Shown one piece after another: positions 1 to 64,000 of a DNA stretch of 64,000 bases. The notes under the pieces are model-generated. The model was not told where the DNA came from, made no database searches, and saw only the letters and a program-made list of their open reading frames with translations. Every line of letters begins with the position of its first letter. Positions within the stretch are counted from its first letter, which is position 1. The translations under genes and the position numbers were made by a program. The stretch lies in assembly GCA_003612485.1 (NCBI GenBank), contig RAZA01000001.1, positions 62,001 to 126,000 of the forward strand, written 5' to 3'. This stretch comes from a bacterium D16-50 (GTDB taxonomy: Bacteria; Bacillota; Clostridia; Lachnospirales; Lachnospiraceae).

Positions 1-623
1 TCGTTGCGGAAAGCCTTGCCGATCTGTCCGATGCCGAAAGGAATCTTCTTTCTGGAAGTCCTCAGAACGTTCTTGAAGTTCACAAAGATACCCTGTGCCG
101 TCTCCGGACGCAGATACACCACGCTCTTCGCATCTTCAGTGACCCCCTGAAAGGTCTTGAACATCAGGTTGAACTGCCTGATGTCTGTAAAGTTATGCTT
201 GCCGCAGCTAGGGCAGGGAATATTATGCTCTTCCACAAACTCCTTCATCTGCTCCTGACTCCAGGAATCCACGCTCTCCGTCAAAGCAATATCCTTCTCC
301 CCGCAGAAATCCTCGATCAGCTTGTCGGCCCGGAAACGCTCATGGCATTCCCTGCAGTCCATGAGAGGATCGGAAAATCCCCCCAGATGTCCGCTGGCGA
401 CCCAGGTCTGGGGATTCATCAATATGGCACAGTCCACGCCTACATTGTAGGGGCTCTCCTGCACGAATTTCTGCCACCATGCCTTTTTCACATTGTTCTT
501 CAGCTCCACACCAAGGTTGCCGTAATCCCAGGTGTTGGCCAGTCCGCCATAAATCTCTGAACCGGGGTAAACGAAGCCTCTGGCCTTTGCCAGCGCCACG
601 ATTTTGTCCATTGTCTTTTCCAT
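1..623 (-). CDS. glyS: Glycine--tRNA ligase, N-terminal part (cut by window edge)
   Basis: Charges tRNA-Gly with glycine in the cytoplasm. The minus-strand reading from the ATG at 623 begins [17 protein letters not shown] and contains the single-chain class II GlyRS signatures [17 protein letters not shown], a cysteine pair in CRECHERF, and [14 protein letters not shown] near class II motif 2. About 207 residues are visible; the rest, including motif 3 and the anticodon-binding domain, lies beyond base 1. An AGGATAAAG-like ribosome site precedes the ATG. This is the dimeric type, not the bacterial alpha2-beta2 type. No T-box is visible in the 74 bases to the upstream gene, so it probably shares a transcript with the recO side. 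Identity is secure. Confidence 0.95.
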
Positions 624-697
624 TTTGGTCTTTATCCTGCCTTTCTCATTTTCTCATTTCTTGATATGACGCCCACGGGGGCCAAAAGCTATCCTGC

Positions 698-1303
698 CTA
701 CTTCAGCAGAATATACACCGGCCCCTCCACCATGGAGGGATTGATGCTTCCGTCCTGATTCTCCACGGCGTCGTTGCTGATATGCGTGACAGCCCGGGGA
801 CAGTAGATGTTCGCCTTCATGTCCGTAATGATCAAATATTTGTCTTTCGCCTGCTGCAGCTGGGTTTCCGTAAAGAGAGCACCGTCGCTGACACCGCGCA
901 GAATCACATCCATGCTGAAGCCCTTCTCCATCGCCTCTCCCACGGTTCCGAAGAAAAGCTGACCTTCCAGAAACTCCTCACAGCTTGCGCAGCTGTCGAA
1001 CCCATAGGATACCATCACTCTGACGTCCGAAACAGCCTCCACCTTCTTGACCTGCACTGCAGAATCTTTCTGCTTTGCGGCATTGAACCGGCCGGCCTCT
1101 TCCAAAGCCATGTCCGACAGCTCCGAGACGCTGTAATAGTTCTTGTCAAAGTCCCCCAGCAGCCAGACCTCCACAGTCCCCTCTTTGGCAACTGCCACCG
1201 TAGGAGCCTGAATCACATCCGGCACCTTGGCCTCGCCGCAGCCTGCAAGAAATACGGCGCACAGACATAAATGCACCATAATCCATACTACTTTTTTCAT
1301 CAT
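698..1303 (-). CDS. Predicted lipoprotein, function unknown
   Basis: About 201 residues. The N-terminus has a short basic stretch, a hydrophobic segment and a lipobox FLAGC, so it is probably a membrane-anchored lipoprotein on the outer face. The mature part has a CASC pair (VSYGFDSCASCEEF) and a later lone cysteine in IYCPRAV; a redox or metal role is possible but not shown. I do not recognise the family. An upstream in-frame ATG at 1324 is possible, but GGGGG precedes the ATG at 1303 at good spacing. It lies between recO and glyS on the same strand, 74 bases before glyS. Confidence 0.7.
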   Translation of the reverse strand: MMKKVVWIMVHLCLCAVFLAGCGEAKVPDVIQAPTVAVAKEGTVEVWLLGDFDKNYYSVSELSDMALEEAGRFNAAKQKDSAVQVKKVEAVSDVRVMVSYGFDSCASCEEFLEGQLFFGTVGEAMEKGFSMDVILRGVSDGALFTETQLQQAKDKYLIITDMKANIYCPRAVTHISNDAVENQDGSINPSMVEGPVYILLK

Positions 1304-1546
1304 CACACCCCCTGCCCGCTTCATAGGAGGATACTCACATATCCTCTTGGAATTCCGCCCCGCTTTCCCGGTTCAAAACTCCCCTGCACAATTCTATGCC
1401 GCGGAAACGGGCCTCCTTCAAAATTGCGCTCCCGCGTCCGTCCTTCGGATGCAGGTCTATGCCATCAAGGCGGTTCCCGATTCGCCGGTTTCCTTCCGGC
1501 TCCTCCAAAACCGCCACCATCATCATATCAGATATCTGTCGTTTTT
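1304..1546 (-). other. Intergenic gap with hairpin-rich sequence
   Basis: About 240 bases between the recO stop and the lipoprotein start. On the minus strand it contains a nested inverted repeat: outer arms GGCGGTT / AACCGCC enclose inner arms GCCGG / CCGGC. A short open frame (about 1335-1523) runs through it, but it has no ribosome site and no recognisable product. A leader RNA for the lipoprotein is one reading; I recognise no riboswitch class. Confidence 0.3.
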
Positions 1547-2197
1547 TCAACACAGAGTTTGCAGAACTTCCAGACTTTTGAATCTGCAGCCCACGAAAAG
1601 CTTCATGTACCCGGCCGCAACCCTCTCTAGCTGCGCCAGAACCTGATCCGTCACCGTAAATGTATAAAGCTTCTCCACCGGACTCTCCGCTATGTACCGC
1701 AGCGCATAGACCGTGGACTCTTCCAGCGTCTCGTCCTCCGGCGGTCCCGGAAACTCGCCGTTCACCGCTATGGCCTTGCATTCAAAGACACAGCGCACAA
1801 GAGCGTTGGGCAGCGCCGGGACGCATAGAGCCTTCAGGGACTGATACAGCAGCTTCATCATCTCCCGTTCATCATTGTTCTCCCTTGTATAGTAATCCGC
1901 CACCTCCGCAAAATACATGCCATAGCAGGCACCTACATAGTCCGTTCTGAGCGTCTCGAAATAGTTCTGAATCTCTGCCTCGGAAATGGTATATGAGGAC
2001 CTGCCCTCATAGAGCTTAAAACTTCCAAAGGAAAAGGGGGTGGTGGCTGCTGCCAGACGGCTGCCCGGCTTCCTTGCCCCTTTGGCAAAGGCAGACAGCT
2101 TTCCCCGCTCCTTCGTCAGAATGCTGATCCGCCTATCGTACTCTCCCACCGGGGACTGCTTCAATATGATTCCCGTGACCCATATATATTCCTGCAT
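1547..2197 (-). CDS. recO: DNA repair protein RecO
   Basis: RecO loads RecA on gapped single-stranded DNA with RecF and RecR. The product is 216 residues. The N-terminus (VTGIILKQSPVGEYDRRISILTKERG) is the RecO OB fold. The middle matches the RecO helical domain, with YFETLRTDYVGACYGMYFAEVADYYT and a late LPNALVRCVFECKAIAVNGEFP. Family members are often 240-250 residues, so this one is slightly short at the C-terminus (ends ...KSLEVLQTLC). The start overlaps the end of the yqzL-like gene by about 65 bases, the conserved era / yqzL / recO arrangement of Firmicutes. Confidence 0.9.
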   Translation of the reverse strand: MQEYIWVTGIILKQSPVGEYDRRISILTKERGKLSAFAKGARKPGSRLAAATTPFSFGSFKLYEGRSSYTISEAEIQNYFETLRTDYVGACYGMYFAEVADYYTRENNDEREMMKLLYQSLKALCVPALPNALVRCVFECKAIAVNGEFPGPPEDETLEESTVYALRYIAESPVEKLYTFTVTDQVLAQLERVAAGYMKLFVGCRFKSLEVLQTLC

Positions 2198-2327
2198 GAT
2201 CGTCTTTTCTTACCTGCCCCGTTTTGTCCCTTCCCGTCTCTTTGGCGCTGGACACGAAGGACAAGTAATCCTCTATTCTCCCGCTCCTCTCAAATTGCTC
2301 CCAACATCCTTTTTCCCTTATATCCAT
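2133..2327 (-). CDS. YqzL-like small protein between era and recO
   Basis: A 64-residue open frame on the era-recO transcript. The first 25 residues (MDIREKGCWEQFERSGRIEDYL) resemble the W..F...G.I..YL pattern of YqzL, the roughly 47-residue protein encoded at exactly this place in Bacillus. The ATG at 2327 has AAGGGG nine bases upstream. The last 20 codons overlap the recO start in another frame, so the C-terminal tail may be neutral. Function of the family is unknown. The assignment rests on position and a short motif. Confidence 0.6.
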   Translation of the reverse strand: MDIREKGCWEQFERSGRIEDYLSFVSSAKETGRDKTGQVRKDDHAGIYMGHGNHIEAVPGGRVR

Positions 2328-2450
2328 CTTATGCATCCCCTTGCTTATGGTATTCTACTCAATTCGCCTCCGCCTGATCTCCACGGTCCAACGGTCCGAA
2401 ATTCCTCCTGCTTAGGGTCTGCATTTTCCGTTTTTCTATTCGTCCCCCTT

Positions 2451-3365
2451 TTACACGTCTTTGGGATTGTAGCCGAAATTCTTCAGCAACAAGTCATTGT
2501 CCCGCCAATCCTTTTTTACCTTCACCCAGAGCTTCAAAGCCACCTTCATCTCCATCATAGCCTCGATCTCATGCCTTGCGGAGCTGCCGATCTTCTTCAG
2601 CATCTGTCCGTCCTTCCCTATAATGATTCCTTTATGGGAATTTTTTTCGCAGGCGATGGTAGCGTCAATATGGCAGATATTTTTTTCTTCCCTCATGCGT
2701 TCCACGCTCACCGCGATGCCGTGAGGCACCTCATCCTCCAGCGAACGCAGAGCCTTCTCACGAATCAGCTCTGCCACCACCTGCCGCATGGGCTGGTCCG
2801 TGACCATGTCCTCGTCAAAGAAAGGCTCCCCCTCCGGCAGATAGCTGAAGATGCATTTGACCAGTCTTTCCGTGTTATGGCCCTTCAGCGCCGACACGGG
2901 CACGATCTCCTTAAAATCCAGCTCCTTCTGATAGGTGTCGATGAAGGCCAAAACCTCCTCCTTCTTCACAGTATCCGTCTTGTTGATCACAAGGATCACG
3001 GGGGCCTTGGCTTTCTTCAGCTGCTCGATAATATGACGCTCCCCGCCGCCGATGAAATTCGAGGGCTCCACCAGCCACAGAATCACATCCGCCTCCTCCA
3101 AGGTATGCTCCGCCACGCTCACCATATAATTGCCCAGCTTGTCTTTCGCCTTATGGATCCCCGGCGTGTCCAGAAACACGATCTGCCCCTCCTCCAAGGT
3201 CAGTATTGTTCTGGCTCTGGTGCGAGTGGTCTGGGGCTTCGGGGAGGTGATCGCTATCTTCTGCCCTATGAGCCTATTCATCAGCGTGGACTTTCCCACG
3301 TTGGGCCTGCCGATCAGGGCCACGAAGCCCGCCTTGTATGGTTTCTTATCACTCATTTCTTCCAT
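2451..3365 (-). CDS. era: GTPase Era
   Basis: Era is an essential GTPase that binds the 3' end of 16S rRNA and helps mature the 30S subunit. The 304-residue protein has the Ras-like G domain with G1 GRPNVGKST, G3 DTPG and G4 NKTD, then the C-terminal KH domain with the sequence GIIIGKDGQMLKKIG. Length is standard. GGAGG stands eight bases before the ATG at 3365. It lies upstream of the yqzL-like gene and recO on the same strand. The gap to the upstream lipoprotein gene is filled by 103-bp repeats. Confidence 0.97.
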   Translation of the reverse strand: MEEMSDKKPYKAGFVALIGRPNVGKSTLMNRLIGQKIAITSPKPQTTRTRARTILTLEEGQIVFLDTPGIHKAKDKLGNYMVSVAEHTLEEADVILWLVEPSNFIGGGERHIIEQLKKAKAPVILVINKTDTVKKEEVLAFIDTYQKELDFKEIVPVSALKGHNTERLVKCIFSYLPEGEPFFDEDMVTDQPMRQVVAELIREKALRSLEDEVPHGIAVSVERMREEKNICHIDATIACEKNSHKGIIIGKDGQMLKKIGSSARHEIEAMMEMKVALKLWVKVKKDWRDNDLLLKNFGYNPKDV

Positions 3366-3380
3366 GGTAAATTCCTCCTA

Positions 3381-3650
3381 TTCCAGTACCGTCTCTACGC
3401 TTCAGGCACCCTTACCTGCGGGATCAATTCCGGACGCTTTGCTGTCCGGAATTCCTCCCCGGTGCCTTCCGCTACGCGACTGTTTCCAGTACCGTCTCTA
3501 CGCTTCAGGCACCCTTCTGCTCCATAACTGTTTCCAGTACCGTCTCTACGCTTCAGGCACCCCTGCCTGCGGGATCAATTCCGGACGCTTTGCTGTCCGG
3601 AATTCCTCCCCGGTGCCTTCCGCTACGCGACTGTTTCCAGTACCGTCTCT
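3381..3650. repeat. 103-bp tandem repeat with hairpin, between DUF4349 gene and era
   Basis: A 103-bp unit occurs at 3381-3483 and again at 3532-3634. Between them is a 48-bp shortened copy (3484-3531), and after them a 16-bp remnant (3635-3650). All four begin TTCCAGTACCGTCTCT. Each long unit contains a perfect 10-bp stem, AATTCCGGAC / GTCCGGAATT, with an 8-base loop (first copy 3426-3435 with 3444-3453). Flanking GGTGCC / GGCACC blocks could extend the fold. It sits directly after the stop of the upstream minus-strand gene. It may be a REP-like element or an mRNA 3'-end structure. Confidence 0.85.
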
Positions 3651-3656
3651 GCGCTC

Positions 3657-4772
3657 CTACTCCTTATTTCTTTCCTGACCGCCCTGAGGCTGGCCAGGCT
3701 GCATGCCCTGCGGGGGGAACCCTTGTCCTCCCTGCCATACATTTCCCCGCATCATGGGAGGCGGAACCACCCCTCCCTCAGGAGTCTTCCTGTTCCGCCG
3801 CTTTCTGCGCTGCACCCAGATCACCAGCAGGACCGCTCCTGCCAGCAGCGCCCAGATCAGAAGATAGGGACTGCTGATGACAAACCATACCAAAAGCTCC
3901 GCGGCGCCGTCCCTGATATTCCGCAGACTGCCTATGAATCCCTGACTGATCCTCTCTCCCAGATCAGGCTCCGCCACCGGCGTCAGCTCCTGCACTTCGG
4001 AAATATTCAGGTTGACCGTGGCATAATCCACCTTGTTGTCAAGGGTCCTGAGCTTGGATTCCATGCTCTCCAGCTGATACTGGACTTCCGACAGACGCTC
4101 CTCCAGCGAGATGATCTCCTCAACGGTCTCGGCTCTGTCCAGAAATTCCAGCAGTCTCGATTGCTCCGTCCGAAGAACATTTCTGCGGCTCTCCATGTCC
4201 GCATAGGACAAGGTGACGTCCACCACATTCTCGGAGCGCCTGATCACATTGCTCACACCGGACACTGCCGTCAAAAACTCTGTGAGCCTTCCCTGGGGAA
4301 TGCGGACTGTCATGTCGGAATGTCTGGAGCTGCCGGAGCTTGAATACCTGCTGCCGTTGTAGGTATCCATATTCTCTATATAGCCTCCCAGCTCCGCGAT
4401 TCTGGTCTCCAGCCCAGACACAGCTTCGTCGAACTGTCTGGTCTCCACGTCCATATTTACCGTGGTGATCAGTTTCCATCCCGCCGAGACGCCCTGCCCT
4501 CCGGTCTGTGCGCCGCTCCCCAAGGTCTTGTTCCCTTCAGAATAATCAGCGCTTCCGCTGCCAATGGGATACATTTCCCCGCCGCTTTCGCCGGACACAT
4601 CCATGTTCATGGTGGAGGATCCGACTCCGCCGCTGTCTAAGCTAGTCTTATCTCCTGCCGCCCCGCAGCCCATGCACAGAATCACCGCCAGCACCCATGC
4701 CAGCACAGCCGCACCTTTTTTCACCCAAACTCTATTCCATCCCCCAGTTTCCCTTTTCCGCTTCTCTTTCAT
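3657..4772 (-). CDS. DUF4349-domain lipoprotein
   Basis: About 371 residues. The N-terminus has a hydrophobic export segment and lipobox CMGC. After a low-complexity Gly/Ser linker comes the DUF4349 core: a strand starting WKLITTVNMDVETRQFDEAV, GGYIENMDTY, and a coiled-coil stretch (SLEERLSEVQYQLESMESKL). A transmembrane helix follows (SSPYLLIWALLAGAVLLVIW), with a basic stop-transfer and a Pro/Gly/Gln-rich cytoplasmic tail. It should be anchored at both ends, with the coiled coil outside. Function of the family is unknown; some members are implicated in envelope stress. I chose the ATG at 4772 (AGGAG upstream) over an in-frame ATG at 4886, which would spoil the signal peptide. Confidence 0.85.
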   Translation of the reverse strand: MKEKRKRETGGWNRVWVKKGAAVLAWVLAVILCMGCGAAGDKTSLDSGGVGSSTMNMDVSGESGGEMYPIGSGSADYSEGNKTLGSGAQTGGQGVSAGWKLITTVNMDVETRQFDEAVSGLETRIAELGGYIENMDTYNGSRYSSSGSSRHSDMTVRIPQGRLTEFLTAVSGVSNVIRRSENVVDVTLSYADMESRRNVLRTEQSRLLEFLDRAETVEEIISLEERLSEVQYQLESMESKLRTLDNKVDYATVNLNISEVQELTPVAEPDLGERISQGFIGSLRNIRDGAAELLVWFVISSPYLLIWALLAGAVLLVIWVQRRKRRNRKTPEGGVVPPPMMRGNVWQGGQGFPPQGMQPGQPQGGQERNKE

Positions 4773-4809
4773 ACGAACTCCTTTCCGCCTTTTATCCGGC
4801 ATCCTGCCG

Positions 4810-4865
4810 CATTGCACTCCCCGGAAGCGGCTTTGCCGCTCCAAGGAGCGCGTTGCAGGGCAATG
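4810..4865. repeat. REP-like palindrome upstream of the DUF4349 gene
   Basis: Nested inverted repeat in the 148-base gap between the M16C protease stop and the DUF4349 gene start: outer arms CATTGC / GCAATG (4810-4815, 4860-4865), inner arms GGAAGCGGC / GCCGCTCC around a TTT loop (4823-4842). There is no clear T run, so it is not an obvious terminator. Confidence 0.5.
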
Positions 4866-4920
4866 GGAAATCGTCTCCTTTGACACGTTTTTCCCTTCTA
4901 CCGAATATAGACGAAAAAAA

Positions 4921-7836
4921 TCAGTTCAGGTTCTCCAGCTTCAGGAACTTGCTCTCCTCGGATCTGATTTTCTGCTCGTTTCCTACCACGCAGAAACAGT
5001 CATCCTCCATAAAGGCCTCAATGTACTTCGACAGCTCCCTGATCTGTTCAGGGGTCACCTGCAGCACCTCGTCCCTCTCCTTCTGAATCATCTCAATGGT
5101 CACTCCGGTCATATAGGCTACCTTGGAACGGCGTCCCTTTGCCGATGCGGTCAGAGGCATGTCTATATTGCTGAAGGTTCCGATGATATACTGGGTCATG
5201 GTTCTTTCGTCCGCCTCATAATTAGCTATGAACTCGGCTGCTTTTTCATATACGTCTACGGTCTGTCCCAGATTGGGATCCCGATAGGATACAAAATAGC
5301 TTGCCCCATTCCTTGCAAAGCCGCACATGCACCCATATGCGCCTCCCTTCACGCGGATGTTGGTCCACAGATATTCATATCCCATCATTACTTTCAGCAC
5401 ATTCAGCACTCCCGTGTAGGGTAAGCCCTTTCTCAGGAAATTGCCTGCACGGCAGACATACTGCACCTGTCCGGCATTCATGAAGCCCTCGTTCTTCTTT
5501 ATTAAAGCCGGAGCGAAGGCCGCCTTCTCCACCTCGCAGGTATACAGCGCCTCGTTCAGGTCGGCAATAGGATCCTCCAGACTCTTGAATGCTTCCTGAC
5601 TGCCCGTAAAGTCTACCAGAAGGTTCTCCGGACGGAAGATCATCTTGCAGAGGGTCTGAAGCTTTTCCACCAGCCCCTCCTTCTTCTCCTGAAATCCCGT
5701 CTCCAGCTCCTGCGTCAGGCGATACTGGCCGATGCCGTCCAGCATATCCTCCGCCGCTTCCTTGGGATTGCAGTAGGAAAGCGCCCTTGTGACCGCAACG
5801 CTGTGGCCCGCCCCCATCATATACTCCTGCATCCGGGAATTGTTTTCCGCCAAAATCTCCTTCAGCCTCTTTCCGTCCGTCAGATTGCTGGTCAGCATCA
5901 GCTCCTTCATCAGCTCCACAGCCTTGCCCAGCTTGTCCTCCAGCGCTTTTGTGGAGATTTCCAGACATATCTTATATTGATCAGGATCTGTGGCATCAGG
6001 ATAGAAGTTCTGGCTGACGGAAATACCCCCTGTGGCCAGATTGATCTCATTGCACAGCTCCGCATAGGTGTAATTCTTTGTATCCAGCTTGCTGAAGACA
6101 TCGGGCAGAATGCCGATATACGGATAATATTCTTCCGGTATATCATGCACCTTGAACATCAGCGTCAGATAGCCGATACCGTTGGTAAATACATTGTGGT
6201 ACAAGGAAGGAATCGCACCCAGCACCTTCCCCTCATTTACCAGAGGCGTCGCTTCCTTCTTTATGTCCCCTCTGGCAAGAAGCGGAATCTTGGCTATATT
6301 TTCGGCAGAATCCTCCGTCTCCCTGAATGCGGAAAGAGCATCCATCATATTCCTTATGCCATCCAGCTGCCCTTGGGTCATTCCCTCTTTGATGCCCTTC
6401 AGCTGAGCCTTCAGCGCATCTTCCTGCACCTTGGCCAGACCCACCTTAGGCTCCAGAATCACCATGGCTGCATGAGGATTGTCAAGCAGATATTTCTGTA
6501 TCAGCCCCTCGAAATATCCGCTCTGAACCTTCTCCCGCAGCTTGGCATAGGTCTCATTTGCCTCGATATGGATAAAGGGCTTCTCATCATCGTAAAGCCA
6601 GCTGTCCAGCACCTGCAGACCGTACATCAGCCCCTTGGGAGCGTTGCCGAAATCCGCCTCTCTATACCTGAACTCATAATAATTGATGGCAGCAAGCAAG
6701 GCCTTCTCGTCGAAGCCTTTCTTCACGATTCCCTGAAGGACCTCCCGGATAGTGGCCTTGAATTCCTCCTCCCGGCTCACGGAGGTTCCCTTTGCCACCA
6801 CGCTGAAATAAGGCTGCTTCAAGCTATAGTCATAGATGCTGAAGACGTCCTTTCCGATCCCTTTGTCGATCAGAGCCTGCTTCAGAGGCGCCCCCGGAAC
6901 GGTGCAGAGCGCAAAGTCCAGCACCTGAAACGCCACGTACAGCTCCCGGTCCAGACTGTCTCCCACGGACATGTTCCATGCCAGATAGGCATTCTCCTCC
7001 ACCTTTTCTCCGTCGCTGACAGGATACTCTCTCACTCTGCGGGCCGGCTCCGCAAAAGCAGGCTCCCCCGACACCACGGAGTCTACTTTCAGGGCGTCAA
7101 AGCGGGACAGATAGTGCTCGTCGATAAACTGCAGCTTCTCCGCCATATCCATGTTGCCATAGAGATAAATATAGCTGTTGGAGGGATGATAATAGGTTCT
7201 GTGGAAATCCAAAAACTGCTCATAGGTTAGGTCCGGAATGAACTGCGGATCTCCCCCTGACTCACAGCCATAGGTGGTGTGGGGATACAGCGCCGAGGTG
7301 ATCTCCCTGTACAAGACCCCGTCAGGAGAAGAGAACGCGCCCTTCATCTCATTGTAAACCACACCGTTGTAAATCAGCTCTCCTGCATCGTTGAGCTCAT
7401 AATGCCAACCCTCCTGACGGAAAATGGCTTCCTTCTCATAAATATTTGGATATAGCACCGCGTCCAGATACACATGCATCAGATTCTGGAAATCCTTGTC
7501 GTTGCAGCTGGCCACCGGATACACCGTCTTGTCCGGATAGGTCATTGCGTTCAGGAAGGTGTTCAGAGAGCCCTTTACCAGCTCTATGAAGGGATCCTTC
7601 ACCGGAAACTCCTTTGAGCCGCAGAGCACGGAATGCTCCAGTATGTGCGCTACGCCAGTTGAATCTTTTGGGGTAGTCCTAAAGCCAATGTAGAATACCT
7701 TGTTCTCATCATCATTGGATACCAGCGCCACTCTGGCCCCTGTCTTTTTGTGCCTGCACAGATAGGTCACGCTGTTGATGTCTGCTATCTCTCTCTTCTC
7801 TATAATCTCATAGCTTGACAATTCTTCTAGTTTCAT
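4921..7836 (-). CDS. M16C family zinc metallopeptidase (insulinase / presequence-protease type)
   Basis: A 971-residue cytoplasmic peptidase, full length for the M16C subfamily that folds as two clam-shell halves and degrades short peptides. The inverted zinc motif HxxEH is present as HILEHSVLCGS near residue 70, with the distal glutamate region YNGVVYNEMKGAFSSP. The peptidase M16C-associated domain lies in the middle, and the C-terminal half carries GGAYGCMCG, typical of the inactive second pair. An upstream in-frame ATG at 7905 exists, but the ATG at 7836 has AGGAG at good spacing and starts MKLEELSSYEIIE. It precedes the DUF4349 gene on the same strand. Confidence 0.93.
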   Translation of the reverse strand: MKLEELSSYEIIEKREIADINSVTYLCRHKKTGARVALVSNDDENKVFYIGFRTTPKDSTGVAHILEHSVLCGSKEFPVKDPFIELVKGSLNTFLNAMTYPDKTVYPVASCNDKDFQNLMHVYLDAVLYPNIYEKEAIFRQEGWHYELNDAGELIYNGVVYNEMKGAFSSPDGVLYREITSALYPHTTYGCESGGDPQFIPDLTYEQFLDFHRTYYHPSNSYIYLYGNMDMAEKLQFIDEHYLSRFDALKVDSVVSGEPAFAEPARRVREYPVSDGEKVEENAYLAWNMSVGDSLDRELYVAFQVLDFALCTVPGAPLKQALIDKGIGKDVFSIYDYSLKQPYFSVVAKGTSVSREEEFKATIREVLQGIVKKGFDEKALLAAINYYEFRYREADFGNAPKGLMYGLQVLDSWLYDDEKPFIHIEANETYAKLREKVQSGYFEGLIQKYLLDNPHAAMVILEPKVGLAKVQEDALKAQLKGIKEGMTQGQLDGIRNMMDALSAFRETEDSAENIAKIPLLARGDIKKEATPLVNEGKVLGAIPSLYHNVFTNGIGYLTLMFKVHDIPEEYYPYIGILPDVFSKLDTKNYTYAELCNEINLATGGISVSQNFYPDATDPDQYKICLEISTKALEDKLGKAVELMKELMLTSNLTDGKRLKEILAENNSRMQEYMMGAGHSVAVTRALSYCNPKEAAEDMLDGIGQYRLTQELETGFQEKKEGLVEKLQTLCKMIFRPENLLVDFTGSQEAFKSLEDPIADLNEALYTCEVEKAAFAPALIKKNEGFMNAGQVQYVCRAGNFLRKGLPYTGVLNVLKVMMGYEYLWTNIRVKGGAYGCMCGFARNGASYFVSYRDPNLGQTVDVYEKAAEFIANYEADERTMTQYIIGTFSNIDMPLTASAKGRRSKVAYMTGVTIEMIQKERDEVLQVTPEQIRELSKYIEAFMEDDCFCVVGNEQKIRSEESKFLKLENLN

Positions 7837-7959
7837 ATGCCTCTCCTTTAATAATATATTTTGTATTAAGTCAAGGAACGCCTTGGGATATCCCATCTCC
7901 AACACATTCCGCGCTTACGCACATCATAACCCTGAAACGGGACTGTCATGTCCCCCGGC

Positions 7960-8050
7960 CCTGAGCCTCTGTCTCTGCAGCGGCTATCATATGCTTCGGC
8001 TCCGGGCCTTTGTCCCTGCAGCGACTGCCATATACATCGGCAGTTCAGTT
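7960..8050. repeat. Diverged tandem duplication (period about 49 bp) after a stop codon
   Basis: Two imperfect copies of a block containing TGTCTCTGCAGCG / TGTCCCTGCAGCG followed by GACTGCCATATA-like sequence and TCGGC, beginning near 7971 and 8020. Roughly three quarters of positions agree. The block ends where the 154-residue hypothetical gene stops (8051). It fits the pattern of duplicated sequence after gene ends seen elsewhere in the window. Confidence 0.5.
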
Positions 8051-8515
8051 CTACATGCCAAGCAGAGCAAGCTTGCTCACGGACAGTTCCTGAACCACCA
8101 GCCCCTGCCGCTCCTTCTCCTCCGGCGGCAGAGCCGTCAGCTCTTCTATGGTGAGCTGCTTTGTCACATACCGTTTCCTTCCTTCCTCCCAAGAGCTGTC
8201 CCTGCGCCCTCCGGCGCCCCCCGGCACACGGCCCAGCAGCCCCTTTTTTTCCTCGATCACGCTGACCCTGATTCTGGCCTTCATCTGCCGATATATCTTT
8301 ACCAGAAAACTCTCCGGCCTAAGGTAATACAAGTGTGTCTCCAATGTATCCTCCAGATCCGCCTCCGGCAGCACATAGCGCTCCATCAGCATCCGGAGCT
8401 TGAACAGCAGCTCCTCCTCGTCCAGAAGCTCCCTGAAGGTATACTTGCTCCCCACGTAAATCCGGTTCGTGTCCTGCATGCTATATTTGAAATCTTCATA
8501 AATCGTCTGCCGCAT
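8051..8515 (-). CDS. Hypothetical protein paired with sigma-like gene
   Basis: 154 residues with no export signal or membrane segment, rich in charged helical sequence (FRELLDEEELLFKLRMLMERYVL), with a Gly/Arg-rich hinge near residue 100 and a C-terminal helix EELTALPPEEKERQGLVVQELSV. I do not recognise a family. It starts six bases after the sigma-70-like gene stops, so the two are almost certainly co-transcribed and may be partners, for example a sigma-like protein and its modulator. That link is inference from spacing only. Confidence 0.7.
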   Translation of the reverse strand: MRQTIYEDFKYSMQDTNRIYVGSKYTFRELLDEEELLFKLRMLMERYVLPEADLEDTLETHLYYLRPESFLVKIYRQMKARIRVSVIEEKKGLLGRVPGGAGGRRDSSWEEGRKRYVTKQLTIEELTALPPEEKERQGLVVQELSVSKLALLGM

Positions 8516-8521
8516 TCTTGT

Positions 8522-9283
8522 TCACCCGATATCCTCTATCTTGAATCCGCTCATCCTCATGGCATCCTCTATGGCTTTCAGCGGCATCCCCGTCTCCTGC
8601 GCCAGCTCCTCGGGAGTCACCTTCCTGCGCAGCTGCTCCGCAAGCTCTCTGGCCTTGTCCGCCACCTGATTCACCTTGTCCGCCGCCCTCTTATCCGCCC
8701 GATGGTTCGCGGCGCATTCTTCTATGTGCCGTTCCATGGCATCCATCACCAGTCTCACAAGGGCGCCCTGCACCTGCTCAGGGCCTCCCACGGCGCCGGA
8801 TTCCCTCATGGCTCCCAGCATCTCGATACCTGAGGCCAAAGCCACGTTTCCCTCCCCGATCAGATCCTCCAAAAGGACGCCCTGACCCGCGTACAGTTTT
8901 GCGATCTCAGCCACATTCCGCAGACAGCTTTCCGTCAGCTTTTCCTGCCCCAGCCTGTCCCCTGCCAGAGCCAGCGCCGCATAGGCCTCTGTCTCCCCCT
9001 GACTATAAACGGGAAGCTCCTCCAGCTCATCCAGATATTCCTGAAGATAATCTTTCTCTTCATCCGTCAGAAATGCATCCGGATCCCCCTGCTCCCCGAT
9101 GCTGATCTTGTGCTTTTTGAGATAGTCGAATACCATGTCCAGCTGTTGATCCCCCAGAGCCAGAGGGGCAAACTCCTCCCGCACCTGCTCCTGACTGATG
9201 CAGTTTCCCTGCTCTCTGGCAACCCGCCGCACCCGCTCCAAAATCCGGGCAAATTCAAGCTCCTTAGAAGAATTACCGCTCAT
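8522..9283 (-). CDS. Sigma-70-like protein with regions 1.1, 2 and 3 but no region 4
   Basis: 253 residues. Residues about 8-55 resemble sigma-70 region 1.1 (ISQEQVREEFAPLAL then LDMVFDYLKKHKISI). Residues about 115-150 resemble region 2 (LTESCLRNVAEIAKLYAG then LLEDLIGEGNVALASGIEML, the core-binding helix). The C-terminus matches region 3 (VNQVADKARELAEQL and VTPEELAQETGMPLKAIEDAM). No helix-turn-helix of region 4 follows, and the aromatic promoter-melting residues of region 2.3 are poorly kept. It may bind core RNA polymerase as a regulator or alternative sigma rather than act as a normal sigma. The family is known mainly as unnamed sigma-like proteins in Clostridia. Confidence 0.75.
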   Translation of the reverse strand: MSGNSSKELEFARILERVRRVAREQGNCISQEQVREEFAPLALGDQQLDMVFDYLKKHKISIGEQGDPDAFLTDEEKDYLQEYLDELEELPVYSQGETEAYAALALAGDRLGQEKLTESCLRNVAEIAKLYAGQGVLLEDLIGEGNVALASGIEMLGAMRESGAVGGPEQVQGALVRLVMDAMERHIEECAANHRADKRAADKVNQVADKARELAEQLRRKVTPEELAQETGMPLKAIEDAMRMSGFKIEDIG

Positions 9284-9380
9284 GCCCCGCCATCTTCCCC
9301 CTTTTCGTCCAAACTTTGCATCTTGTCAGTTTGTGTCTTGGCAGCATTTTGCCAATTGATCAGCCCCCTTTATTTGTACC

Positions 9381-10250
9381 CTATTTGATATGGGTATGCG
9401 TAAAAAGGTGATTCTGGCAGTATTCATGGTTCCCGCTGCACTTAGAACAGAACCTGAACTCCAAAGACGGGTCATCCTCCTCCGTCTGCCCGCAGATAGC
9501 ACACTTATGTCTGGTTCCTCTGGTATTGCGCTTGATATCCTGCTTGAACTCCACTCTCCGTTTGATCTGCTTGGGCGACATATGGATATGGCTCCGGGAA
9601 GTGAGGAAGAATATCACGAAATTCAGCAGGGAAGAAACGATGGCTACCCTTCCTACCGCAGTCGCCTCCCATATAAAATCATACAGCAGCATCACGCCGT
9701 ACAGAACTCCCATCCACTTCACCTTCACCGGAATCAGGAACATCAACAGCACCTGCACCTCCGGGAATGTGGCCGCGAACGCCAGAAAGATGGACATATT
9801 GATGTAGTAGGTGCTGAAAAACAATGATGACATGTTAAATATCACGGACGCATAGGCCGGATCCATGTCCCATCCTGCCGAAGCATACTGGATCAGCATC
9901 CACACAAAGCTTCCAACGACGGTAAACAGCATTCCCGAAAACAGATATACATTATAACGGTAGGTTCCCCATGTGCGCTCCAGCGTAGTGCCTATGTTAT
10001 AATAAAAAAGCAGCATGATGCACACAAAGAAAATACCCATAGACCCTCCCAGCGAAGAGGGCGGAATCAGTATCCATGTGACCAGTCTCCACACCTCCCC
10101 GTGGAGAATTGCATAAGGGTTCAGTGTAAGGTACTGAAGAAAGCCGATATTGACCGCCTCGATGATATAGCCTACCGCATAACAGAGCAGCAGCATCACC
10201 GATATGTTCTTTATAGCATACTTGCCAAATTTTTTTTCAAATCTACTCAT
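9381..10250 (-). CDS. Rhomboid-like integral membrane protein with C-terminal Cys/His cluster
   Basis: 289 residues with about six membrane segments. The order and loops (WRLVTWILIPPSS after the first helix, YYNIGTTLERTWGTYRYNVYL after the second) look like the rhomboid / Derlin fold. I see no GxSG serine or paired histidine, so it is probably an inactive rhomboid-type scaffold. The cytosolic tail carries a metal-binding-like cluster: CAICG, FCSKC, then HEYC and HLFTHTH. It is divergent from the activase gene across a 505-base gap. Confidence 0.7.
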   Translation of the reverse strand: MSRFEKKFGKYAIKNISVMLLLCYAVGYIIEAVNIGFLQYLTLNPYAILHGEVWRLVTWILIPPSSLGGSMGIFFVCIMLLFYYNIGTTLERTWGTYRYNVYLFSGMLFTVVGSFVWMLIQYASAGWDMDPAYASVIFNMSSLFFSTYYINMSIFLAFAATFPEVQVLLMFLIPVKVKWMGVLYGVMLLYDFIWEATAVGRVAIVSSLLNFVIFFLTSRSHIHMSPKQIKRRVEFKQDIKRNTRGTRHKCAICGQTEEDDPSLEFRFCSKCSGNHEYCQNHLFTHTHIK

Positions 10251-10499
10251 CCGACCAAAACCTCCTCGTTCTACCGCATCCGGAACTACATTCTCAGCCC
10301 TGCATTCTCCTGCCCTCAGAACGATACATTCAGAATAACATATTCTTTCAAGAATAGCACGTCCTTTTCTGAATATATTGAATTAGCCCCACTGACAAGG
10401 CAACCTTATTTTAACATCCCCATAAGCATAAGTAAACCAGACTTTTCCTTTTTTATATAAAAATCAGTTTTTTTATAAACATTTAACAGCTTTTACTAT

Positions 10500-10528
10500 T
10501 TGCAATTTAACCCGCAGTGTTCTATAAT
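10500..10528 (+). promoter_or_regulatory. Sigma-A-type promoter of the activase gene
   Basis: TTGCAA at 10500-10505, a 17-base spacer, and a perfect TATAAT at 10523-10528. Transcription would start near 10535, leaving a leader of about 220 bases before the ATG at 10756. Confidence 0.75.
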
Positions 10529-10534
10529 GTCTTA

Positions 10535-10755
10535 GAATGTCATTTAGTGGCGGCTGTAGTCCCCACAAGGCTAAAGCAGGGCCCATAGGGCCCGTGCAAA
10601 AAGCGCCCGCGCTGCCAGACCTATGTTCCGGCATATTGCGCACAATATCAACCACAATGCCGCGCTCCGCAGGGGAACGAAGAAAATCCCGGAAATACCC
10701 CATGGGCTTCCCCCTTTGCTTGGAGCCGGATGAACTATCAGGAAGGATGATTTGC
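10535..10755 (+). other. Long structured leader of the activase mRNA
   Basis: About 220 untranslated bases with several inverted repeats: GGGCCC-ATA-GGGCCC near 10577-10591, a TATTGCGCACAATA dyad near 10637-10650, and GC-rich arms around them. An open frame runs in phase with the gene from 10537, but it has no ribosome site and unlike composition. I recognise no riboswitch class. It fills most of the 505-base gap to the rhomboid gene; the rest (10251-10499) is AT-rich with no other feature I can name. Confidence 0.4.
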
Positions 10756-13700
10756 ATGGATCACACAAACAAAGCAGCAGTTTGCGAAAATATCACCCTC
10801 TGCGGCGTGTCCCCGGACAGCGCCTGCGCCTGCAGTGCCCCTCCCCTTTCGGATGCCGGTTCCGGCATTTCCGATTCCGGCAGGGGGGATTCGGGCGTCA
10901 TAAATTACCTCGGCATTGATATAGGCTCCACCACGGTGAAGATCGCCATTTTGGATCAAAAACACAATATTCTTTTTTCCGACTATGAGCGGCATTATGC
11001 CAATATCCGGGAAACCTTGTCCAAGCTCTTGGAGAAGGCCTTCCGTCAGCTGGGAAACCTAAGCCTCCGCCCCATGATCACCGGATCCGGCGGACTGACT
11101 CTGGCCAACTGTCTGGGCGTCCCTTTCATTCAGGAGGTCATCGCAGTGTCCTCCGCCCTTCAGGAGCTGGCTCCCCTGACCGACGTGGCCATCGAACTGG
11201 GAGGAGAGGATGCAAAGATTATCTACTTTGAGGGCGGCAATGTGGAGCAGCGCATGAACGGCATCTGCGCCGGGGGCACAGGCTCCTTCATCGACCAGAT
11301 GGCCTCTCTGATCCAGACCGACGCATCGGGACTAAATGAATATGCGAAAAACTATAAATCCTTATACGCCATAGCCGCAAGATGCGGAGTCTTTGCAAAG
11401 ACGGACATCCAGCCCCTGATCAACGAGGGCGCCACCAAGGAGGATCTGTCCGCTTCCATCTTTCAGGCGGTGGTGAACCAGACCATATCCGGTCTGGCCT
11501 GCGGAAAGCCCATCCGGGGCCATGTGGCCTTTCTGGGCGGCCCCCTTCACTTTCTGTCGGAGCTGAAGGCCGCTTTTATCCGCACCCTGAATCTGGACGC
11601 AGAGCATATCATCGATACTGCCAATTCCCACCTCTTCGCCGCCATAGGTTCGGCGCTGAACGCTGAGGAGCGGAAGGACTCCGGCATCTCCATGGAGGAA
11701 ATGCTGCGCCGCCTCTCCTTAGAGCTGAAGATGGAATTCGAGGTGGAGCGCATGGAGCCTCTGTTCGCTGATGCCAAAAGCTATGACGAATTCAAGGAGC
11801 GCCATGCAAAGGCCCATGTGGGCACCGCAGCGCTGGCCTCCTATCAGGGAGACGCATTTTTGGGCATCGACGCCGGCTCCACCACCACCAAAATTGCGCT
11901 GGTGGGGGCGGACGGCTCATTGCTCTACTCCTTTTATTCCGGCAACGACGGAAGTCCCTTAAGCACTGCCATCCGCTCCCTGAAGGAGATCTATGAGAGC
12001 CTTCCTTCGGGCGTGCGCATCCGCCGCTCCTGCTCCACGGGCTACGGGGAAGCCCTGATGAAGGCCGCCTTCCTGCTGGACGACGGAGAGGTGGAGACCG
12101 TGGCGCACTACCGCGCTGCCGCCTTCTTCAATCCCGATGTGGACTGCATTCTGGACATCGGCGGTCAGGATATGAAATGCATCAAGATCAAGAACCAGAC
12201 CGTGGACAGCGTGCTGCTAAACGAGGCCTGCTCCTCCGGCTGCGGCTCCTTCATCGAAACCTTTGCCAAGTCTCTCAACTACAGTGTAGAAGATTTCGCA
12301 AAGGCCGCCGTCTTTGCAGAGCATCCCATCGATCTGGGCACCCGCTGCACCGTGTTCATGAATTCCAGAGTGAAGCAGGCCCAGAAGGAGGGCGCCAGCG
12401 TCTCCGACATCTCTGCGGGGCTGGCCTATTCCGTGATCAAAAACGCCCTCTTCAAGGTCATCAAGGTTTCCGACGCCTCCGAGCTGGGCAGCCAGATCGT
12501 GGTGCAGGGCGGCACCTTCTATAACGACGCGGTGCTGCGGAGCTTTGAAAAGATCGCAGGCTGCGAGGCCATCCGCCCCGATATTGCAGGCATCATGGGC
12601 GCCTTCGGCGCCGCCCTCATCGCCAGAGAGCGCTACGAGGAAGGCTACGAAACCGCCATGCTCTCCTACGAAAAGCTCTGCTCCCTGAAATACGAGACCA
12701 GCATGGCAAAGTGCAGAGGCTGCACCAACAGCTGCAGACTCACGGTAAACAAGTTCTCCGGCGGCCGCCAGTTCGTGTCCGGCAACCGCTGCGAAAGGGG
12801 CATCGGCGGCCAGAAGAACGCCCATAATGTGCCCAATTTGTTCGACTACAAGCTGGAACGGCTCTTCTCCTATCCCTCTCTGGAGCCTGACAATGCCCCC
12901 AGAGGCACCGTAGGCATTCCCAGAGTGCTGAATATGTATGAGGATTATCCTTTCTGGCATACCTTTTTCACCAAGCTGGGATACAGGGTGGTTCTCTCCC
13001 CCAGCTCCAGCCGCAAGATTTACGAGCTTGGCATTGAGTCCATCCCCAGCGAATCCGAATGCTATCCCGCCAAGCTTGCCCACGGCCATGTGGCATGGCT
13101 GATCCGGCAGAACGTGGATTTCGTGTTCTACCCCGCCCTGTTTTACGAGCGGGACGAGGTGGAGGGGGCCAACAATCATTATAACTGCCCCATTGTCACC
13201 TCCTATTCCGAGAATATCAAGAACAATATGGAGGAATTCGGAAACGGGCAGGCAAAGCTGCGCAATCCTTTCTTGTCCTTCCGGGATCAGGGCACCGTGA
13301 CAGATGCCTTGCTGAAGGAGTTCTCCGAACTGCCTGCCGGGGAAGTGAAGGCGGCGGTCCGCGCCGGCTGGGAGGAGCTTGCCCGCGCCCGGAAGGACGT
13401 GCAGAACAAGGGCGAGGAGGTTCTGGCCTGGCTGCGGGAAACCGGAAAACGGGGCATCGTGCTGGCCGGCCGGCCCTACCATATAGATCCGGAGATCAAC
13501 CACGGCATTCCTGAGCTGATCACCTCTTTTGACATGGCGGTGCTGACGGAGGATTCCATCTCCCATCTGGGCTGCCCCGAAAGACCCTTGATCGTCTCGG
13601 ATCAATGGATGTACCACTCCCGTCTCTACGCTGCCGCAAGCTACGTAAAGACGGTAGAGAATCTGGATCTGATTCAGCTGAATTCCTTCGGCTGCGGTCT

Positions 13701-15123
13701 GGACGCAGTGACCACGGATCAGGTCAATGATATTTTGTCCGGTTCCGACAAGATTTATACATGTTTAAAGATCGACGAGGTGAATAATCTGGGAGCGGCC
13801 AGAATCCGGATCCGCTCCCTGCTCTCCGCCATCATGGTACGGGAAAAGGCCCACAAGGAACGGACCATCCGTTCCTCCGCCATTGAGAAAGTGCCCTTCA
13901 CCGAAGAGATGCGCAGAAATTATACCATCCTCTGTCCCCAGATGTCGCCCATCCACTTCGAGATCATGGAGCCCGCCTTCAACGCATGCGGCTATAATTT
14001 CGTGGTGCTGGACAATGACAACCGCCACTCCGTGGACATAGGGTTAAAGTATGTCAACAATGACGCCTGCTATCCCTCCCTGCTGGTAGTGGGCCAGATC
14101 ATGGAAGCTCTGCTGTCGGGCAGATATGATCTGGAAAAGACCGCCATCATCATGACCCAGACCGGCGGGGGATGCCGGGCCACCAACTATGTGGGATTCA
14201 TACGCAGGGCCCTGAAAAAAGCCGGCATGGAACAGATTCCCGTGATTTCCCTGAATCTGGCGGGCATAGAGAGCAACCCCGGATTCCGCTTAAACGCCGG
14301 TCTCATGATCCGGGTAGCCATGTCTGCCCAGTTCGGTGACATTCTAATGCGCTGCGTCTATCGGATGCGGCCTTATGAGGCCGAGCCCGGCAGCGTGAAC
14401 CGGCTGCACCAAAAATGGGTGGATATCCTGCAGAAATTCGTGTCCGGAAAGCATGTGGGCCTGCCTAAGTTCCGGCGCCTATGCAGGCAGATCATCCGGG
14501 AATTCGACGCTGTTCCCCTTCTGGACGTGAAAAAACCCCGGGTGGGAGTGGTGGGGGAGATTCTGGTAAAGTTCTCCCCTGCAGGCAACAATCATCTGGT
14601 GGAGCTTTTGGAGGCGGAGGGCGCGGAGGCAGTGGTTCCCGACCTCATCGACTTCATGCTCTACTGCTTTTACAACCAGATCTACAAGGCCAGACATCTG
14701 GGCACCAGCAAAAAGGCTGCCCGCAGCTCCGCTCTGGGAATCTGGGCCATTGAGCATGTACTGCGGGGCGCGGCGGCGGCAGAGTTCAAGAAGTCAAAAC
14801 ACTTTGTCCCCCCCACTCCCATCCGGGAGATCGTATCCTTTGCGGAACCCATCGTGTCCATCGGCAATCAGACCGGAGAGGGATGGTTCCTCACAGGAGA
14901 GATGGTGGAGCTGATACACGACGATGTGCCCAACATCGTATGTACCCAGCCCTTCGGCTGCCTGCCCAACCATGTGGTAGGCAAGGGGGTCATCAAGGCG
15001 CTCCGCAAGGCCTATCCCCAGTCCAACATCGTGGCCATCGACTATGATCCGGGCGCCAGCGAGGTAAACCAATTAAACCGCATCAAGCTGATGCTGTCCA
15101 CGGCACAGCGGAATCTGAAATAA
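10756..15123 (+). CDS. Acyl-CoA dehydratase activase with two BadF/BcrA ATPase domains and a DUF2229 / HgdB-like C-terminus
   Basis: About 1455 residues. Two ASKHA ATPase domains lie in tandem, starting [17 protein letters not shown] and [17 protein letters not shown]. Each carries the cysteine-containing loop that ligates the [4Fe-4S] cluster in 2-hydroxyacyl-CoA dehydratase activators ([15 protein letters not shown] and [14 protein letters not shown]). A cysteine-rich linker ([13 protein letters not shown]) leads into the DUF2229 region ([14 protein letters not shown]) and HgdB-like folds. These proteins couple ATP hydrolysis to low-potential electron transfer; the target of this stand-alone fused type is unknown. 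The ATG at 10756 follows GGAAGG. No dehydratase subunits lie nearby. A hairpin terminator follows the stop. Confidence 0.9.
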
Positions 15124-15139
15124 ATACCTGCAAAAGCAA

Positions 15140-15184
15140 GCGGCATACCGCCCCTTAGGGGAGCGATATGCCGCCTTTTTTGTT
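15140..15184 (+). terminator. Rho-independent terminator after the activase gene
   Basis: GC-rich inverted repeat CGGCATA.CCGCCCC / GGGGAGCG.TATGCCG starting 17 bases after the stop, followed by CCTTTTTTG. Pairing has small mismatches but the T run is clear. Confidence 0.75.
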
Positions 15185-15246
15185 ATAAAAAAATCCGGGC
15201 CATAAAACAAGCTGCCTTCTTTCGACCTGCTGCGGCCTTTGCCTGC

Positions 15247-15486
15247 CTAAGAGGCCGCCTCCTCACGGTTCTCCAGATACTGCTGCAGCACCGCAGCAAC
15301 CTCCTCCGGTTCCAGTCCAGCCTCCTCAATGATGTCGCTGACCGCCTCCAGCTCCTTCCTCTTCTTCTCCTGATAGAGCTCCTCCAGCTCCCTCTTCTCC
15401 GATTCCACACGGGTCATCAGAGCCTCGATCAGCTCCTTTTTCGCCGCGATCTTCTCCTCCATGGTCTTGCGCTGCCCTCTTGCCAT
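15247..15486 (-). CDS. Small coiled-coil protein
   Basis: 79 residues, nearly all heptad-rich helix (EEKIAAKKELIEALMTRVES and ELEELYQEKKRKELEAVSDI), ending in an acidic turn and a short helix LEPEEVAAVLQQYLE. The design (basic N-terminus MARGQRKT, coiled coil, then an E.VAA.L motif) recalls DUF4315-type small proteins of conjugative elements, but no other element genes are near. AGGAG precedes the ATG at 12 bases. Function unknown. It is convergent with the activase gene. Confidence 0.6.
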   Translation of the reverse strand: MARGQRKTMEEKIAAKKELIEALMTRVESEKRELEELYQEKKRKELEAVSDIIEEAGLEPEEVAAVLQQYLENREEAAS

Positions 15487-15689
15487 ATACTTTACGCTTC
15501 TCCTTTCACGGGATCAGCGTACCGTTTTGCCCTCCTGCCAAAGGAGCGCCTGCAAACGCCGGGCGGCACGCTGGTTCCAACTCTTTTTCTACAAGTATAT
15601 GGACAAGGCCGGAAAAATATGCATCAAATTCCAAAAAAATCCATCCGATCCTATGGGAAGCCTCACTTGCATCCGCATATCCTGCACCG

Positions 15690-18600
15690 CTATGACAGCA
15701 GCGAAATGAAATCCTCCTTGCTCATGCCGCCCAGCTGTCCCGCATCACCCTGAATCACCTGCTCCGACAGCGCCCTCTTGCTCTCCTGCAGCTCCTGAAT
15801 CTTCTCCTCAATAGTGCCCTTGGCGATAAGACGGTAAACAACCACCATCTTGGTCTGCCCGATCCTATGGGCCCTGTCCGTGGCCTGGTTCTGTACCGCC
15901 AGATTCCACCACGGATCGTAGTGGATCACCACGTCCGCCCCCGTCAGATTCAGGCCTACGCCCCCCGCTTTCAGGGAAATAAGGAATACATTTGTTTCAT
16001 CCTCATTGAAGGCCTTCACCAGCTGCAGACGCTTCTCCTTAGGCGTGGCCCCGGTGATGGTGTAATACGTGAACTGCTCCCCCTCCAGCCTTCTGGCGAT
16101 CAGGTCCAGCATGGATGTGAACTGGGAGAACAGCAGGATCTTGTGGCCACCCTCCACGGCGCTGCGAACCAGCTCCGCACAGGCATCCAGTTTGGCGGAC
16201 TCTCCCCCATAATTTTCAAAGCAAAGCCCCGGATCGCAGCAGATCTGCCTCAGCTTCATCAGCTCCGCCAAGATCTGCATCTTGTTTTTCTGGAATTCCG
16301 AAGCGTCCTGCATGACGATCCGCTGGCGCATATGAACCACCTGAGCGTCGTAGAGCTGCTGCTGCTTTTCCTCGAACCTGACATAACGGTTCTCCTCAAG
16401 CTTCTCCGGCAGATCCTTCAGCACGTTCTCCTTCATCCTGCGCAGAATGAAAGGGGCCGTCATCCTCTGCAGCCGCTCCAGCGCCGCCTGATCCTCATTC
16501 TTCACGATGGGAGCCTCGAAATCGTTCCGGAAAACATCATATCCGTAGAGATAGCCCGGCAGCAGATAGTCAAAAATGCTCCAGAGCTCGCTGAGTCTGT
16601 TCTCAATGGGCGTGCCCGTCAAAGCGTATCTGGTACCGCTCTTCACCACCTTCACCGCCTTGGCCGCGGCAGTGGTATGGTTCTTGATGTACTGGGCCTC
16701 ATCGATGATCTGATAGCGGAACTCCTTGTCTTCGTAATTTTCTATATCGCGCTTCAGCAGATCATAGGAGGTGACAATGACATCGTACTTCTGGTACTGC
16801 TCCAGCTTCTTCCTGCGCTCCTCCTGAGTCCCCGTTATGAATTCACAGGAAAGCTCCGGTGTGTAGCCGCGGATCTCCTCTCCCCAGTTGTACACCAGAG
16901 ATGCCGGGGCCACCACAAGGGATGTTCCCCCCTTTCCCTCAAGCTTTGCAGCGAGCAGCACGGCCAGTACCTGAAGGGTCTTTCCCAAACCCATGTCGTC
17001 TGCCAGAATCCCCCCCATCCTATATTCTTCCAGAGTGCGGAGCCATCTGTAACCGTTTCTCTGGTATCCCCGCATGATCTGTGCAAGGCTGGGCGGCTCC
17101 TCGAAATCCGCGTCGTTTACCGTCTTGAAATCCTTCACCATCTCCCGAAAAACCGTGTCCCGGTTGCTGTAGATCTCCTCGTTTTTCTCCAGCAGCTTGT
17201 CCAGATACAGCGCCCTATATAGGGGCAGCTTGATGTTCCCCTTCAAAAGCTCCTTGGGAGTCATCCGCAGAGTATCCATCATCTCCGCCAGCGTCTGCAG
17301 GGAACTTTCTTCCTCCAGATTCAGGAAATCCCCGTTTTTGAGCCTATAGTACTTTTTCCTCTGCCGATAGCTTTTCAGTATATCCAGAAGCTCCTCCGGC
17401 GGCACGTCCTGCGTGGCAATGTTCAGGTTCAATAGATCCCTGGACACGGATATGCCCACGGACATCCGCACCCTGCGCCCGATGTTCACATTGGTAAACC
17501 TTCTGGTACACTGCACCTCCCCCAGAGCCAGCAGGGCTTCCACCCCCTTGTCCAGCACCTGATACATCCGCTCTTCGTCCTCGCCGCAGTGCAGTTCCCC
17601 CTTCCCGGCATCATGGAAGGGAAACCACTGCCGCACCAAAAACAGCGTCTCCTTCTCTCTGGAGCGCTCCCTGAAGGGCTCCACCATATCATCCTCCAAA
17701 AGATCCAAGACGGAGAACTCCCGATCCCCGTAGCGGGCGGACACCCGGCAGCTCATATTCTTGTTCTCCGCATCCAGATAAAACACAAAGCGGGCCTGAG
17801 CCGGAAGGTAAGATGCTATCTCCTCGGCATTCTCCTCCATGATGTCCACAGCCCCTTCCAGCTGGGGCAGCACGGAATAATAAAACTGCGCAAGGTTGTT
17901 GCGCCCCACCTGAAAGGAAAGGGCCCCCTCCCTGCTAAATCCTGCGATGGTGCGGATCCGCTTCATAAATTCCGCCTCCACCCTGCTAAATTCGCTGCCG
18001 GAAATATAATACGCCGTCTCCACCCCATAGAAAAAGTCCGGCATACGGCAGTCCACCGTTATCCCATGAAAGCTTCTTCCGTCCCCCAGATCGTTCTTCC
18101 GTATGGTCATGGAAATCTTAGGATTTTTCTCTCTGGCCTGCAGGAGACACTTGATTCTGGGCTCACTGTCCCGATCCTCAAAGTCCAGCCCCTCCTCCCC
18201 GCAGAGACGATACAGCTGGTCCAGCCGCCAGCCGAACAGCGCCAGCTCCCCGTCCTTGGAAACAGCCTTCTTGGAGTAGCTGCGGGCCTCTATAAGCCTC
18301 CTCTCAAAGGCCTGCTCCTCCTTGACAATGCTTCCGATATAATCGATCCACTTTCTTCCCCTATCCGTAAAATTGTTTATATTGTGGTTCAGAGTGGTGG
18401 CGCTGCCATAGGAGGCAGTCTTGGACTCCTGCACATTGGCATAAAATTCAAACAGATCCTTGATCACAAAAAGCTTCTTTTCACCCACCTTGAAAGACAC
18501 GGCCAGCTCCCCGCCCTTCAGGGTCATCCGAGGCAGCAGGGTAAGGCTTCCGGCCCTTCCCACGGTGTCGGAAACCACATTGTTGGCCCTCTGCTCCGTG

Positions 18601-19292
18601 AAGGCCCGCATAACCACCATGGCATTGGAATCCGTGGCGTCCCCCACATTCTTTCCCTGCAGGTAATCCTGCACCAGCGTCATGAAAGCCCCAAGATACG
18701 GGCAGTAATCTTTTCTATAGTACAAACTGTAATAATGCTTCCTGCACTCCCCACACTGGCATTCCGCAAAGAGAAGCTCCCTTCTGGCAAAGACCATGTG
18801 CACCGGAAATCGGTTCCTGCCGTCGACGCCTTCCCCGAAAGCCTCTCCCACAGTCTCCAGCCTGCCCTGCATATATCCGCTCTCCACTTCCCGCAGAGTC
18901 ACCTTCTTCTCCCGAAGCAGCATATCCGCCTTGCGCTCCACCGCATCGGTGAGGCGCATGCTCTTTCGTATGGCATTGCAGTCGAAATACTGATACTTCG
19001 CCAGCTCGGCGTAGTCCATGGTCCCCTCTCGGGGCTTCTCAGCCCCGGAGGAATCCTCCTGATTCAGCACGATGTATTCTCCCTGATCCGCTGCTGCCGT
19101 CTCCATGATATCCTCCGCCGCTTTTGCGTCTTGGGCTGTATCCATCATGCCCAAAGCTGCCGGCCTTTCTGTCTCCTGAACCTCCATGCCCTGATGGGGC
19201 TGCGCTGCCTTCGGCCGAACCCGATCTGCGGCGGCCTGCTGTAAGGATGCTGCAGTTTGAGACTTTCCGGCTCTGCTTTTTCTCTTCTCCAT
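15690..19292 (-). CDS. SNF2-family ATP-dependent helicase / translocase
   Basis: About 1200 residues. After an Ala/Gln-rich low-complexity head (about 80 residues) comes a SWIM-like zinc site (ECQCGECRKHYYS). The long SNF2-associated region of bacterial SNF2 proteins follows, then the two RecA-like lobes. Visible motifs are Walker A DDMGLGKTLQ, motif II IIDEAQYIKN, ALTGTPIENRLSELWSIF (III), LLFSQFTSMLDLI (IV), SLKAGGVGLNLTGADVVIHY (V) and QATDRAHRIGQ (VI). It probably remodels protein-DNA complexes. The frame stays open to 19703, but that would overlap the divergent isomerase; the ATG at 19292 with AAGGAG upstream is preferred. Confidence 0.93.
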   Translation of the reverse strand: MEKRKSRAGKSQTAASLQQAAADRVRPKAAQPHQGMEVQETERPAALGMMDTAQDAKAAEDIMETAAADQGEYIVLNQEDSSGAEKPREGTMDYAELAKYQYFDCNAIRKSMRLTDAVERKADMLLREKKVTLREVESGYMQGRLETVGEAFGEGVDGRNRFPVHMVFARRELLFAECQCGECRKHYYSLYYRKDYCPYLGAFMTLVQDYLQGKNVGDATDSNAMVVMRAFTEQRANNVVSDTVGRAGSLTLLPRMTLKGGELAVSFKVGEKKLFVIKDLFEFYANVQESKTASYGSATTLNHNINNFTDRGRKWIDYIGSIVKEEQAFERRLIEARSYSKKAVSKDGELALFGWRLDQLYRLCGEEGLDFEDRDSEPRIKCLLQAREKNPKISMTIRKNDLGDGRSFHGITVDCRMPDFFYGVETAYYISGSEFSRVEAEFMKRIRTIAGFSREGALSFQVGRNNLAQFYYSVLPQLEGAVDIMEENAEEIASYLPAQARFVFYLDAENKNMSCRVSARYGDREFSVLDLLEDDMVEPFRERSREKETLFLVRQWFPFHDAGKGELHCGEDEERMYQVLDKGVEALLALGEVQCTRRFTNVNIGRRVRMSVGISVSRDLLNLNIATQDVPPEELLDILKSYRQRKKYYRLKNGDFLNLEEESSLQTLAEMMDTLRMTPKELLKGNIKLPLYRALYLDKLLEKNEEIYSNRDTVFREMVKDFKTVNDADFEEPPSLAQIMRGYQRNGYRWLRTLEEYRMGGILADDMGLGKTLQVLAVLLAAKLEGKGGTSLVVAPASLVYNWGEEIRGYTPELSCEFITGTQEERRKKLEQYQKYDVIVTSYDLLKRDIENYEDKEFRYQIIDEAQYIKNHTTAAAKAVKVVKSGTRYALTGTPIENRLSELWSIFDYLLPGYLYGYDVFRNDFEAPIVKNEDQAALERLQRMTAPFILRRMKENVLKDLPEKLEENRYVRFEEKQQQLYDAQVVHMRQRIVMQDASEFQKNKMQILAELMKLRQICCDPGLCFENYGGESAKLDACAELVRSAVEGGHKILLFSQFTSMLDLIARRLEGEQFTYYTITGATPKEKRLQLVKAFNEDETNVFLISLKAGGVGLNLTGADVVIHYDPWWNLAVQNQATDRAHRIGQTKMVVVYRLIAKGTIEEKIQELQESKRALSEQVIQGDAGQLGGMSKEDFISLLS

Positions 19293-19404
19293 GGCTGTTA
19301 ATGACTCCTTCTTTTCTCTGGGGTTTTGGGCGATGCGGCTGCAGCCCTTTGGAAATATTATACCGCAAACCTGCCGTAAATGGAATAGTTTTCTGGGACA
19401 GCTC

Positions 19405-19433
19405 TTGACAGACACCGACCCATGACATATTAT
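19405..19433 (+). promoter_or_regulatory. Consensus promoter of the sugar isomerase gene
   Basis: TTGACA at 19405-19410, a 17-base spacer, TATTAT at 19428-19433. Transcription would begin about 65 bases before the ATG at 19507. It lies in the 214-base gap to the divergent SNF2 gene. Confidence 0.75.
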
Positions 19434-19506
19434 GTGAAAGGGCTTCGGATGAGGCCCATAGGGCGAAACTACATACAACGAGACCATAAGAATAGGAGAA
19501 TGAAAA

Positions 19507-20400
19507 ATGCGTTTGGCCACTACCACGGAAAAGCTTGCCGAGGCATTCGGCGACGAAGAATGCGTCCGCATTCTGGCGCAGGCAGGATTTGATTCCATAG
19601 ATTGGGGCTTCTTTGAGATGGCCGCCGGAAAGGGGATCTGGTGTACGGATGACTGGAAGGCCCATGCCCGGCGCCTGAAAGAACTGGGTGCGGAATTGGG
19701 CATCGGCTTCAGTCAGGCCCATGCCCCCTTTCCCTCCTCTCAGGGAGAACAGCCTGCGGACAAGGTCATCCGGGAGCGGATCCTGCGCTCCATGGAGGCC
19801 GCATCCATATTGGGCATCCGAAACATCGTGGTGCATCCCATGCAGCACCTGAATTATGCAAAGGAAAAGGCAAAGCTGTGGGAAATGAATCTGGAGTTCT
19901 ACCGCAGCCTGATTCCCTATTGCCAAGAATACGGCATTTGTGTCTGTGCCGAAAACATGTGGCAGTACGACGGCAGGCGCAGATACATCGTGGACAGCGT
20001 ATGCTCCCAGCCTGAAGAGTTCTGCGGGCTGCTGGACGCGCTGGACAGTCCCTGGATCGTGGGCTGTCTGGATCTGGGGCACTGCGCTCTGGTGGGCGTG
20101 GAGCCGGAAGACTTCATCCGGGCCATGGGAAAGCACAGACTTAAAGCCCTGCATGTTCATGACGTGGATTATCTAAGCGACTGCCATACCATGCCCTTCC
20201 TGAAAAGGCTGAACTGGGAGGCCATCACTCAGGCTCTGGCCGAGATCGGATATGAGGGGGATTTCACTTTCGAGGCCGACAGCTTCTATGAGGGATTTCC
20301 CGACGGGCTGAAACAAGATGCCTGCAGGCTGATGGAGCGCACGGGACGCTATCTCATAGAACGGATTCAGGCCGCAGCCTCCAATTTGTCTCAGGCATAG
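19507..20400 (+). CDS. Sugar phosphate isomerase / epimerase (xylose isomerase-like TIM barrel)
   Basis: 297 residues of the AP endonuclease 2 / xylose isomerase-like barrel. Metal-ligand signatures are in the usual order: HAPFP, NIVVHPMQHL, CAENMWQ, GCLDLGHCAL, ALHVHDVDYLSDCH, and DFTFEADSF near the end. These enzymes isomerise or epimerise keto-sugars, inosose or related polyols; the substrate cannot be read from the sequence. GGAGAA precedes the ATG. It is monocistronic and flanked by unrelated genes. Confidence 0.85.
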   Translation: MRLATTTEKLAEAFGDEECVRILAQAGFDSIDWGFFEMAAGKGIWCTDDWKAHARRLKELGAELGIGFSQAHAPFPSSQGEQPADKVIRERILRSMEAASILGIRNIVVHPMQHLNYAKEKAKLWEMNLEFYRSLIPYCQEYGICVCAENMWQYDGRRRYIVDSVCSQPEEFCGLLDALDSPWIVGCLDLGHCALVGVEPEDFIRAMGKHRLKALHVHDVDYLSDCHTMPFLKRLNWEAITQALAEIGYEGDFTFEADSFYEGFPDGLKQDACRLMERTGRYLIERIQAAASNLSQA

Positions 20401-20421
20401 AGCTAGGCCTGAAATTTCCGG

Positions 20422-21387
20422 CTATCCCACTGCCCCCGCCATGACCAGAATCCGGGCGATCTCCGAAAATCCCTTCCGGGAGGCATAATATAGGGGGGTA
20501 TGCTGCCAATTGTCGGCAATGTTCACGTCCGCCCCGCTCTCTACCAAAAGCGCCACCACCTCATTCTTTCCCTGACTGGCGGCAAGGAGAAGGGGCGTGG
20601 CTCCCTCCCCGTTCCTGCTGTTGAGGCAGGCGTGGGCGTTAATGAGCGTTCTGCACAGATGCAGGTTTCCCCGGCCTGCCGCAAAATGCAGAGGGGCGCT
20701 TCCGTCCCACAGCCCCTTGTCCACATCCGCCCCTGCCTCCACCAGAATCTGGGCGATCAAAAGATTCCCCCCTTTGCAGGCCAGCAGAAGCGGCGTCTCC
20801 CCGCCGTCGTTGGCCCCGTTCAGCTCCGCCGTCTTCACCAGCTCCTTCACGGCCTCCGCCCGGTTGTTGAAGCAGGCCTGATGAAGGGCGGTGTTTCCGC
20901 CGCTGTCCGCCTGAGCGCTGGAAGCCCGCTCAAAGACATCCCCCAAACACCATGCCGCCGCATAGTCTGCCGCCCGGCGGCCCTCATTGTCCGCGGCGTT
21001 TAAGTCCGCACCCTGATCCATCAGAAATCTTGCAGCCTCGCTGCGCCCGGCCTCGATCATATGCATCAGCGCCGTCTTTCCCTGATTGTCCCCGGCGTTC
21101 ACATCCGCCCCTGCCTCCAAAAGCAGCTTCGCGATCTCCTTGTTCCCGCTTCCGGACAGCCCGTGGAGCGGCAAAAGCCCCTGATTGTTTGCAAGACAAG
21201 GATCTGCTCCGTTCTCCAACAGCAGCTTTGCAATGTCTCTGGCCCCCTGACTGCAGGCATAGAACAAAGCCGTGTTACCCGCTTCATCCCTCTTGTTCAC
21301 ATCTACTCCCCCAGCCTTCAAAAACATCTGCACCACGCCCTTCTGACCGTTCTGGCATGCCACAATCAGATTCATGCTATTGTCCAT
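20422..21387 (-). CDS. Ankyrin-repeat protein
   Basis: About 321 residues built almost entirely of 33-residue ankyrin repeats, roughly nine. Examples are NTALFYACSQGARDIAKLLL, GKTALMHMIEAGRSEAARFL, GETPLLLACKGGNLLIAQIL and GATPLLLAASQGKNEVVALL. No signal peptide, transmembrane segment or catalytic domain, so it is a cytoplasmic protein-binding scaffold whose partner is unknown. One central stretch (ADYAAAWCLGDVFERASSAQ) breaks the repeat rhythm. The ATG at 21387 has AAAGG upstream; 21411 is an alternative. Confidence 0.85.
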   Translation of the reverse strand: MDNSMNLIVACQNGQKGVVQMFLKAGGVDVNKRDEAGNTALFYACSQGARDIAKLLLENGADPCLANNQGLLPLHGLSGSGNKEIAKLLLEAGADVNAGDNQGKTALMHMIEAGRSEAARFLMDQGADLNAADNEGRRAADYAAAWCLGDVFERASSAQADSGGNTALHQACFNNRAEAVKELVKTAELNGANDGGETPLLLACKGGNLLIAQILVEAGADVDKGLWDGSAPLHFAAGRGNLHLCRTLINAHACLNSRNGEGATPLLLAASQGKNEVVALLVESGADVNIADNWQHTPLYYASRKGFSEIARILVMAGAVG

Positions 21388-21460
21388 ATATTTGCCTTTC
21401 TCTTCTCCCATGTTCCAAATCCGTGCCGCCCCATCCTGGTCCTATGAGGGGGCTTCTTTT

Positions 21461-21563
21461 CCTTGATTCGGCGCAAGCGCCATAGACACCGAGCTTCCTT
21501 GCCTTGATTCGGCGCAAGCGCCACAAGCACCTGCTTCCTTTTCCTTGATTCGGCGCAAGCGCC
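21461..21563. repeat. Tandem 41-bp repeat, three copies, with GGCGCTTGCGCC dyad
   Basis: A 21-bp block ending in the dyad-containing GGCGCAAGCGCC occurs at 21461-21481, 21502-21522 and 21543-21563, an exact period of 41. The sequence between blocks is less conserved. It lies 40 bases beyond the stop of the 4Fe-4S membrane protein gene and before the ankyrin gene. Confidence 0.85.
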
Positions 21564-21602
21564 GGCCCCCTGCCCTTCCGGCGTCCGACAATTTCCCCAC
21601 AA

Positions 21603-22439
21603 TCACTTCTTCGGCTTTTTGCAAAAATGCAGGCATTTCTCTGGGCAAACCCCCACACACCTGCCGCACCGTATGCACTCCGGCGACCGGGAAATCTCCT
21701 CCGGCCCAAGTCCTACGGGACATTCCCTCTGACATGCCATGCAGGAAATACAGCTTTCCCTCTCCCATTGCACCTGCACCAGACTGAATCGGTTGAAAAG
21801 TCCGTAAATGGCTCCAAGAGGACAGAGATACTGGCAAAAGGGCCTATATACCTTAATGGAAAGAATCAAAATAAATATCAGAATTCCCAGTTTCCAGAGG
21901 AACAGCCCCCCCAACTGCCCCCGCAGAAGCTCGTTGCTTCCTATGAGAGGCAAGGCTCCCAGCAGCGTCCCCGAGGGGCACAGATATTTACAAAAAGCCG
22001 GAATTTTGGCAAATCCGCCAAACAAAAATAGGGATCCCACGCCCACCAGAGACACCAAAACCACATACTTCCCATATTTCAATGCCTTATGTCCCGGAAG
22101 CCTTTTCCTTTTTCTGAACAATGGAATTTTATGTATCAAATCCTGCACCAGCCCGAAGGGGCACAGCCACCCGCACACGAATCTGCCGAACAAGCTTCCG
22201 AAAAGAAAGAAAAAGCCCAGCGCCGCAAACGGCACCTGAAATCCCTCCCGGTTCAGCAGCGCCTGCAGAGCCCCTATAGGGCAGGAGTTCAAAGCCCCCG
22301 GACAAGAATAACAGTTCAGCCCCGGCACACAGGCATATTTAAGCCCTCCCCGATAAATTTTTCCATTTAGAAATCCATACAGATACCCGTTCGTGAAAAT
22401 CGTAAACAGCAGCTGTACGCCCAGCCGTATTTTTTTCAT
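21603..22439 (-). CDS. 4Fe-4S binding membrane protein (NapH / CcoG-like)
   Basis: 278 residues. Membrane helices alternate with paired cysteine motifs CGWLCPFGLVQD and CQYLCPLGAIYG, the hallmark of polyferredoxin membrane proteins that pass electrons across or along the membrane. The C-terminal tail carries two [4Fe-4S] ferredoxin motifs, CISCMACQRECPVG and CIRCGRCVGVCPEKC. It lies after a CXXC mini-protein and a TlpA-like thioredoxin on the same strand, so the three probably form one thiol-redox system: electrons via this protein to the extracytoplasmic thioredoxin. The electron donor and final acceptor are unknown. Confidence 0.88.
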   Translation of the reverse strand: MKKIRLGVQLLFTIFTNGYLYGFLNGKIYRGGLKYACVPGLNCYSCPGALNSCPIGALQALLNREGFQVPFAALGFFFLFGSLFGRFVCGWLCPFGLVQDLIHKIPLFRKRKRLPGHKALKYGKYVVLVSLVGVGSLFLFGGFAKIPAFCKYLCPSGTLLGALPLIGSNELLRGQLGGLFLWKLGILIFILILSIKVYRPFCQYLCPLGAIYGLFNRFSLVQVQWERESCISCMACQRECPVGLGPEEISRSPECIRCGRCVGVCPEKCLHFCKKPKK

Positions 22440-22545
22440 GCCGTCCTACATCTCCCTATCATCATTTGGTTCCCTATCAACAATGTACAAAATCTATTGG
22501 ATCCGCACGGTTTCTCGGATTCCCTTTTCTCCAAGGACCATGACG

Positions 22546-22698
22546 CTACCCCAGACCGATGCACTCCATACAGATCATCACTGCCTTCTCCCAGATTGCG
22601 GCAAGCTCTCCACGCCCTGCGCCCACACCCAGCAGAACCGCGCCGGCCATCACGCCCCACAGCCATTTATACCGCTTACAGTTCCTCCAAAAGCCCAT
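22546..22698 (-). CDS. CD1871A-like CXXC mini-protein
   Basis: A 50-residue single-span protein: a short basic N-terminus (GFWRNCKRYKW), a hydrophobic helix LWGVMAGAVLLGVGAG, then the family tail RGELAAIWEKAVMICMECIG with its CMEC pair. This matches the small CXXC-containing proteins encoded between TlpA-like thioredoxins and ferredoxin-type membrane proteins in Clostridia. The start overlaps the TlpA gene end by 23 bases, with GGAGG inside that overlap downstream of the ATG, so the exact start is uncertain. It probably relays thiol electrons in the membrane. Confidence 0.7.
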   Translation of the reverse strand: MGFWRNCKRYKWLWGVMAGAVLLGVGAGRGELAAIWEKAVMICMECIGLG

Positions 22699-23290
22699 CA
22701 ATGATCTCCTTCCACACGGATTTCTCATAGGAACCCACCACCGCGCCAAGCACCACGCCATTCTCATCAACAAAGAAAGTGGTTGGAACTCCCGACACAT
22801 TTACCACAAGAGCACTGTATAGGGATTCATTCAAAAGCAGGTGCGGATAGTCGGCCCCCGTCTTTTCTACCAGAGACACCGCTTTTTCCAGTTTGTCCTC
22901 CGATCCATTCTCCTGCACATCGCTCACGATTCCGATCAGCTGAAAATCTGCCGTATCGTACTCTCCGGCCAGCTCCCCAAGATCCGGCATCTCCCTGAGA
23001 CATGGATTGCAATAGGTCGCCCAGACATTGATCATCGTAAGCTTGGACTGAGAAAAAATGTCCGATGTCACCGCATTTCCATCCAAATCCTGCCCCTCAA
23101 ATACAAGAGGCTCCGCAGGAGGCTCTTCCACGGACTCTTGATCCTCCCCCTTCTGGGCTTCGCCTCCTGCCTCTATGCTGCCTTCCTCATTTTCCGTGCC
23201 TTTCTTTCCCATGCCGTCTGCACACCCGCACAGCATGACGGCCACAAGGATACATGCAAGTAATTTCCTTCCGTATTTACGCTTTTCCAT
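22676..23290 (-). CDS. TlpA-family thioredoxin-like lipoprotein
   Basis: 204 residues. N-terminal export segment and lipobox VMLCGC, a Glu-rich linker, then an AhpC/TSA-type thioredoxin fold. The active site is NVWATYCNPCLREMPDL (CxxC as CNPC); the cis-proline region reads VSGVPTTFFVDENGVVLG. It should sit on the outer membrane face and reduce extracellular disulfides or sulfoxides. It is first in an operon with the CXXC mini-protein and the 4Fe-4S membrane protein. No methionine sulfoxide reductase or CcdA is adjacent, so the reductive input is probably the polyferredoxin. Confidence 0.9.
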   Translation of the reverse strand: MEKRKYGRKLLACILVAVMLCGCADGMGKKGTENEEGSIEAGGEAQKGEDQESVEEPPAEPLVFEGQDLDGNAVTSDIFSQSKLTMINVWATYCNPCLREMPDLGELAGEYDTADFQLIGIVSDVQENGSEDKLEKAVSLVEKTGADYPHLLLNESLYSALVVNVSGVPTTFFVDENGVVLGAVVGSYEKSVWKEIIDGLLEEL

Positions 23291-23316
23291 GTCTGCTTCC
23301 CTCCCGCATTATGATT

Positions 23317-23464
23317 GCTTCTTTTCAGTTCTAAGCCCTGATCCGCTTCTTTCGCTTCTTTTCTGTTCTGAACCCTGATCCGCTTCTTTTGCTTCTTTTC
23401 AGCTCCGGATCCTGATCCGCTTCTTTTGCTTCTTTTCAGTTCTGGATCCTGATCTGTTCCTCTG
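23317..23464. repeat. Tandem 37-bp repeat, four copies, straddling the bile salt hydrolase stop
   Basis: Copies start at 23317, 23354, 23391 and 23428, exactly 37 bases apart, each beginning GCTTCTTTTC and containing CCTGATC. The last copy contains the end of the hydrolase gene (stop at 23436), so the array looks like repeated duplication of the gene's 3' end into the intergenic gap. There are no unique spacers, so it is not a CRISPR. Confidence 0.9.
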
Positions 23465-24407
23465 CGATCAGAGAATACCTTATGAGATTATGGGCCTCCA
23501 GATTCTCATGATGCATATATACCGCTGTGATCTGGCGGTTTCCGTAAGTGGTATAATAATAAATCCCCTTATCCGCATTGCAGCAGGAGGTATAGAATGT
23601 CATCTCAAACCCTTCCCCCACCCTGCAGCAACCTCTCTGCTGTTCTACAGAACCCAGAATATGAAAAAATTGTCCTACGCTCTCCGCCTCGGAGTCTCCG
23701 GAAACAGAATTGAGCTTCACAAAGGCCGCCCTGACAAACCGGGACTGTGAGGACAAATCCCCAGGCAGGCCCAAGGCCCCCATGCCTCTGCTGTAGGAGC
23801 GCAAATCCAGCGCACTGGAAAAGCGGTTCTCCGGCTCCCGAGAAGTAAGATGCATATAATTGTTCAACTGGAACAGCTGCTGATCGAAGGTAGGATTGTT
23901 GGCCAGCACCCCCGCGGGATTATCATATACCATAACGCCTTCTTTCACAGCTTCCACCGTTATGGTACGGCTGCGATCCGCAATGATCCAGTGCAGCTGG
24001 GCCGGGGGCAGCTTCTCATGAAAGGCCTCATTTGTCAGATTGATCCTGCCCACCAGCTCCTCCGCCTCAGCCACAGCGGCACATTGCCCCAGAATCCATG
24101 GAATGAACTCGAAAGTAGCCACATTGTCCCTGCCCGGCTGAGGCTCTCGAAAATATGCGTTCCCCACGAAATTCAGCCCCGCCATACAAAGCCCTTTTTC
24201 GTTGACTGCCTCATAGTACAGCGCGCACTCCCCCTCCACATGGGCCATGCCGATCATGGCATAATGGCTTTCCAGTCTGCCCATGTTCCGAAAAGAAAGA
24301 GCAAGATTTCTGGGCGTTACCGCAACCTCTTCATCATAAGAAAAATCATTGTCCAAAGTCCGTCCGAAATAGAAATCCTTTGTCTTATATGTCGCCGCAG
24401 TACACAT
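23436..24407 (-). CDS. Bile salt hydrolase / choloylglycine hydrolase family (Ntn hydrolase)
   Basis: 323 residues. After removal of Met1, Cys2 is the N-terminal nucleophile (MCTAATY). Other family active-site positions are present: Arg16 and Asp19 in FGRTLDND, Asn79 in MAGLNF, Asn171 in VLANNP, and the arginine region SQSRFVRAAF near 223. It would deconjugate glycine- or taurine-linked bile acids, or cleave penicillin V or acyl-homoserine lactones. I infer bile salts from the gut context, but substrate choice is not readable. AGGAGG overlaps the end of the ABC exporter gene nine bases upstream, so the two share a transcript. Confidence 0.9.
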   Translation of the reverse strand: MCTAATYKTKDFYFGRTLDNDFSYDEEVAVTPRNLALSFRNMGRLESHYAMIGMAHVEGECALYYEAVNEKGLCMAGLNFVGNAYFREPQPGRDNVATFEFIPWILGQCAAVAEAEELVGRINLTNEAFHEKLPPAQLHWIIADRSRTITVEAVKEGVMVYDNPAGVLANNPTFDQQLFQLNNYMHLTSREPENRFSSALDLRSYSRGMGALGLPGDLSSQSRFVRAAFVKLNSVSGDSEAESVGQFFHILGSVEQQRGCCRVGEGFEMTFYTSCCNADKGIYYYTTYGNRQITAVYMHHENLEAHNLIRYSLIAEEQIRIQN

Positions 24408-24416
24408 TTTACCTCC

Positions 24417-26198
24417 TTATCCCCGTACCTCCCCGGCCAGATTCGCTGAGGTGTACAGCTGGTGATAAATTCCCTTTTTCTTCATCAATGCCTCATGGTT
24501 CCCCTCCTCCACAATCCGGTTCCCCGCAAGCACCAGAATCCGATCCGCCCCATGAATGGTGGTGAGTCTATGGGCAATGGTCAGCGTGGTCCTGCCCGCC
24601 GCCAGCTTTTCCAGAGATTCCGACACAAGATGCTCGCTCTCGTTGTCCAGCGCCGCCGTGGCCTCATCCAAAAGCAGCACCTTGGGCGCCTTCAGAAAGA
24701 CTCTGGCAATACTGATCCTCTGTTTCTGACCTCCCGACAGCTTCACGCCCCGCTCTCCCACATAGGTGTCGTACCCATCCTTCAGCCCTTCAATGAACTC
24801 ATGGGCACCGGCCAGCTTGGCCGCATCCACCACTTCTTCCCGGCTGGCTCCCGGTCGTCCATAGGCAATGTTCTCATAGACACTGCCGGAAAACAGATAC
24901 ACATCCTGCTGCACCACTCCCACATTCCCCCGAAGGCTTTTCAGCGTCACTCCCCGGATGTTCTGCCCGTCTATGAGAATCTCTCCCTCTGTGGGATCAT
25001 AGAATCTGGGAATCAAATTGCACAGCGTGGTCTTGCCGCCCCCCGATGGTCCTACCAGAGCCACCTTCTCTCCGGGCCTGATGGTCAGATCTATCTGGGA
25101 CAATACAGGCGTATGGTCATCAGGATATTCAAAAGAGACCTTCCTAAAGCTGATGGCACCCTCCACATCCTTAAGGGCGACTGCCCCTTCCTCATCGAAA
25201 ATGTCAATGTCCGCGTCCATCAGCTCCGTGAAGCGCTCGATACCCGTCATCCCGCGCTGAAACTGCTCCGCGAATTCGATGATCCGGCGGATGGTGGCCA
25301 GCAAAGTGGTGATATACATGGTATAGGCCACCAGATCTCCGGGGGCAATCAGCCCCTCCATCATGAAAATACCGCCTGCCACGATCACCACAACGTACAT
25401 GAGTCCGTCAAAAATGCGGATGGTATTCTGGAACGCCGCCATATATTTATAGGTCTGACGCTTGATCTGCAGGAACTCCTGATTGTCGTGGCTGAACTTT
25501 TTCAATTCCAGCGCCTCGTTGGCAAAGGCCCGCACCACCTTGTTCCCCAGAAGACTGTCTTCTATCCTTGCATTCAGCTCTCCGATATGGTTCCTCTGGC
25601 GCTTAAAGGCCTTGCGCACCTGCAGGTTGAAATAGGTGCAGGAAACCGCCATTACGGGTATCAGCACAAAAACGATAGCCGTCAGCAGCAGATTCACTCT
25701 GGCCAGAATCACGAAAGAAACCACGGCCTTTATAAACGCGATAAAAAACTCCTCCGGACAGTGGTGGGCGAATTCCGTCACGTCAAATAGATCGCTGGTG
25801 ATTCGGGACATGATCTGTCCCACCTTGGTATTATTAAAATAATTGTCGGAAAGCTTCTGCAGATGGGCAAAGGCGTCCTCCCGCATGTCCGTCTCAATGG
25901 ACGCGCCCATCACATGTCCCGTGTAGGCCATGTAAAAGCTGGCCATGCCGTCAATGATCCGCAAAACCAAATATACCGTGCCGATGGTCAGAATCGTCTT
26001 CAAAGTCAGCGCTGACAAATCGGTCATTCCGACATTGGTAATATAGCGCAGTATCATGGGAAGTACCAGCTCGCACACCGTAGTCAGCGCGGCGCAAAAC
26101 AGATCCATCACCATGATTCCCACATACTTTCTATAGTATGGTACAAATCTCTTTAACAATACACTGGTTTTCATCGCTTTCGTTTCCGCTGTCTCCAT
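24417..26198 (-). CDS. ABC exporter, fused permease-ATPase (MsbA / LmrA type)
   Basis: 593 residues: an N-terminal six-helix membrane domain (about 1-320) and a C-terminal nucleotide-binding domain. Walker A is GPSGGGKTTL, the signature LSGGQKQR, Walker B VLLLDEATAAL, and the switch histidine lies in TIAHRLTTI. It works as a homodimer or with a partner half; no second half-transporter is adjacent. Its gene ends nine bases before the bile salt hydrolase, so the exporter may handle bile acids or related amphiphiles. That substrate is inference. A good promoter lies at 26281-26309. Confidence 0.92.
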   Translation of the reverse strand: METAETKAMKTSVLLKRFVPYYRKYVGIMVMDLFCAALTTVCELVLPMILRYITNVGMTDLSALTLKTILTIGTVYLVLRIIDGMASFYMAYTGHVMGASIETDMREDAFAHLQKLSDNYFNNTKVGQIMSRITSDLFDVTEFAHHCPEEFFIAFIKAVVSFVILARVNLLLTAIVFVLIPVMAVSCTYFNLQVRKAFKRQRNHIGELNARIEDSLLGNKVVRAFANEALELKKFSHDNQEFLQIKRQTYKYMAAFQNTIRIFDGLMYVVVIVAGGIFMMEGLIAPGDLVAYTMYITTLLATIRRIIEFAEQFQRGMTGIERFTELMDADIDIFDEEGAVALKDVEGAISFRKVSFEYPDDHTPVLSQIDLTIRPGEKVALVGPSGGGKTTLCNLIPRFYDPTEGEILIDGQNIRGVTLKSLRGNVGVVQQDVYLFSGSVYENIAYGRPGASREEVVDAAKLAGAHEFIEGLKDGYDTYVGERGVKLSGGQKQRISIARVFLKAPKVLLLDEATAALDNESEHLVSESLEKLAAGRTTLTIAHRLTTIHGADRILVLAGNRIVEEGNHEALMKKKGIYHQLYTSANLAGEVRG

Positions 26199-26280
26199 AT
26201 CCGTCTCCGCCTAGTCCCTTTTTCCGGGCTTATTTTCTTTTGTTTTCTCTGAATCTTTAGGCAAAATGCTTCACCTACGA

Positions 26281-26309
26281 ATTATAACATTGCCGTCCCC
26301 TGATTGCAA
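26281..26309 (-). promoter_or_regulatory. Promoter of the ABC exporter - bile salt hydrolase operon
   Basis: On the minus strand: TTGCAA (26304-26309), a 17-base spacer, TATAAT (26281-26286). The leader is about 75 bases. No operator-like dyad is obvious beyond a small TTGCTTGCAA overlap at the -35. Confidence 0.75.
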
Positions 26310-26392
26310 GCAATCCCCCGAACCGTATATATGAAAAAGCCTTTCCGAACCTTCTTATCCATAAACCCTGCCCAAGCTCTGCGGCGGCGCGC

Positions 26393-26435
26393 AAAAGCCG
26401 GTCGGCGCTGTATACACAGCCTCTGACCGGCTTTT
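26393..26435. terminator. Bidirectional hairpin terminator after the acidic-repeat gene
   Basis: AAAAGCCGGTC / GACCGGCTTTT arms around a 21-base loop. T runs exist on both strands. It stands 58 bases after the stop of the minus-strand DUF1266-like gene and upstream of the ABC promoter. Confidence 0.8.
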
Positions 26436-26492
26436 AAAGGGCTTGATTTTGGGTTTGATTTTGATTTTGTATTTTCTGGTCCAAAGTTTTTA

Positions 26493-27347
26493 CTATAGCG
26501 GAGTATTCCAATCTAGATCAAAGGGATTCTCCGGAGCGCTCACCACCTTCTGGAACGCCTCTGCAAAGGGTACGATATCCCTCACATTGGAACCGCCCGC
26601 CGCCCCAATCATGTACAACTGAAAATACTCTTCCCAAGAATTGCATAATTCCTGAATCTTCTTTGCCGCCTCAGTAGCGTAACTAATTGCCTCTTCCCTC
26701 GTCAAATAACCTGCTATGAACATTCTGCCGCACATATTGCAAGCGCATGCATAGTCGAATGCCGTGGTATCTATTTCGTAGTCTTCGTATTCATCATCAT
26801 CGAAATCTTCGTCATCCTCGTCATATTCTTCATCGTCCTCGTCATATTCTTCATCGTCATCGAAGTCTTCGTCGTCCTCATCGTATTCTTCATCATCGTC
26901 CTCGAAGTCTTCGCCGTCCTCGTCGTACTCTTCATCATCATCCTCGAAGTCTTCGTCGTCCTCATCATATTCTTCATCTTCATCCTCGAAGTCTTCGTCG
27001 TCCTCGTCGTACTCTTCATCATCGTCCTCGAAGTCTTCGCCGTCCTCGTCGTATTCTTCATCTTCATCGTCAAAATCGTCATTGCCATCATCGCCGGGCC
27101 CTGCATTCTCCAGCAGATATTTCACCATGTCCACACCACTGTCATGGTCGCACACCATCCAGTCATCCTCCAGCACCTTTGCCAGCATTTTTGCATTGGC
27201 CAAGGTCTTTTCATACCCGCCCAAATACTTGCAGCTTCCGCCACAATATTCGGACCATATGGCATATGTTCCCGCAATCCACCTTTCCGCATCGTTGACC
27301 GGCAGCGTCGCGCCGGGTTCTTCTTTGAATCCCTTCAACTGACTCAT
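26493..27347 (-). CDS. DUF1266-like protein with long acidic repeat insertion
   Basis: 284 residues. The N-terminal part (to about 85) and the C-terminal part (after about 197) together look like a DUF1266 domain: AERWIAGTYAIWSEYCGGSC first, then FDYACACNMCGRMFIAGYLT and KKIQELCNSWEEYFQLYMIG. Between them lie about 110 residues of Asp/Glu/Tyr/Phe only, in a 14-residue unit close to EDFEDDDEEYDEDD. The repeats are near-identical at DNA level, so copy number is probably unstable. The acidic arm may bind Ca2+ or basic proteins. GGAGG five bases before the ATG at 27347 sets the start. Function unknown. Confidence 0.75.
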   Translation of the reverse strand: MSQLKGFKEEPGATLPVNDAERWIAGTYAIWSEYCGGSCKYLGGYEKTLANAKMLAKVLEDDWMVCDHDSGVDMVKYLLENAGPGDDGNDDFDDEDEEYDEDGEDFEDDDEEYDEDDEDFEDEDEEYDEDDEDFEDDDEEYDEDGEDFEDDDEEYDEDDEDFDDDEEYDEDDEEYDEDDEDFDDDEYEDYEIDTTAFDYACACNMCGRMFIAGYLTREEAISYATEAAKKIQELCNSWEEYFQLYMIGAAGGSNVRDIVPFAEAFQKVVSAPENPFDLDWNTPL

Positions 27348-27622
27348 TCCATCCTCCATTCTGCCTCACAGAAGCTGCGACGGCTCTCATCCCCATCACT
27401 CATATGTAATTTGCTCCCAGATAACTTAAAAGGTTTTCTGCCCTTTCCTGAAAGCCCCATTTCTCACAATCTTCCATTCTTCAATAGATATCGGCCAAAC
27501 TCCGCCAGTTTTTAATCCCCCTTGCAGGCGACAGCTCTCCTTGCTCCTATAAATGTTTTTCCGCCGTCCCTCCCGTTCTCTGAATCGTGTGGTGCCGACG
27601 GCCTATCTCTTGTTTTCAATTT

Positions 27623-28003
27623 ATTGCTTTCTTACCGTTAGGCGTTGCCGCCTCCGCTATGGAGAAGCGCGGCATCCGCACCGAGCGCGGCGACCTCAAC
27701 TGCGAAATCAAGGTAACGAATAAGCGTTTGCGGCAGTTAAAGGCGCGTATCTCCAAACTGCAAGGCTGGTTGAAGGCAGAAAGCGAGACCACCAAGCCGC
27801 CCACCCTTGCCGACTACATTCAAGGGAAACTGAAACCTATTGAACGGCGGTTAGGCACTCTGAAAGAGCACATCGAGCAATCGGACATTTATTTCAAGTA
27901 CAAGGAAAAGAAGAAGAGAAAATCAAAAAAGAGCGTTTACAGTATCTTGCGGCAGGAACAACGGGAACAGCAACCCCGCAGAAAGCAGGATATGGAGCGA
28001 TAA
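27623..28003 (+). pseudogene. Decayed relaxase (MobA/MobL-type) remnant
   Basis: About 125 codons read as fragments of a Clostridial relaxase. The stretch AMEKRGIRTERGDLNCEI with the coiled-coil KRLRQLKARISKLQGWLK is the region just after the nuclease domain in these proteins, and SVYSILRQEQREQQPRRKQD is their extreme C-terminus. The 200 or more residues normally between are reduced to about 60, and the catalytic nuclease domain is missing upstream. No ribosome site precedes it. It marks an old mobile-element insertion here. Confidence 0.7.
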
Positions 28004-28066
28004 CAGACAATGCCTATCTCACCGCCGCCCTATTTTGAATATTAAATTAACCCGATAAGCGGAGAG

Positions 28067-28687
28067 TTATTTGCTGAATTTAATAACAAGAGTTTCTTGC
28101 AATGGATACTGAAAAATTTCGTTCCCCCATGGCATTTCTACCCTCAACATTCCATTTACTATATCAGTAAACAAAAATGTACCAACATCTGTTTTTTCTT
28201 CTTTCCAATCATCAGAAGGATAAACAAGAATAGTATGCCTATCCAGACTAAAAGTTTCCAGATTAAGTAAATTCAATTCACCAAATGCGTAATACATATC
28301 TCCGTTTTTATCAGTTTCCGCATTTTCCTTATACCATGAGCCTATACGAAAAGTCTGAATTAAAGTTTTCTCGTTATCTGCAAAATCGTAGTTGGCATCT
28401 TCTCCATACAAATAATCAGAATCATATAAGAATTTGAACTGATAATCCACGACTTCAAACAACGTAAACCCTTCTTCGCTCTCACCCGAAAAATAAGAAA
28501 AAATCACATATTTTTCAGATGGTGATAGCAGTAATGCCCCACCGCCATAACCACCAGAAGGACATGGGAATTGAAATGTATCTTTTATTTTATCATTTGA
28601 AACTAAAGACAATGTAATGTCATCCTCATCTTGTAAAATAATTTTACTACCGTCTGCTAAAGTCACAAGATTTACTAAATCATCCAT
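28067..28687 (-). CDS. Hypothetical AT-rich accessory protein
   Basis: About 206 residues, no signal peptide or membrane segment. Beta-rich, with short repeats of the type ...SPSEKYVIFSYFSGESEEGF and ...YGEDANYDFADNEKTLIQTF that suggest a beta-propeller-like or immunity-protein-like fold, but I recognise no family. Base composition is much more AT-rich than the chromosome around it. AGGTG precedes the ATG at 28687. It lies between the relaxase remnant and the Fic gene, so it probably came with the decayed island. Confidence 0.6.
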   Translation of the reverse strand: MDDLVNLVTLADGSKIILQDEDDITLSLVSNDKIKDTFQFPCPSGGYGGGALLLSPSEKYVIFSYFSGESEEGFTLFEVVDYQFKFLYDSDYLYGEDANYDFADNEKTLIQTFRIGSWYKENAETDKNGDMYYAFGELNLLNLETFSLDRHTILVYPSDDWKEEKTDVGTFLFTDIVNGMLRVEMPWGNEIFQYPLQETLVIKFSK

Positions 28688-29222
28688 AAAAGATACACCT
28701 ACTATTCCATATTTATCGGTTGATATGCTAACACAAGTATAACACAACTATTCTCCGAAAACGGGGAATAGGATTTTACAACCCTGCCCCCCGCTTTCGT
28801 CTGCTTCATTCTAACGGCAAAACCGTCTACACTGCTGCGACGGCTGTCGGTAGGTTTTGCGGCGGCTCTGCCCCCACGTCCCCGACCTCTCCCAAAAAAC
28901 AGAATGAAGTATTACGCAATAGGGCTTGAGAAGGCTTGATTTTCAAGGCGTTGCAGACGCGAAAATCCATAGGGTAAGGGTTTACACTACCTACCCACGA
29001 AAACAGCTTCTAACCGTCCACAAGCATATTTTGTGCCCCTTTTCCTGCCCGTTTTCCGCCGCGCTGAAGAGTTTTGCGTCAATAACCAAAAAAAGCACTT
29101 GACAATACACTTCATGGATAACCTTGTCCAATTATTTCAAATATCCGAAAGCGGTCAGACGGCTGATTTTAATCATTATCTTCTCCCCCTATCATCTATA
29201 AAATTGCTCTTTCATCCAACCC
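28688..29222. other. Non-coding stretch, mobile-element remnant
   Basis: About 535 bases without a convincing gene. The GC-rich middle (about 28780-28900), with AAAACCGTC / GACGGCT arms and the sequence near GGCGGCTCTGCCCC, resembles the non-coding region before relaxase genes in Clostridial mobilizable elements, where oriT usually lies. With the relaxase remnant 700 bases away, a relic transfer origin is possible. This is a resemblance, not a proof. Confidence 0.35.
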
Positions 29223-29957
29223 CTACATAAAATACTTACACTTCTCTAAATAAAACTGTTGCTCTTTTTCAAACAACCTGACTAACTTATTCAAAGATTT
29301 TTCCTTCTTATACTCTTTTAAAGCATCCAAATACTCATTTCTATTTGCATCTTCAATCACAACTGGCACAATCCCATTTTTCAAACACTCTCTAAAAAGA
29401 ATCAATCTGCCTGTTCTGCCATTCCCATCTTGGAAAGGATGGATGCTCTCATACCTAGCGTGAAATTCAGCCAGTACAGAAATGTCCACTTCCTGATTAT
29501 TATACCAATCCATAAGCAAACCCATTTCTCGTGTAACATTGTTAGGTCTTATAGTTTCATACATACCAATCATATTAGGGCGCTGCTTATAATCGCCAAT
29601 AGCATATCCATTGGCCCGATCCTCAAATACCCCCGATTTCAACTCATAATGGAATTGCTTTATTAACTCTTGTGATAACGGCTCATCCAATGTATCCAAC
29701 ATCCTATCGAACATAAGGAAATGACCATTCATTTCCTCTACATCCTTTGCTCTGTAATAATCATCTGATTTTGGTAGAGTCCCATTATCAAACAAAGAAG
29801 CTGTTTGTTCCTCAGTAAGCGTACTTCCCTCAATCTTGTTTGAATTATAGGCAAGTAAACGCTGCGTATATGCATATACACCAGACCTATCAATTTTCTC
29901 TCTTTCTATTTTGAATCTCTTCAGAAGAAAATCTAAAAATTCTTTTTCTTTATTCAT
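29223..29957 (-). CDS. Fic-domain protein (class II, N-terminal inhibitory motif)
   Basis: 244 residues. The catalytic motif HPFQDGNGRTGR is intact at 173-184 and His173 is the general base, so it should transfer AMP (or another nucleotide-linked group) to target hydroxyls. Near the N-terminus, SNKIEG (39-44) matches the [S/T]xxxE[G/N] inhibitory helix whose glutamate blocks ATP binding, so the enzyme is likely auto-inhibited. Targets are unknown; no separate antitoxin gene is needed or seen. AT-rich, unlike the chromosome, and next to mobile-element debris: acquired by transfer. Confidence 0.88.
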   Translation of the reverse strand: MNKEKEFLDFLLKRFKIEREKIDRSGVYAYTQRLLAYNSNKIEGSTLTEEQTASLFDNGTLPKSDDYYRAKDVEEMNGHFLMFDRMLDTLDEPLSQELIKQFHYELKSGVFEDRANGYAIGDYKQRPNMIGMYETIRPNNVTREMGLLMDWYNNQEVDISVLAEFHARYESIHPFQDGNGRTGRLILFRECLKNGIVPVVIEDANRNEYLDALKEYKKEKSLNKLVRLFEKEQQFYLEKCKYFM

Positions 29958-30165
29958 TTTATTTCCCTTTCAAGATCGGAACCATCAAGTTAGAATTTCA
30001 TTATGAATTATTCAAAATCAAACATTGAATATATATTTACAATATTTTCCGCTTTAATATAGGGCAAATGCGCTTGAATGACATTACTTGGAAAAACAAT
30101 TAACCAAGGCCCTTCCCATACAATCAGGTGCGGCCCCACAGCACACTGCTGCTTTCAAGGCCGCC

Positions 30166-31212
30166 CTAAAGCTTGTTTTTCACATATACCGTGGCCTCGG
30201 AGCGATTATAATATAACTGCCGGATTCTCACCGTCCCAAACCTCTCCCCAAGAACCTTTCTGACCACATTGATCCTTTTCTGTACCCCTTCCTTTGGAAG
30301 TTTCAGGGTCATGAGACATTCTCCGTTTTTCTCCAGCAGACGGCTCATCTCACACAGAATGTCCATGGATTGGTTGGTATCCATCTTCATGTCATTGACT
30401 ATCAAATCATATGTATCTTCCCCGTGAATTCTTGCGAACTCCTGCGCCGTCATCCTATAATGCCTCACATTCGGCTGTTCCAATAGCGCATCGTCCAACG
30501 CTGCGGGATCCACCGCATCCACCCTGATACCCTTCTTGTTCAGGTAATGGGTCCAACCTCCCGGAGCCGCCCCCAGATCCAGCGCCTTCATCCCCTCTTT
30601 CACCTGAATCCCAAATACTTCAAAGGCCTCCTCGATTTTGAATTCCGCCCGGCATATCATATCCTCCGATTCGGAATAGAACAGCACTCCTCCCGCCCGG
30701 CGGCTGACATTATCTTCCGCTCTGGAAACTCCCAAATAGGCAAACCGATCAAAGACAGTCAGCGAAACCACCGTGTCAGCCTTCTGAGCCGACACCTTAT
30801 ACTCCTCTCTTTCCAAAAAAGCCGATAATTCAGATGTTAATTCTCCATTGGTGTATGAAAGCATTCTCTTTGCCACGATCCTGCACTGGCAGACCACAAC
30901 ATCTTCCTTGTCCACATAGCCTGCTACTTTCTCCAGCATATTCAGAAATATGGGAAAATCCGAGGCCTCCCCCTTGATCTCGCCCATGAACATATACGGA
31001 TGGATATGCTGCAGGAAGACGAAATCCTCCCTATGGATCTCCTCTGCCACAGCCTCAAAGCCGCTCAGGGAAAATGCAGCTGCATCATTCCCCCGCTCCA
31101 GAAGCTTCGGCCCCTTAAGCCTTCCTTGAAGTTCGTTAAAAAGAAGCGGCTCCCATAAGGTCTTGTAATTCACTACGAATCCCTCTGCTCCGCTATATAC
31201 CGTTCTATCCAT
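30166..31212 (-). CDS. FtsJ / RlmM-like SAM-dependent methyltransferase
   Basis: 348 residues. The C-terminal half is a Rossmann methyltransferase of the FtsJ type: the SAM loop is ALDLGAAPGGWTHYL, then VDAVDPAALDDALL, and LIVNDMKMDTNQSMDIL around the catalytic position. The N-terminal half has a THUMP-like or RlmM-like look. The likely role is 2'-O-methylation of rRNA. GGAGG precedes the ATG at 31212, which follows the upstream gene's stop by two bases, so the genes are translationally coupled. Confidence 0.8.
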   Translation of the reverse strand: MDRTVYSGAEGFVVNYKTLWEPLLFNELQGRLKGPKLLERGNDAAAFSLSGFEAVAEEIHREDFVFLQHIHPYMFMGEIKGEASDFPIFLNMLEKVAGYVDKEDVVVCQCRIVAKRMLSYTNGELTSELSAFLEREEYKVSAQKADTVVSLTVFDRFAYLGVSRAEDNVSRRAGGVLFYSESEDMICRAEFKIEEAFEVFGIQVKEGMKALDLGAAPGGWTHYLNKKGIRVDAVDPAALDDALLEQPNVRHYRMTAQEFARIHGEDTYDLIVNDMKMDTNQSMDILCEMSRLLEKNGECLMTLKLPKEGVQKRINVVRKVLGERFGTVRIRQLYYNRSEATVYVKNKL

Positions 31213-31214
31213 GC

Positions 31215-32708
31215 TCAGTCCTCCCCGTATGCTCTCTTCCACTCTTCCTCCGTCAGCCGGGCCACATGCCACCAACCGCCCTCTTCCTCCTCGGAAAAAA
31301 GGCTCTTATTGGACACATACTGCACCCCTCCGTCCGCCAGAGGGCGAATCACCACCTCATGTACATAGGCCTTGGAAAGATTTCGGTCAGGATACACCGC
31401 ATTGACGGTCAGCGTCAGGGTTCCGTCCCCGTTTTCCCTGCAGTCCACCACCTCAGGATAGGGAATCTCCGGACATTCCGCATCAAAAAATCCTCTGGGC
31501 CTATATTCATAGCAGTCACTGTCCGAAATGTATTTCGTCTTGGAGCGCAGTGTCTTGCTGTCAATGTCAAGATAAGTCATGAGCACTGTCTCGAATTCAG
31601 AGGCAGGGACCTCATAGACTGCTCCCGTTCCGGCGGTATCTCCTGCGGTGTACGGAACATATCTATTATATTTCAATCCGTAAAATACGTCAAATAAATC
31701 GTAGAAATCAATCTCTCCATAGTCATCTTCGCTCCAATCCAGAAGGAACAAATCATTTCTTCCATATCCTATGGGAGCCACATACCGACGGTTCAGCTCC
31801 CTATATCTCTCCTCCAAGGGCAGCACCCTCAGGGCGGTGTGCAGAGGCGTGCCGCTCATAGACAGCAGATAATAATCCTGCGCAAAGCTGCTGCCCTCAA
31901 AAATCAGATATCCCTCCTGAGTATATTCCCAGAAATCCGCTTGGTAACGAAGAATGCTCTTATTTTCCAGCCCTTCCTCAGAAAACTGCCAGCAGCTCCT
32001 GACGATGTTCACTTTTTCGTCTGCCGTCTCCATATCATACTTGGTAAAGCCTCCAAGGTAAGAAAGCTCCACAATAGTCAGACTCCCCTCTTCCCCGGCG
32101 CTCACCTGCCTGCAAAACTCCAGCACCTGATCTGTACCGGCCATGTCCACCTGATTATCGCTGTCCACCGCCGCATAGCCGCTTTCCCCAAGCCGCTGCA
32201 CCATTCGCTCCATGACGTCCAGACTCATCAGAACATTTTGCGCAGACGCCTCCTCATATATGTCAAAATAGTTTTCCGCAACCTTCTCTGCCGAATCGCG
32301 CAGCTCCTGATCCCGCCGTTCCTGCCCTTCTTTGTCCTGCTCCTGCAAGACTCCCTCCTGCCTATCCGGATTCTGCGCAGCTAAGCCGCCGTCTTCGTAT
32401 GCCTCATTCCCGTCTTGCATATCCTCAGCCCACTCTGCCGACGGAAGCCCAAGGCAAAACATGTCCTCCTTCGCCAACCCACAGCTTCCTGCAATGACAC
32501 AGAACATGACGGCACAGACCACAGCGCCCACAGCCGGCTTCCTTCCTTTTTCGGGATCTCTTTTCTTTTCCACGGCCCTCTCCCCCTTCCGCTTCTCTAC
32601 TGCCCCCATCCGGGTGCCAAAGGTGTTGAACAGTCTATTACGATTCCACGGCCTCCCGCTCTTCCCTGAATTGCCTGACAGACTGCCGTCTTGTGAATCT
32701 GTCATCAC
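31215..32708 (-). CDS. Hypothetical membrane-anchored or secreted protein
   Basis: About 497 residues. A basic N-terminal stretch (about 60 residues) precedes one hydrophobic segment (AVGAVVCAVMFCVIAGSCGL), so the rest should be outside the membrane. The ectodomain is acidic with many aromatic residues (e.g. EDDYGEIDFYDLFDVFYGLK) and has no motif I know. The long basic N-terminus is odd, and an ATG at 32609 (MGAVEKRKG) is an alternative start. Coupled to the FtsJ-like gene downstream. Confidence 0.65.
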   Translation of the reverse strand: MMTDSQDGSLSGNSGKSGRPWNRNRLFNTFGTRMGAVEKRKGERAVEKKRDPEKGRKPAVGAVVCAVMFCVIAGSCGLAKEDMFCLGLPSAEWAEDMQDGNEAYEDGGLAAQNPDRQEGVLQEQDKEGQERRDQELRDSAEKVAENYFDIYEEASAQNVLMSLDVMERMVQRLGESGYAAVDSDNQVDMAGTDQVLEFCRQVSAGEEGSLTIVELSYLGGFTKYDMETADEKVNIVRSCWQFSEEGLENKSILRYQADFWEYTQEGYLIFEGSSFAQDYYLLSMSGTPLHTALRVLPLEERYRELNRRYVAPIGYGRNDLFLLDWSEDDYGEIDFYDLFDVFYGLKYNRYVPYTAGDTAGTGAVYEVPASEFETVLMTYLDIDSKTLRSKTKYISDSDCYEYRPRGFFDAECPEIPYPEVVDCRENGDGTLTLTVNAVYPDRNLSKAYVHEVVIRPLADGGVQYVSNKSLFSEEEEGGWWHVARLTEEEWKRAYGED

Positions 32709-32835
32709 TTATGACCCTTGCTGCTATCTCAAAAATCTGTGATCCAGCTGTCAAGCGTCCCGTCTGCGGCTGTATCCGTCAAAGAGGGCAAAGGCACTCC
32801 TCAGCTTAAGGGGCACTCCGTCGATATGCTGTAGG

Positions 32836-33711
32836 TTAACCCCTGAAATACCAAGTCGGTACAAAACTGCGCATATTATCGTACCAAACCAGCACTTCCT
32901 TTGCCTGATTTTGCATGGTATCCACTTCCTTCTGTCCGAAGGGGATGGCCCAGTATAAAGAGGAGAGCGTGTTGCTGGAAATGTAAAGAGCCAGCAGCTT
33001 CCAGAACTCCAGCGGCACATCGCCCTCAAAGTATCCATTCACCATGCCAGAGGCAAAAATAGGCGCTTTCTGAGCGCACCAAACGATGCGATTGAATTCC
33101 TCCCACGGATCCCCGAAATCATATCGGTCAAAATCAATGATCTGCAGTTTCCCGTTTCTATCGATCATCATATTTCCGATATGATAGTCTCCATGCTGAA
33201 ATACCTGCGGTCTGTCTTTAAGCAGATATCGGTTTTCGTTTATATAGTCAATGAAAGCTTGTCCGTTGTCATACTTTATTGGGCATTCCTCATATTTTTT
33301 AATCTTGTAGTTCATTTTCCGACTAAATCTCATCTCCCAGTCCTCCTGAGTCTCAGGGGCCGGTATGGAATGGATCCTGCATAGAATACGTCCTGCTTCA
33401 AGGCCGTACACATACTGCTTGGTATCAGGCAAGCCCGGAATAACATCCTCCCCGTCCTCACCATCTATCCACGTCTGCAAAATATAAACGCCATCCTCGC
33501 ACTCCCCCATTTCCACGGGCCTGCACATGGGAATGTCCAAGGATGCAACCTTTTGCTGCATCCGGAACATATCGCTTCGTTCGGCGCTTTTTTCAAACGG
33601 AGTAATCCGAAGCAGGTACTTGGTATTGTCTTGCGCCGTAACGCAAAATTTCTGGTCGCAAGACCAGCCTTTGCTGATGGGTTCTTTTTTTATAAAATTC
33701 ATAAGCGGCAT
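32836..33711 (-). CDS. Aminoglycoside phosphotransferase (APH) family kinase
   Basis: 291 residues with the APH / choline kinase fold. The catalytic loop is FQHGDYHIGNMMID (Asp as base) and the metal-binding motif IIDFDRYDFGDPW. The N-lobe has YLLRITPFEKSAE with a candidate ATP lysine. Such chromosomal members phosphorylate small alcohols or sugars; antibiotic resistance should not be assumed. No partner gene is evident; it is separated from neighbours by 94-127 bases on both sides. Confidence 0.82.
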   Translation of the reverse strand: MPLMNFIKKEPISKGWSCDQKFCVTAQDNTKYLLRITPFEKSAERSDMFRMQQKVASLDIPMCRPVEMGECEDGVYILQTWIDGEDGEDVIPGLPDTKQYVYGLEAGRILCRIHSIPAPETQEDWEMRFSRKMNYKIKKYEECPIKYDNGQAFIDYINENRYLLKDRPQVFQHGDYHIGNMMIDRNGKLQIIDFDRYDFGDPWEEFNRIVWCAQKAPIFASGMVNGYFEGDVPLEFWKLLALYISSNTLSSLYWAIPFGQKEVDTMQNQAKEVLVWYDNMRSFVPTWYFRG

Positions 33712-33805
33712 ATCAACTCCCCCAATTATAATATCTAAGCTGCATTATCCTGAAATACTGCCTCTCGCCCTTGCTGGTGACGGATTTTCACATGAATGCT
33801 GTGTA

Positions 33806-35413
33806 TCAGAAATGTCGCTTGGACAAAAGCACCACCGTCTCCACATTCGCCGTCCATGGAAACTGGTCTACCGCAACTGCCCTTTCCACGGCATATCCAT
33901 GCTCCAAAAATACCGCCAGATCCCTTACAAGACTGGTGGGCTTGCAGGATATGTACACAATACGCTCCACCCCATAGGCAATGATTTTCGGCAGCGCCTT
34001 AGGGTGAATCCCGTCTCTGGGCGGATCCAATATGATGAGATCCGGCCGCTCCTCCATGGTATCCAGTACCTTCAGCACATCCCCTGCAATGAATCGGCAG
34101 TTCTCCAGCCCGTTCTCTAAGGCATTGTTTCTTGCCGCTTCCACGGCCTCCTCCACGATCTCCACGCCGATGACCCTGCCCGCCACCGGAGCCATCAGCT
34201 GCGCTATGGTGCCCGTGCCGCTGTATAAATCGAATACCACCTTATCCGGCGCATTATCCCCGGAAGAGTCCCCAAGCGTTCCGATGTAGTCCCTCACCGT
34301 CTCGTACAGCACCTCTGCGCCCCATGTATTTGTCTGAAAAAAAGAAAAGACCGAAACCTTGAAACAAAGTCCCAGCAGTTCCTCATAGAAGTAGTCTCTC
34401 CCAAATAGCACCTCCGTCCGGTCGCTCTGTACCACATCCGCCGGAGAGTCATTGATGATATGCAGTATTCCTGCAAAACGCCCCTGCAGCCTCCCGCTAT
34501 GCTCCAATTCTAAAAGTTTGTCCAGAAAACCTTCCACCAGCTGCTTCCGGCTCATTGCACAAGAGTCCGAATCCCCGCCTAAGATTCGCTCCGCTTCTAA
34601 TACAGCCCCCGATTCCAAGGTTCCTTCCGCATCCGCCTTCTCTGCATCCGCCTCCTGCCTTCCCCACGGATCCTGAGAAGTCGTCACCAGCGCAGCCAGA
34701 ATCTCTCCCGTGCGGGACGCCTTCCTCACCACCAGATGCCGCAGATACCCTTCGTGCCGCAGCCTATGGAAATAGCGGATCCCCGGACGGCCCCCTTCAG
34801 CCCTTTGGTCCGTCCCGCTGCCGGGGCCCTCCCCTCCGGCTAAACCGGCGTAATCCAGATAGCCTCCGTTGAAATACTCCTGCACAGTCTTAAGTATCAG
34901 CCTATAGTCCCCGTCCACGATCCGGCAGCCCTCCACCGTCACCACATCGTAAAAGCTGCCCCGTTTATGCATTCCCAGCGTAAGCGGGCCATCCTTGACT
35001 TCATCTCCAAAGGAGAACTCCATCTTGTTGCGGTATTCATAGACTGCAGGGCTTCCTTTTATCCCCTCCCAGCTCCAAGGACTCTCCTGCTTATTTAGGC
35101 AGGAATCCAGAAGCCGCTTCACCTGCTCTTCCTTCACCCGAAGCTGCTCTTCATATGGCAGGGACAGATATGTACAGCCTCCGCATATGCCAAAAAGGGA
35201 ACACGGATGGCCTACCTCCAGAGGCGATTTTTCCAGCACCTCCAGAAGGCGGCCTTCCGCCCTCCCGTTTCGGATCTTATTGACACTAAGCCTTATCTTC
35301 TGGCCGGGCAGGCTATTTTTCACGACGACAGCTTCCTCCCCCACCCTTGCGATTCCTTTGTTGGGAAAATCCACCCTCTCTACCGTCGCCTCATATACCT
35401 GTCCTTTTTTCAT
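33806..35413 (-). CDS. rlmD: 23S rRNA (uracil-5-)-methyltransferase RlmD type
   Basis: 535 residues. N-terminal TRAM domain (YEATVERVDFPNKGIARV), then the [4Fe-4S] cysteines CSLFGICGGC plus the later CRIVDG, then the SAM-binding domain with VFDLYSGTGTIAQLM and LDPPRDGIHP, and the catalytic cysteine in VYISCKPTSLVRDL. It makes m5U in 23S rRNA (or tRNA in paralogues). A charged Gly/Glu-rich insertion sits between about 205 and 285 (GGEGPGSG... and QEADAEKADAEGTL), making it longer than most members. It follows a small acidic membrane protein gene by four bases. Confidence 0.92.
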   Translation of the reverse strand: MKKGQVYEATVERVDFPNKGIARVGEEAVVVKNSLPGQKIRLSVNKIRNGRAEGRLLEVLEKSPLEVGHPCSLFGICGGCTYLSLPYEEQLRVKEEQVKRLLDSCLNKQESPWSWEGIKGSPAVYEYRNKMEFSFGDEVKDGPLTLGMHKRGSFYDVVTVEGCRIVDGDYRLILKTVQEYFNGGYLDYAGLAGGEGPGSGTDQRAEGGRPGIRYFHRLRHEGYLRHLVVRKASRTGEILAALVTTSQDPWGRQEADAEKADAEGTLESGAVLEAERILGGDSDSCAMSRKQLVEGFLDKLLELEHSGRLQGRFAGILHIINDSPADVVQSDRTEVLFGRDYFYEELLGLCFKVSVFSFFQTNTWGAEVLYETVRDYIGTLGDSSGDNAPDKVVFDLYSGTGTIAQLMAPVAGRVIGVEIVEEAVEAARNNALENGLENCRFIAGDVLKVLDTMEERPDLIILDPPRDGIHPKALPKIIAYGVERIVYISCKPTSLVRDLAVFLEHGYAVERAVAVDQFPWTANVETVVLLSKRHF

Positions 35414-35417
35414 CTAC

Positions 35418-35687
35418 TTAGTTTTCTCCCTCATCCACAAAGAAATCTTCTTCCTCGTCCTCAGAGTCCTCATCCTCGAAGTCGTCCTCAAACTCATCCT
35501 CGAAATCATCCAGATAGTCAGGACGCATGAATCTGTACACTGCATAGGCAATACCCGCCACTGCAGCCACTGCTCCGATGACAGCCAGCACCCAAACAAG
35601 AGTTCTGCCTTCCTTATTGTCCTCTTCTTTCTTTCCAAGCAGATCGTTCAGCCTTGCCATATCGATCAGGTTCTCCAATTTGTTCAT
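35418..35687 (-). CDS. Small single-span protein with acidic tail
   Basis: 89 residues: a short amphipathic start (MNKLENLIDMARLNDLLG), a charged linker, one membrane helix (TLVWVLAVIGAVAAVAGIAY), and a cytoplasmic or outer tail composed almost only of Asp, Glu and Phe (DDFEDEFEDDFEDEDSEDEE). GGAGG before the ATG is strong. It is translated just before rlmD, four bases apart. I do not know the function; similar small proteins occur next to helicase and methyltransferase genes in Lachnospiraceae. Confidence 0.7.
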   Translation of the reverse strand: MNKLENLIDMARLNDLLGKKEEDNKEGRTLVWVLAVIGAVAAVAGIAYAVYRFMRPDYLDDFEDEFEDDFEDEDSEDEEEDFFVDEGEN

Positions 35688-35761
35688 AAGACTACCTCCG
35701 TTTCAGCAGTTTCCCTGCCTTTTTTAATCAGGTTTATTATATCATATTCCAAGGAAAAATA

Positions 35762-38104
35762 CTACAATCTTTTTAATTTTGCAAAAGAAGCATACATGAT
35801 TTTCTGGCCGGCCTTGTCAAAGCTCACTGTCACCTTGTAGTCTCTAGGCTCCTTCTCAATGCTCACCACATTTCCGTCACCATACTTTACATGAAAGACC
35901 CTGTCTCCTACGGCATAGGAAAGCTCCTGCGGCGCCTGATAAGCCCCTCCCTTGGATATCCCTGCCAGCCTGTTCAGGCTCCCGATGCCTTTGGCAATGA
36001 AAGGCTTATCGGCCTTTGCCGTGGCTGTCGGACGCACAATGGCCTTAGGACGTCCAAAGGGCGGAGTCCCGCCTCCTCCGGCCCCGGCCCCCTTGTCCAT
36101 GGGAACTTCACTCTCAGGATGTTTCCGGAAAGCCCCGTCGCCTGCCGGCGGGCTCTGCACTTTTCTGCGTCTGGATGTGCCGCCCTCCAGAATTTCCTCG
36201 GGAATCTCCTGCACAAAGCGGCTCACTGCATTATACTGGGTCTCCCCTCGGATCATTCTGGTTCTGGCGCAGGTCAAAATCAGATCGTCCATGGCTCTGG
36301 TGATTCCCACATAGGCAAGCCTCCGCTCTTCCTCAAGATCGGATATGTCCGCCGAGTTGGCCGACATATAGCTGGGAAACAGCCCTTCCTCCATACCCGC
36401 CAGATATACTGCCGGAAACTCCAGCCCCTTGGCAGAATGGAGCGTCATAAGCAGCACCCTGTCATCATCTCCATCCACTTTGTCGATGTCCGCAACCAGA
36501 GCCACCTCAGACAAGAAATCCGTCAGAGAAGCCTCCGGATGCTCCTGTGCATACCCCGCTGCCTTGGTGACCAGCTCGTCCACATTGGCCATTCTGTCCT
36601 CGGCGCTCTCCTCGTCATAGTCCTGCAGGTACTCACCGTATCCCGTCAGCTCCACGATCCTCCTAATCAGCTCAGGAAACTCCAGCTGGGGGCATTCCCT
36701 GCGAAACCCCTGAATCAGCCGGACAAACGGAACAATCTTGGCCGCCGTCTTGCCCAGCCCCATGATCTCGTCCTCATGCTCCATAGCCTCATAAAGCCCT
36801 ATGCCCCGCAGCTGCGCATAGTCCTCCAGCTTCTCCAGAGTGGCATTTCCGATTCCCCGCTTGGGAACGTTTACAATACGCCTTACCGCCACATCATCCC
36901 GGCCGGAGTCTATGGTCTTAAGATATGCCAGAATATCTTTGATCTCCATTCTGGAATAAAAGTTCGTGCCCCCTACTACATTGTAGGGAATCCCTTCCAT
37001 GATCATCCGCTCCTCCAGCAGACGGGCCTGCGCATTGGTGCGGAAAAGCACAGCGTAGTCCTTGTATGCGCTTCCCTCCTTCTGCGTCCTATGGAGAATG
37101 TCAGCGGCAATATACTCCGCCTCCTCATACGCGCTGTCGAACTGCCGGAACAAAACCTTGTGCCCCCCGGTTCTATTGGTCCAAAGAGCCTTCTCTTTGC
37201 GCCCCTCATTATTATGTATCACTGCATTCGCCGCATTCAGAATGAACTGCGTGGAGCGGTAGTTCTGTTCCAGCTTGATGGCAACGGCCTCCGGAAAATA
37301 TTTCTCAAAGTCCAGAATGTTCCTGATGTTGGCCCCCCTGAACTTATATATGGATTGATCGTCATCACCCACCACACAGAGATTCCTATATTTGTCCGCA
37401 AGCCGTCTCACCAGCTCGAACTGCGCCGTATTGGTGTCCTGATACTCGTCTACCATAATATACTGAAAGCGCTCCTGATAAGAATCCAGCACATCAGGAC
37501 ACTGCCTGAAAAGCTCCACCGTCTTACAGATAATGTCATCGAAATCCAAAGCATTGTTTGCCTGAAGCGTCTCCTGATACTCCCTATACACTTTCGCATA
37601 GACGGACTTGCCGAAATCCACCGCCGCCTCCTTTTCATATTCGGAGACGGAGATCAATTCGTTCTTGGCGGAGGAAATTTCGCTAAGCAGCGCCCGCTCC
37701 CGGTACATCTTGGGATCCAGATTCAAACGCTTAGCCACATTTTTCATGACAGTCTTTTGATCATCCGTGTCATAGATGGTGAAGCTATTTCCGTAGCCCA
37801 GCCTATCGATATGCTGCCGCAGGATACGCAGGCAGGCGGAATGAAAGGTAGACACCCAGACCTGACCGGCCCCGAAGGAGACCAGTTTGTCCACCCTCTC
37901 ACGCATTTCTCCAGCCGCTTTGTTGGTGAAGGTGATCGCCAGAATATTCCATGGGTTCACCCCCATTTCATCGATCAGATATGCGATGCGATGGGTAAGC
38001 ACACGAGTCTTGCCGCTCCCCGCTCCGGCCAGCAGCAGCACTGGGCCTTCCGTCTGAAGAACCGCCGCCTTTTGTTCCTTATTTAAAGTATCATATATGC
38101 TCAT
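35762..38104 (-). CDS. pcrA: UvrD/PcrA-type DNA helicase
   Basis: 780 residues of a superfamily 1A 3'-5' helicase. Walker A is AGAGSGKTRVL, motif II IMVDEYQDTN, motif III VVGDDDQSIYKFRGA, motif IV QNYRST, motif V TLHSAKGLEFPAVYL and motif VI VGITRA. The C-terminus has the PcrA Tudor-like segment (VGDRVFHVKYGDGNVVSIE) that contacts RNA polymerase. It acts in nucleotide-excision repair, in removing RecA filaments and in replication-transcription conflicts. A Pro/Gly-rich linker precedes the Tudor part. Full length. Confidence 0.95.
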   Translation of the reverse strand: MSIYDTLNKEQKAAVLQTEGPVLLLAGAGSGKTRVLTHRIAYLIDEMGVNPWNILAITFTNKAAGEMRERVDKLVSFGAGQVWVSTFHSACLRILRQHIDRLGYGNSFTIYDTDDQKTVMKNVAKRLNLDPKMYRERALLSEISSAKNELISVSEYEKEAAVDFGKSVYAKVYREYQETLQANNALDFDDIICKTVELFRQCPDVLDSYQERFQYIMVDEYQDTNTAQFELVRRLADKYRNLCVVGDDDQSIYKFRGANIRNILDFEKYFPEAVAIKLEQNYRSTQFILNAANAVIHNNEGRKEKALWTNRTGGHKVLFRQFDSAYEEAEYIAADILHRTQKEGSAYKDYAVLFRTNAQARLLEERMIMEGIPYNVVGGTNFYSRMEIKDILAYLKTIDSGRDDVAVRRIVNVPKRGIGNATLEKLEDYAQLRGIGLYEAMEHEDEIMGLGKTAAKIVPFVRLIQGFRRECPQLEFPELIRRIVELTGYGEYLQDYDEESAEDRMANVDELVTKAAGYAQEHPEASLTDFLSEVALVADIDKVDGDDDRVLLMTLHSAKGLEFPAVYLAGMEEGLFPSYMSANSADISDLEEERRLAYVGITRAMDDLILTCARTRMIRGETQYNAVSRFVQEIPEEILEGGTSRRRKVQSPPAGDGAFRKHPESEVPMDKGAGAGGGGTPPFGRPKAIVRPTATAKADKPFIAKGIGSLNRLAGISKGGAYQAPQELSYAVGDRVFHVKYGDGNVVSIEKEPRDYKVTVSFDKAGQKIMYASFAKLKRL

Positions 38105-38197
38105 GTGTCCCCCTCGTCAGGCAGCCGTCCAGCGGCTGCCTCCACCTGCCTTTTGTATGACCATGCCTTACAAGGCATATCCGATGCACCGATTTTG

Positions 38198-39517
38198 CTA
38201 TACTCTATCGCCCTCGTCAAATACATCGCCGCATTCAGGGCAGAATTTCGGCGGGTGAGCAGGATCCTCCGGCTCCCAGCCACATTTGTCGCATTTGTAC
38301 GTAGGAGCCCCTTCCGGCTTCCTGCTGCCGCAGTCAGTACAGAACTTCCCCTGATTCACGGTTCCGCAGCTGCAGGTCCATCCTGCCTCGGAAGGCTTGG
38401 GACTTCCGCATTCCATGCAGAACTTCCCTCTATTGTCCCCATGGCCGCATTTGCATGTCCATCCGGGCATAGCCACACCCGCCTGTTTCCTATTTTCCTG
38501 CGCCTGAGCGGCACCCATGGCAAATAGAGAAGAGGCGTTTATGCCCCCGGCGGCTCTGGCCATGTCCATCCCCGCAAATGCCATCATAGGCCCTGTGGAG
38601 GTGTTGGATGCCGCTGCCTTCATAGCCTCCGCCTGAGCGCCCGCCAGAGTTGCAGCCGCCATGTTCGGATTACGAAGGGTTGCCGTGGTCTGAAGCTCGC
38701 TGATCTTTTTGGATATATCCTCCGGCATAGATGGCGGATTCATAGTCATGCTTACCACCACGATACCGCGAAGCTTCTCCCATTTCTCAGACAGCTCGGC
38801 ATTCACTGCGTCCACCAGCTCCATCACATGAAAGGGAATGTCTGATACCCGCACCCGAAGCCGGCTCACCCTTCCCAGAGCAGGCTGCATGGCCGTCATC
38901 AGCTCCGCCTTCATCTGATTCAGAATCTGGCTGCGATTATAGCTCTCCGCAACATTTCCGCAGACATTCTGGTAGAACAGCAATGGATCCTTGATTCGGA
39001 ATGAGTAAGATCCGTTGCACCGAATACTCACGTCCATGTCAAGGCCGATGTTGTCGTCTATATAGCGGAAAGGGATGGGGGTAGCTGTGCCGTAGAGATT
39101 ATCCATGATCTCCTTGGTATTGAAGAAATACACCCTCTGATCCTTTCCGGCGTCTCCTCCGAAGGTGAATCGCTTGCCGATGGATTTGAAAGTGTTCATG
39201 ATGCTCTCCCCCAGATCCCCTCCGAACAAGCTGGGCTCCGTGGAATTGTCATAGACGAACTCTCCGGCTTCGGCACAGAATTCCACAATGCTGCCCTGCT
39301 CCACAATGATCATACACTGCCCTTCGTTCACGGCAACGATAGACCCGTCTGAAATGATGTTGTCCGTCCCCTTGTTGTTGCTGCCCCGTCCGCTGACACG
39401 TTTCTTCCCCTTCATAGCAAGAATGTCATTGGAGAGGGAATCACAATAAAAATACTCCCTCCACTGATCCGCCAGCATCGAGCTGACAGATTCTTTAGCC
39501 GCTTTGATTAATCCCAT
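38198..39517 (-). CDS. SPFH-domain protein with C-terminal zinc ribbons
   Basis: 439 residues. The N-terminal 300 residues are the SPFH / YdjI-like (virion core-like) type, e.g. GSIVAVNEGQCMIIVEQGSI and VYFFNTKEIMDNLYGTATPI. A small Ala/Met-rich linker leads to three tandem zinc ribbons: CKCGHGDNRGKFCMECG, CSCGTVNQGKFCTDCG and CDKCGWEPED...FCPECG. These proteins assemble on membranes, often with PspA or stress proteins; no such neighbour is here. Strong similarity among the ribbons suggests duplication inside the gene. Confidence 0.85.
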   Translation of the reverse strand: MGLIKAAKESVSSMLADQWREYFYCDSLSNDILAMKGKKRVSGRGSNNKGTDNIISDGSIVAVNEGQCMIIVEQGSIVEFCAEAGEFVYDNSTEPSLFGGDLGESIMNTFKSIGKRFTFGGDAGKDQRVYFFNTKEIMDNLYGTATPIPFRYIDDNIGLDMDVSIRCNGSYSFRIKDPLLFYQNVCGNVAESYNRSQILNQMKAELMTAMQPALGRVSRLRVRVSDIPFHVMELVDAVNAELSEKWEKLRGIVVVSMTMNPPSMPEDISKKISELQTTATLRNPNMAAATLAGAQAEAMKAAASNTSTGPMMAFAGMDMARAAGGINASSLFAMGAAQAQENRKQAGVAMPGWTCKCGHGDNRGKFCMECGSPKPSEAGWTCSCGTVNQGKFCTDCGSRKPEGAPTYKCDKCGWEPEDPAHPPKFCPECGDVFDEGDRV

Positions 39518-39645
39518 TCTCTCGTCCTCCGATCCATTTTGGTTGATTCATGCGCCTCATCCTTTTATTTTACCAAATTTTCCCCGTTCACTCAACTGAT
39601 TTTCAAAAAATTAATCCTCATCTCATGGCAGAAGCTAAAATAATC

Positions 39646-39674
39646 TTTACAACGGGATGTTTTTCTAATAAACT
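39646..39674 (+). promoter_or_regulatory. Probable promoter of the HTH gene
   Basis: TTTACA (39646-39651), a 17-base spacer, TAAACT (39669-39674), about 80 bases before the ATG at 39758. Confidence 0.5.
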
Positions 39675-39757
39675 GTAAAGGATACCTTTGAACATTCATT
39701 CTGAAGCCATCTATTACATTCATACAAATATATTTATACAAGAAAGAAGGAATCTCT

Positions 39758-40246
39758 ATGGGCAAAAAAGCCACGAAAGCCGCAGACAATCGTTACTACC
39801 TCGCACGTTCGGAGGCGGCGGAACAAAATCCGGACTTCTCCAGCCGGGAGAAGGCGGCCGAGATCATCGGCATCGACCGCACGAGACTGGCGCGCATCGA
39901 GCTGGATACCATCACTCCCTATCCGGAGGAAGTCAGGGCAATGGCAAAAGCATATAACATTCCGGAACTGTGCAATTCCTACTGCGCAAGGGAATGTCCC
40001 ATCGGACGCAATACGGTGAGGGAGGTCTCCATCGACGACTTCGACCGTCTGGCGCTGAAAGTGCTGGGCTCCCTGAAGGACATCGATTCCCTCAGGGCAT
40101 CCCTCATAGCTATCTCGGAGGACGGGGTCATCGAGGAAAACGAACGTCCTGCTTTTCAGGAGATCTTGGACTCTCTTGAAAAGATCAGCACCAACGCCAA
40201 GGCCTTACAGCTCTGGGCCATAAAGAATATCAAATTGAAGCCGTAG
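39758..40246 (+). CDS. XRE-type helix-turn-helix regulator
   Basis: 162 residues. An N-terminal Cro/XRE-like helix-turn-helix (SREKAAEIIGIDRTRLARIE) is followed by a cysteine-bearing segment (LCNSYCARECPIG) that could hold a metal or cluster, then a helical C-terminal half (FDRLALKVLGSLKDIDSLRA). GAAAGGAA precedes the ATG. It is convergent with the split binding-protein gene, with a terminator between. Target genes are unknown. Confidence 0.8.
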   Translation: MGKKATKAADNRYYLARSEAAEQNPDFSSREKAAEIIGIDRTRLARIELDTITPYPEEVRAMAKAYNIPELCNSYCARECPIGRNTVREVSIDDFDRLALKVLGSLKDIDSLRASLIAISEDGVIEENERPAFQEILDSLEKISTNAKALQLWAIKNIKLKP

Positions 40247-40256
40247 GACATAAAAC

Positions 40257-40294
40257 AGGGGCTGACACCGGACTTCCGGCATATCAGCCCCTTT
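40257..40294. terminator. Terminator between HTH gene and the split binding-protein gene
   Basis: AGGGGCTGA / TCAGCCCCTTT arms around ACACCGGACTTCCGGCATA, starting 11 bases after the HTH stop and usable from both sides. Confidence 0.8.
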
Positions 40295-40332
40295 CATGAC
40301 TTCAATGGCCTCCTTATGGCCATGTCTCTATG

Positions 40333-42771
40333 CTATTGCGCCGCCTTTTCTGCAAACTCCCGGGTCACCAGTTCGTCATAGGGCGCTCTTTCCTGCAGCA
40401 CTCCCGAATCCTCCAGAATATTCTGCAGCAGCGTGAAGGACTCTTCTTCAAAAATCAGGTTCTCCTTCCATGTGTCTTGGACATGATAGCGCTCCACAAT
40501 GGTGGTGAGGGTCTCCATATCCGTCTCGGGAAACTGGGGCGCTATGACCTTGGCGATCTCCTCAGGCGTGTGGCTCTGCACATAGTCCATCCCCTTCTGC
40601 AGCGCATCCGTAAAGGCCTGCACCGTGTCCTTGTTCTCTTCCAGAAAGCTTTTCTTTGCGGAGAAGGATGTGTAGGGCACATAGCCGGAATCCTCTCCCA
40701 GCGATGCCACCACATAGCCCTCGCCCTTCTGCTCCAGTGCTGTGGCATGAGGCTCGAATTCTACCGTAAAATCCCCCTGCCCCCCGGAAAACGCCGCAGC
40801 CGTGGAGCCAAAATCAATGCTCTGGTCTATGTCGACTTCCGTCTTGGGATCGATGCCGTTCTTTGTGAGAATATATTCAAACACCATCTCCGGCATACCG
40901 CCAGTCTGCCCTAGCATGATGAACATTTTTTCCACACTCGTCAATTTCTCCCTGGAAGCCACGATCCTGTATGGATAATGGTAGATTCCTGTCTTTTCCA
41001 CCAGCCCCAGGTCAAGCAAATGCTCCATGTAGGTGGCAAACTTCTTCTTGTGCATAGGATAACCCATATCTTTCAGGCTTTCCGCCAGGAATTTCACAGA
41101 TGTAAAACCTGTCTCGTCCTTTTTCAGAAGCCGGATTGCCTCTATCATCATGGCCAGCTTCAGCTTCTCCTTGTGGGCTTTGAAATCGTAGGCCGCCAGA
41201 TTGCCGAGACCGTGTTTTAAATAGATGTCAACATTTCCGTCTTTATCTACAATGATTCTTTCAACGAGAACCTCAATGTCCGTCCGGGTCAGACTTTTTT
41301 GCTCCACCACTTCATTTAAAATATCCAGTGCGGTTTGCAAATTAGGTTTGATTGCTGCAGTGGGGATATGAGGCTCCTTCGTCAAATTTTGCAGCGTTTT
41401 TTCAATGGCAGAAATACGTTCCATTTTTTCGGTCTGTAAAGAAGCATATGTTTCATTGATAATTTCCGCCATCCCCGGATTTGTCGTGAGTTCCTTTACC
41501 TTTTGGGTAATCAGTGTTTTCAGCTCTTTCTTGATTTTTTCCAGCTCGTTCTCCAGTCTCTGCAGGCTGTCGTCTGCGGAGTAAGTAGGAGCCTTTAAAT
41601 TTGACAGGTCGAAATTCTGTATGATGTCTGCCAGAGAGTCACGGCAAAGGGTAAGATATTTAACCAAAGCGTCCATCAAGGTTTCTTCTGTCACCAGATG
41701 GGCATATTCACAAAACTGCTTTCCCTTTTTGTTGTAGGTGCCGCACACATAATATTTCCCACGGTTCGGGCGGTTGATTGCAGTCAGCTTCATGCCGCAG
41801 TCCTTACAGTACAGACACCCGGAAAAGAGGTTGATGTGTTTCCTCTGGCCCCGGTACTGGCTGTGATGGCGGCTGTCCTTCACCTCAAAGAGCAGCTTCA
41901 TGGTATCGTCATCAAATATTTTCGGGTGGTGGTCCGGGAAAACATATTGCTGATCTCTGGAAATCTTTTTGTCTTTTCCGTTGATGGTCATTCTCTCTCT
42001 TTTGTGGGTTCGGAGTACGCCGTTATGATAATCATTAAAGAGAGTATCTTTCACCATACCGTAACTCCACATATAGGCAACTTCCCGGTGATAGGGCAGC
42101 CCCAAAGCCTGGAAGCGCTCCTTTTGCAGCATGGTAGGCGTAGGGACGCCCCGGTCTGAAAGGATTTCCGCAATCTTTCGTATACCGTTTCCTTCCAGAT
42201 AAAGGTCTTTTTCAAGGTTCAGGATGGCGGCGGCTTCTTCATCAATTAAAACCATCTGCTTGTTCAGTGGGTGCCTTGTGTAACCGAATGGGGGAGCGCA
42301 TTTTAAGGTGCCGTTTTCCTGCTCCATTTTCTTGATTCGTTTTACCTTTCGGCTTGTGTTCTTTACATGGCGTTCATTATCCCATGTTTTGATTCCTATA
42401 ATATCATCATCAGAGTAGAGCGAATCATAATTGTCATCAATCAAAATCACACGCTTTCCCTGTTCTTCCATTTCTTCGAGAAAAAGCAGTACCTTCGCAT
42501 TGTGCCGTCCGATTCGAGAAAGGTCTTTCGCCACGATTACATCTATGGAACCGAGATTGGCCATCATGTTCTGAAACTGGGGACGGTTGAAGGAATAACC
42601 GGAAATGCCGTCGTCCTCGTAGATATGGCGTACAATCATATTGTTTTCTTCTGCGTATTTCTGGATAATCAGTTTCTGGTTTTCGATAGAGGAATAATTT
42701 CTCTTATTATCGTCTCTGGAGAGGCGGACATAACCGTCTATCATTGTGGGAGTATGGATTGCTGTCATCAT
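40333..42771 (-). CDS. Chimeric ORF: large serine recombinase fused in frame to the C-terminal half of an ABC substrate-binding protein
   Basis: 812 codons in one frame. Residues 1-625 are a TnpX-like large serine recombinase. Its resolvase domain has catalytic Ser18 in GYVRLSRDDN and the arginine region VIVAKDLSRIGRH. The recombinase domain follows, then a zinc ribbon (cysteines about 319, 322, 325, 343, 354) and a coiled coil (about 400-465). From Met626 the sequence becomes a NitT/TauT-type binding protein (EMVFEYILTKNGIDPK, SIDFGSTAAAFSGGQGDFTV, SGYVPYTSFSAKKSF) to the stop. The join is an integration junction, not a natural fusion: the missing N-half of the binding protein stands at 52.66-53.12 kb. 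GGAGGACG precedes the ATG. Whether the chimera is active is unknown. Confidence 0.93.
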   Translation of the reverse strand: MMTAIHTPTMIDGYVRLSRDDNKRNYSSIENQKLIIQKYAEENNMIVRHIYEDDGISGYSFNRPQFQNMMANLGSIDVIVAKDLSRIGRHNAKVLLFLEEMEEQGKRVILIDDNYDSLYSDDDIIGIKTWDNERHVKNTSRKVKRIKKMEQENGTLKCAPPFGYTRHPLNKQMVLIDEEAAAILNLEKDLYLEGNGIRKIAEILSDRGVPTPTMLQKERFQALGLPYHREVAYMWSYGMVKDTLFNDYHNGVLRTHKRERMTINGKDKKISRDQQYVFPDHHPKIFDDDTMKLLFEVKDSRHHSQYRGQRKHINLFSGCLYCKDCGMKLTAINRPNRGKYYVCGTYNKKGKQFCEYAHLVTEETLMDALVKYLTLCRDSLADIIQNFDLSNLKAPTYSADDSLQRLENELEKIKKELKTLITQKVKELTTNPGMAEIINETYASLQTEKMERISAIEKTLQNLTKEPHIPTAAIKPNLQTALDILNEVVEQKSLTRTDIEVLVERIIVDKDGNVDIYLKHGLGNLAAYDFKAHKEKLKLAMMIEAIRLLKKDETGFTSVKFLAESLKDMGYPMHKKKFATYMEHLLDLGLVEKTGIYHYPYRIVASREKLTSVEKMFIMLGQTGGMPEMVFEYILTKNGIDPKTEVDIDQSIDFGSTAAAFSGGQGDFTVEFEPHATALEQKGEGYVVASLGEDSGYVPYTSFSAKKSFLEENKDTVQAFTDALQKGMDYVQSHTPEEIAKVIAPQFPETDMETLTTIVERYHVQDTWKENLIFEEESFTLLQNILEDSGVLQERAPYDELVTREFAEKAAQ
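40892..40902. other. Left attachment junction (attL core)
   Basis: Plus-strand GGCATACCGCC. The right junction (52656-52666) reads GGCATCCCGCC: identical but for one base. Crossover must lie in GGCAT or in CCGCC; both give the same protein sequence. Left of the core is chromosome, right of it element. Confidence 0.85.
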
Positions 42772-42807
42772 AAAAATCGTCCTCCTATCTTGTTTTCTCC
42801 CTATATT

Positions 42808-42871
42808 TTACCATGTCAGCAGAAAATCAAGCGCGAATGGAATGAGCATTTGATTTCACCTGACATGGTAA
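42808..42871. promoter_or_regulatory. Long inverted repeat upstream of the recombinase gene
   Basis: Perfect 12-base arms TTACCATGTCAG (42808-42819) and CTGACATGGTAA (42860-42871), with a second inner pair AAATCAA / TTGATTT. It begins 36 bases before the recombinase ATG. The sequence TATATTTTACCAT stands at the left arm and again near 42927. Likely an operator or an RNA hairpin controlling recombinase expression. Confidence 0.6.
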
Positions 42872-42969
42872 CGAAAGAATCTTTTAGCGCGTAGCGCGGC
42901 AGACGCGCAGCGGCTGGATTCTTGAGTATATTTTACCATATAGGCAGGATAACACAATGTTGTCGCCGG

Positions 42970-43173
42970 TCAGTGAAAATGGTTGCGAACCACATCCCGC
43001 AATCCATTTTCCATTTCCTGATTGCCCTCGATAATGGTAACGACCAGATACCCCCGTCTGCTAAGAGCTTCCTTTTTCCTTGCGATTTCACAACTATCAG
43101 AATCCTTTTTTTGAAGTAAGTAGCAAACCTCCTTTTGCTTTCCTATGACAATCACCTCAAATTCTTGCTTCAT
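42970..43173 (-). CDS. Small hypothetical element protein
   Basis: 67 residues, MKQEFEVIVIGKQKEVC then a charged helical body ending DVVRNHFH. No recognised family and no clear ribosome site, so it may be a spurious frame, but the codon use and the alternating strand/helix pattern look protein-like. It lies between the recombinase upstream region and the 67-residue conserved element protein. Confidence 0.4.
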   Translation of the reverse strand: MKQEFEVIVIGKQKEVCYLLQKKDSDSCEIARKKEALSRRGYLVVTIIEGNQEMENGLRDVVRNHFH

Positions 43174-43419
43174 ATTATTGTATGAAAAGTCAGGCTTATC
43201 CTATCAATCAAAAACTCCGCTGCAAGCAGCAGGGTTTTTGATTCTCGCGGCATTCGCCAAATATGCGTGCAGGCACGCCTACTTGGCTCATTGCTCGCGG
43301 GAATAAAACAGCTTTCTTCATACAAAATGACATGGTGGCCCGTTTCCTTTTTGTCCTATGGGGAAACACGAAAAGGCAGCGCCCGGTAAAGAGTGCTGCC
43401 CCTTCGTCTTTCTCCATGC

Positions 43420-43440
43420 TTCGGGCCAGCTTGGCCCGGG
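43420..43440. repeat. Element palindrome copy 1
   Basis: TTCGGGCCAGC followed by TTGGCCCGGG, imperfect palindrome; directly after the stop of the 67-residue element protein (43442). Confidence 0.8.
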
Positions 43441-43441
43441 G

Positions 43442-43645
43442 TCAGGACTGCCAGTGTTCATAATAGGCCGCCGCTTCCTCCACGGAGCAGAAGTCAAACA
43501 CTTCGTACAGTTCCATAAGAACCTTCCGGATGTCCTTTGACTTATAGCCGCAGCTTTCCATCGCCTTGATAATATATCCACGGCAGGCGTTGTTGCTCCA
43601 TTTGTCTGTCAGCATGTCCTGGATTTCCTGCAAAGATTTTGCCAT
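43442..43645 (-). CDS. Conserved small element protein
   Basis: 67 residues beginning MAKSLQEIQDMLTDKWSNNA, all helical, with a cysteine-containing core (CRGYIIKAMESCGYKSKDIR) and an acidic end (SVEEAAAYYEHW). It looks like a small folded protein of the kind carried by Clostridial conjugative and mobilizable elements; role unknown. AAGGAAG stands upstream of the ATG at 43645 (an in-frame GTG three codons earlier is less likely). A long inverted repeat lies in its leader (43674-43729). Confidence 0.7.
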   Translation of the reverse strand: MAKSLQEIQDMLTDKWSNNACRGYIIKAMESCGYKSKDIRKVLMELYEVFDFCSVEEAAAYYEHWQS

Positions 43646-44159
43646 AACCTGCACTTCCTTTCATAAAAGTTCAGGGAGCCGCACCGTTTTAGTTGGCCTG
43701 TCACAAGACAGTGAGAGCGGACGGCTCCCCGATGGTTTTTGTAAAACAGATTCCCCGGACGGGTGTAGGCTTGTCCACCCCATAGTGTCTCAACTCTCCC
43801 CATTCTTATGGCAAGGCGTCCTCATTGCCTGCGACGGCTCACGGCTTGCAAGGCCGCGGTGGCGCTCGGACTGTGACTGAACGCAAGTATCCGGGTTCTG
43901 CGCCTTATCCGGCGGAGCCAGCCACGGCCCCGCCTGCGGCATGGGCTTTATCGCTATTCCCGCCCCCAAAGTGAAAGCCACAATGGAAACGGAAGTCACG
44001 GCGGGCCTGTCGTTTGGCACATCCACCCTTCGTATCCGGGTATCTTTTTATTCAGTTTTCAATCTGCCGGAAAGGTCCGTCCGCGCTTCGGGCCAGCTTG
44101 TCCCGGGGCGCCTCCGCCTTTCATATACCATTTCATTTTTCAGGCTTTTTCGGTACACC
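43646..44159. other. Leader region with inverted repeat, no gene seen
   Basis: About 510 bases. The main signal is the inverted repeat GGGAGCCG (43674-43681) / CGGCTCCC (43722-43729) right before the 67-residue element protein, with a 40-base loop, which could work as a translation or transcription attenuator. A palindrome copy lies at 44087-44108. The rest holds short open frames on both strands that show no ribosome sites. Confidence 0.5.
44087..44108. repeat. Element palindrome copy 2
   Basis: TTCGGGCCAGCTTG then TCCCGGGG; one base changed in the right arm. It lies 52 bases after the sigma factor stop. Confidence 0.75.
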
Positions 44160-44582
44160 TTAGAAATTATTTTTTAAAAATTTTTCCATGTTCCGAAGGC
44201 CGCGTTCGATTGCCAGGCGCACCACTTTTTCGTCCACGCCTTCGGCTCTGGCAATGTCGGTCTTGCTCATGCCGAGGACAAAATGGGCATAGATACGTTT
44301 GGCCTGTTTGCCGGGCAGGCTGGAAATGGCCGCATGGAGTTCCTGCATGGTGACTTTGCGCTCGTAAATCTCACACGGAGAAAGAGCAACGAACAAGGCC
44401 GAGTGCTCAATACCGTCCTCCCGGTCAAGGGAATAGTAGGCCTTGTGGCGGTATGTACGCAGACGGTAGGCCGCCTCCTTGCGGTCAAACTCTGCCATTG
44501 CCTCCGCTACCTCGTCAGGCACTTCGATGAAAGAATCCATTGTATAGTACGGGTAAAAATCCCGAAGATTGATGATAGCCAT
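44160..44582 (-). CDS. Sigma-70 family RNA polymerase sigma factor of the element
   Basis: 140 residues. The N-terminal part (MAIINLRDFYPYYTMDSFIE) is the conserved head of small sigma factors of Clostridial mobile elements. The C-terminal part is a region-4-type helix-turn-helix (AKRIYAHFVLGMSKTDIARA then EKVVRLAIERGLRNMEKFL). It probably drives element genes. GGAGGTAAAC stands before the ATG at 44582. A copy of the element palindrome is 75 bases upstream. Confidence 0.85.
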   Translation of the reverse strand: MAIINLRDFYPYYTMDSFIEVPDEVAEAMAEFDRKEAAYRLRTYRHKAYYSLDREDGIEHSALFVALSPCEIYERKVTMQELHAAISSLPGKQAKRIYAHFVLGMSKTDIARAEGVDEKVVRLAIERGLRNMEKFLKNNF

Positions 44583-44656
44583 GTTTACCTCCGTTTCGGT
44601 GTTTGGTGAATGAGTTACCGAAACAGAGGCGGTGGGGAACGGCACCGGGGCCGGGC

Positions 44657-44677
44657 TTCGGGCCATGTTGGCCCGAG
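44657..44677. repeat. Element palindrome copy 3
   Basis: TTCGGGCCATG then TTGGCCCGAG, upstream of the sigma factor gene. Confidence 0.8.
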
Positions 44678-44947
44678 GCTGTCCCATGAGAACAGAAAAG
44701 CGCCCTGACAGCATAAAGCCATTCGGACGCATGAAAGTACATTATTGTTTTTGGACTGAATTATTTCATGTTGATTGCCGCAAATATCCTTCCAAGGGGG
44801 CGGGCTTTTTTTAACGGTTCAGAAAGTTGAAAAATAAATAAGGACACAGCGATACCTCCCAATGCTTTAAAGCATTTGATACCGCCATATCCTTGAAAAA
44901 GGGCGACATTAACACACCCTCCTTATTCTTTTTTTCAAAAAGAAAAC

Positions 44948-44980
44948 GGCGGCTTGAAATCTGTTATTTCAAAACCGCCG
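44948..44980 (-). terminator. Terminator after the BtrH-like gene
   Basis: CGGCGG.TTGAAAT / ATTTCAA..CCGCCG hairpin, followed on the minus strand by TTTTCTTTTTG. It lies about 80 bases after the stop of the BtrH-like gene. Confidence 0.75.
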
Positions 44981-45061
44981 AAAGGCTACTGTATTTTATT
45001 TAGGGGCATGAAGATTTAGCCGCCATGACAACGGTTTTTTTATACCGTCAGGCAGAATCTC

Positions 45062-46147
45062 TTAAAGGACTTGTTCCATCCCTTTTTTCCTTTGCGGGAT
45101 TTTTACAGCCTCTAAAGCCCTGAACGCACTGCTCTCTGTTTTTTGGATTTCCTTGAGCAATGGAATATATTTTTGCGGAGCCGAAAATGCAGTATTAAGA
45201 ACGTCCCTTATACATTCCCCTATAAAAGCTTCAATGATAAGGCCGCTTCTTTGGAAAGCATCTGCCGCAATGCTCCATTCGGCAGTTCCGATTGTATCCT
45301 GATATTTCAGCAAAGCAGCGGCAAGTTTATCCCGCCCTCCCTGATGGGTGTTCGGGACACCGGAATGAATGCCGCTCAATTCTTCCGGTATCTCCGGAAG
45401 TGTGCTCCCGGAAAATTCTATCAGGTGCAGACAGATTTGTTTCATTGTTTCAGCATCATACATGGTGTTCCAGGCCGGTAGTTCTTTCATCATCCGTTCC
45501 ATGCCTTTCTGCCCAATAAAATTGACGGGAGAATTAAGATATAATTCAGCGTTGTGTTTCAATCCTTCTTGTATGATGGACGATATATCTCTGTTCGGAT
45601 TTTGCATATCAATACCGAAATAAGCATTTTTCTTGCTGATTCCGATATAATCAGCGACCCATGCCTGCTGCAAATCCCCCCATGGAATCATTTCTACTTT
45701 CGGCCGGGAATTATCATGCACATAGACATTTCTGTCATCATAGCCGACCATAAGCACAACATGGCCCGGTATATGTTTCATGTGATAGAAATGCTCATGG
45801 TATGGCAGGTGGTACATATCGAGGCCGAACAGAACTACCGGGATTCCCTGTTCCACCAGCAATTTGATATTTGCGGCGGTAGACTTGTAGGATTTTCCTT
45901 CTCCGGCGATAATATGATACCCAACCAAATCCTTCCAGAAGTTAAACTGGTCCTTGCCAATGGAACCTTGTCCCCAAAAAACCATTTTAGGCGGAATCGC
46001 TCTTTTTTGTGAAATCATCTGGAATCCAGGACGGGCGAAAAAAAGCAGTTCCTCCGGGATTCTGGCGCCTGTTTTCCATTCGTAAATATCGCATAGGCCA
46101 TTGACTGGACAAAGATAATCGGCCATTTGATGTGGTATTTTTATCAT
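45062..46147 (-). CDS. BtrH N-terminal domain / DUF4872 protein
   Basis: 361 residues. The N-terminal part resembles BtrH, the acyl-ACP:aminoglycoside acyltransferase of butirosin synthesis, with a papain-like layout: DYLCPVNGLCDIYEW, then GQGSIGKDQFNFWKDLVG, and IPGHVVLMVGYDDRNVYVHD supplying the His/Asp. The C-terminal half fits DUF4872. These stand-alone homologues probably move acyl or aminoacyl groups between carrier and small molecule, or cleave peptides; substrate unknown. It is second in an operon after the MerR gene, the two under one MerR-type promoter, so it is the effector cargo. Confidence 0.75.
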   Translation of the reverse strand: MIKIPHQMADYLCPVNGLCDIYEWKTGARIPEELLFFARPGFQMISQKRAIPPKMVFWGQGSIGKDQFNFWKDLVGYHIIAGEGKSYKSTAANIKLLVEQGIPVVLFGLDMYHLPYHEHFYHMKHIPGHVVLMVGYDDRNVYVHDNSRPKVEMIPWGDLQQAWVADYIGISKKNAYFGIDMQNPNRDISSIIQEGLKHNAELYLNSPVNFIGQKGMERMMKELPAWNTMYDAETMKQICLHLIEFSGSTLPEIPEELSGIHSGVPNTHQGGRDKLAAALLKYQDTIGTAEWSIAADAFQRSGLIIEAFIGECIRDVLNTAFSAPQKYIPLLKEIQKTESSAFRALEAVKIPQRKKGMEQVL

Positions 46148-46214
46148 TGTTGGTTTCCTTCTGTGTGATTGAGTTGATTATAAGCTCTTACATAATCCCA
46201 GAGTCAATAGCATT

Positions 46215-47033
46215 TTATACGGGTTCTACGGGAAAACAAACTTCCGTAATCATATCTTCAAAGGCTTCCTGTGTCTCTGGCGATACATGGTAGATGTTGA
46301 AATGGGGGCCTGCTATTTTATAATGGTTATCGGCAATCCAGCGTGCCATTGCTTCATATACTTCGGGCAATTTAACATAATGCCCCTTATAGGTGAGCGT
46401 AGCGGCTGTAAACGGCTCAATGGTCTTGAATTTTGCTATCCCGGTATCAGGATATTTTCTGGCTACAGACTTTTGTATTTCGACATCAAGATTTTCTTCA
46501 ACAAACCCTTCGTCATGAAATATCGCAATATTCAAATTGGGAGAAGAATACTGTATATTCAGAGATTGAACAGCATTCGCCAGTCCCCACCATAAAACGC
46601 TTTCCCGGTTGGGAGCAGCGATAGTCTGCCGATAGCTAACCACATTATGTTTTGGAAAATCCTTAAGCGTAATGCTGTATTCGGGAATGCTCGATTGGCA
46701 GTCCAGATGCTCAATAGTGGATTCAATCAAAGTCAGTTGCCTTTGAAGTAATTCTATTTTTACCTTCTGCTGTATGGCCTGATTTTCCAAATAGGACTTC
46801 AATTCATTTTCCGACGTATATTTTGTTAAAATGTCTTTGATTAAAGCCAGACTTAGCCCCATGTTTTTAAGGGCCCGTATTTTATTGGCGACAGGTAATT
46901 GTTCTTCGCTGTAATATCGGTATCCGGTAAATTGGTCCACATATTCCGGCATTAACAAACCGATTTCATTATAGTGTCGCAGCATATAAATTGATATTTG
47001 CGTTAAAACAGAAAATTCACCAATTCGCAACAT
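46215..47033 (-). CDS. MerR-family regulator with GyrI-like effector domain
   Basis: 272 residues. N-terminal MerR winged helix (MLRIGEFSVLTQISIYMLRH, then FTGYRYYSEEQL), a dimerising coiled coil (about 90-118), and a C-terminal GyrI-like ligand domain ending AGPHFNIYHVSPETQEAFED. Such proteins activate their own operon when a drug or metabolite binds. The 19-base-spacer promoter with dyad right in front (47054-47084) fits autoregulation. GGGAGG precedes the ATG. It is followed by the BtrH-like gene with 67 bases between. Confidence 0.88.
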   Translation of the reverse strand: MLRIGEFSVLTQISIYMLRHYNEIGLLMPEYVDQFTGYRYYSEEQLPVANKIRALKNMGLSLALIKDILTKYTSENELKSYLENQAIQQKVKIELLQRQLTLIESTIEHLDCQSSIPEYSITLKDFPKHNVVSYRQTIAAPNRESVLWWGLANAVQSLNIQYSSPNLNIAIFHDEGFVEENLDVEIQKSVARKYPDTGIAKFKTIEPFTAATLTYKGHYVKLPEVYEAMARWIADNHYKIAGPHFNIYHVSPETQEAFEDMITEVCFPVEPV

Positions 47034-47053
47034 ACATCTACCTCCCTACTGCT

Positions 47054-47084
47054 ACTATAAACCCTTGCATTATACAAGAGTAAA
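47054..47084 (-). promoter_or_regulatory. MerR-type promoter, 19-bp spacer with operator dyad
   Basis: Minus strand: TTTACT (47079-47084), a spacer of exactly 19 bases, CTTGTATAATGCAAGGGTT, and TATAGT (47054-47059). The spacer holds the dyad CTTG-7-CAAG, extended to ACTCTTG / CAAGGGT with one mismatch. This is the over-long spacer that MerR proteins unwind to activate transcription. Confidence 0.8.
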
Positions 47085-47146
47085 GAGATTTCTTGAATAT
47101 TATACCGTATGTGTAACCCTACTTCAATGATATGAAACAAAATAGA

Positions 47147-47198
47147 ATTTTACATGAAATACAGTTACATTCACATACTGATACCGGAAATGTAAAAT
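47147..47198. promoter_or_regulatory. Inverted repeat upstream of the element HTH gene
   Basis: ATTTTACAT at 47147-47155 and ATGTAAAAT at 47190-47198, perfect arms, in front of the XRE gene start at 47217. Possible operator pair for that regulator. Confidence 0.45.
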
Positions 47199-47216
47199 GA
47201 CATAGGGTGATAGTAT

Positions 47217-47576
47217 ATGGAAGATTACGAAGAAAGATTTGATTTTCACGGGCTGGGTCAGGCAATCCGGCAAGCCAGAGAAGAACGGGGCTGGACGCAG
47301 GAATATGTTTCAGAACTTGTGGGACGAGGAGCCAGAACCATTATGAATATCGAAAACAAGGGGCAATACCCAAGTTTCGGAGTTTTTGTCAAACTCGTTA
47401 CTATGTTTGATATTCTGGTAGATCAGTTTATTCATACGGATAGCGGTCAGGGAGGGAGCAGTTGCCGCAAACAAATTGACGTCTTGCTCAATGCCATGAA
47501 TGAAAAAGAGCTCATTGTAATGAGAGCCACAGCCGAAGGCTTGAAGAAAGCCAGAGAAACGGAGGTTTCCGGGTAG
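47217..47576 (+). CDS. XRE-family regulator of the element
   Basis: 119 residues. Helix-turn-helix at about 13-67 (IRQAREERGWTQEYVSELVG then TIMNIENKGQYPSFGVFVKL), then a short helical tail. The head and length match small repressors of Clostridial mobile elements, probably controlling transfer genes. AGGGTGAT precedes the ATG. An inverted repeat in front suggests autoregulation. A terminator hairpin overlaps its stop. Confidence 0.85.
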   Translation: MEDYEERFDFHGLGQAIRQAREERGWTQEYVSELVGRGARTIMNIENKGQYPSFGVFVKLVTMFDILVDQFIHTDSGQGGSSCRKQIDVLLNAMNEKELIVMRATAEGLKKARETEVSG

Positions 47577-47590
47577 GGGCCTCCGTTTTT
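47557..47590 (+). terminator. Terminator at the HTH gene stop
   Basis: AAACGGAGG / CCTCCGTTTTT with a 14-base loop; the left arm lies in the last codons of the gene. Confidence 0.75.
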
Positions 47591-47625
47591 GCGGCGTTTA
47601 TCGAGGGTTCCGCTAAATGGCAAGC

Positions 47626-47655
47626 AGGGCAACTGTAGCCACAGTTGCTATTTTT
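47626..47655. terminator. Second hairpin in the HTH-relaxase gap
   Basis: GCAACTGT / ACAGTTGC stem with loop AGCC and a following TATTTTTG on the plus strand. It may back up the terminator at the HTH stop. Confidence 0.5.
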
Positions 47656-47719
47656 GACGTTCCGGCCTTCCGGCCAGAACGCAAAAATCTGCTTGTTGGG
47701 GAGCCTCCCCAAACCCGGC

Positions 47720-47740
47720 TTCGGGCCAACTTGGCCCGAA
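47720..47740. repeat. Element palindrome copy 4
   Basis: TTCGGGCCAAC then TTGGCCCGAA; the most symmetric copy. It lies 36 bases beyond the relaxase stop. Confidence 0.85.
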
Positions 47741-47776
47741 ATGTCAGCGTCGCTTTGCTCCTTATTTTCACACCTC

Positions 47777-49162
47777 CTAACGCTCCTGTTCCTTCTTCCT
47801 GCCCGGCTCCGCATAGCCCAGCAGATAATCAATGTTTGCCTTCGCCGCCGTGACTTCCCGCATTTCTTCCTTCACTTTTCGGTACTCGGCATAGAGCTTC
47901 TTTTTCTTCTCCACAAGCTCCCGGCTTTCCTCTTTGAGCTCGTCCATTTTAGGGGGCTTTGCCCCGTCCAGTATCCGTTTGAAGTCGGCGCAGGCCGCCC
48001 GGTAAAGCTCAATGTCGGCCTCATGCTCCGCAAGGAATCTGCGGCTGTATTTTCGGGCCTTGTATTCCTGGAACACTGGCCGGGTCCTGGCATACTGCAC
48101 CGTGGCAGCCTTCAATTCCTTGTTGGTCTGGAGTGCGGCCTCGGTACTCTTGATCTGGCCGGACAGCGTGTGGAAATGCTCCGTGGTTTCTGCCGCTTTC
48201 TTTTCCAGCTGTTCATACTCCATCAAATTATTTTCCTGCAAAAAGGCCAGGGCGGCGGCCATCTGTTTCAGGTTGAAAACCTTGGCCCACCGCTCATACC
48301 CCGGCCCCTTCCCCTGGAGCTTAGATTGAATGTCGATAATCAGGTTGACCCTATGGCTATGATGGCCCGTGCCTGTTCGGGAGCCAGACAGCGCCGCCTC
48401 TATATCCTTCTGGCCGTAGCCCTTCCCCAGCGTAGAGGACCGCAGACGGGTAAACCGTTCCTGGCCGGGAGCCCGGAAACTGATTGCGCCCCGCTGCTGT
48501 TCCACCTCATAGCCGGACTGCTCCATAAGTGAGAGGAAGGCGGCAAGGCCGGAGGGCTGTTTTTCAAGAGCCGCGTCAATGGCGGCGCACAGCTTCTGCT
48601 GGAAGGTGAGCGGCCTTTCCCGGCCCTTGGCCCATTCCCCATAGTTCTTATATTTCCCCTGGCTTTTCATCTTCGGCTGCTTCACGACAGAGAGGCCGTA
48701 TTCCAGACAGAGGGTGTCGGACAGCCGCCCGAGGGCACGGCCGGAGCCGAGGAAATCCCGGTATTTATGGGTACAGTCAAGGATAGTGGAATTGTAATAA
48801 ATGTGGTTATGGATATGGGCCTTGTCGGTGTGGGTGGTGACGATGAACTGGTGCTTTCCCTTTGTCCACCGCATAGCCAGCTCATAGCCGATACGGTTGG
48901 CGTCCTCCGGCTCAATCTCCCCGGGGAGGAAGGACTGGCGTATCTGGTAGCACAGCACATCCTTATCTGTTCCCTGCTCCCGGCCGGTGGCGGCTTTGTA
49001 CCTGCTTTTCCACAAGAGAAATTCAGCGTCTACCGTGGCCGGGTCACATTCATAGGCAGAGATATATTTTCCTTCCTCTGTCTTGACCGGGTTCTTTCCG
49101 TAGTCGGTACAGTCTTTTATGGACTGCGCTATGGATAGCCCTGGCGTGGTCTTGCGTTTCAT
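47777..49162 (-). CDS. MOB relaxase (mobilization nuclease)
   Basis: 461 residues from the ATG at 49162. A relaxase/mobilization nuclease domain of MobP type: the histidine triad motif THTDKAHIHNHIYYN (His about 111, 116, 118) and YECDPATVDAEFLL, GKYKNYGEWAKGRERP after it, then a long helical C-terminus with coiled coils. It nicks oriT and leads the strand to the recipient. Homologues I know begin MATTRLM; here the matching codon at 49178-49180 is ATA, nine bases after AAGGAG, so translation may start at ATA (467 residues). The MobC gene is upstream but separated by an inserted AT-rich orphan. Confidence 0.88.
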   Translation of the reverse strand: MKRKTTPGLSIAQSIKDCTDYGKNPVKTEEGKYISAYECDPATVDAEFLLWKSRYKAATGREQGTDKDVLCYQIRQSFLPGEIEPEDANRIGYELAMRWTKGKHQFIVTTHTDKAHIHNHIYYNSTILDCTHKYRDFLGSGRALGRLSDTLCLEYGLSVVKQPKMKSQGKYKNYGEWAKGRERPLTFQQKLCAAIDAALEKQPSGLAAFLSLMEQSGYEVEQQRGAISFRAPGQERFTRLRSSTLGKGYGQKDIEAALSGSRTGTGHHSHRVNLIIDIQSKLQGKGPGYERWAKVFNLKQMAAALAFLQENNLMEYEQLEKKAAETTEHFHTLSGQIKSTEAALQTNKELKAATVQYARTRPVFQEYKARKYSRRFLAEHEADIELYRAACADFKRILDGAKPPKMDELKEESRELVEKKKKLYAEYRKVKEEMREVTAAKANIDYLLGYAEPGRKKEQER

Positions 49163-49199
49163 CAGCCGTGTGGTAGCTATGGTCTGTCTCTCCTTCCGG

Positions 49200-49222
49200 C
49201 TTCGGGTCAAGTTGGCCTGAGA
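49200..49222. repeat. Element palindrome copy 5
   Basis: TTCGGGTCAAG then TTGGCCTGAG; two arm changes. It lies between the relaxase start and the orphan gene's promoter. Confidence 0.7.
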
Positions 49223-49227
49223 TAATA

Positions 49228-49256
49228 TTGCATAGTTGGAATGTACAAGTTATAAT
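49228..49256 (+). promoter_or_regulatory. Strong promoter of the AT-rich orphan
   Basis: TTGCAT (49228-49233), a 17-base spacer, and perfect TATAAT (49251-49256), 28 bases before the ATG at 49284. Confidence 0.8.
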
Positions 49257-49283
49257 AAAATAAATACATTATGGAGGTATGAG

Positions 49284-50447
49284 ATGTTGAAATCGCTTAA
49301 TTCTATGGATTTTACTGTTGCTGTAGCATCCAATTCTATGACTATCGAACAAGATATGACATTTATCAAAGCTGCTTTGCTTTACTCTGATACTATTACG
49401 TTGGTAAGTCCAGTTGCATCTACATATATCGAACTTACTGATAATGCTAATAAGAAAAATGAAAAAGCATTATATAATTTAATGCAGAAAGTCATACCAT
49501 TTTGCCAAAAAGCAGATCCTATATTTTGTGAGAATATTAATCAAACACTTGACCAATTTAGTTCTATATTATACAGTAAGCAATATCGTTCAATTCCACT
49601 ACCGTTAAAGTATAACATTAAAAAGGCGCTCCTTGAATTTAGTACCGGAATAGAATCTGTGTTGATACAAAATCTTGGTGAAGAAAATTGTAATTCTTTG
49701 AAAAAATTAGTTGAGTCTAAAAAAGTAAGATTATATGATTTTAAGAGTTCATTTGCTAATGATGATGATTATGTTTATGAATTTTACAACATATTAAAAA
49801 AATCCGTTAGTAACTCATCGGCCTTTCCATTGTTTGATGATCTGTCCAATAACTTGATAAAATCAGCAATAGAGGAGAAAATTATTACCCTTAATAAAAG
49901 TAGTGAGTTTGAGGCGAAACATGCAAAATTAGCAGGTAATTTACTTATTGCTTTACCTTCCTTTGAATTTGCAACAACAGATGAAATATTAGATATTCGC
50001 AAGGAACTAGAAAAGCCTCTAGTACGTTTTAGAAGCAAATTACTCGCTTATGATGCTGAAATACAGTCTATGCCTTGGGATGAGGAATTTCAATTTGAAT
50101 GTATAAAACTTTATCAACAAGAAGTGGCACCAGCAGTTTTAGAAATTGATGAATTAACAAAAGAATCATCTTTTATAAAAAATCTAGGATATAGTTTTTT
50201 GACGGATAAATCTGCACTTGAAAAAACCGGGAAAATATTTATTACTGTAGCAATGGCGGGAATTATATCAGCATTTACTGATGTACTGTCACGTGGACAA
50301 ACTTTGGCTGCAGCAGGTGGGGCATATACAATTTCTAAGGTGGCGACAGCATATAAAGAGTATGAAAAAAATCAGCATGATATTATGAAAAAGGATATGT
50401 ATTTTTATTATCGAGCTGGGAAGCTTCTTGAAAAACGTACAAAATAA
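49284..50447 (+). CDS. AT-rich orphan cargo gene between mobC and relaxase
   Basis: 387 residues, opposite in strand to the mobilization genes around it and markedly more AT-rich. It has its own promoter, a GGAGGTATGAG ribosome site and a hairpin terminator. The protein is mostly helical (ALLYSDTITLVSPVAS, LKKLVESKKVRLYDF). Near the C-terminus a Gly/Ala-rich hydrophobic stretch (ITVAMAGIISAFTDVL then LAAAGGAYTISKVATAY) could insert in a membrane. No known motif. Position and isolation suggest a defence or persistence cargo. That is inference; I do not know its function. Confidence 0.75.
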   Translation: MLKSLNSMDFTVAVASNSMTIEQDMTFIKAALLYSDTITLVSPVASTYIELTDNANKKNEKALYNLMQKVIPFCQKADPIFCENINQTLDQFSSILYSKQYRSIPLPLKYNIKKALLEFSTGIESVLIQNLGEENCNSLKKLVESKKVRLYDFKSSFANDDDYVYEFYNILKKSVSNSSAFPLFDDLSNNLIKSAIEEKIITLNKSSEFEAKHAKLAGNLLIALPSFEFATTDEILDIRKELEKPLVRFRSKLLAYDAEIQSMPWDEEFQFECIKLYQQEVAPAVLEIDELTKESSFIKNLGYSFLTDKSALEKTGKIFITVAMAGIISAFTDVLSRGQTLAAAGGAYTISKVATAYKEYEKNQHDIMKKDMYFYYRAGKLLEKRTK

Positions 50448-50470
50448 AAAGTGATAAGCGTTAATAAGGA

Positions 50471-50499
50471 GAGGTATAGTCTACAAAGGACCATACCTC
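50471..50499. terminator. Bidirectional terminator between orphan and mobC
   Basis: GAGGTATAGTC / GACCATACCTC (10 of 11 pairs) with loop TACAAAG; followed by TTCAATTTATTT on the plus strand. It ends seven bases before the mobC stop. Confidence 0.8.
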
Positions 50500-50505
50500 T
50501 TCAAT

Positions 50506-50814
50506 TTATTTCCCCACCAGCGCCGCCAGCTCCTTCAATACCCCGGACAGCTGCCCCCACAGCTTTTCATAGTCCTCTTTCCGCCCGTCTATCTCCTCCG
50601 GGTACAGCCCGTAGGTGTGGGCGTGGACGGTTATCTGTTTTAAGTTGTTGGAGCACCGCCGATGCAAAGAGACCAGCTCCCGGACGGGCGCAAGGTCCAC
50701 ATGGAGGATATAGCCGTTTATGGCCATCTTCCGCATATAGGCTCCGGCGTTGGAGATGTCGGCCTCGGCCATGCGCCCGTGTATCTGGGTCAGTTCGTCC
50801 GCCGTCACCATCAC
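50506..50814 (-). CDS. mobC: MobC-like relaxosome protein
   Basis: At least 102 residues. ADISNAGAYMRKMAINGYI and LVSLHRRCSNNLKQITVHAH are the MobC signatures (ribbon-helix-helix-type DNA binding plus the N-N-LNQ motif), so it helps the relaxase open oriT. The frame stays open upstream to a TGA near 50892 and family members have a basic head (here RKRDRHLN), so the true start is probably upstream, at a non-ATG codon near 50858 after GGGAGG. The annotated start is a GTG. Confidence 0.85.
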   Translation of the reverse strand: MMVTADELTQIHGRMAEADISNAGAYMRKMAINGYILHVDLAPVRELVSLHRRCSNNLKQITVHAHTYGLYPEEIDGRKEDYEKLWGQLSGVLKELAALVGK

Positions 50815-50901
50815 GTTCAGGTGCCTGTCCCGTTTCCTCCCTGCCGTCAGCGTTCCTCCCGTTCCCGGCTCCGTTTCAGGGCAGGCGGCTCCTTCACTCT
50901 G

Positions 50902-51033
50902 TCAAGTTCTTTTTCCTCCGGCCTCTGGGGGAGGGGGCGAAGGCGGAAGGTTGTTCAGTATGCCGTCCAGCATGTTCCCGTTCTGTTCTTCGGTAAGCTC
51001 CGCAGTCAATAAGGGATTGTCTCTCCTGTTCAT
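50902..51033 (-). CDS. Small element protein (PLLTAELTEEQN type)
   Basis: 43 residues starting MNRRDNPLLTAELTEEQNGN, a head shared by small proteins in Clostridial conjugative elements, then a proline run (PPSPPPPE). GAGGAG five bases before the ATG is clear. It is shorter than its relatives and may be truncated by the upstream sequence of mobC. Role unknown. Confidence 0.6.
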   Translation of the reverse strand: MNRRDNPLLTAELTEEQNGNMLDGILNNLPPSPPPPEAGGKRT

Positions 51034-51052
51034 AGGTTCTCCTCGTTTGTCT

Positions 51053-51391
51053 CTATGGCAGTTCCCTCCTTTCCGGCCTCGGGTCATGTTGGCCCGAAGC
51101 TCCGGTTGTTACGAAATACCCCCGTAAACCGGGCCGGAAGGTATTAGGATACCTTTGCCCGGAAAACAGGGGCAGGACCCCTTGGAATCCCGGGCTTTCG
51201 GCAGGTCCAAATCGTAACGCCCCTGCCCGGGGGTTGAGCGTTTCTTCCTCATGCGCTCCCGGCTCCTGCGGCGGCTCTTCCTCACAGACGGCCTTTTCCA
51301 GCACCGGGTCCAGCGGGAGGACATTCTCACGGAAATAACGGCAGAAAAAGCCCGTCCAGTCTTTCCCCAGCATGTAGCATGGACAGTCCAA
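51053..51391 (-). CDS. Element protein, start uncertain
   Basis: At least 112 residues. The reading frame carries LPLDCPCYMLGKDWTGFFCR and FRENVLPLDPVLEKAVCEEE, which looks like a real element protein. The first codon at 51391 is a TTG with no ribosome site, and good protein-like sequence continues upstream in this frame (TWEETKEAPPLKLACLP) to a TAG near 51460. Either a non-ATG start lies near 51450 or there is a frameshift from the 124-residue ORF that overlaps it. The palindrome at 51077-51099 lies in its last codons. Confidence 0.5.
   Translation of the reverse strand: MDCPCYMLGKDWTGFFCRYFRENVLPLDPVLEKAVCEEEPPQEPGAHEEETLNPRAGALRFGPAESPGFQGVLPLFSGQRYPNTFRPGLRGYFVTTGASGQHDPRPERRELP
51077..51099. 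repeat. Element palindrome copy 6
   Basis: CTCGGGTCATG then TTGGCCCGAAG; upstream of the 43-residue element protein. Confidence 0.7.
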
Positions 51392-51701
51392 TGGAAGGCA
51401 GGCCAGCTTTAAGGGCGGCGCTTCCTTTGTTTCCTCCCACGTCGGGATTGCTGTTTCCTATCCGTTCATATCTGTTTCCTCCGGGTCGGGGAATGACGGC
51501 CCCGCCCTGATAGTCATAGCCCGCCGCATGGATGGCGGCGAGAGTCTCTTCGGATACCTTCTGGAAAAGAAGAGGATCTGTGTCGGCCGCGAAGGCCAGC
51601 ATGTCCCTCTCGTTAAATTCCTCCGGGAGCTTCCCGTAAAAGGCTGGGCGCGTGTCCCCGTTTCCGTCTGTTTTATAGCGGCGGGGTGCCCGTTCCGGCA
51701 T
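51327..51701 (-). CDS. Element protein
   Basis: 124 residues starting MPERAPRRYKTDGNGDTRPA. A helical core (FNERDMLAFAADTDPLLFQK, then SEETLAAIHAAGYDYQ) is followed by a Gly/Asn-rich segment. AGGAAAGG precedes the ATG, and a palindrome copy is directly upstream. I do not know the family; it sits in the usual place of small regulatory or DNA-binding proteins next to mobC. Its last 65 bases overlap the next ORF in another frame. Confidence 0.6.
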   Translation of the reverse strand: MPERAPRRYKTDGNGDTRPAFYGKLPEEFNERDMLAFAADTDPLLFQKVSEETLAAIHAAGYDYQGGAVIPRPGGNRYERIGNSNPDVGGNKGSAALKAGLPSIGLSMLHAGERLDGLFLPLFP

Positions 51702-51719
51702 GGCATCCCGCCTTTCCTG

Positions 51720-51741
51720 CTTCGGGCCAGGTTGGCCCGGA
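51720..51741. repeat. Element palindrome copy 7
   Basis: TTCGGGCCAGG then TTGGCCCGGA; between the 124-residue gene and the toxin gene. Confidence 0.8.
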
Positions 51742-51795
51742 GTAATAAAAAACCGCCAGCGTCAGCCAGCGGTTCCATCGTTACTATATTTTGTT

Positions 51796-52134
51796 TTATC
51801 TTTCGTTGTCATACTGCGGAAAATCAGGAAACAGAATCCGAAGATAATCCCGTCTGCCGTAGAGAACGCGGTCAATGTACACGTCCTGCCCGTTCACACG
51901 ATAGAAGACCATATAATTTCCACTGGTGAGAAAACGGTAGTCACTTTCTATATCTGTCACAGAGGACAGCAAGGCGCCGATTTCTGAAAAATTTTCCAAT
52001 TCATCAACAGTGTCCATGATTTTGTTTACGGTGTTTTCAGCGGCTTGCGGATTGCTTAATTCGATGGTAATATACTCCCAGATTTCGTCCAGGTCGTTCT
52101 GGGCTTCCGGGGAGTAATAAATGTTATTCTTCAT
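51796..52134 (-). CDS. RelE/ParE-family toxin
   Basis: 112 residues. The ParE/RelE fold is clear: YYSPEAQNDLDEIWEYITIE at the start, DYRFLTSGNYMVFYRVNGQD and VYIDRVLYGRRDYLRILF at the end. It would poison gyrase (ParE) or cleave mRNA on the ribosome (RelE). The gene starts 11 bases inside the antitoxin gene, which assures co-translation. Its place next to the right end of the element suggests a stabilisation role: cells that lose the excised element are poisoned. Confidence 0.9.
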   Translation of the reverse strand: MKNNIYYSPEAQNDLDEIWEYITIELSNPQAAENTVNKIMDTVDELENFSEIGALLSSVTDIESDYRFLTSGNYMVFYRVNGQDVYIDRVLYGRRDYLRILFPDFPQYDNER

Positions 52135-52384
52135 TTGCCTTTGCCCGGAAATGTGCCCTCACATCCGAGGACGAAAGCCATCCCTTTTCCTCTCCAGATT
52201 TTTTCCCTTTTGCAAGTTCGCCCATGAGTTTCAGGGTCGCCCGTGTTCTTTCATAGTCCTGCATGTCAATGATTGCATAGCGCCCGCGTCCGTTTTTGGT
52301 GAGAAAGACCGGTGCGCCCACAGATACGTCACGGAGCACATCACTGTAATTCCTCAAATCAGAGATTGGTTTGATATTCGGCAT
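52124..52384 (-). CDS. Phd/YefM-family antitoxin
   Basis: 86 residues. N-terminal DNA-binding half MPNIKPISDLRNYSDVLRDV and VGAPVFLTKNGRGRYAIIDM are the Phd/YefM signatures; the C-terminal half (LKLMGELAKGKKSGEEKGWL) wraps the toxin. GGGGAA precedes the ATG at 52384. It is expected to repress its own promoter, which lies at 52410-52438. Confidence 0.9.
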   Translation of the reverse strand: MPNIKPISDLRNYSDVLRDVSVGAPVFLTKNGRGRYAIIDMQDYERTRATLKLMGELAKGKKSGEEKGWLSSSDVRAHFRAKANEE

Positions 52385-52409
52385 AATCACATTCCCCTTT
52401 CTTACCCTT

Positions 52410-52438
52410 AGTATACCCTAATTTGATGTAAAATTCAA
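52410..52438 (-). promoter_or_regulatory. Promoter of the toxin-antitoxin operon
   Basis: Minus strand: TTGAAT (52433-52438), a 17-base spacer, TATACT (52410-52415). Short leader of about 20 bases. Confidence 0.75.
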
Positions 52439-52543
52439 CAGCATATTTTACAACAGTATTTTAGTGAGCGCCCCATATAGATTTTGAGAGGCTCCCGGTC
52501 TTGGCCTGTCCTTCTTCTGGCAAAGTGAGTAAATGCAGTTATG

Positions 52544-53122
52544 CTATGAGACGGAAACAACCTTTTCCTCATATTTAAAAACCTTTAAATCCGGGGCTTT
52601 CCGGATTGTCCACTCATAAATCCCTTTGATGTGTTCCCATGTTACATCGTGGCTGGGCATCCCGCCGGCCCTGCCCCCAAGCACATTCTTACCCACCAGC
52701 ATCTTCCAGGAAAAATCTTCTATGGGCTCTCTGGATACCAGAAAGTTGCCCGCGCGCTGGGTCAGCTGCGCAAAGTTCACCACATAGTCCTCTGTGCCGC
52801 CGGCATAGGTATACACGGTGCTTTCGCAGCCCATGAAGCCTATGTCCGCCTCCCCCGTGAGAACTGCCGTCATAGTCTTGTCGGCGCCGAATCCGGTGAC
52901 AAGAGTAAGCTCGATTCCTGCATCCTCAAAATATCCTTCCTCAATGGCCACATACATGGGCGCATAAAAGATAGAATGTGCCACCTCATTCAGCACTACC
53001 TTCGTCTTTCCGTCACCGCCCTTGGCAGTGTCGCCGTCCTTTCCGCAGCCTGCTGCCGCAAACACGGCCGACAGCAGCATCAGGCCCACGGCCCCTGCCC
53101 TCTTTAAGGATAGTCCCTTCAT
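52544..53122 (-). CDS. Split binding-protein lipoprotein: N-terminal half fused to the recombinase's native C-terminus
   Basis: 192 residues. Residues 1-154 are the N-half of a NitT/TauT (NMT1/THI5-like) ABC substrate-binding lipoprotein: lipobox AAAGC (Cys26), VVLNEVAHSIFYAPMYVAIE, GFGADKTMTAVLTGEADIGF. From Met155 the sequence (SHDVTW to KVVSVS) has no place in that family and continues for 38 codons from the element side. Read on the circular element it extends the recombinase to 663 residues. GGAGG precedes the ATG at 53122. The truncated product lacks lobe 2 and should be non-functional while the element is in place. Confidence 0.9.
   Translation of the reverse strand: MKGLSLKRAGAVGLMLLSAVFAAAGCGKDGDTAKGGDGKTKVVLNEVAHSIFYAPMYVAIEEGYFEDAGIELTLVTGFGADKTMTAVLTGEADIGFMGCESTVYTYAGGTEDYVVNFAQLTQRAGNFLVSREPIEDFSWKMLVGKNVLGGRAGGMPSHDVTWEHIKGIYEWTIRKAPDLKVFKYEEKVVSVS
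52656..52666. other. Right attachment junction (attR core)
   Basis: Plus-strand GGCATCCCGCC. Left of the core is element, right of it chromosome. See the left junction at 40892-40902; pairing the two outer flanks rebuilds an uninterrupted binding-protein frame. Confidence 0.85.
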
Positions 53123-53344
53123 AATAACCTCCGATTCCATAATAATCAGCCGAAAAAATTCCCCTGAATCCGATCGGACGCACATCCCTATCCAACCCCC
53201 GTTCAGATATTACATACTATGAAAAGAGCTTATCCTTGTTGCCGAATATTTGCAGACTATGTAGACCCTCTGCTCCTCTGGTGCCTTTAGCCGCCCTGCC
53301 TTCGGTCAGGCATAAACCGGCCTTACAAACGCAACCCTATGAAG

Positions 53345-53408
53345 CCTTCTCTCCTGCTTACGCTTTTTCTCCCTTGCCTTCTCTCCTGCTTACGCTTTTT
53401 CTCCCTTG
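53345..53408. repeat. Tandem 32-bp duplication straddling the DUF1836 gene stop
   Basis: Two exact 32-base copies (53345-53376, 53377-53408), each CCTTCTCTCCTGC... ending CTCCCTTG. The second copy holds the last codons and stop (53390) of the DUF1836 gene. Confidence 0.9.
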
Positions 53409-54028
53409 CCTCCCCTTTTCCTCTCCTCGTCCTGAGCAGTCTGAGCCAAACCGTCTATCATTTTCTCGATAATCATTTTTTTCAGGTAGACGTCAAAGCT
53501 CAGTGTGCAGATAAACGAAAATTTCTTCAGAAAATCCGCATCTTCCTTGGGCGCGTTCCCGAATGTATTCTGTGCCGTGCGAAACTTCTCCACGAGATCC
53601 TTCTTCAGCGACTGCATTTGTTCTTCTTCCATGCTGAAGGCCTCTCGATACACGCTCTCCAAGTTGAAATCCCCTTCCTTGTGGAAAAAACGTTCCGTAA
53701 TGGGCCCGAGAAGCGTCTGTATATCGCTGATGGACAAAATACCTTTATAATAGTAGATGAATATCAGCAGCAGCACATGCTCCTTAGAATATTTTTTCTT
53801 CACGGGAGGCGGCAGCAGATCATTCTTCGCATAATTGTTGATCATGGTCTTAGTCAAAATCTTGTCCTCGCTCGGATATCTGGCTGTAGAACGAAGACGA
53901 CTGTCTATGAATGTAGTGACTTGATCCATATACAGATCGATATTGGGTATGTCCTCCGGACTGATGTACTCGACCCTATCCAAGCTCGCCAGCAAGCTGT
54001 TCAGTAAATCGTCGTTATCTATCGTCAT
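53390..54028 (-). CDS. DUF1836 protein
   Basis: 212 residues. The DUF1836 signatures are present: DKILTKTMINNYAKNDLLPP, then KKYSKEHVLLLIFIYYYKGI and ISDIQTLLGPITERFF. The N-terminal half looks like a MerR-type winged helix (a single HTH with a short arm), so these proteins are probably DNA-binding regulators; targets unknown. GGAGAGGAAGAAGAT leads into the ATG at 54028. An excellent promoter lies at 54083-54111. The 3' end is part of a duplicated 32-bp block. Confidence 0.85.
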   Translation of the reverse strand: MTIDNDDLLNSLLASLDRVEYISPEDIPNIDLYMDQVTTFIDSRLRSTARYPSEDKILTKTMINNYAKNDLLPPPVKKKYSKEHVLLLIFIYYYKGILSISDIQTLLGPITERFFHKEGDFNLESVYREAFSMEEEQMQSLKKDLVEKFRTAQNTFGNAPKEDADFLKKFSFICTLSFDVYLKKMIIEKMIDGLAQTAQDEERKRGGKGEKA

Positions 54029-54082
54029 ATCTTCTTCCTCTCCTAATCTCCTCTTCCCATAAATCAAAACTATACCAGCTTT

Positions 54083-54111
54083 ATTATATAGTATTTAAAA
54101 CTACATGACAA
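54083..54111 (-). promoter_or_regulatory. Promoter of the DUF1836 gene
   Basis: Minus strand: TTGTCA (54106-54111), 17-base spacer, TATAAT (54083-54088). Confidence 0.75.
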
Positions 54112-54242
54112 TATCAATTTTGAGTTTGACGTTTTTCTTTCTTGATCCCCCCTGCATTCCCATTTTCCCATGTGGGTTCTGCGCCTTTGTTTATGACTTA
54201 TTTCTCATTTGTGTTTCTTTAAGTTTTTCTTCTTTTCCCATA

Positions 54243-54271
54243 TTTACTTTAAAACTTTAATATGTTAAAAT
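54243..54271 (+). promoter_or_regulatory. Promoter of the YerC-like gene
   Basis: TTTACT (54243-54248), 17-base spacer, TAAAAT (54266-54271); about 54 bases before the ATG. Confidence 0.65.
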
Positions 54272-54324
54272 CAGAAGGGTCGGATTTTGGTTCCGCTCCA
54301 AACAAATATCAGCGAGGTGTTCTC

Positions 54325-54621
54325 ATGAATAAGAAAATCAGAAACGAAGCGGTGGATTTCCTATTCGATGCCATTCTTTGCCTGAAGAATCGGGAAGAAT
54401 GCTATCTGTTTTTTGACGATTTGTGTACCGTAAACGAGCTGCTTTCCATGTCGCAGCGTTTTGAAGTGGCTTCCATGCTGGAGGATCACAAGACCTATCT
54501 GGAGATCGCTGAAAAGACGGGCGCTTCCACCGCCACCATCAGCCGCGTCAATAGATCTCTGAACTATGGGAATGACGGCTATGACATCGTTTTTGGACGA
54601 ATGGACAAAAAGACTCCATAA
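54325..54621 (+). CDS. YerC/YecD-family TrpR-like regulator
   Basis: 98 residues, all helical. MNKKIRNEAVDFLFDAILCL opens the family; the helix-turn-helix is YLEIAEKTGASTATISRVNR. It has the TrpR fold, but the tryptophan contacts are not conserved in the family, so the effector is unknown. GAGGTG precedes the ATG at 54325; the in-frame ATG at 54262 lies before the transcription start and is not used. A strong terminator follows. Confidence 0.9.
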   Translation: MNKKIRNEAVDFLFDAILCLKNREECYLFFDDLCTVNELLSMSQRFEVASMLEDHKTYLEIAEKTGASTATISRVNRSLNYGNDGYDIVFGRMDKKTP

Positions 54622-54623
54622 AA

Positions 54624-54667
54624 AACAGCCCGAACAATATGAAATGTCCGGGCTGTCTCTTTTTTGT
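54624..54667. terminator. Terminator between YerC-like and bactofilin genes
   Basis: ACAGCCCG / CGGGCTGT stem with an A-rich loop region, then CTCTTTTTTG. AAAAAA before the left arm makes it work on both strands; the bactofilin gene ends 46 bases away. Confidence 0.8.
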
Positions 54668-54712
54668 TATCCCATGGGCTGTACCTGCCGACAGCCTTTA
54701 CGTCTCTTTAGA

Positions 54713-55186
54713 CTATTCAAAGGATTCGGAACTGCTTTCCGTTGACGACTCGTTATCCGCTTCCACCTCTCTCAGCGCTTCCTCTACCGCCAGCTTGGCA
54801 GACTTCCTCACCGCCTTCATGGTTCTGCCGTTGGGCTTGGCTCTCTTGCCGCCATCCTGATTCATATTGATATTGCCCTGGAATATGGCGTTCTCATCAA
54901 TCACAAGCCCGTTGGTGGTGATATCACCGATGACTCTGGCGGTAGAAGTCAGCTCGACCTTCTCCGGCACGTTGAGATTACCGTACACCTCGCCTCCCAC
55001 TACGACTTTCTGTGCGTTCACTTCCCCGTTGATGCATCCGGACGCACCCACGATTATGGTGTCTGTCACATTGACATTGCCGTTTATAGTGCCGTCAACC
55101 CTGATGGCGCCTTCTGCGGCAAAATCGCCGTTGCACTCCGCATGCATTCCGATGATAGTCGTTATCTGTGTTTCATTTCTTTTCAT
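54713..55186 (-). CDS. Bactofilin (polymer-forming cytoskeletal protein)
   Basis: 157 residues. The core is a right-handed beta-helix with regular short turns: AIRVDGTINGNVNVTDTIIV, INGEVNAQKVVVGGEVYGNL, ARVIGDITTNGLVIDENAIF. Flanked by a short head and a Ser/Glu-rich tail. Bactofilins self-assemble into membrane-bound filaments and often guide peptidoglycan remodelling enzymes. The M23-like gene directly upstream (23 bases) on the same strand is the typical partner. Confidence 0.93.
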   Translation of the reverse strand: MKRNETQITTIIGMHAECNGDFAAEGAIRVDGTINGNVNVTDTIIVGASGCINGEVNAQKVVVGGEVYGNLNVPEKVELTSTARVIGDITTNGLVIDENAIFQGNINMNQDGGKRAKPNGRTMKAVRKSAKLAVEEALREVEADNESSTESSSESFE

Positions 55187-55209
55187 TACTCAATACCTCC
55201 ATCCTTTTA

Positions 55210-55965
55210 TCAGCCACTGATGTTGAGCATTTCCATCGGGTCGACATACTCGCCGTCTTTCATGATCTGATAGCCCAGCTTGCTGTCGGAATCCGTAATC
55301 AGCATCAGCGTAGTGCCCTGCGTAACCGTTTTCCCCTGCTCTACCTTGACTTCGCCCTGATTTCTATAGATGGTCACATAGCCGTTCCCATGATCCACCC
55401 ACACATTATGGCCATACACCGGATCGTCATTTACAGAAATGACCGTTCCATTGGCCGTGGCAACCACCAATGCACCTGACTGTACGTTGAATACGCAGAT
55501 CATCTCCCCTTCCGGAGGCGTATCCATAGAAGCCCCGCTGTTCAGCGGAAACTTCGACGGCAGAAACTGCTGTTCCAGCTTCCCGGCCAGCTCCTCCTCC
55601 GCCTGCACCTTCTGATCCACAGTGTTGCTAAGAATCTTTATGTCCTCGTTCAGCTCAGCTATCTGTGTGTTCAGATCGTCTATCTGCCCATTGAGAGTCT
55701 CTATCTGCCCCTCCAGCCCCGCCTTTTCCTGCTCCAGAGCATCAATAGCCTCATTTCTGCTCGCAGCATGGTTCAGCTCGGCCTCCCAGATATCCTTCTC
55801 ATAGACGAAATAGCCTATCAGCGCACCGATGATCACGCACAAAATAAGAATGATTGTCTGTAGAATCCATGGCCGAATACGAAATTGTCTCACTCCCGCA
55901 TTGGCAGCATCGGACGTAACGATTACCACGTGGTTATTTTTTCGCTTGTGTCTTTTGCGTTCCAT
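55210..55965 (-). CDS. M23-like (LytM) membrane protein, degenerate active site
   Basis: 251 residues. Basic cytoplasmic N-terminus, one membrane helix (WILQTIILILCVIIGALIGY), a coiled coil about 60-120 (ALEQEKAGLEGQIETLNGQI), then an M23/LytM fold with GHNVWVDHGNGYVTIY and VEQGKTVTQGTTLMLI. The HxH zinc motif expected near the end is replaced (SKLGYQIMKDGEY) and the first His-x3-Asp is missing, so it should not cut peptidoglycan. It may regulate or recruit an active enzyme, in partnership with the bactofilin. GGAGGTGA precedes the ATG at 55965. Confidence 0.82.
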   Translation of the reverse strand: MERKRHKRKNNHVVIVTSDAANAGVRQFRIRPWILQTIILILCVIIGALIGYFVYEKDIWEAELNHAASRNEAIDALEQEKAGLEGQIETLNGQIDDLNTQIAELNEDIKILSNTVDQKVQAEEELAGKLEQQFLPSKFPLNSGASMDTPPEGEMICVFNVQSGALVVATANGTVISVNDDPVYGHNVWVDHGNGYVTIYRNQGEVKVEQGKTVTQGTTLMLITDSDSKLGYQIMKDGEYVDPMEMLNISG

Positions 55966-55991
55966 AAAAATCACCTCCGGTAACTTCTAGT

Positions 55992-56020
55992 ATTCTACCA
56001 TAAATGATTCATTTCAGCAA
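55992..56020 (-). promoter_or_regulatory. Promoter of the M23-like - bactofilin operon
   Basis: Minus strand: TTGCTG (56015-56020), 17-base spacer, TAGAAT (55992-55997). The rest of the 308-base gap to the divergent Ser/Gly-rich gene is AT-rich with no other feature I can name. Confidence 0.65.
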
Positions 56021-56273
56021 TGTTAATTTAATATTTTCGTAATATTTTATGAAATTCTTATTTTGGATATGCCTTCAAACGCCCTTTTTTCCTAATCTAA
56101 AGGCGCTTTGGAATATCATAACATTTTTCACTTTTGCATAAAATCCTGCGCTTTTCACATACTATGGACAAATCAGCCATTCCGCGCATTACGCCGTGAC
56201 ATGGAGCGCTTTGCCTTGTGCGGCTTCCGGGGATGGAATGATTTTAAGCTCACGCAGCAGAATGGAGGAGACT

Positions 56274-56933
56274 ATGAAAAAAGGAAAGAAATCGGCAGGG
56301 GCCAGAAGGCTTCTGGCACTGGGGCTGGCTCTCGCCTGCATATGCACGGCAACCGCCTGCACCAGCAACAGAGATGACAACAATGCATCAGGCGACGATC
56401 TGGCCGGAAACGGCTCCACGTCCGGCAGCGTCGGCAATGTAGGAAACGGAGGCACCACCGCAGGAAACGACGATTCCTTATTGGATGATCTGGGCGATGG
56501 AATCACCAACGTAGTAGATGACGTGACCGACGGAATCGACAATGTCACTGACGACATCATGGGTGACGGAAATAACAACGGCAGCTCCGCAGAAAACGGC
56601 TCAAACAATAACGGCTCCAGCAGCTCTGTAGGCAACAGCTCCAGCAGCAGCTCTGTAGGCAACGGTTCCAGCAGCGCTGCAGGCAACAGCAGCTCTTCCG
56701 GCAGCTCTGTAGGCAACGGCTCCACCGGCAGCGGAAACAGCGCAGGGAGCAACAGCTCTACCGGCTCAGGCAGTGACTCCGTAGGCACAGGCAGCAGCAC
56801 AGACGGCAGCGGAGCCGCAGATGCGGGAATCGGCAGATCCGGCTACGGCAACGGCAGCAGAACCGGACTGGGCAGCACTCCTTACAGCAATAACGGCACA
56901 AACGGCATGGGCGCCGGAGGCGCAATCAGGTAA
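56274..56933 (+). CDS. Ser/Gly/Asn-rich low-complexity lipoprotein
   Basis: About 219 residues. Signal peptide MKKGKKSAGARRLLALGLAL with a lipobox-like TATAC, an Asp-rich stretch that looks like repeated VDDVTDGIDNVTDD units, then about 120 residues of Ser, Gly and Asn with the unit GNGSSS-SVGN repeated. No folded domain is evident. Likely surface-exposed, possibly a glycosylated linker or a phase-variable protein. GGAGGAG precedes the ATG at 56274. A GC-rich hairpin terminator follows. Confidence 0.75.
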   Translation: MKKGKKSAGARRLLALGLALACICTATACTSNRDDNNASGDDLAGNGSTSGSVGNVGNGGTTAGNDDSLLDDLGDGITNVVDDVTDGIDNVTDDIMGDGNNNGSSAENGSNNNGSSSSVGNSSSSSSVGNGSSSAAGNSSSSGSSVGNGSTGSGNSAGSNSSTGSGSDSVGTGSSTDGSGAADAGIGRSGYGNGSRTGLGSTPYSNNGTNGMGAGGAIR

Positions 56934-56962
56934 TCCTGCCTGCGCCATTGAATCCCAAGCCA

Positions 56963-57023
56963 GATCCCGCAGCCAACCGTACAGCGGCCAAAGGGGCCAT
57001 GCGGTCAGGCTGCGGGACCTTTT
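56963..57023. terminator. Terminator between Ser/Gly-rich gene and fbp
   Basis: TCCCGCAGCC / GGCTGCGGGA stem with inner GCGGCC / GGCCATGC pairs, then CCTTTTCG. Convergent position: ten bases from the fbp stop. Confidence 0.75.
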
Positions 57024-57032
57024 CGCGTCCTA

Positions 57033-59003
57033 CTATTCTTCTTCCATGATCGTGCCGTCTCTATAGGCCTCCAGAAGCTCTTCCAGATAATAAATGCTTT
57101 CCCGGATGGTGCGCCCTATGTCGGTATCCGCCACCAGCTTCCTGCGGGGGTAAGTCTCCACCTCAATGGAGTGTGAAAACAGATCCGACTCCTTTACAAT
57201 GGCTGCCTGTGCAGATTCAAAAGGTTCGTGGGCGGCAAGATGCATCCCTCTGGAATTGCATACAAGAGTATAACCGGCAATCCCCGTCTTCTTCTGATAA
57301 GCTTTGGAAAAACCGCCGTCGATGATCAGGAGACGTCCTCCGCATTTGATGGGAGATTCCCCGTTTATTTGCTCCACCGGCACATGTCCGTTTACGATAT
57401 GGGCATCCTCATCATGCAGGCCAAACTCATTCAGTATACGTTCTACCGTCTCTTCCTGCTCAAGAAGCCGGTAATAGCTGTTTTTCTGCTCCTTATGGGT
57501 CTCCTTCTCCGCCACGAAATACCTCTCAAAAGTGGCCATCTTCTCCTTGCCGAACACCGGCGAGCCCGGCCCCGTCCAGATATACCACATCATATCCTGA
57601 CCTATGGCCCGCTCCCCATTGTCCTTGGCATAATATCCCCTTCTGGCATAATACTCTAAAATGTCATACAATGCCTTGCCGGAATACCGCTTCCCGCAGA
57701 TATCCACACTGACAAAGCTCCCATCGTCATTCATGGGCACACAGCCATGGTACAGCAGATCGCCGTTATAGATCTTGTACAAGCCTCCCTTTGCATAGAG
57801 GAAGCGCACATGCCTCTGCAGCTTCTCGCACTGCATGAACCCCTGCTGAAGCCTTGCCATGACCTTGCTCTCCTCCTCCGTGAGCGCAAAGGGATTCCGG
57901 GGATCCACAGTCGGAAAGTCCATATCCAGCATGGCATATTCCTTGTAGGAATCCGCCTCCGTATCCTTGATGGAGACAACGCCCCTCTCAAAGTCGATCT
58001 TATCCAGCATCATTCTGTCGTCCATTCCGAATTCCGGATGGCGCATGATCAGCTGGCCCTCCAGCTTAAACTGAATCATGGCTATGGCCTTGTGCATTTT
58101 GGTATCCAGACTTAAATCCTTCGTATTATAGTCCGTATTGTATCGTATGGCAAAGACGTCACAGCTGCACTCCCCATAGACCTCCATGGCAAAGGTAGCC
58201 AGCGGAAGCAGATTGATGCCGTACCCGTCCTCCAGAGTGGCAAGATTCCCGTACCTCGCCGCCATCCTCAGCACATTGGCGATGCACGCCAGATGTCCGC
58301 TGGCCGCCCCCATCCAGACCATGTCATGATTTCCCCACTGCACGTCCACGGAATGATATGCGCACAGAGTATCCATGATGATATGCGGCCCCGGCCCTCT
58401 GTCGTAAATATCTCCCACGATATGGAGATGGTCGATCACAAGGCGCTGGATGAGCCTGCTCAACGCGACAATGAACTGGGGCGCTCTCCCGATCCTGATG
58501 ATGGTGTGCAGAATCTCGTTATAATATGCCTCCTTGTCGTGAATTTCCTCCTTTTCTGTGATAAGCTCCTCAATGACATAGGCAAAATCCTTGGGCAGGG
58601 CCTTCCTCACCTTGGACCGGGTGTACTTTGAAGAGACACGTTTGATCATTTGGACCAGCCTATGAAGGGAAATCAAATACCAGTCCTCAATATTCTCCTC
58701 CTCTTTTTTTGCGATCTCCACCCGCTCTTCCGGATAATAGATCAGTGTCGCCAGCCCCCTCTTGTCCCTGCTGCTGATCGTATTCCCAAACTCTTCATCG
58801 ATCTTCTTTCGCACGGATCCGGAGCCGTTTTTCAGCACATGGTTGAACTGCTCATATTCCCCATGAATATCCGTGAGAAAATGCTCCGTACCCTTCGGCA
58901 GATTCATGATAGACTGCAGATTGATGATCTCCGTGGATGCCGCCGCCACATTCCGGTACTGCTTCGCCAGCACCTTCAAAACCTTGCTGTCCTTCCCCTC
59001 CAT
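57033..59003 (-). CDS. fbp: Class III fructose-1,6-bisphosphatase
   Basis: 656 residues of the Firmicutes-type FBPase that makes fructose-6-phosphate for gluconeogenesis. The metallophosphatase motifs are FLTDIHGEYEQF, VGDIYDRGPGPHIIMD, WGNHDMVWMG and HIVNGHVPV, in order. Length is standard for the class. The gene follows dapB with a 339-base gap that contains a terminator and a small repeat, so it is probably not co-transcribed with dap genes. Confidence 0.96.
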   Translation of the reverse strand: MEGKDSKVLKVLAKQYRNVAAASTEIINLQSIMNLPKGTEHFLTDIHGEYEQFNHVLKNGSGSVRKKIDEEFGNTISSRDKRGLATLIYYPEERVEIAKKEEENIEDWYLISLHRLVQMIKRVSSKYTRSKVRKALPKDFAYVIEELITEKEEIHDKEAYYNEILHTIIRIGRAPQFIVALSRLIQRLVIDHLHIVGDIYDRGPGPHIIMDTLCAYHSVDVQWGNHDMVWMGAASGHLACIANVLRMAARYGNLATLEDGYGINLLPLATFAMEVYGECSCDVFAIRYNTDYNTKDLSLDTKMHKAIAMIQFKLEGQLIMRHPEFGMDDRMMLDKIDFERGVVSIKDTEADSYKEYAMLDMDFPTVDPRNPFALTEEESKVMARLQQGFMQCEKLQRHVRFLYAKGGLYKIYNGDLLYHGCVPMNDDGSFVSVDICGKRYSGKALYDILEYYARRGYYAKDNGERAIGQDMMWYIWTGPGSPVFGKEKMATFERYFVAEKETHKEQKNSYYRLLEQEETVERILNEFGLHDEDAHIVNGHVPVEQINGESPIKCGGRLLIIDGGFSKAYQKKTGIAGYTLVCNSRGMHLAAHEPFESAQAAIVKESDLFSHSIEVETYPRRKLVADTDIGRTIRESIYYLEELLEAYRDGTIMEEE

Positions 59004-59153
59004 ATCCGTACCTCTCGTTCGCCTTTCCTGTCCCGGCTCCTGCCTCTCTTCCCCGAAGCGGTTTTCTCCGGAACCTTACCCTATTCTTGCCCTGCCTTGT
59101 CCCGGCCGGCCCACTGGGACAGCCCCCATGGGTTCTGTCATGTCCCATGCATA

Positions 59154-59203
59154 CACCACCTTTTGGCACACGCTCTATCACCACCTTTTGGCACACAGCG
59201 CTA
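59154..59203. repeat. Tandem 25-bp duplication between fbp and dapB
   Basis: CACCACCTTTTGGCACAC occurs at 59154-59171 and again 25 bases later, each copy followed by CGCTCTATCA or AGCGCTATCA. It lies upstream of the fbp gene and about 140 bases beyond the dapB stop. Confidence 0.8.
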
Positions 59204-59281
59204 TCATATTCCATGGGTCCGGCCCGTGGCCCTATAACGGACAACTATCCCCCGGATATCCAAGCCCCTGCCGTATCCTAT

Positions 59282-59323
59282 GCAAAAAACGCCACGGTTC
59301 AACTTCCCATAGACTTCCATGGC
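59282..59323 (-). terminator. Terminator after dapB
   Basis: Minus strand: GCCATGG (59323-59317) / CCGTGGC (59297-59291), followed by GTTTTTTG. It lies 20 bases after the dapB stop. Confidence 0.8.
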
Positions 59324-59342
59324 AGAGATGATATCGCCGCCC

Positions 59343-60107
59343 TCAGAGCGCTCCTTCAATCACGTCCTTCATGCTATACATCCCCGCCGGCTTTCCTGCC
59401 AGAAACTTCGCCGCCTGAATGGCCCCTTTTCCAAAGACAGCCTTGGAATACGCCCTATGGGAAAAGGTTAACACCTCGTCCGCTCCCGCAAAGATCACGT
59501 CATGATCTCCCACGATGGTTCCTCCCCGAACCGCGCTGATGCCGATCTCCTTCTCCGGCCGCCTCTCCCTTCTGGCGCTCCTATCGTAGACATATGAATA
59601 CTCGTTGCCCAGCTCGTCATTAATGGAGTCCGCCAATGCCAGAGCGGTGCCGCTGGGCGCATCCAGCTTCAGGTTGTGATGCTTCTCCAGAATCTCTATG
59701 TCGAAGCCTGCAGGCGCCAGCACTGCGGCGGCATCCCGCAAAAGTTCCAGAAGCAGATTGATTCCCACGGACATATTGGCCGACTTCAATATGGCGACAC
59801 TCTCCGATGCCTTTTCCACCTTCTCCAGCTGCTCGGCGCTCAATCCCGTAGTACAGAGCACGCAGGGCAGCCCCCTTTCCACACAATAGTCCAGCATTCC
59901 CTCCAGAGCCGCCGCCGTGGAGAAATCCACCAGACAGTCCGCCTCCACCCGACACTCCTCCAGCGACTTGTAAACGGGATAGGAATTATGCCCGTCATCG
60001 AACAGATCCACCCCGGCCACCAGCTTTGCCTCATTGTCCTCCGCCAGCAGACTTCCTATCGTCTGCCCCATCTTTCCGTTGCAGCCATGCATGATAATTC
60101 TAACCAT
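59343..60107 (-). CDS. dapB: 4-hydroxy-tetrahydrodipicolinate reductase
   Basis: 254 residues. It reduces the dapA product in the lysine / diaminopimelate pathway. The NAD(P)H Rossmann motif is IIMHGCNGKMGQTIG at the start. Other family motifs are DFSTAAALEGML, ANMSVGINLLLELL and LEKHHNLKLDAPSGTALALA (catalytic His/Lys). The end, FGKGAIQAAKFLAGKPAGMY, is also typical. It lies after dapA on the same strand (112 bases between), so the lysine riboswitch upstream of dapA controls both. Confidence 0.97.
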   Translation of the reverse strand: MVRIIMHGCNGKMGQTIGSLLAEDNEAKLVAGVDLFDDGHNSYPVYKSLEECRVEADCLVDFSTAAALEGMLDYCVERGLPCVLCTTGLSAEQLEKVEKASESVAILKSANMSVGINLLLELLRDAAAVLAPAGFDIEILEKHHNLKLDAPSGTALALADSINDELGNEYSYVYDRSARRERRPEKEIGISAVRGGTIVGDHDVIFAGADEVLTFSHRAYSKAVFGKGAIQAAKFLAGKPAGMYSMKDVIEGAL

Positions 60108-60219
60108 TCCTACTCCCTCCGTTTTCTTGTCGTATTTGCCAAATGTTTATTTGATTTAGTAATATTTAGAAATAGGGCCGCCGCATATGGAATCATTTTT
60201 TGCGACAGCCCCATAGTTT

Positions 60220-61104
60220 TCACAAAATGCCGTAGTTCTTCATAGCCTTCTCCAGACGCTGCACATTTCCCGGCTCCATCTCCGTCAAAGGCATTCTCAG
60301 CGCCCCCGCCCCCATGCCCATCAGGTTCAGGGCCTTTTTCACGGGAATGGGATTGACCTCACAGAACAATGCCCTGCACAGTTCCATGGCCTCCAGCTGC
60401 AGACGGCAGCTCTCTTTGCAGTCACCGTCCAGATAGCTCTGGCAGATGGCATGGGTCTGGGCAGGCGCCACATTGGCCAGAACAGATATCACCCCTATAC
60501 CGCCCAGAGACATGATGGGAACAATCTGATCGTCATTGCCCGAATAAATATCTATCTTACCGCCTCCGATAGCTGCAAGATGGGCAATCTGGCTGATGTT
60601 GCCGCTGGCCTCCTTGACACCTACAATATTTTCCACCTCGCTGCAGAGCCTCAGAATCGTCTCCGGCTGGATATTGCAGCCGGTTCTGCTGGGCACATTA
60701 TAAAGCAGCACGGGCAGATTCACAGAGTCCGCCACTGCCTTGAAATGCGCATACAAGCCGTTCTGGGTCGCCTTGTTGTAATAAGGGCTCACCAGCAATA
60801 GGCCGTCGGCCCCCGCCTCCTCCGCCTCACGGGACAGATACACGGCGGTCTGGGTGCAGTTGGAGCCGGTGCCCGCCACCACGGGAACCCGGCCATTCAC
60901 AGCCTTTATGCAGTACCGTATCACGTCCAGATGCTCCTCGTGCGTCAGCGTAGAGGATTCCCCCGTGGTGCCGCAGACTATGATGGCGTCCGTTCCGTTC
61001 TCGATCTGGAACTCGATGAGCTTCCCAAAGCTCTCATAGTTCACTTCCCCGTTGTCATGCATAGGCGTGACGATGGCCACGCCAGAACCCCTGAAAATCG
61101 ACAT
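60220..61104 (-). CDS. dapA: 4-hydroxy-tetrahydrodipicolinate synthase
   Basis: 294 residues. A class I aldolase of the DHDPS family condensing pyruvate with aspartate semialdehyde. Family motifs: IVCGTTGESSTLTHEEH, the Tyr of VLYNVPSRTGCNI, and the Schiff-base lysine in NIVGVKEASGNI. GGAGGAG precedes the ATG at 61104; the in-frame ATG at 61179 lies inside the riboswitch leader and is rejected. It is the first gene of a dapAB operon controlled by a lysine riboswitch. Confidence 0.97.
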   Translation of the reverse strand: MSIFRGSGVAIVTPMHDNGEVNYESFGKLIEFQIENGTDAIIVCGTTGESSTLTHEEHLDVIRYCIKAVNGRVPVVAGTGSNCTQTAVYLSREAEEAGADGLLLVSPYYNKATQNGLYAHFKAVADSVNLPVLLYNVPSRTGCNIQPETILRLCSEVENIVGVKEASGNISQIAHLAAIGGGKIDIYSGNDDQIVPIMSLGGIGVISVLANVAPAQTHAICQSYLDGDCKESCRLQLEAMELCRALFCEVNPIPVKKALNLMGMGAGALRMPLTEMEPGNVQRLEKAMKNYGIL

Positions 61105-61204
61105 AGCTTCTCCTCCGTTTTCTTGTTCTGTGAATGAATCCGCCGCACCCGCCTCCTCTGCCCCGTCAAAAAGGAACAAAAAATCCTGATGCGCTTGTCT
61201 TAAT

Positions 61205-61246
61205 CACAAATTTCGCCGGCACCACGGCGCCGGCGAATGAATCCTT
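61205..61246 (-). terminator. Expression-platform hairpin of the lysine riboswitch
   Basis: Minus strand: TTCGCCGGC.CCG / .GCCGGCGAA stem followed by ATTTG. The stem is strong, but the T run is short, so it may act as a terminator or as the alternative to a ribosome-site sequester. Confidence 0.5.
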
Positions 61247-61258
61247 ATGGATATGTAC

Positions 61259-61425
61259 CGATAGCGCCCCATCCAAACCGGATGACAGTCATGCAGTTCT
61301 TAACTGCATGCCCAAGAATCGATTCACAGGTCATCTCATCTTTCGGCGTCTTCCCCTTTCCCTTCCCGTCTCCTGCGCCTGCCGCATCCAAAAAAGTACT
61401 CCTGAAAAACGCAACCTCTATCTCT
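61259..61425 (-). ncRNA. Lysine riboswitch (L box) upstream of dapA
   Basis: The leader (about 335 bases from the predicted start near 61440 to dapA) carries the L-box consensus in order on the minus strand: AGATAGAGGTTGCG, then AGGAGTAC, GGGAAAGGGGAAGACGCCGA, CTTGGGCATGCAG, then GACTGTCATCCGG and GGATGGGGCGCTATCGG. These are the conserved core segments around the lysine pocket in the Bacillus lysC riboswitch. Free lysine should turn dapAB off. I matched by eye to the known consensus. Confidence 0.88.
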
Positions 61426-61445
61426 CTTATTATTTTTATGCTAAA

Positions 61446-61474
61446 ATCATAACATTATATACCGGCACTGTCAA
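61446..61474 (-). promoter_or_regulatory. Promoter of the dapAB operon
   Basis: Minus strand: TTGACA (61469-61474), 17-base spacer, TATGAT (61446-61451). The -35 box overlaps the region just before the adenosyltransferase stop (61480). Confidence 0.75.
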
Positions 61475-61479
61475 TGGCT

Positions 61480-61977
61480 TTATTCCCAAACCTTAAATTT
61501 TACCGTCTCTATTCTGGAAACCTCATCCGCCAGAATACAGATGTCGTCCCTGAGCTTCACCCCCGTCATGATGATGCTGGTATCCTCCCGGCACTCCAGC
61601 ATGCCCCTCAGTTCCTCCACGGACACAATCCCCTTCTCCACCAGTCCCAGAACCTCGTCCAATATCAACAGATCGCATTCTCCCGTGGCCAGAACCTTTT
61701 TGGCAAAGTTCATTCCGTTCTTGATGTTGACGATCTCCTCCTGCTTTTTTTCTTCAGACAGCTTTTCATAGTTTTCATCGGATTTTTCGAAGCGAAACAG
61801 CTTTACCTCCGGCTCCATCCTCTTCAGGAAATCGGAATTTCCCACTCCCTTCCCTTTCAGGAACTGAATGATCACGACACTCCTTCCCTCCAGAGCGGCC
61901 TGCATAGCCCTTCCCAACGCCGCCGGAGATTTCCCGCGGCCATCCCCAGCATAAATATACACCAATCCCTTTGCCAT
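61480..61977 (-). CDS. Corrinoid adenosyltransferase (CobA/CobO type)
   Basis: 165 residues. It transfers adenosyl from ATP to Co(I) corrinoid. The family opens VYIYAGDGRGKSPAALGRAM (P-loop, here GDGRGKSPAA rather than the usual GNGKGKTTAA), then SVVIIQFLKGKG and LLILDEVLGLVEKGIV with the acid-rich Walker B. The P-loop T-to-P change next to the second Thr position is unusual and could lower activity. GAGGTG precedes the ATG at 61977. No other cobalamin gene is near. Confidence 0.85.
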   Translation of the reverse strand: MAKGLVYIYAGDGRGKSPAALGRAMQAALEGRSVVIIQFLKGKGVGNSDFLKRMEPEVKLFRFEKSDENYEKLSEEKKQEEIVNIKNGMNFAKKVLATGECDLLILDEVLGLVEKGIVSVEELRGMLECREDTSIIMTGVKLRDDICILADEVSRIETVKFKVWE

Positions 61978-62114
61978 ATCGCACCTCGATTCATCCACAA
62001 CAGTAAGCTACATCCTTAAAATAACACATTTTACAGAATTTGGCAAATCCTTATCCAGATTTTCCCTTCTTCCGTAAATGTCAGGGGCATTGATGCTTCT
62101 GTCCTGAGGGGAAA

Positions 62115-62753
62115 CTATTCAAAATTCTCTTCCATCAGCTCCAGCTTGCTCACGGAAACCTCGAAAGCCACCCTTCTCTCCACATTCTCCTCGTCCAGCT
62201 TCTTCATATATTCCCTGCTCTGTATCCTCCCCCACACGGCGCACCGCTCGCCCACCTTGAAGTTGTTTGCATAACGGGCATTCCTTCCCCAGCAGATACA
62301 AGGTATGTAATCGGACTTGCCATAGGGACGGTTCACTGCCAGCAGCAGATCTGCGATCTCCCTCCCCAGAGGCGTCTTCCTATAAATCGGTTCCTTGCAG
62401 ATATAGCCGTCCAAGAAAATCTGATTCGTCTTGGAGCTTTCCTCCACTTCGTCCACGAATCCGATCTCCCTTGCGAACACGGAAAGCACCAGCTTGTTCT
62501 TGCGCTCCTCATGACGGTTGTAGGATCTGAACTGGCCCGTGACGCAGATCAGCTCCCCCGTATAGTCCGCGCTCACGTCCATGAGCCTCTCCGACACCAT
62601 GACGGGAATGATGTCGTAGCTTTCGCTGAGGCGCTTGCACCTCACGTCCATCATGTAAAAGCCTTCTCCGAAGATCTCATGGCTATAGGAAAAGCCGCTG
62701 ACGATCTCTCCCATAACCGTTACCTGATTGTTTTCAATTACCTTATCTGTCAT
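62115..62753 (-). CDS. Single-stranded DNA-binding-like protein with two OB folds
   Basis: 212 residues. Two OB-fold segments in tandem: about 10-95 (VTVMGEIVSGFSYSHEIF, GELICVTGQFRSYNRHEE) and about 110-205 (NQIFLDGYICKEPIYRKTPL, then SDYIPCICWGRNARYA). The second resembles single-domain SSB (ICWG... motif). The C-terminus ends ENFE, without the standard SSB tip. It probably binds single-stranded DNA as a paralogue of Ssb in replication or repair. GGGAG precedes the ATG at 62753. Confidence 0.82.
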   Translation of the reverse strand: MTDKVIENNQVTVMGEIVSGFSYSHEIFGEGFYMMDVRCKRLSESYDIIPVMVSERLMDVSADYTGELICVTGQFRSYNRHEERKNKLVLSVFAREIGFVDEVEESSKTNQIFLDGYICKEPIYRKTPLGREIADLLLAVNRPYGKSDYIPCICWGRNARYANNFKVGERCAVWGRIQSREYMKKLDEENVERRVAFEVSVSKLELMEENFE

Positions 62754-62984
62754 TTTCGTTCTCCCTTCTTGTTCTAAGACTTTTTCCGGTAATACCTCCG
62801 AACGGCAAGACTTCCCCAAAGCCCATATTCATTCGGATGGATACTATTATTTATACAATACAAATCGCATTTTTAGTACTTTTTTTCACCGCACTCTTCG
62901 TCATTTTATCTTAAAATATTACAGTTTTTCATTTTTTATCATTTGTAAAATTGTCTTATGAAAAAGCTCTACCCCTAATAAATC

Positions 62985-63013
62985 TTGCGTCTGCATGAAA
63001 ATAGTGCTATACT
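62985..63013 (+). promoter_or_regulatory. Promoter of typA
   Basis: TTGCGT (62985-62990), 17-base spacer, TATACT (63008-63013); leader of about 85 bases. The rest of the 351-base gap (62754-62984) is AT-rich without a clear feature. Confidence 0.65.
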
Positions 63014-63104
63014 GTAACAGTTTGATTTTTTACAAAACAACTCGTTGACAAAGACGAGCAATTATCGACAATAACGCCACAAAATGCAGAGGAGTGAGGA
63101 ACTT

Positions 63105-64000
63105 ATGTCAAATATTATGCAAAAAAGAGAAGATGTCCGCAATGTCGCCATCATCGCCCACGTGGACCATGGGAAGACCACTCTGGTGGACGAGCTGCTG
63201 AAGCAGAGCGGCGTGTTCCGGGAAGGGCAGGACATTGCCGAGCGGGTCATGGATTCCAACGATATCGAACGGGAAAGGGGCATCACCATCCTTTCCAAGA
63301 ACACCGCCGTCATGTATAAAAACGTAAAGATCAATATTGTGGACACTCCCGGCCACGCTGATTTCGGCGGCGAGGTAGAGCGGGTGCTGAAGATGGTGAA
63401 CGGCGTCATTCTGGTGGTGGATGCCTTCGAGGGCCCCATGCCCCAGACCAAGTTCGTGCTGAGGAAGGCTCTGGAGCTGAAGCTCCCCGTCATCGTCTGT
63501 ATCAATAAGATCGACCGCCCTGAGGCCAGACCGGACGAGGTGGTGGACGAAGTGCTGGAGCTGTTTCTGGAGCTGGACGCCGATGACTCCCAGCTGGACT
63601 GCCCCTTCGTCTATGCCTCCGCAAAGACGGGAGTAGCTTCCATGGAAGCAGCCTCGGCAGGGAACAATATGGAGCCTCTGTTTGAGACCATCTTGAACTA
63701 TATCCCCGCGCCGGAAGGAGATCCCGATGCAGGGACCCAGGTGCTCATCAGCACCATCGACTATAACGAATACGTGGGCCGCATCGGCATCGGAAAGGTG
63801 GACAACGGCTCCATACGGGTGAATCAGGAAGTGGTCATCTGCAACCACCATGATCCGGAAAAGAAGACCCGGGTAAAGGTCAGCAAGCTTTATGAATTTG
63901 ACGGCCTTGGCAAAGCGGAGGTGAAGGAGGCCCATATCGGATCCATCGTAGCCATCTCCGGCATAGCCGACCTCCACATCGGTGACACCCTATGCTCTCC
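63105..64000 (+). CDS. typA: Translational GTPase TypA/BipA, N-terminal part (cut by window edge)
   Basis: At least 298 residues. The G domain is complete: G1 [17 protein letters not shown]2 [14 protein letters not shown]3 [13 protein letters not shown]4 [11 protein letters not shown]5 near VYASAKTG. The following sequence ([20 protein letters not shown]) is TypA domain II. It is an EF-G-like GTPase that helps ribosome assembly and stress or cold growth. GGAGTGAGG stands before the ATG at 63105. Domains III, V and the C-terminal domain lie beyond the window. Confidence 0.97.

Follow-up and report, generated by a model that had tools for sequence, protein, structure and literature searches.

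A SigA-related protein of Lachnospiraceae with polymerase-facing regions kept and most DNA-contact residues replaced: a candidate DNA-blind sigma paralogue

What might a bacterium do with a protein that is built like a primary sigma factor, ends before region 4 and has most of its DNA-contact residues replaced? The question is posed by a locus in a stretch of 64,000 nucleotides (hereafter, the window), which forms part of a 4.96-Mb draft genome of the Lachnospiraceae. Here, four genes on the minus strand read, in order, membrane protein, SIG, PAR and peptidase. SIG (positions 8522..9283) encodes a SigA-related protein of 253 aa that comprises regions 1.1, 1.2, 2.1-2.2 and 3.1, and PAR (8051..8515) encodes a protein of 154 aa that looks like a divergent middle subdomain of an FAD-binding domain (PCMH, xanthine dehydrogenase type). 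The initial annotation had pointed to a partner gene six bases away, and the open reading frames at 8522-9283 and 8051-8515, both on the minus strand with PAR downstream, show exactly this spacing. It had offered three readings of the sigma-like protein, namely an anti-sigma mimic, a regulator of core RNA polymerase, or one half of a split sigma factor whose partner replaces region 4. In our analysis, the first two come out as the best readings of SIG.

The two genes are flanked by a membrane protein of 289 aa upstream (9381..10250, minus strand), which is rhomboid-like by eye, and by a peptidase downstream (7905-4921, minus strand), M16-type by eye. The membrane protein ends in a zinc-ribbon-like C-terminal tail, HKCAICG...FCSKC, and gave nothing over cut-off in a Pfam search. 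Relatives of the locus were named from a PAR search and belong to Acetatifactor and other Lachnospiraceae. All 80 loci picked in this way carry both genes in the order SIG then PAR, at most 235 bp apart in 77, and a relative of the membrane protein is present in 78. We treat this protein as a neighbour by position and, at most, as a candidate part of a SIG system.

At three loci, the gap between SIG and PAR is larger, ranging from 950 to 1735 bases (L095, 2642-4378; L099, 4266-6001; L094, 4999-5950). The genomes of L095 and L099 have two more ORFs (369-385 and ∼162 aa, as seen at L023, L027 and L040), which are alike in both.

Which parts of a sigma factor does SIG contain? For the window SIG, the only Pfam or NCBIfam model over its cut-off is Pfam region 3 (Sigma70_r3, 8e-7). 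Sigma70_r2 (0.0024, covering no more than the model's first half) and Sigma70_r1_1 (0.023) remain under cut-off, and the NCBIfam sigma models, the best of them at 2.6e-18, are all far under theirs. A SigA chain from the PDB matches SIG residues 22-245 (4e-13). Among 28 diverse SIG relatives, Pfam at E values up to 0.1 recovered regions 2 and 3 in 26 members each, and region 1.1 in 24. The region 1.1-like domain (approximately residues 9-80; 9044..9259, minus strand), visible to both hhalign and Pfam, is confirmed at the level of profiles: alignment of the SIG family with the SigA N-terminus by hhalign gave a probability of 98.3 and a score of 78.1 over 68 columns, as compared to scores of no more than 16.2 for 100 column-shuffled profiles.

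Region 4 was sought with a profile of our own, which detects 29/29 SigA proteins and gave at most 4.3 bits across 143 SIG ORFs; 137 of these ORFs stop <20 residues past column 500 of region 3.1. The Pfam region-4 model did match two of the 28 diverse members, L223 with 26.9 bits (above cut-off; residues 221-251) and L213 with 17.8 bits (below cut-off; residues 212-242), and in both the region 3 model scores better on the same residues. The original description of region 1.1-, 2- and 3-like segments without region 4 is thus borne out by Pfam, the PDB SigA match, hhalign and the region-4 profile alike.

When 46 SIG and 24 SigA rows are placed in one tree, the two groups are split by a single branch with a length of 1.78 and an SH-aLRT of 100, a support that is weaker than it appears, given long branches and lost columns. 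Read with this caution, the tree does not call for many independent truncations. Within the SIG family, the mean share of the majority residue is 0.72 in regions 2.1-2.2, 0.65 in region 3.1, 0.60 in regions 1.1 and 1.2, and 0.55 in regions 2.3-3.0, such that regions 2.1-2.2 represent the best-conserved part of the protein.

For a view at the level of single residues, 143 distinct SIG ORFs (mostly from the window's genus) were aligned with 29 SigA-length proteins, with positions given in E. coli numbering; the SigA side of this alignment counts 30 rows, the SigA of the window's own genome being entered twice. In region 2.2, SIG keeps D403 (141/143), E407 (142/143) and N409 (143/143), which we take to be contacts to core RNA polymerase. 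Three other residues, presumably further core contacts, have changed: L402 is E in 133/143, Q406 is G in 124/143 (Q remains in 17), and M413 has given way to A, T or S in 116/143. In the window, the region 2.2 motif GQGVLLEDLIGEGNV spans protein residues 133-147 (8843..8887, minus strand) and marks a putative contact to the beta-prime clamp helices.

A different picture emerges on the DNA side. According to PMC4496690, residues Y425, T429, Y430, W433 and W434 act in DNA melting. In region 2.3 of SIG, Y425 is retained in 0/143 ORFs, F427 in 1/143, Y430 in 4/143 (with F in 25 and W in 3), W433 in 1/143 (K or R in 118) and W434 in 0/143 (M or L in 106). A second set of residues, comprising R436, Q437, T440, R441, R451, H455 and E458, reads the -10 and extended -10 elements, as stated in PMC2613000. 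Those in region 2.4 are likewise mostly replaced, with R436 found in 8/143, Q437 in 3/143 (D in 105), T440 in 0/143 (E in 130) and R441 in 9/143, the window SIG being among the latter. R451 is K or R in 86/143; in region 3.0, H455 is H in 4/143 and K or R in 110, and at E458 an acidic residue stands in 91/143 (E 19, D 72). In region 1.2, R99 is kept in 6/143 and Y101 in 138/143.

Charge and aromatic content differ as well. Over the stretch 423-458, the mean net charge is -4.9 in the SIG family (-2 in the window SIG) versus +4.0 in SigA, and the number of aromatic residues is 0.9 versus 5.0. The net charge of the whole protein averages -25 in the family and is -20 in the window SIG. With the -10 and melting residues and R99 replaced in nearly all ORFs, and with the stretch turned from basic to acidic, a role for SIG as a sigma factor, whole or split, is unlikely.

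The structure model of SIG, built from 71 sequences (pLDDT 93.9, pTM 0.74), features one 51-residue helix at model residues 167-217 (protein residues 168-218; 8630..8782, minus strand), at the place where SigA has separate 2.3-2.4 and 3.0 helices. The best 50 structural matches listed for the SIG model were all sigma subunits. Regions 1.2-2 align to sigma-S (6kj6_F) with an rmsd of 3.0 over 107 residues and a Z of 12.5; extending the comparison to regions 1.2-3.1 brings the rmsd to 10-11 A, for example with 8x6f_E (Z 14.2, 162 residues). In the model, each half fits a sigma factor on its own and the relative arrangement of the halves differs. Foldseek gave a best E value of 2e-8 with TM-scores of 0.25-0.39. 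For mostly helical models such as these, a Z below ∼13 is not strong alone, and the kinship of SIG with sigma factors is to be taken mainly from the sequence match.

If SIG lacks region 4, could PAR supply it? The PAR model (pLDDT 85.4, pTM 0.76) points elsewhere. Of 935 chains aligned with it, 92 reach Z 2, and the best 50 listed are all xanthine-dehydrogenase-type enzymes, matched in the middle part of their FAD-binding domain; the top match has a Z of 12.0 and an rmsd of 2.9 over 115 of the 154 residues. PAR covers only residues 56-176 of the 285-residue 1t3q_C, and the other subdomains of the FAD subunit are absent. With Foldseek alone, the FAD-domain matches reached an E value of 0.0018 at best. 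Profile comparison by hhalign, using 119 PAR sequences and 20 FAD-binding proteins of Lachnospiraceae, yielded a collinear match of 113 columns with a probability of 63.5, a P of 7e-5 and a score of 36.7, as compared to at most 23.6 in 150 column shuffles, 15.7 with reversed profiles and 17.0 with sigma profiles. With seven of the FAD proteins, the match covered 99 columns and its score of 20.8 was within the shuffle range, and a 75-row alignment of PAR from the genus gave no significant match to FAD domains in hhalign (≤25 columns, probabilities of 5.6 and 0.5).

In the collinear match, the FAD motif TIGGN aligns with TLETH in PAR. At its two glycines, 119 PAR sequences show E in 110 and G in 1 for the first position, and T or S in 105 and G in 0 for the second. 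E59 is kept in 110/119 and H61 in 106/119, and the motif site is therefore conserved for something other than the FAD motif. Taking profile and model together, we describe PAR as a diverged part of an FAD-binding domain, of xanthine dehydrogenase type, in which the FAD motif is altered. A search for the FAD_binding_5 family gave nothing in the genome that holds the window and matches in 45/120 Lachnospiraceae genomes. Searches of Pfam, NCBIfam, PHROGs and PDB sequences for a family of PAR produced no convincing candidate; up to 15 of 75 members weakly match unrelated families (CyRPA, Npun_R1517, TypA). When the PAR and SIG profiles were compared with each other, they proved unrelated.

These data bear directly on the possibility, raised in the initial annotation, that the pair is a split sigma factor, with SIG contributing region 2 and PAR taking over the missing region 4 function. 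The genes are indeed adjacent and region 4 is missing. Against this, SIG has lost its -10 and melting residues too, PAR folds like an FAD subdomain, and the six syntenic genomes described below carry SIG but no PAR. The split-sigma reading is already contradicted on these three counts, and we regard it as highly improbable.

SIG is found in 55/61 genomes of the genus sample (rows at SigA level were dropped, and G022 holds a fragment only) and PAR in 54/61. These counts, along with the gene order shared by 80/80 loci, mean that the SIG-PAR locus is no assembly accident. Beyond the genus, the score of our wide SIG profile (A5) cannot by itself split SIG from SigA, and the length of the open frame is needed as well. 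Counted as open frames <340 aa among the matches listed, SIG is present in at least 81/220 Lachnospiraceae genomes. This is a count by frame length: longer-framed proteins in G308 and G311 are also SIG, and those of G410 (358 aa) and G398 (374 aa) were left out. Outside the family, the matches listed for the 295 genomes of the phylum sample include no frame <358 aa, with 15 of these genomes having a second or third match beyond those listed; among the matches listed for the order sample (213 such genomes), no frame is shorter than 334 aa (G244, with the match near a contig end).

This distribution speaks to whether SIG has a present function at all. One could suppose that it is a decaying SigA copy under weak constraint and with no present function, and the mean protein distance of SIG over 69 loci, at 0.38, might be quoted in favor, though the neighbors are alike in this respect (0.35-0.39). 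The supposition is scarcely credible when set against a frame that stays open in so many genomes of the family, 30 invariant and 57 nearly invariant positions among 71 SIG sequences, and one common pattern of kept and lost residues.

As for PAR, it was detected in 28/220 genomes of the family sample and in 0/213 genomes of the order sample outside Lachnospiraceae. The independent occurrence of the two genes, raised at the outset as a possible objection to a joint role, turned out to hold in one direction only. PAR nearly always comes with SIG, in 27 of its 28 genomes and with the genes adjacent in each, whereas SIG often stands without a detected PAR, as in 31 of 58 family genomes with SIG at E 1e-30, where a very divergent PAR could escape. 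Clearer cases are six syntenic loci (L225-L229 and L231) in which SIG is followed by the peptidase with at most ∼233 bases between them, too short for PAR; L230, where the contig ends, is outside this tally.

The one PAR without a SIG match is that of G427 (L232, G427:C43; 69% complete), which has an FtsY-like ORF between the membrane protein and PAR. This PAR lacks the TLETH motif.

The same counts allow us to weigh the possibility that the two proteins work only as a joint, obligate complex, for instance as a scaffold or sensor in its own right, the sigma-like shape being merely inherited. The identical order at all PAR-selected loci and the adjacency in 27 of 28 PAR genomes of the family sample would agree with it. 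The six syntenic loci without room for PAR and the many SIG genomes in which PAR is undetected do not, and neither do protein distances over 69 loci: the correlation between SIG and PAR (r 0.50) is no better than that between SIG and the M16 peptidase (0.60) or PAR and the membrane neighbor (0.65), which leaves no excess as a sign of coevolution. We consider an obligate complex quite unlikely. PAR is not required by SIG, since lineages without PAR keep SIG and the distances show no excess correlation.

Genome contexts vary between branches of the SIG family, the window's branch having the order membrane protein, SIG, peptidase. An ORF of 401-463 aa lies upstream of SIG at five loci (L206, L208-L210, L215), and one of 1219-1268 aa, PurL by eye, downstream of SIG at three (L213, L217, L223). 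These contexts give no functional hint. At L220, an ECF sigma factor-like ORF (186 aa) immediately follows SIG.

An origin from phages or plasmids was considered and dismissed, with PAR showing no match in viral contigs or plasmids. SIG matched 16 phage records, all at <60% identity, and among the eight listed one is annotated at the SIG match (RpoS). A record labelled 'Bacteriophage sp.' (L305; MT837372.1) carries an unannotated SIG-like ORF of 269 aa at 527-1336; its flanking ORFs, by eye iron alcohol dehydrogenase, MutY and NrdD, suggest that it is probably a fragment of a bacterial chromosome. An anti-phage system was likewise set aside, SIG giving just a weak match to the MzaA sigma domain (E 1e-4).

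Against this background of observed kinship with SigA, an observed pattern of kept and lost residues, and conservation across the family, we propose that SIG is a DNA-blind sigma paralogue which, bound to core RNA polymerase, competes with sigma or takes its place, a reading to which we assign a probability of about 0.5. As a long-standing paralogue of the primary sigma factor, SIG would have retained the polymerase-facing regions 1.1, 2.1-2.2 and 3.1, while nearly all DNA reading would have been lost with R99 of region 1.2, the aromatic residues of region 2.3, the residues of region 2.4, region 4 and, judging by length, the 3.2 finger. Most likely, SIG docks on the core through the beta-prime clamp helices and places its 1.1 domain inside the DNA channel or close by; in sigma factors, region 1.1 sits in the polymerase channel, as described in PMC2613000. 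Bound in this manner, SIG could keep polymerase DNA-free or compete with sigma factors for the core, serving at the sigma site as a competitor, a storage form or a recycling factor that has no promoter access and would not be expected to direct initiation. PAR, which accompanies SIG in part of the family, may tune this activity. Occupancy of the sigma site without access to promoters would match the observed pattern, in which polymerase-side parts are kept, most DNA-side parts have been replaced and the charge is reversed.

Several points caution against this proposal. The main warning against core binding comes from the changes at the other residues of region 2.2: with the L402, Q406 and M413 positions altered, SIG may have little or no affinity left for the core. 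D, E and N might have been kept for structural reasons, and to an anti-sigma factor the surface of SIG would look nearly the same. As to DNA blindness, the R451, H455 and E458 positions appear to keep their character in part. Finally, the structural agreement of the whole model with sigma factors is poor.

The shared surface brings up the main alternative, that SIG does not act on the core and works by mimicry, similar to PhyR: its sigma-2-like surface would engage an anti-sigma factor, or some other regulator that binds sigma, and thereby free the real sigma. Lost DNA contacts together with a kept sigma-2 surface are what such a mimic needs, and a sigma-like domain in an anti-sigma antagonist has precedent in PhyR (PMC5830050 and PMC4814048). 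Moreover, one of the 28 diverse members (L207) very weakly matches the Pfam model of the PhyR sigma-like domain (E 0.09). However, Pfam finds no receiver or other switch domain on SIG; PAR has no match to anti-sigma families and a different fold; and SIG retains region 1.1, the channel domain of sigma. We know of no anti-sigma factor that targets region 1.1. Altogether, we think of mimicry as a somewhat unlikely reading.

Returning to the proposed binding of SIG to core polymerase, a possible context is provided by the delta subunit. Its family (HARE-HTH) was matched in 4/220 genomes of the Lachnospiraceae (frame lengths of 80, 284, 685 and 499 aa), with the B. subtilis and L. lactis controls both matching. 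According to PMC10141391, the delta domain resembles sigma region 1.1, and PMC7749165 implicates delta, or HARE-HTH, in polymerase recycling. The near absence of delta in Lachnospiraceae makes a delta-like role for SIG attractive, as a correlation across one family. A bolder version, which we hold to be unlikely, is that Lachnospiraceae, apparently without delta, use the sigma-derived SIG to plug or recycle the core without reading DNA. SIG would then be an accessory polymerase subunit that evolved as a primary sigma factor shed its DNA recognition, joined in one branch by PAR as a modulator derived from a flavoprotein.

If SIG does bind the core, a large family of gut commensals would regulate its whole transcription machinery through a protein for which the literature searched holds no description, a silence that is weak in view of the combined-term queries used. 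SIG would then also be a natural separation-of-function protein for studying the exchange between sigma and core, and would illustrate a route from sigma factor to RNA polymerase subunit.

How does the locus compare with known systems? To SigA/RpoD (regions 1.1-4), SIG is homologous over approximately residues 22-245, with region 1.1 recognized by profile; unlike SigA, it has most DNA residues of regions 2.3 and 2.4 replaced, has no region 4, ends after region 3.1 and is acidic where SigA is basic. The SigO-RsoA system of Bacillus subtilis also involves two genes, between which, according to PMC10141391, sigma regions are shared out. By contrast, PAR has no sigma part, SIG is without the -10 residues, and SIG and PAR are not always together. 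The delta subunit is acidic, as is SIG. In addition, its domain bears the resemblance to region 1.1 noted in PMC10141391, but SIG has no HARE-HTH match and carries sigma regions 1.2-3.1 too. With the FAD-binding PCMH domain (xanthine dehydrogenase or CO dehydrogenase medium chain), PAR has in common the fold of the middle subdomain and the 113-column collinear match, and differs in that it consists of this subdomain alone, with TLETH for TIGGN.

A PhyR-type mimic is a sigma-like domain that has lost its DNA contacts, a feature that is present in SIG. The sigma part of PhyR is ECF-type, however, whereas SIG is SigA-type and has region 1.1. PhyR, from the general stress response of Alphaproteobacteria, places its sigma-like part in an anti-sigma antagonist and, according to PMC5830050, has a response-regulator domain. 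SIG, by comparison, is without a receiver. To our knowledge, no DNA-blind sigma derivative has been known that stems from a primary sigma factor and keeps the channel domain. Sigma-derived proteins without DNA recognition are thus familiar from PhyR, and what is new here is the derivation from the primary sigma factor.
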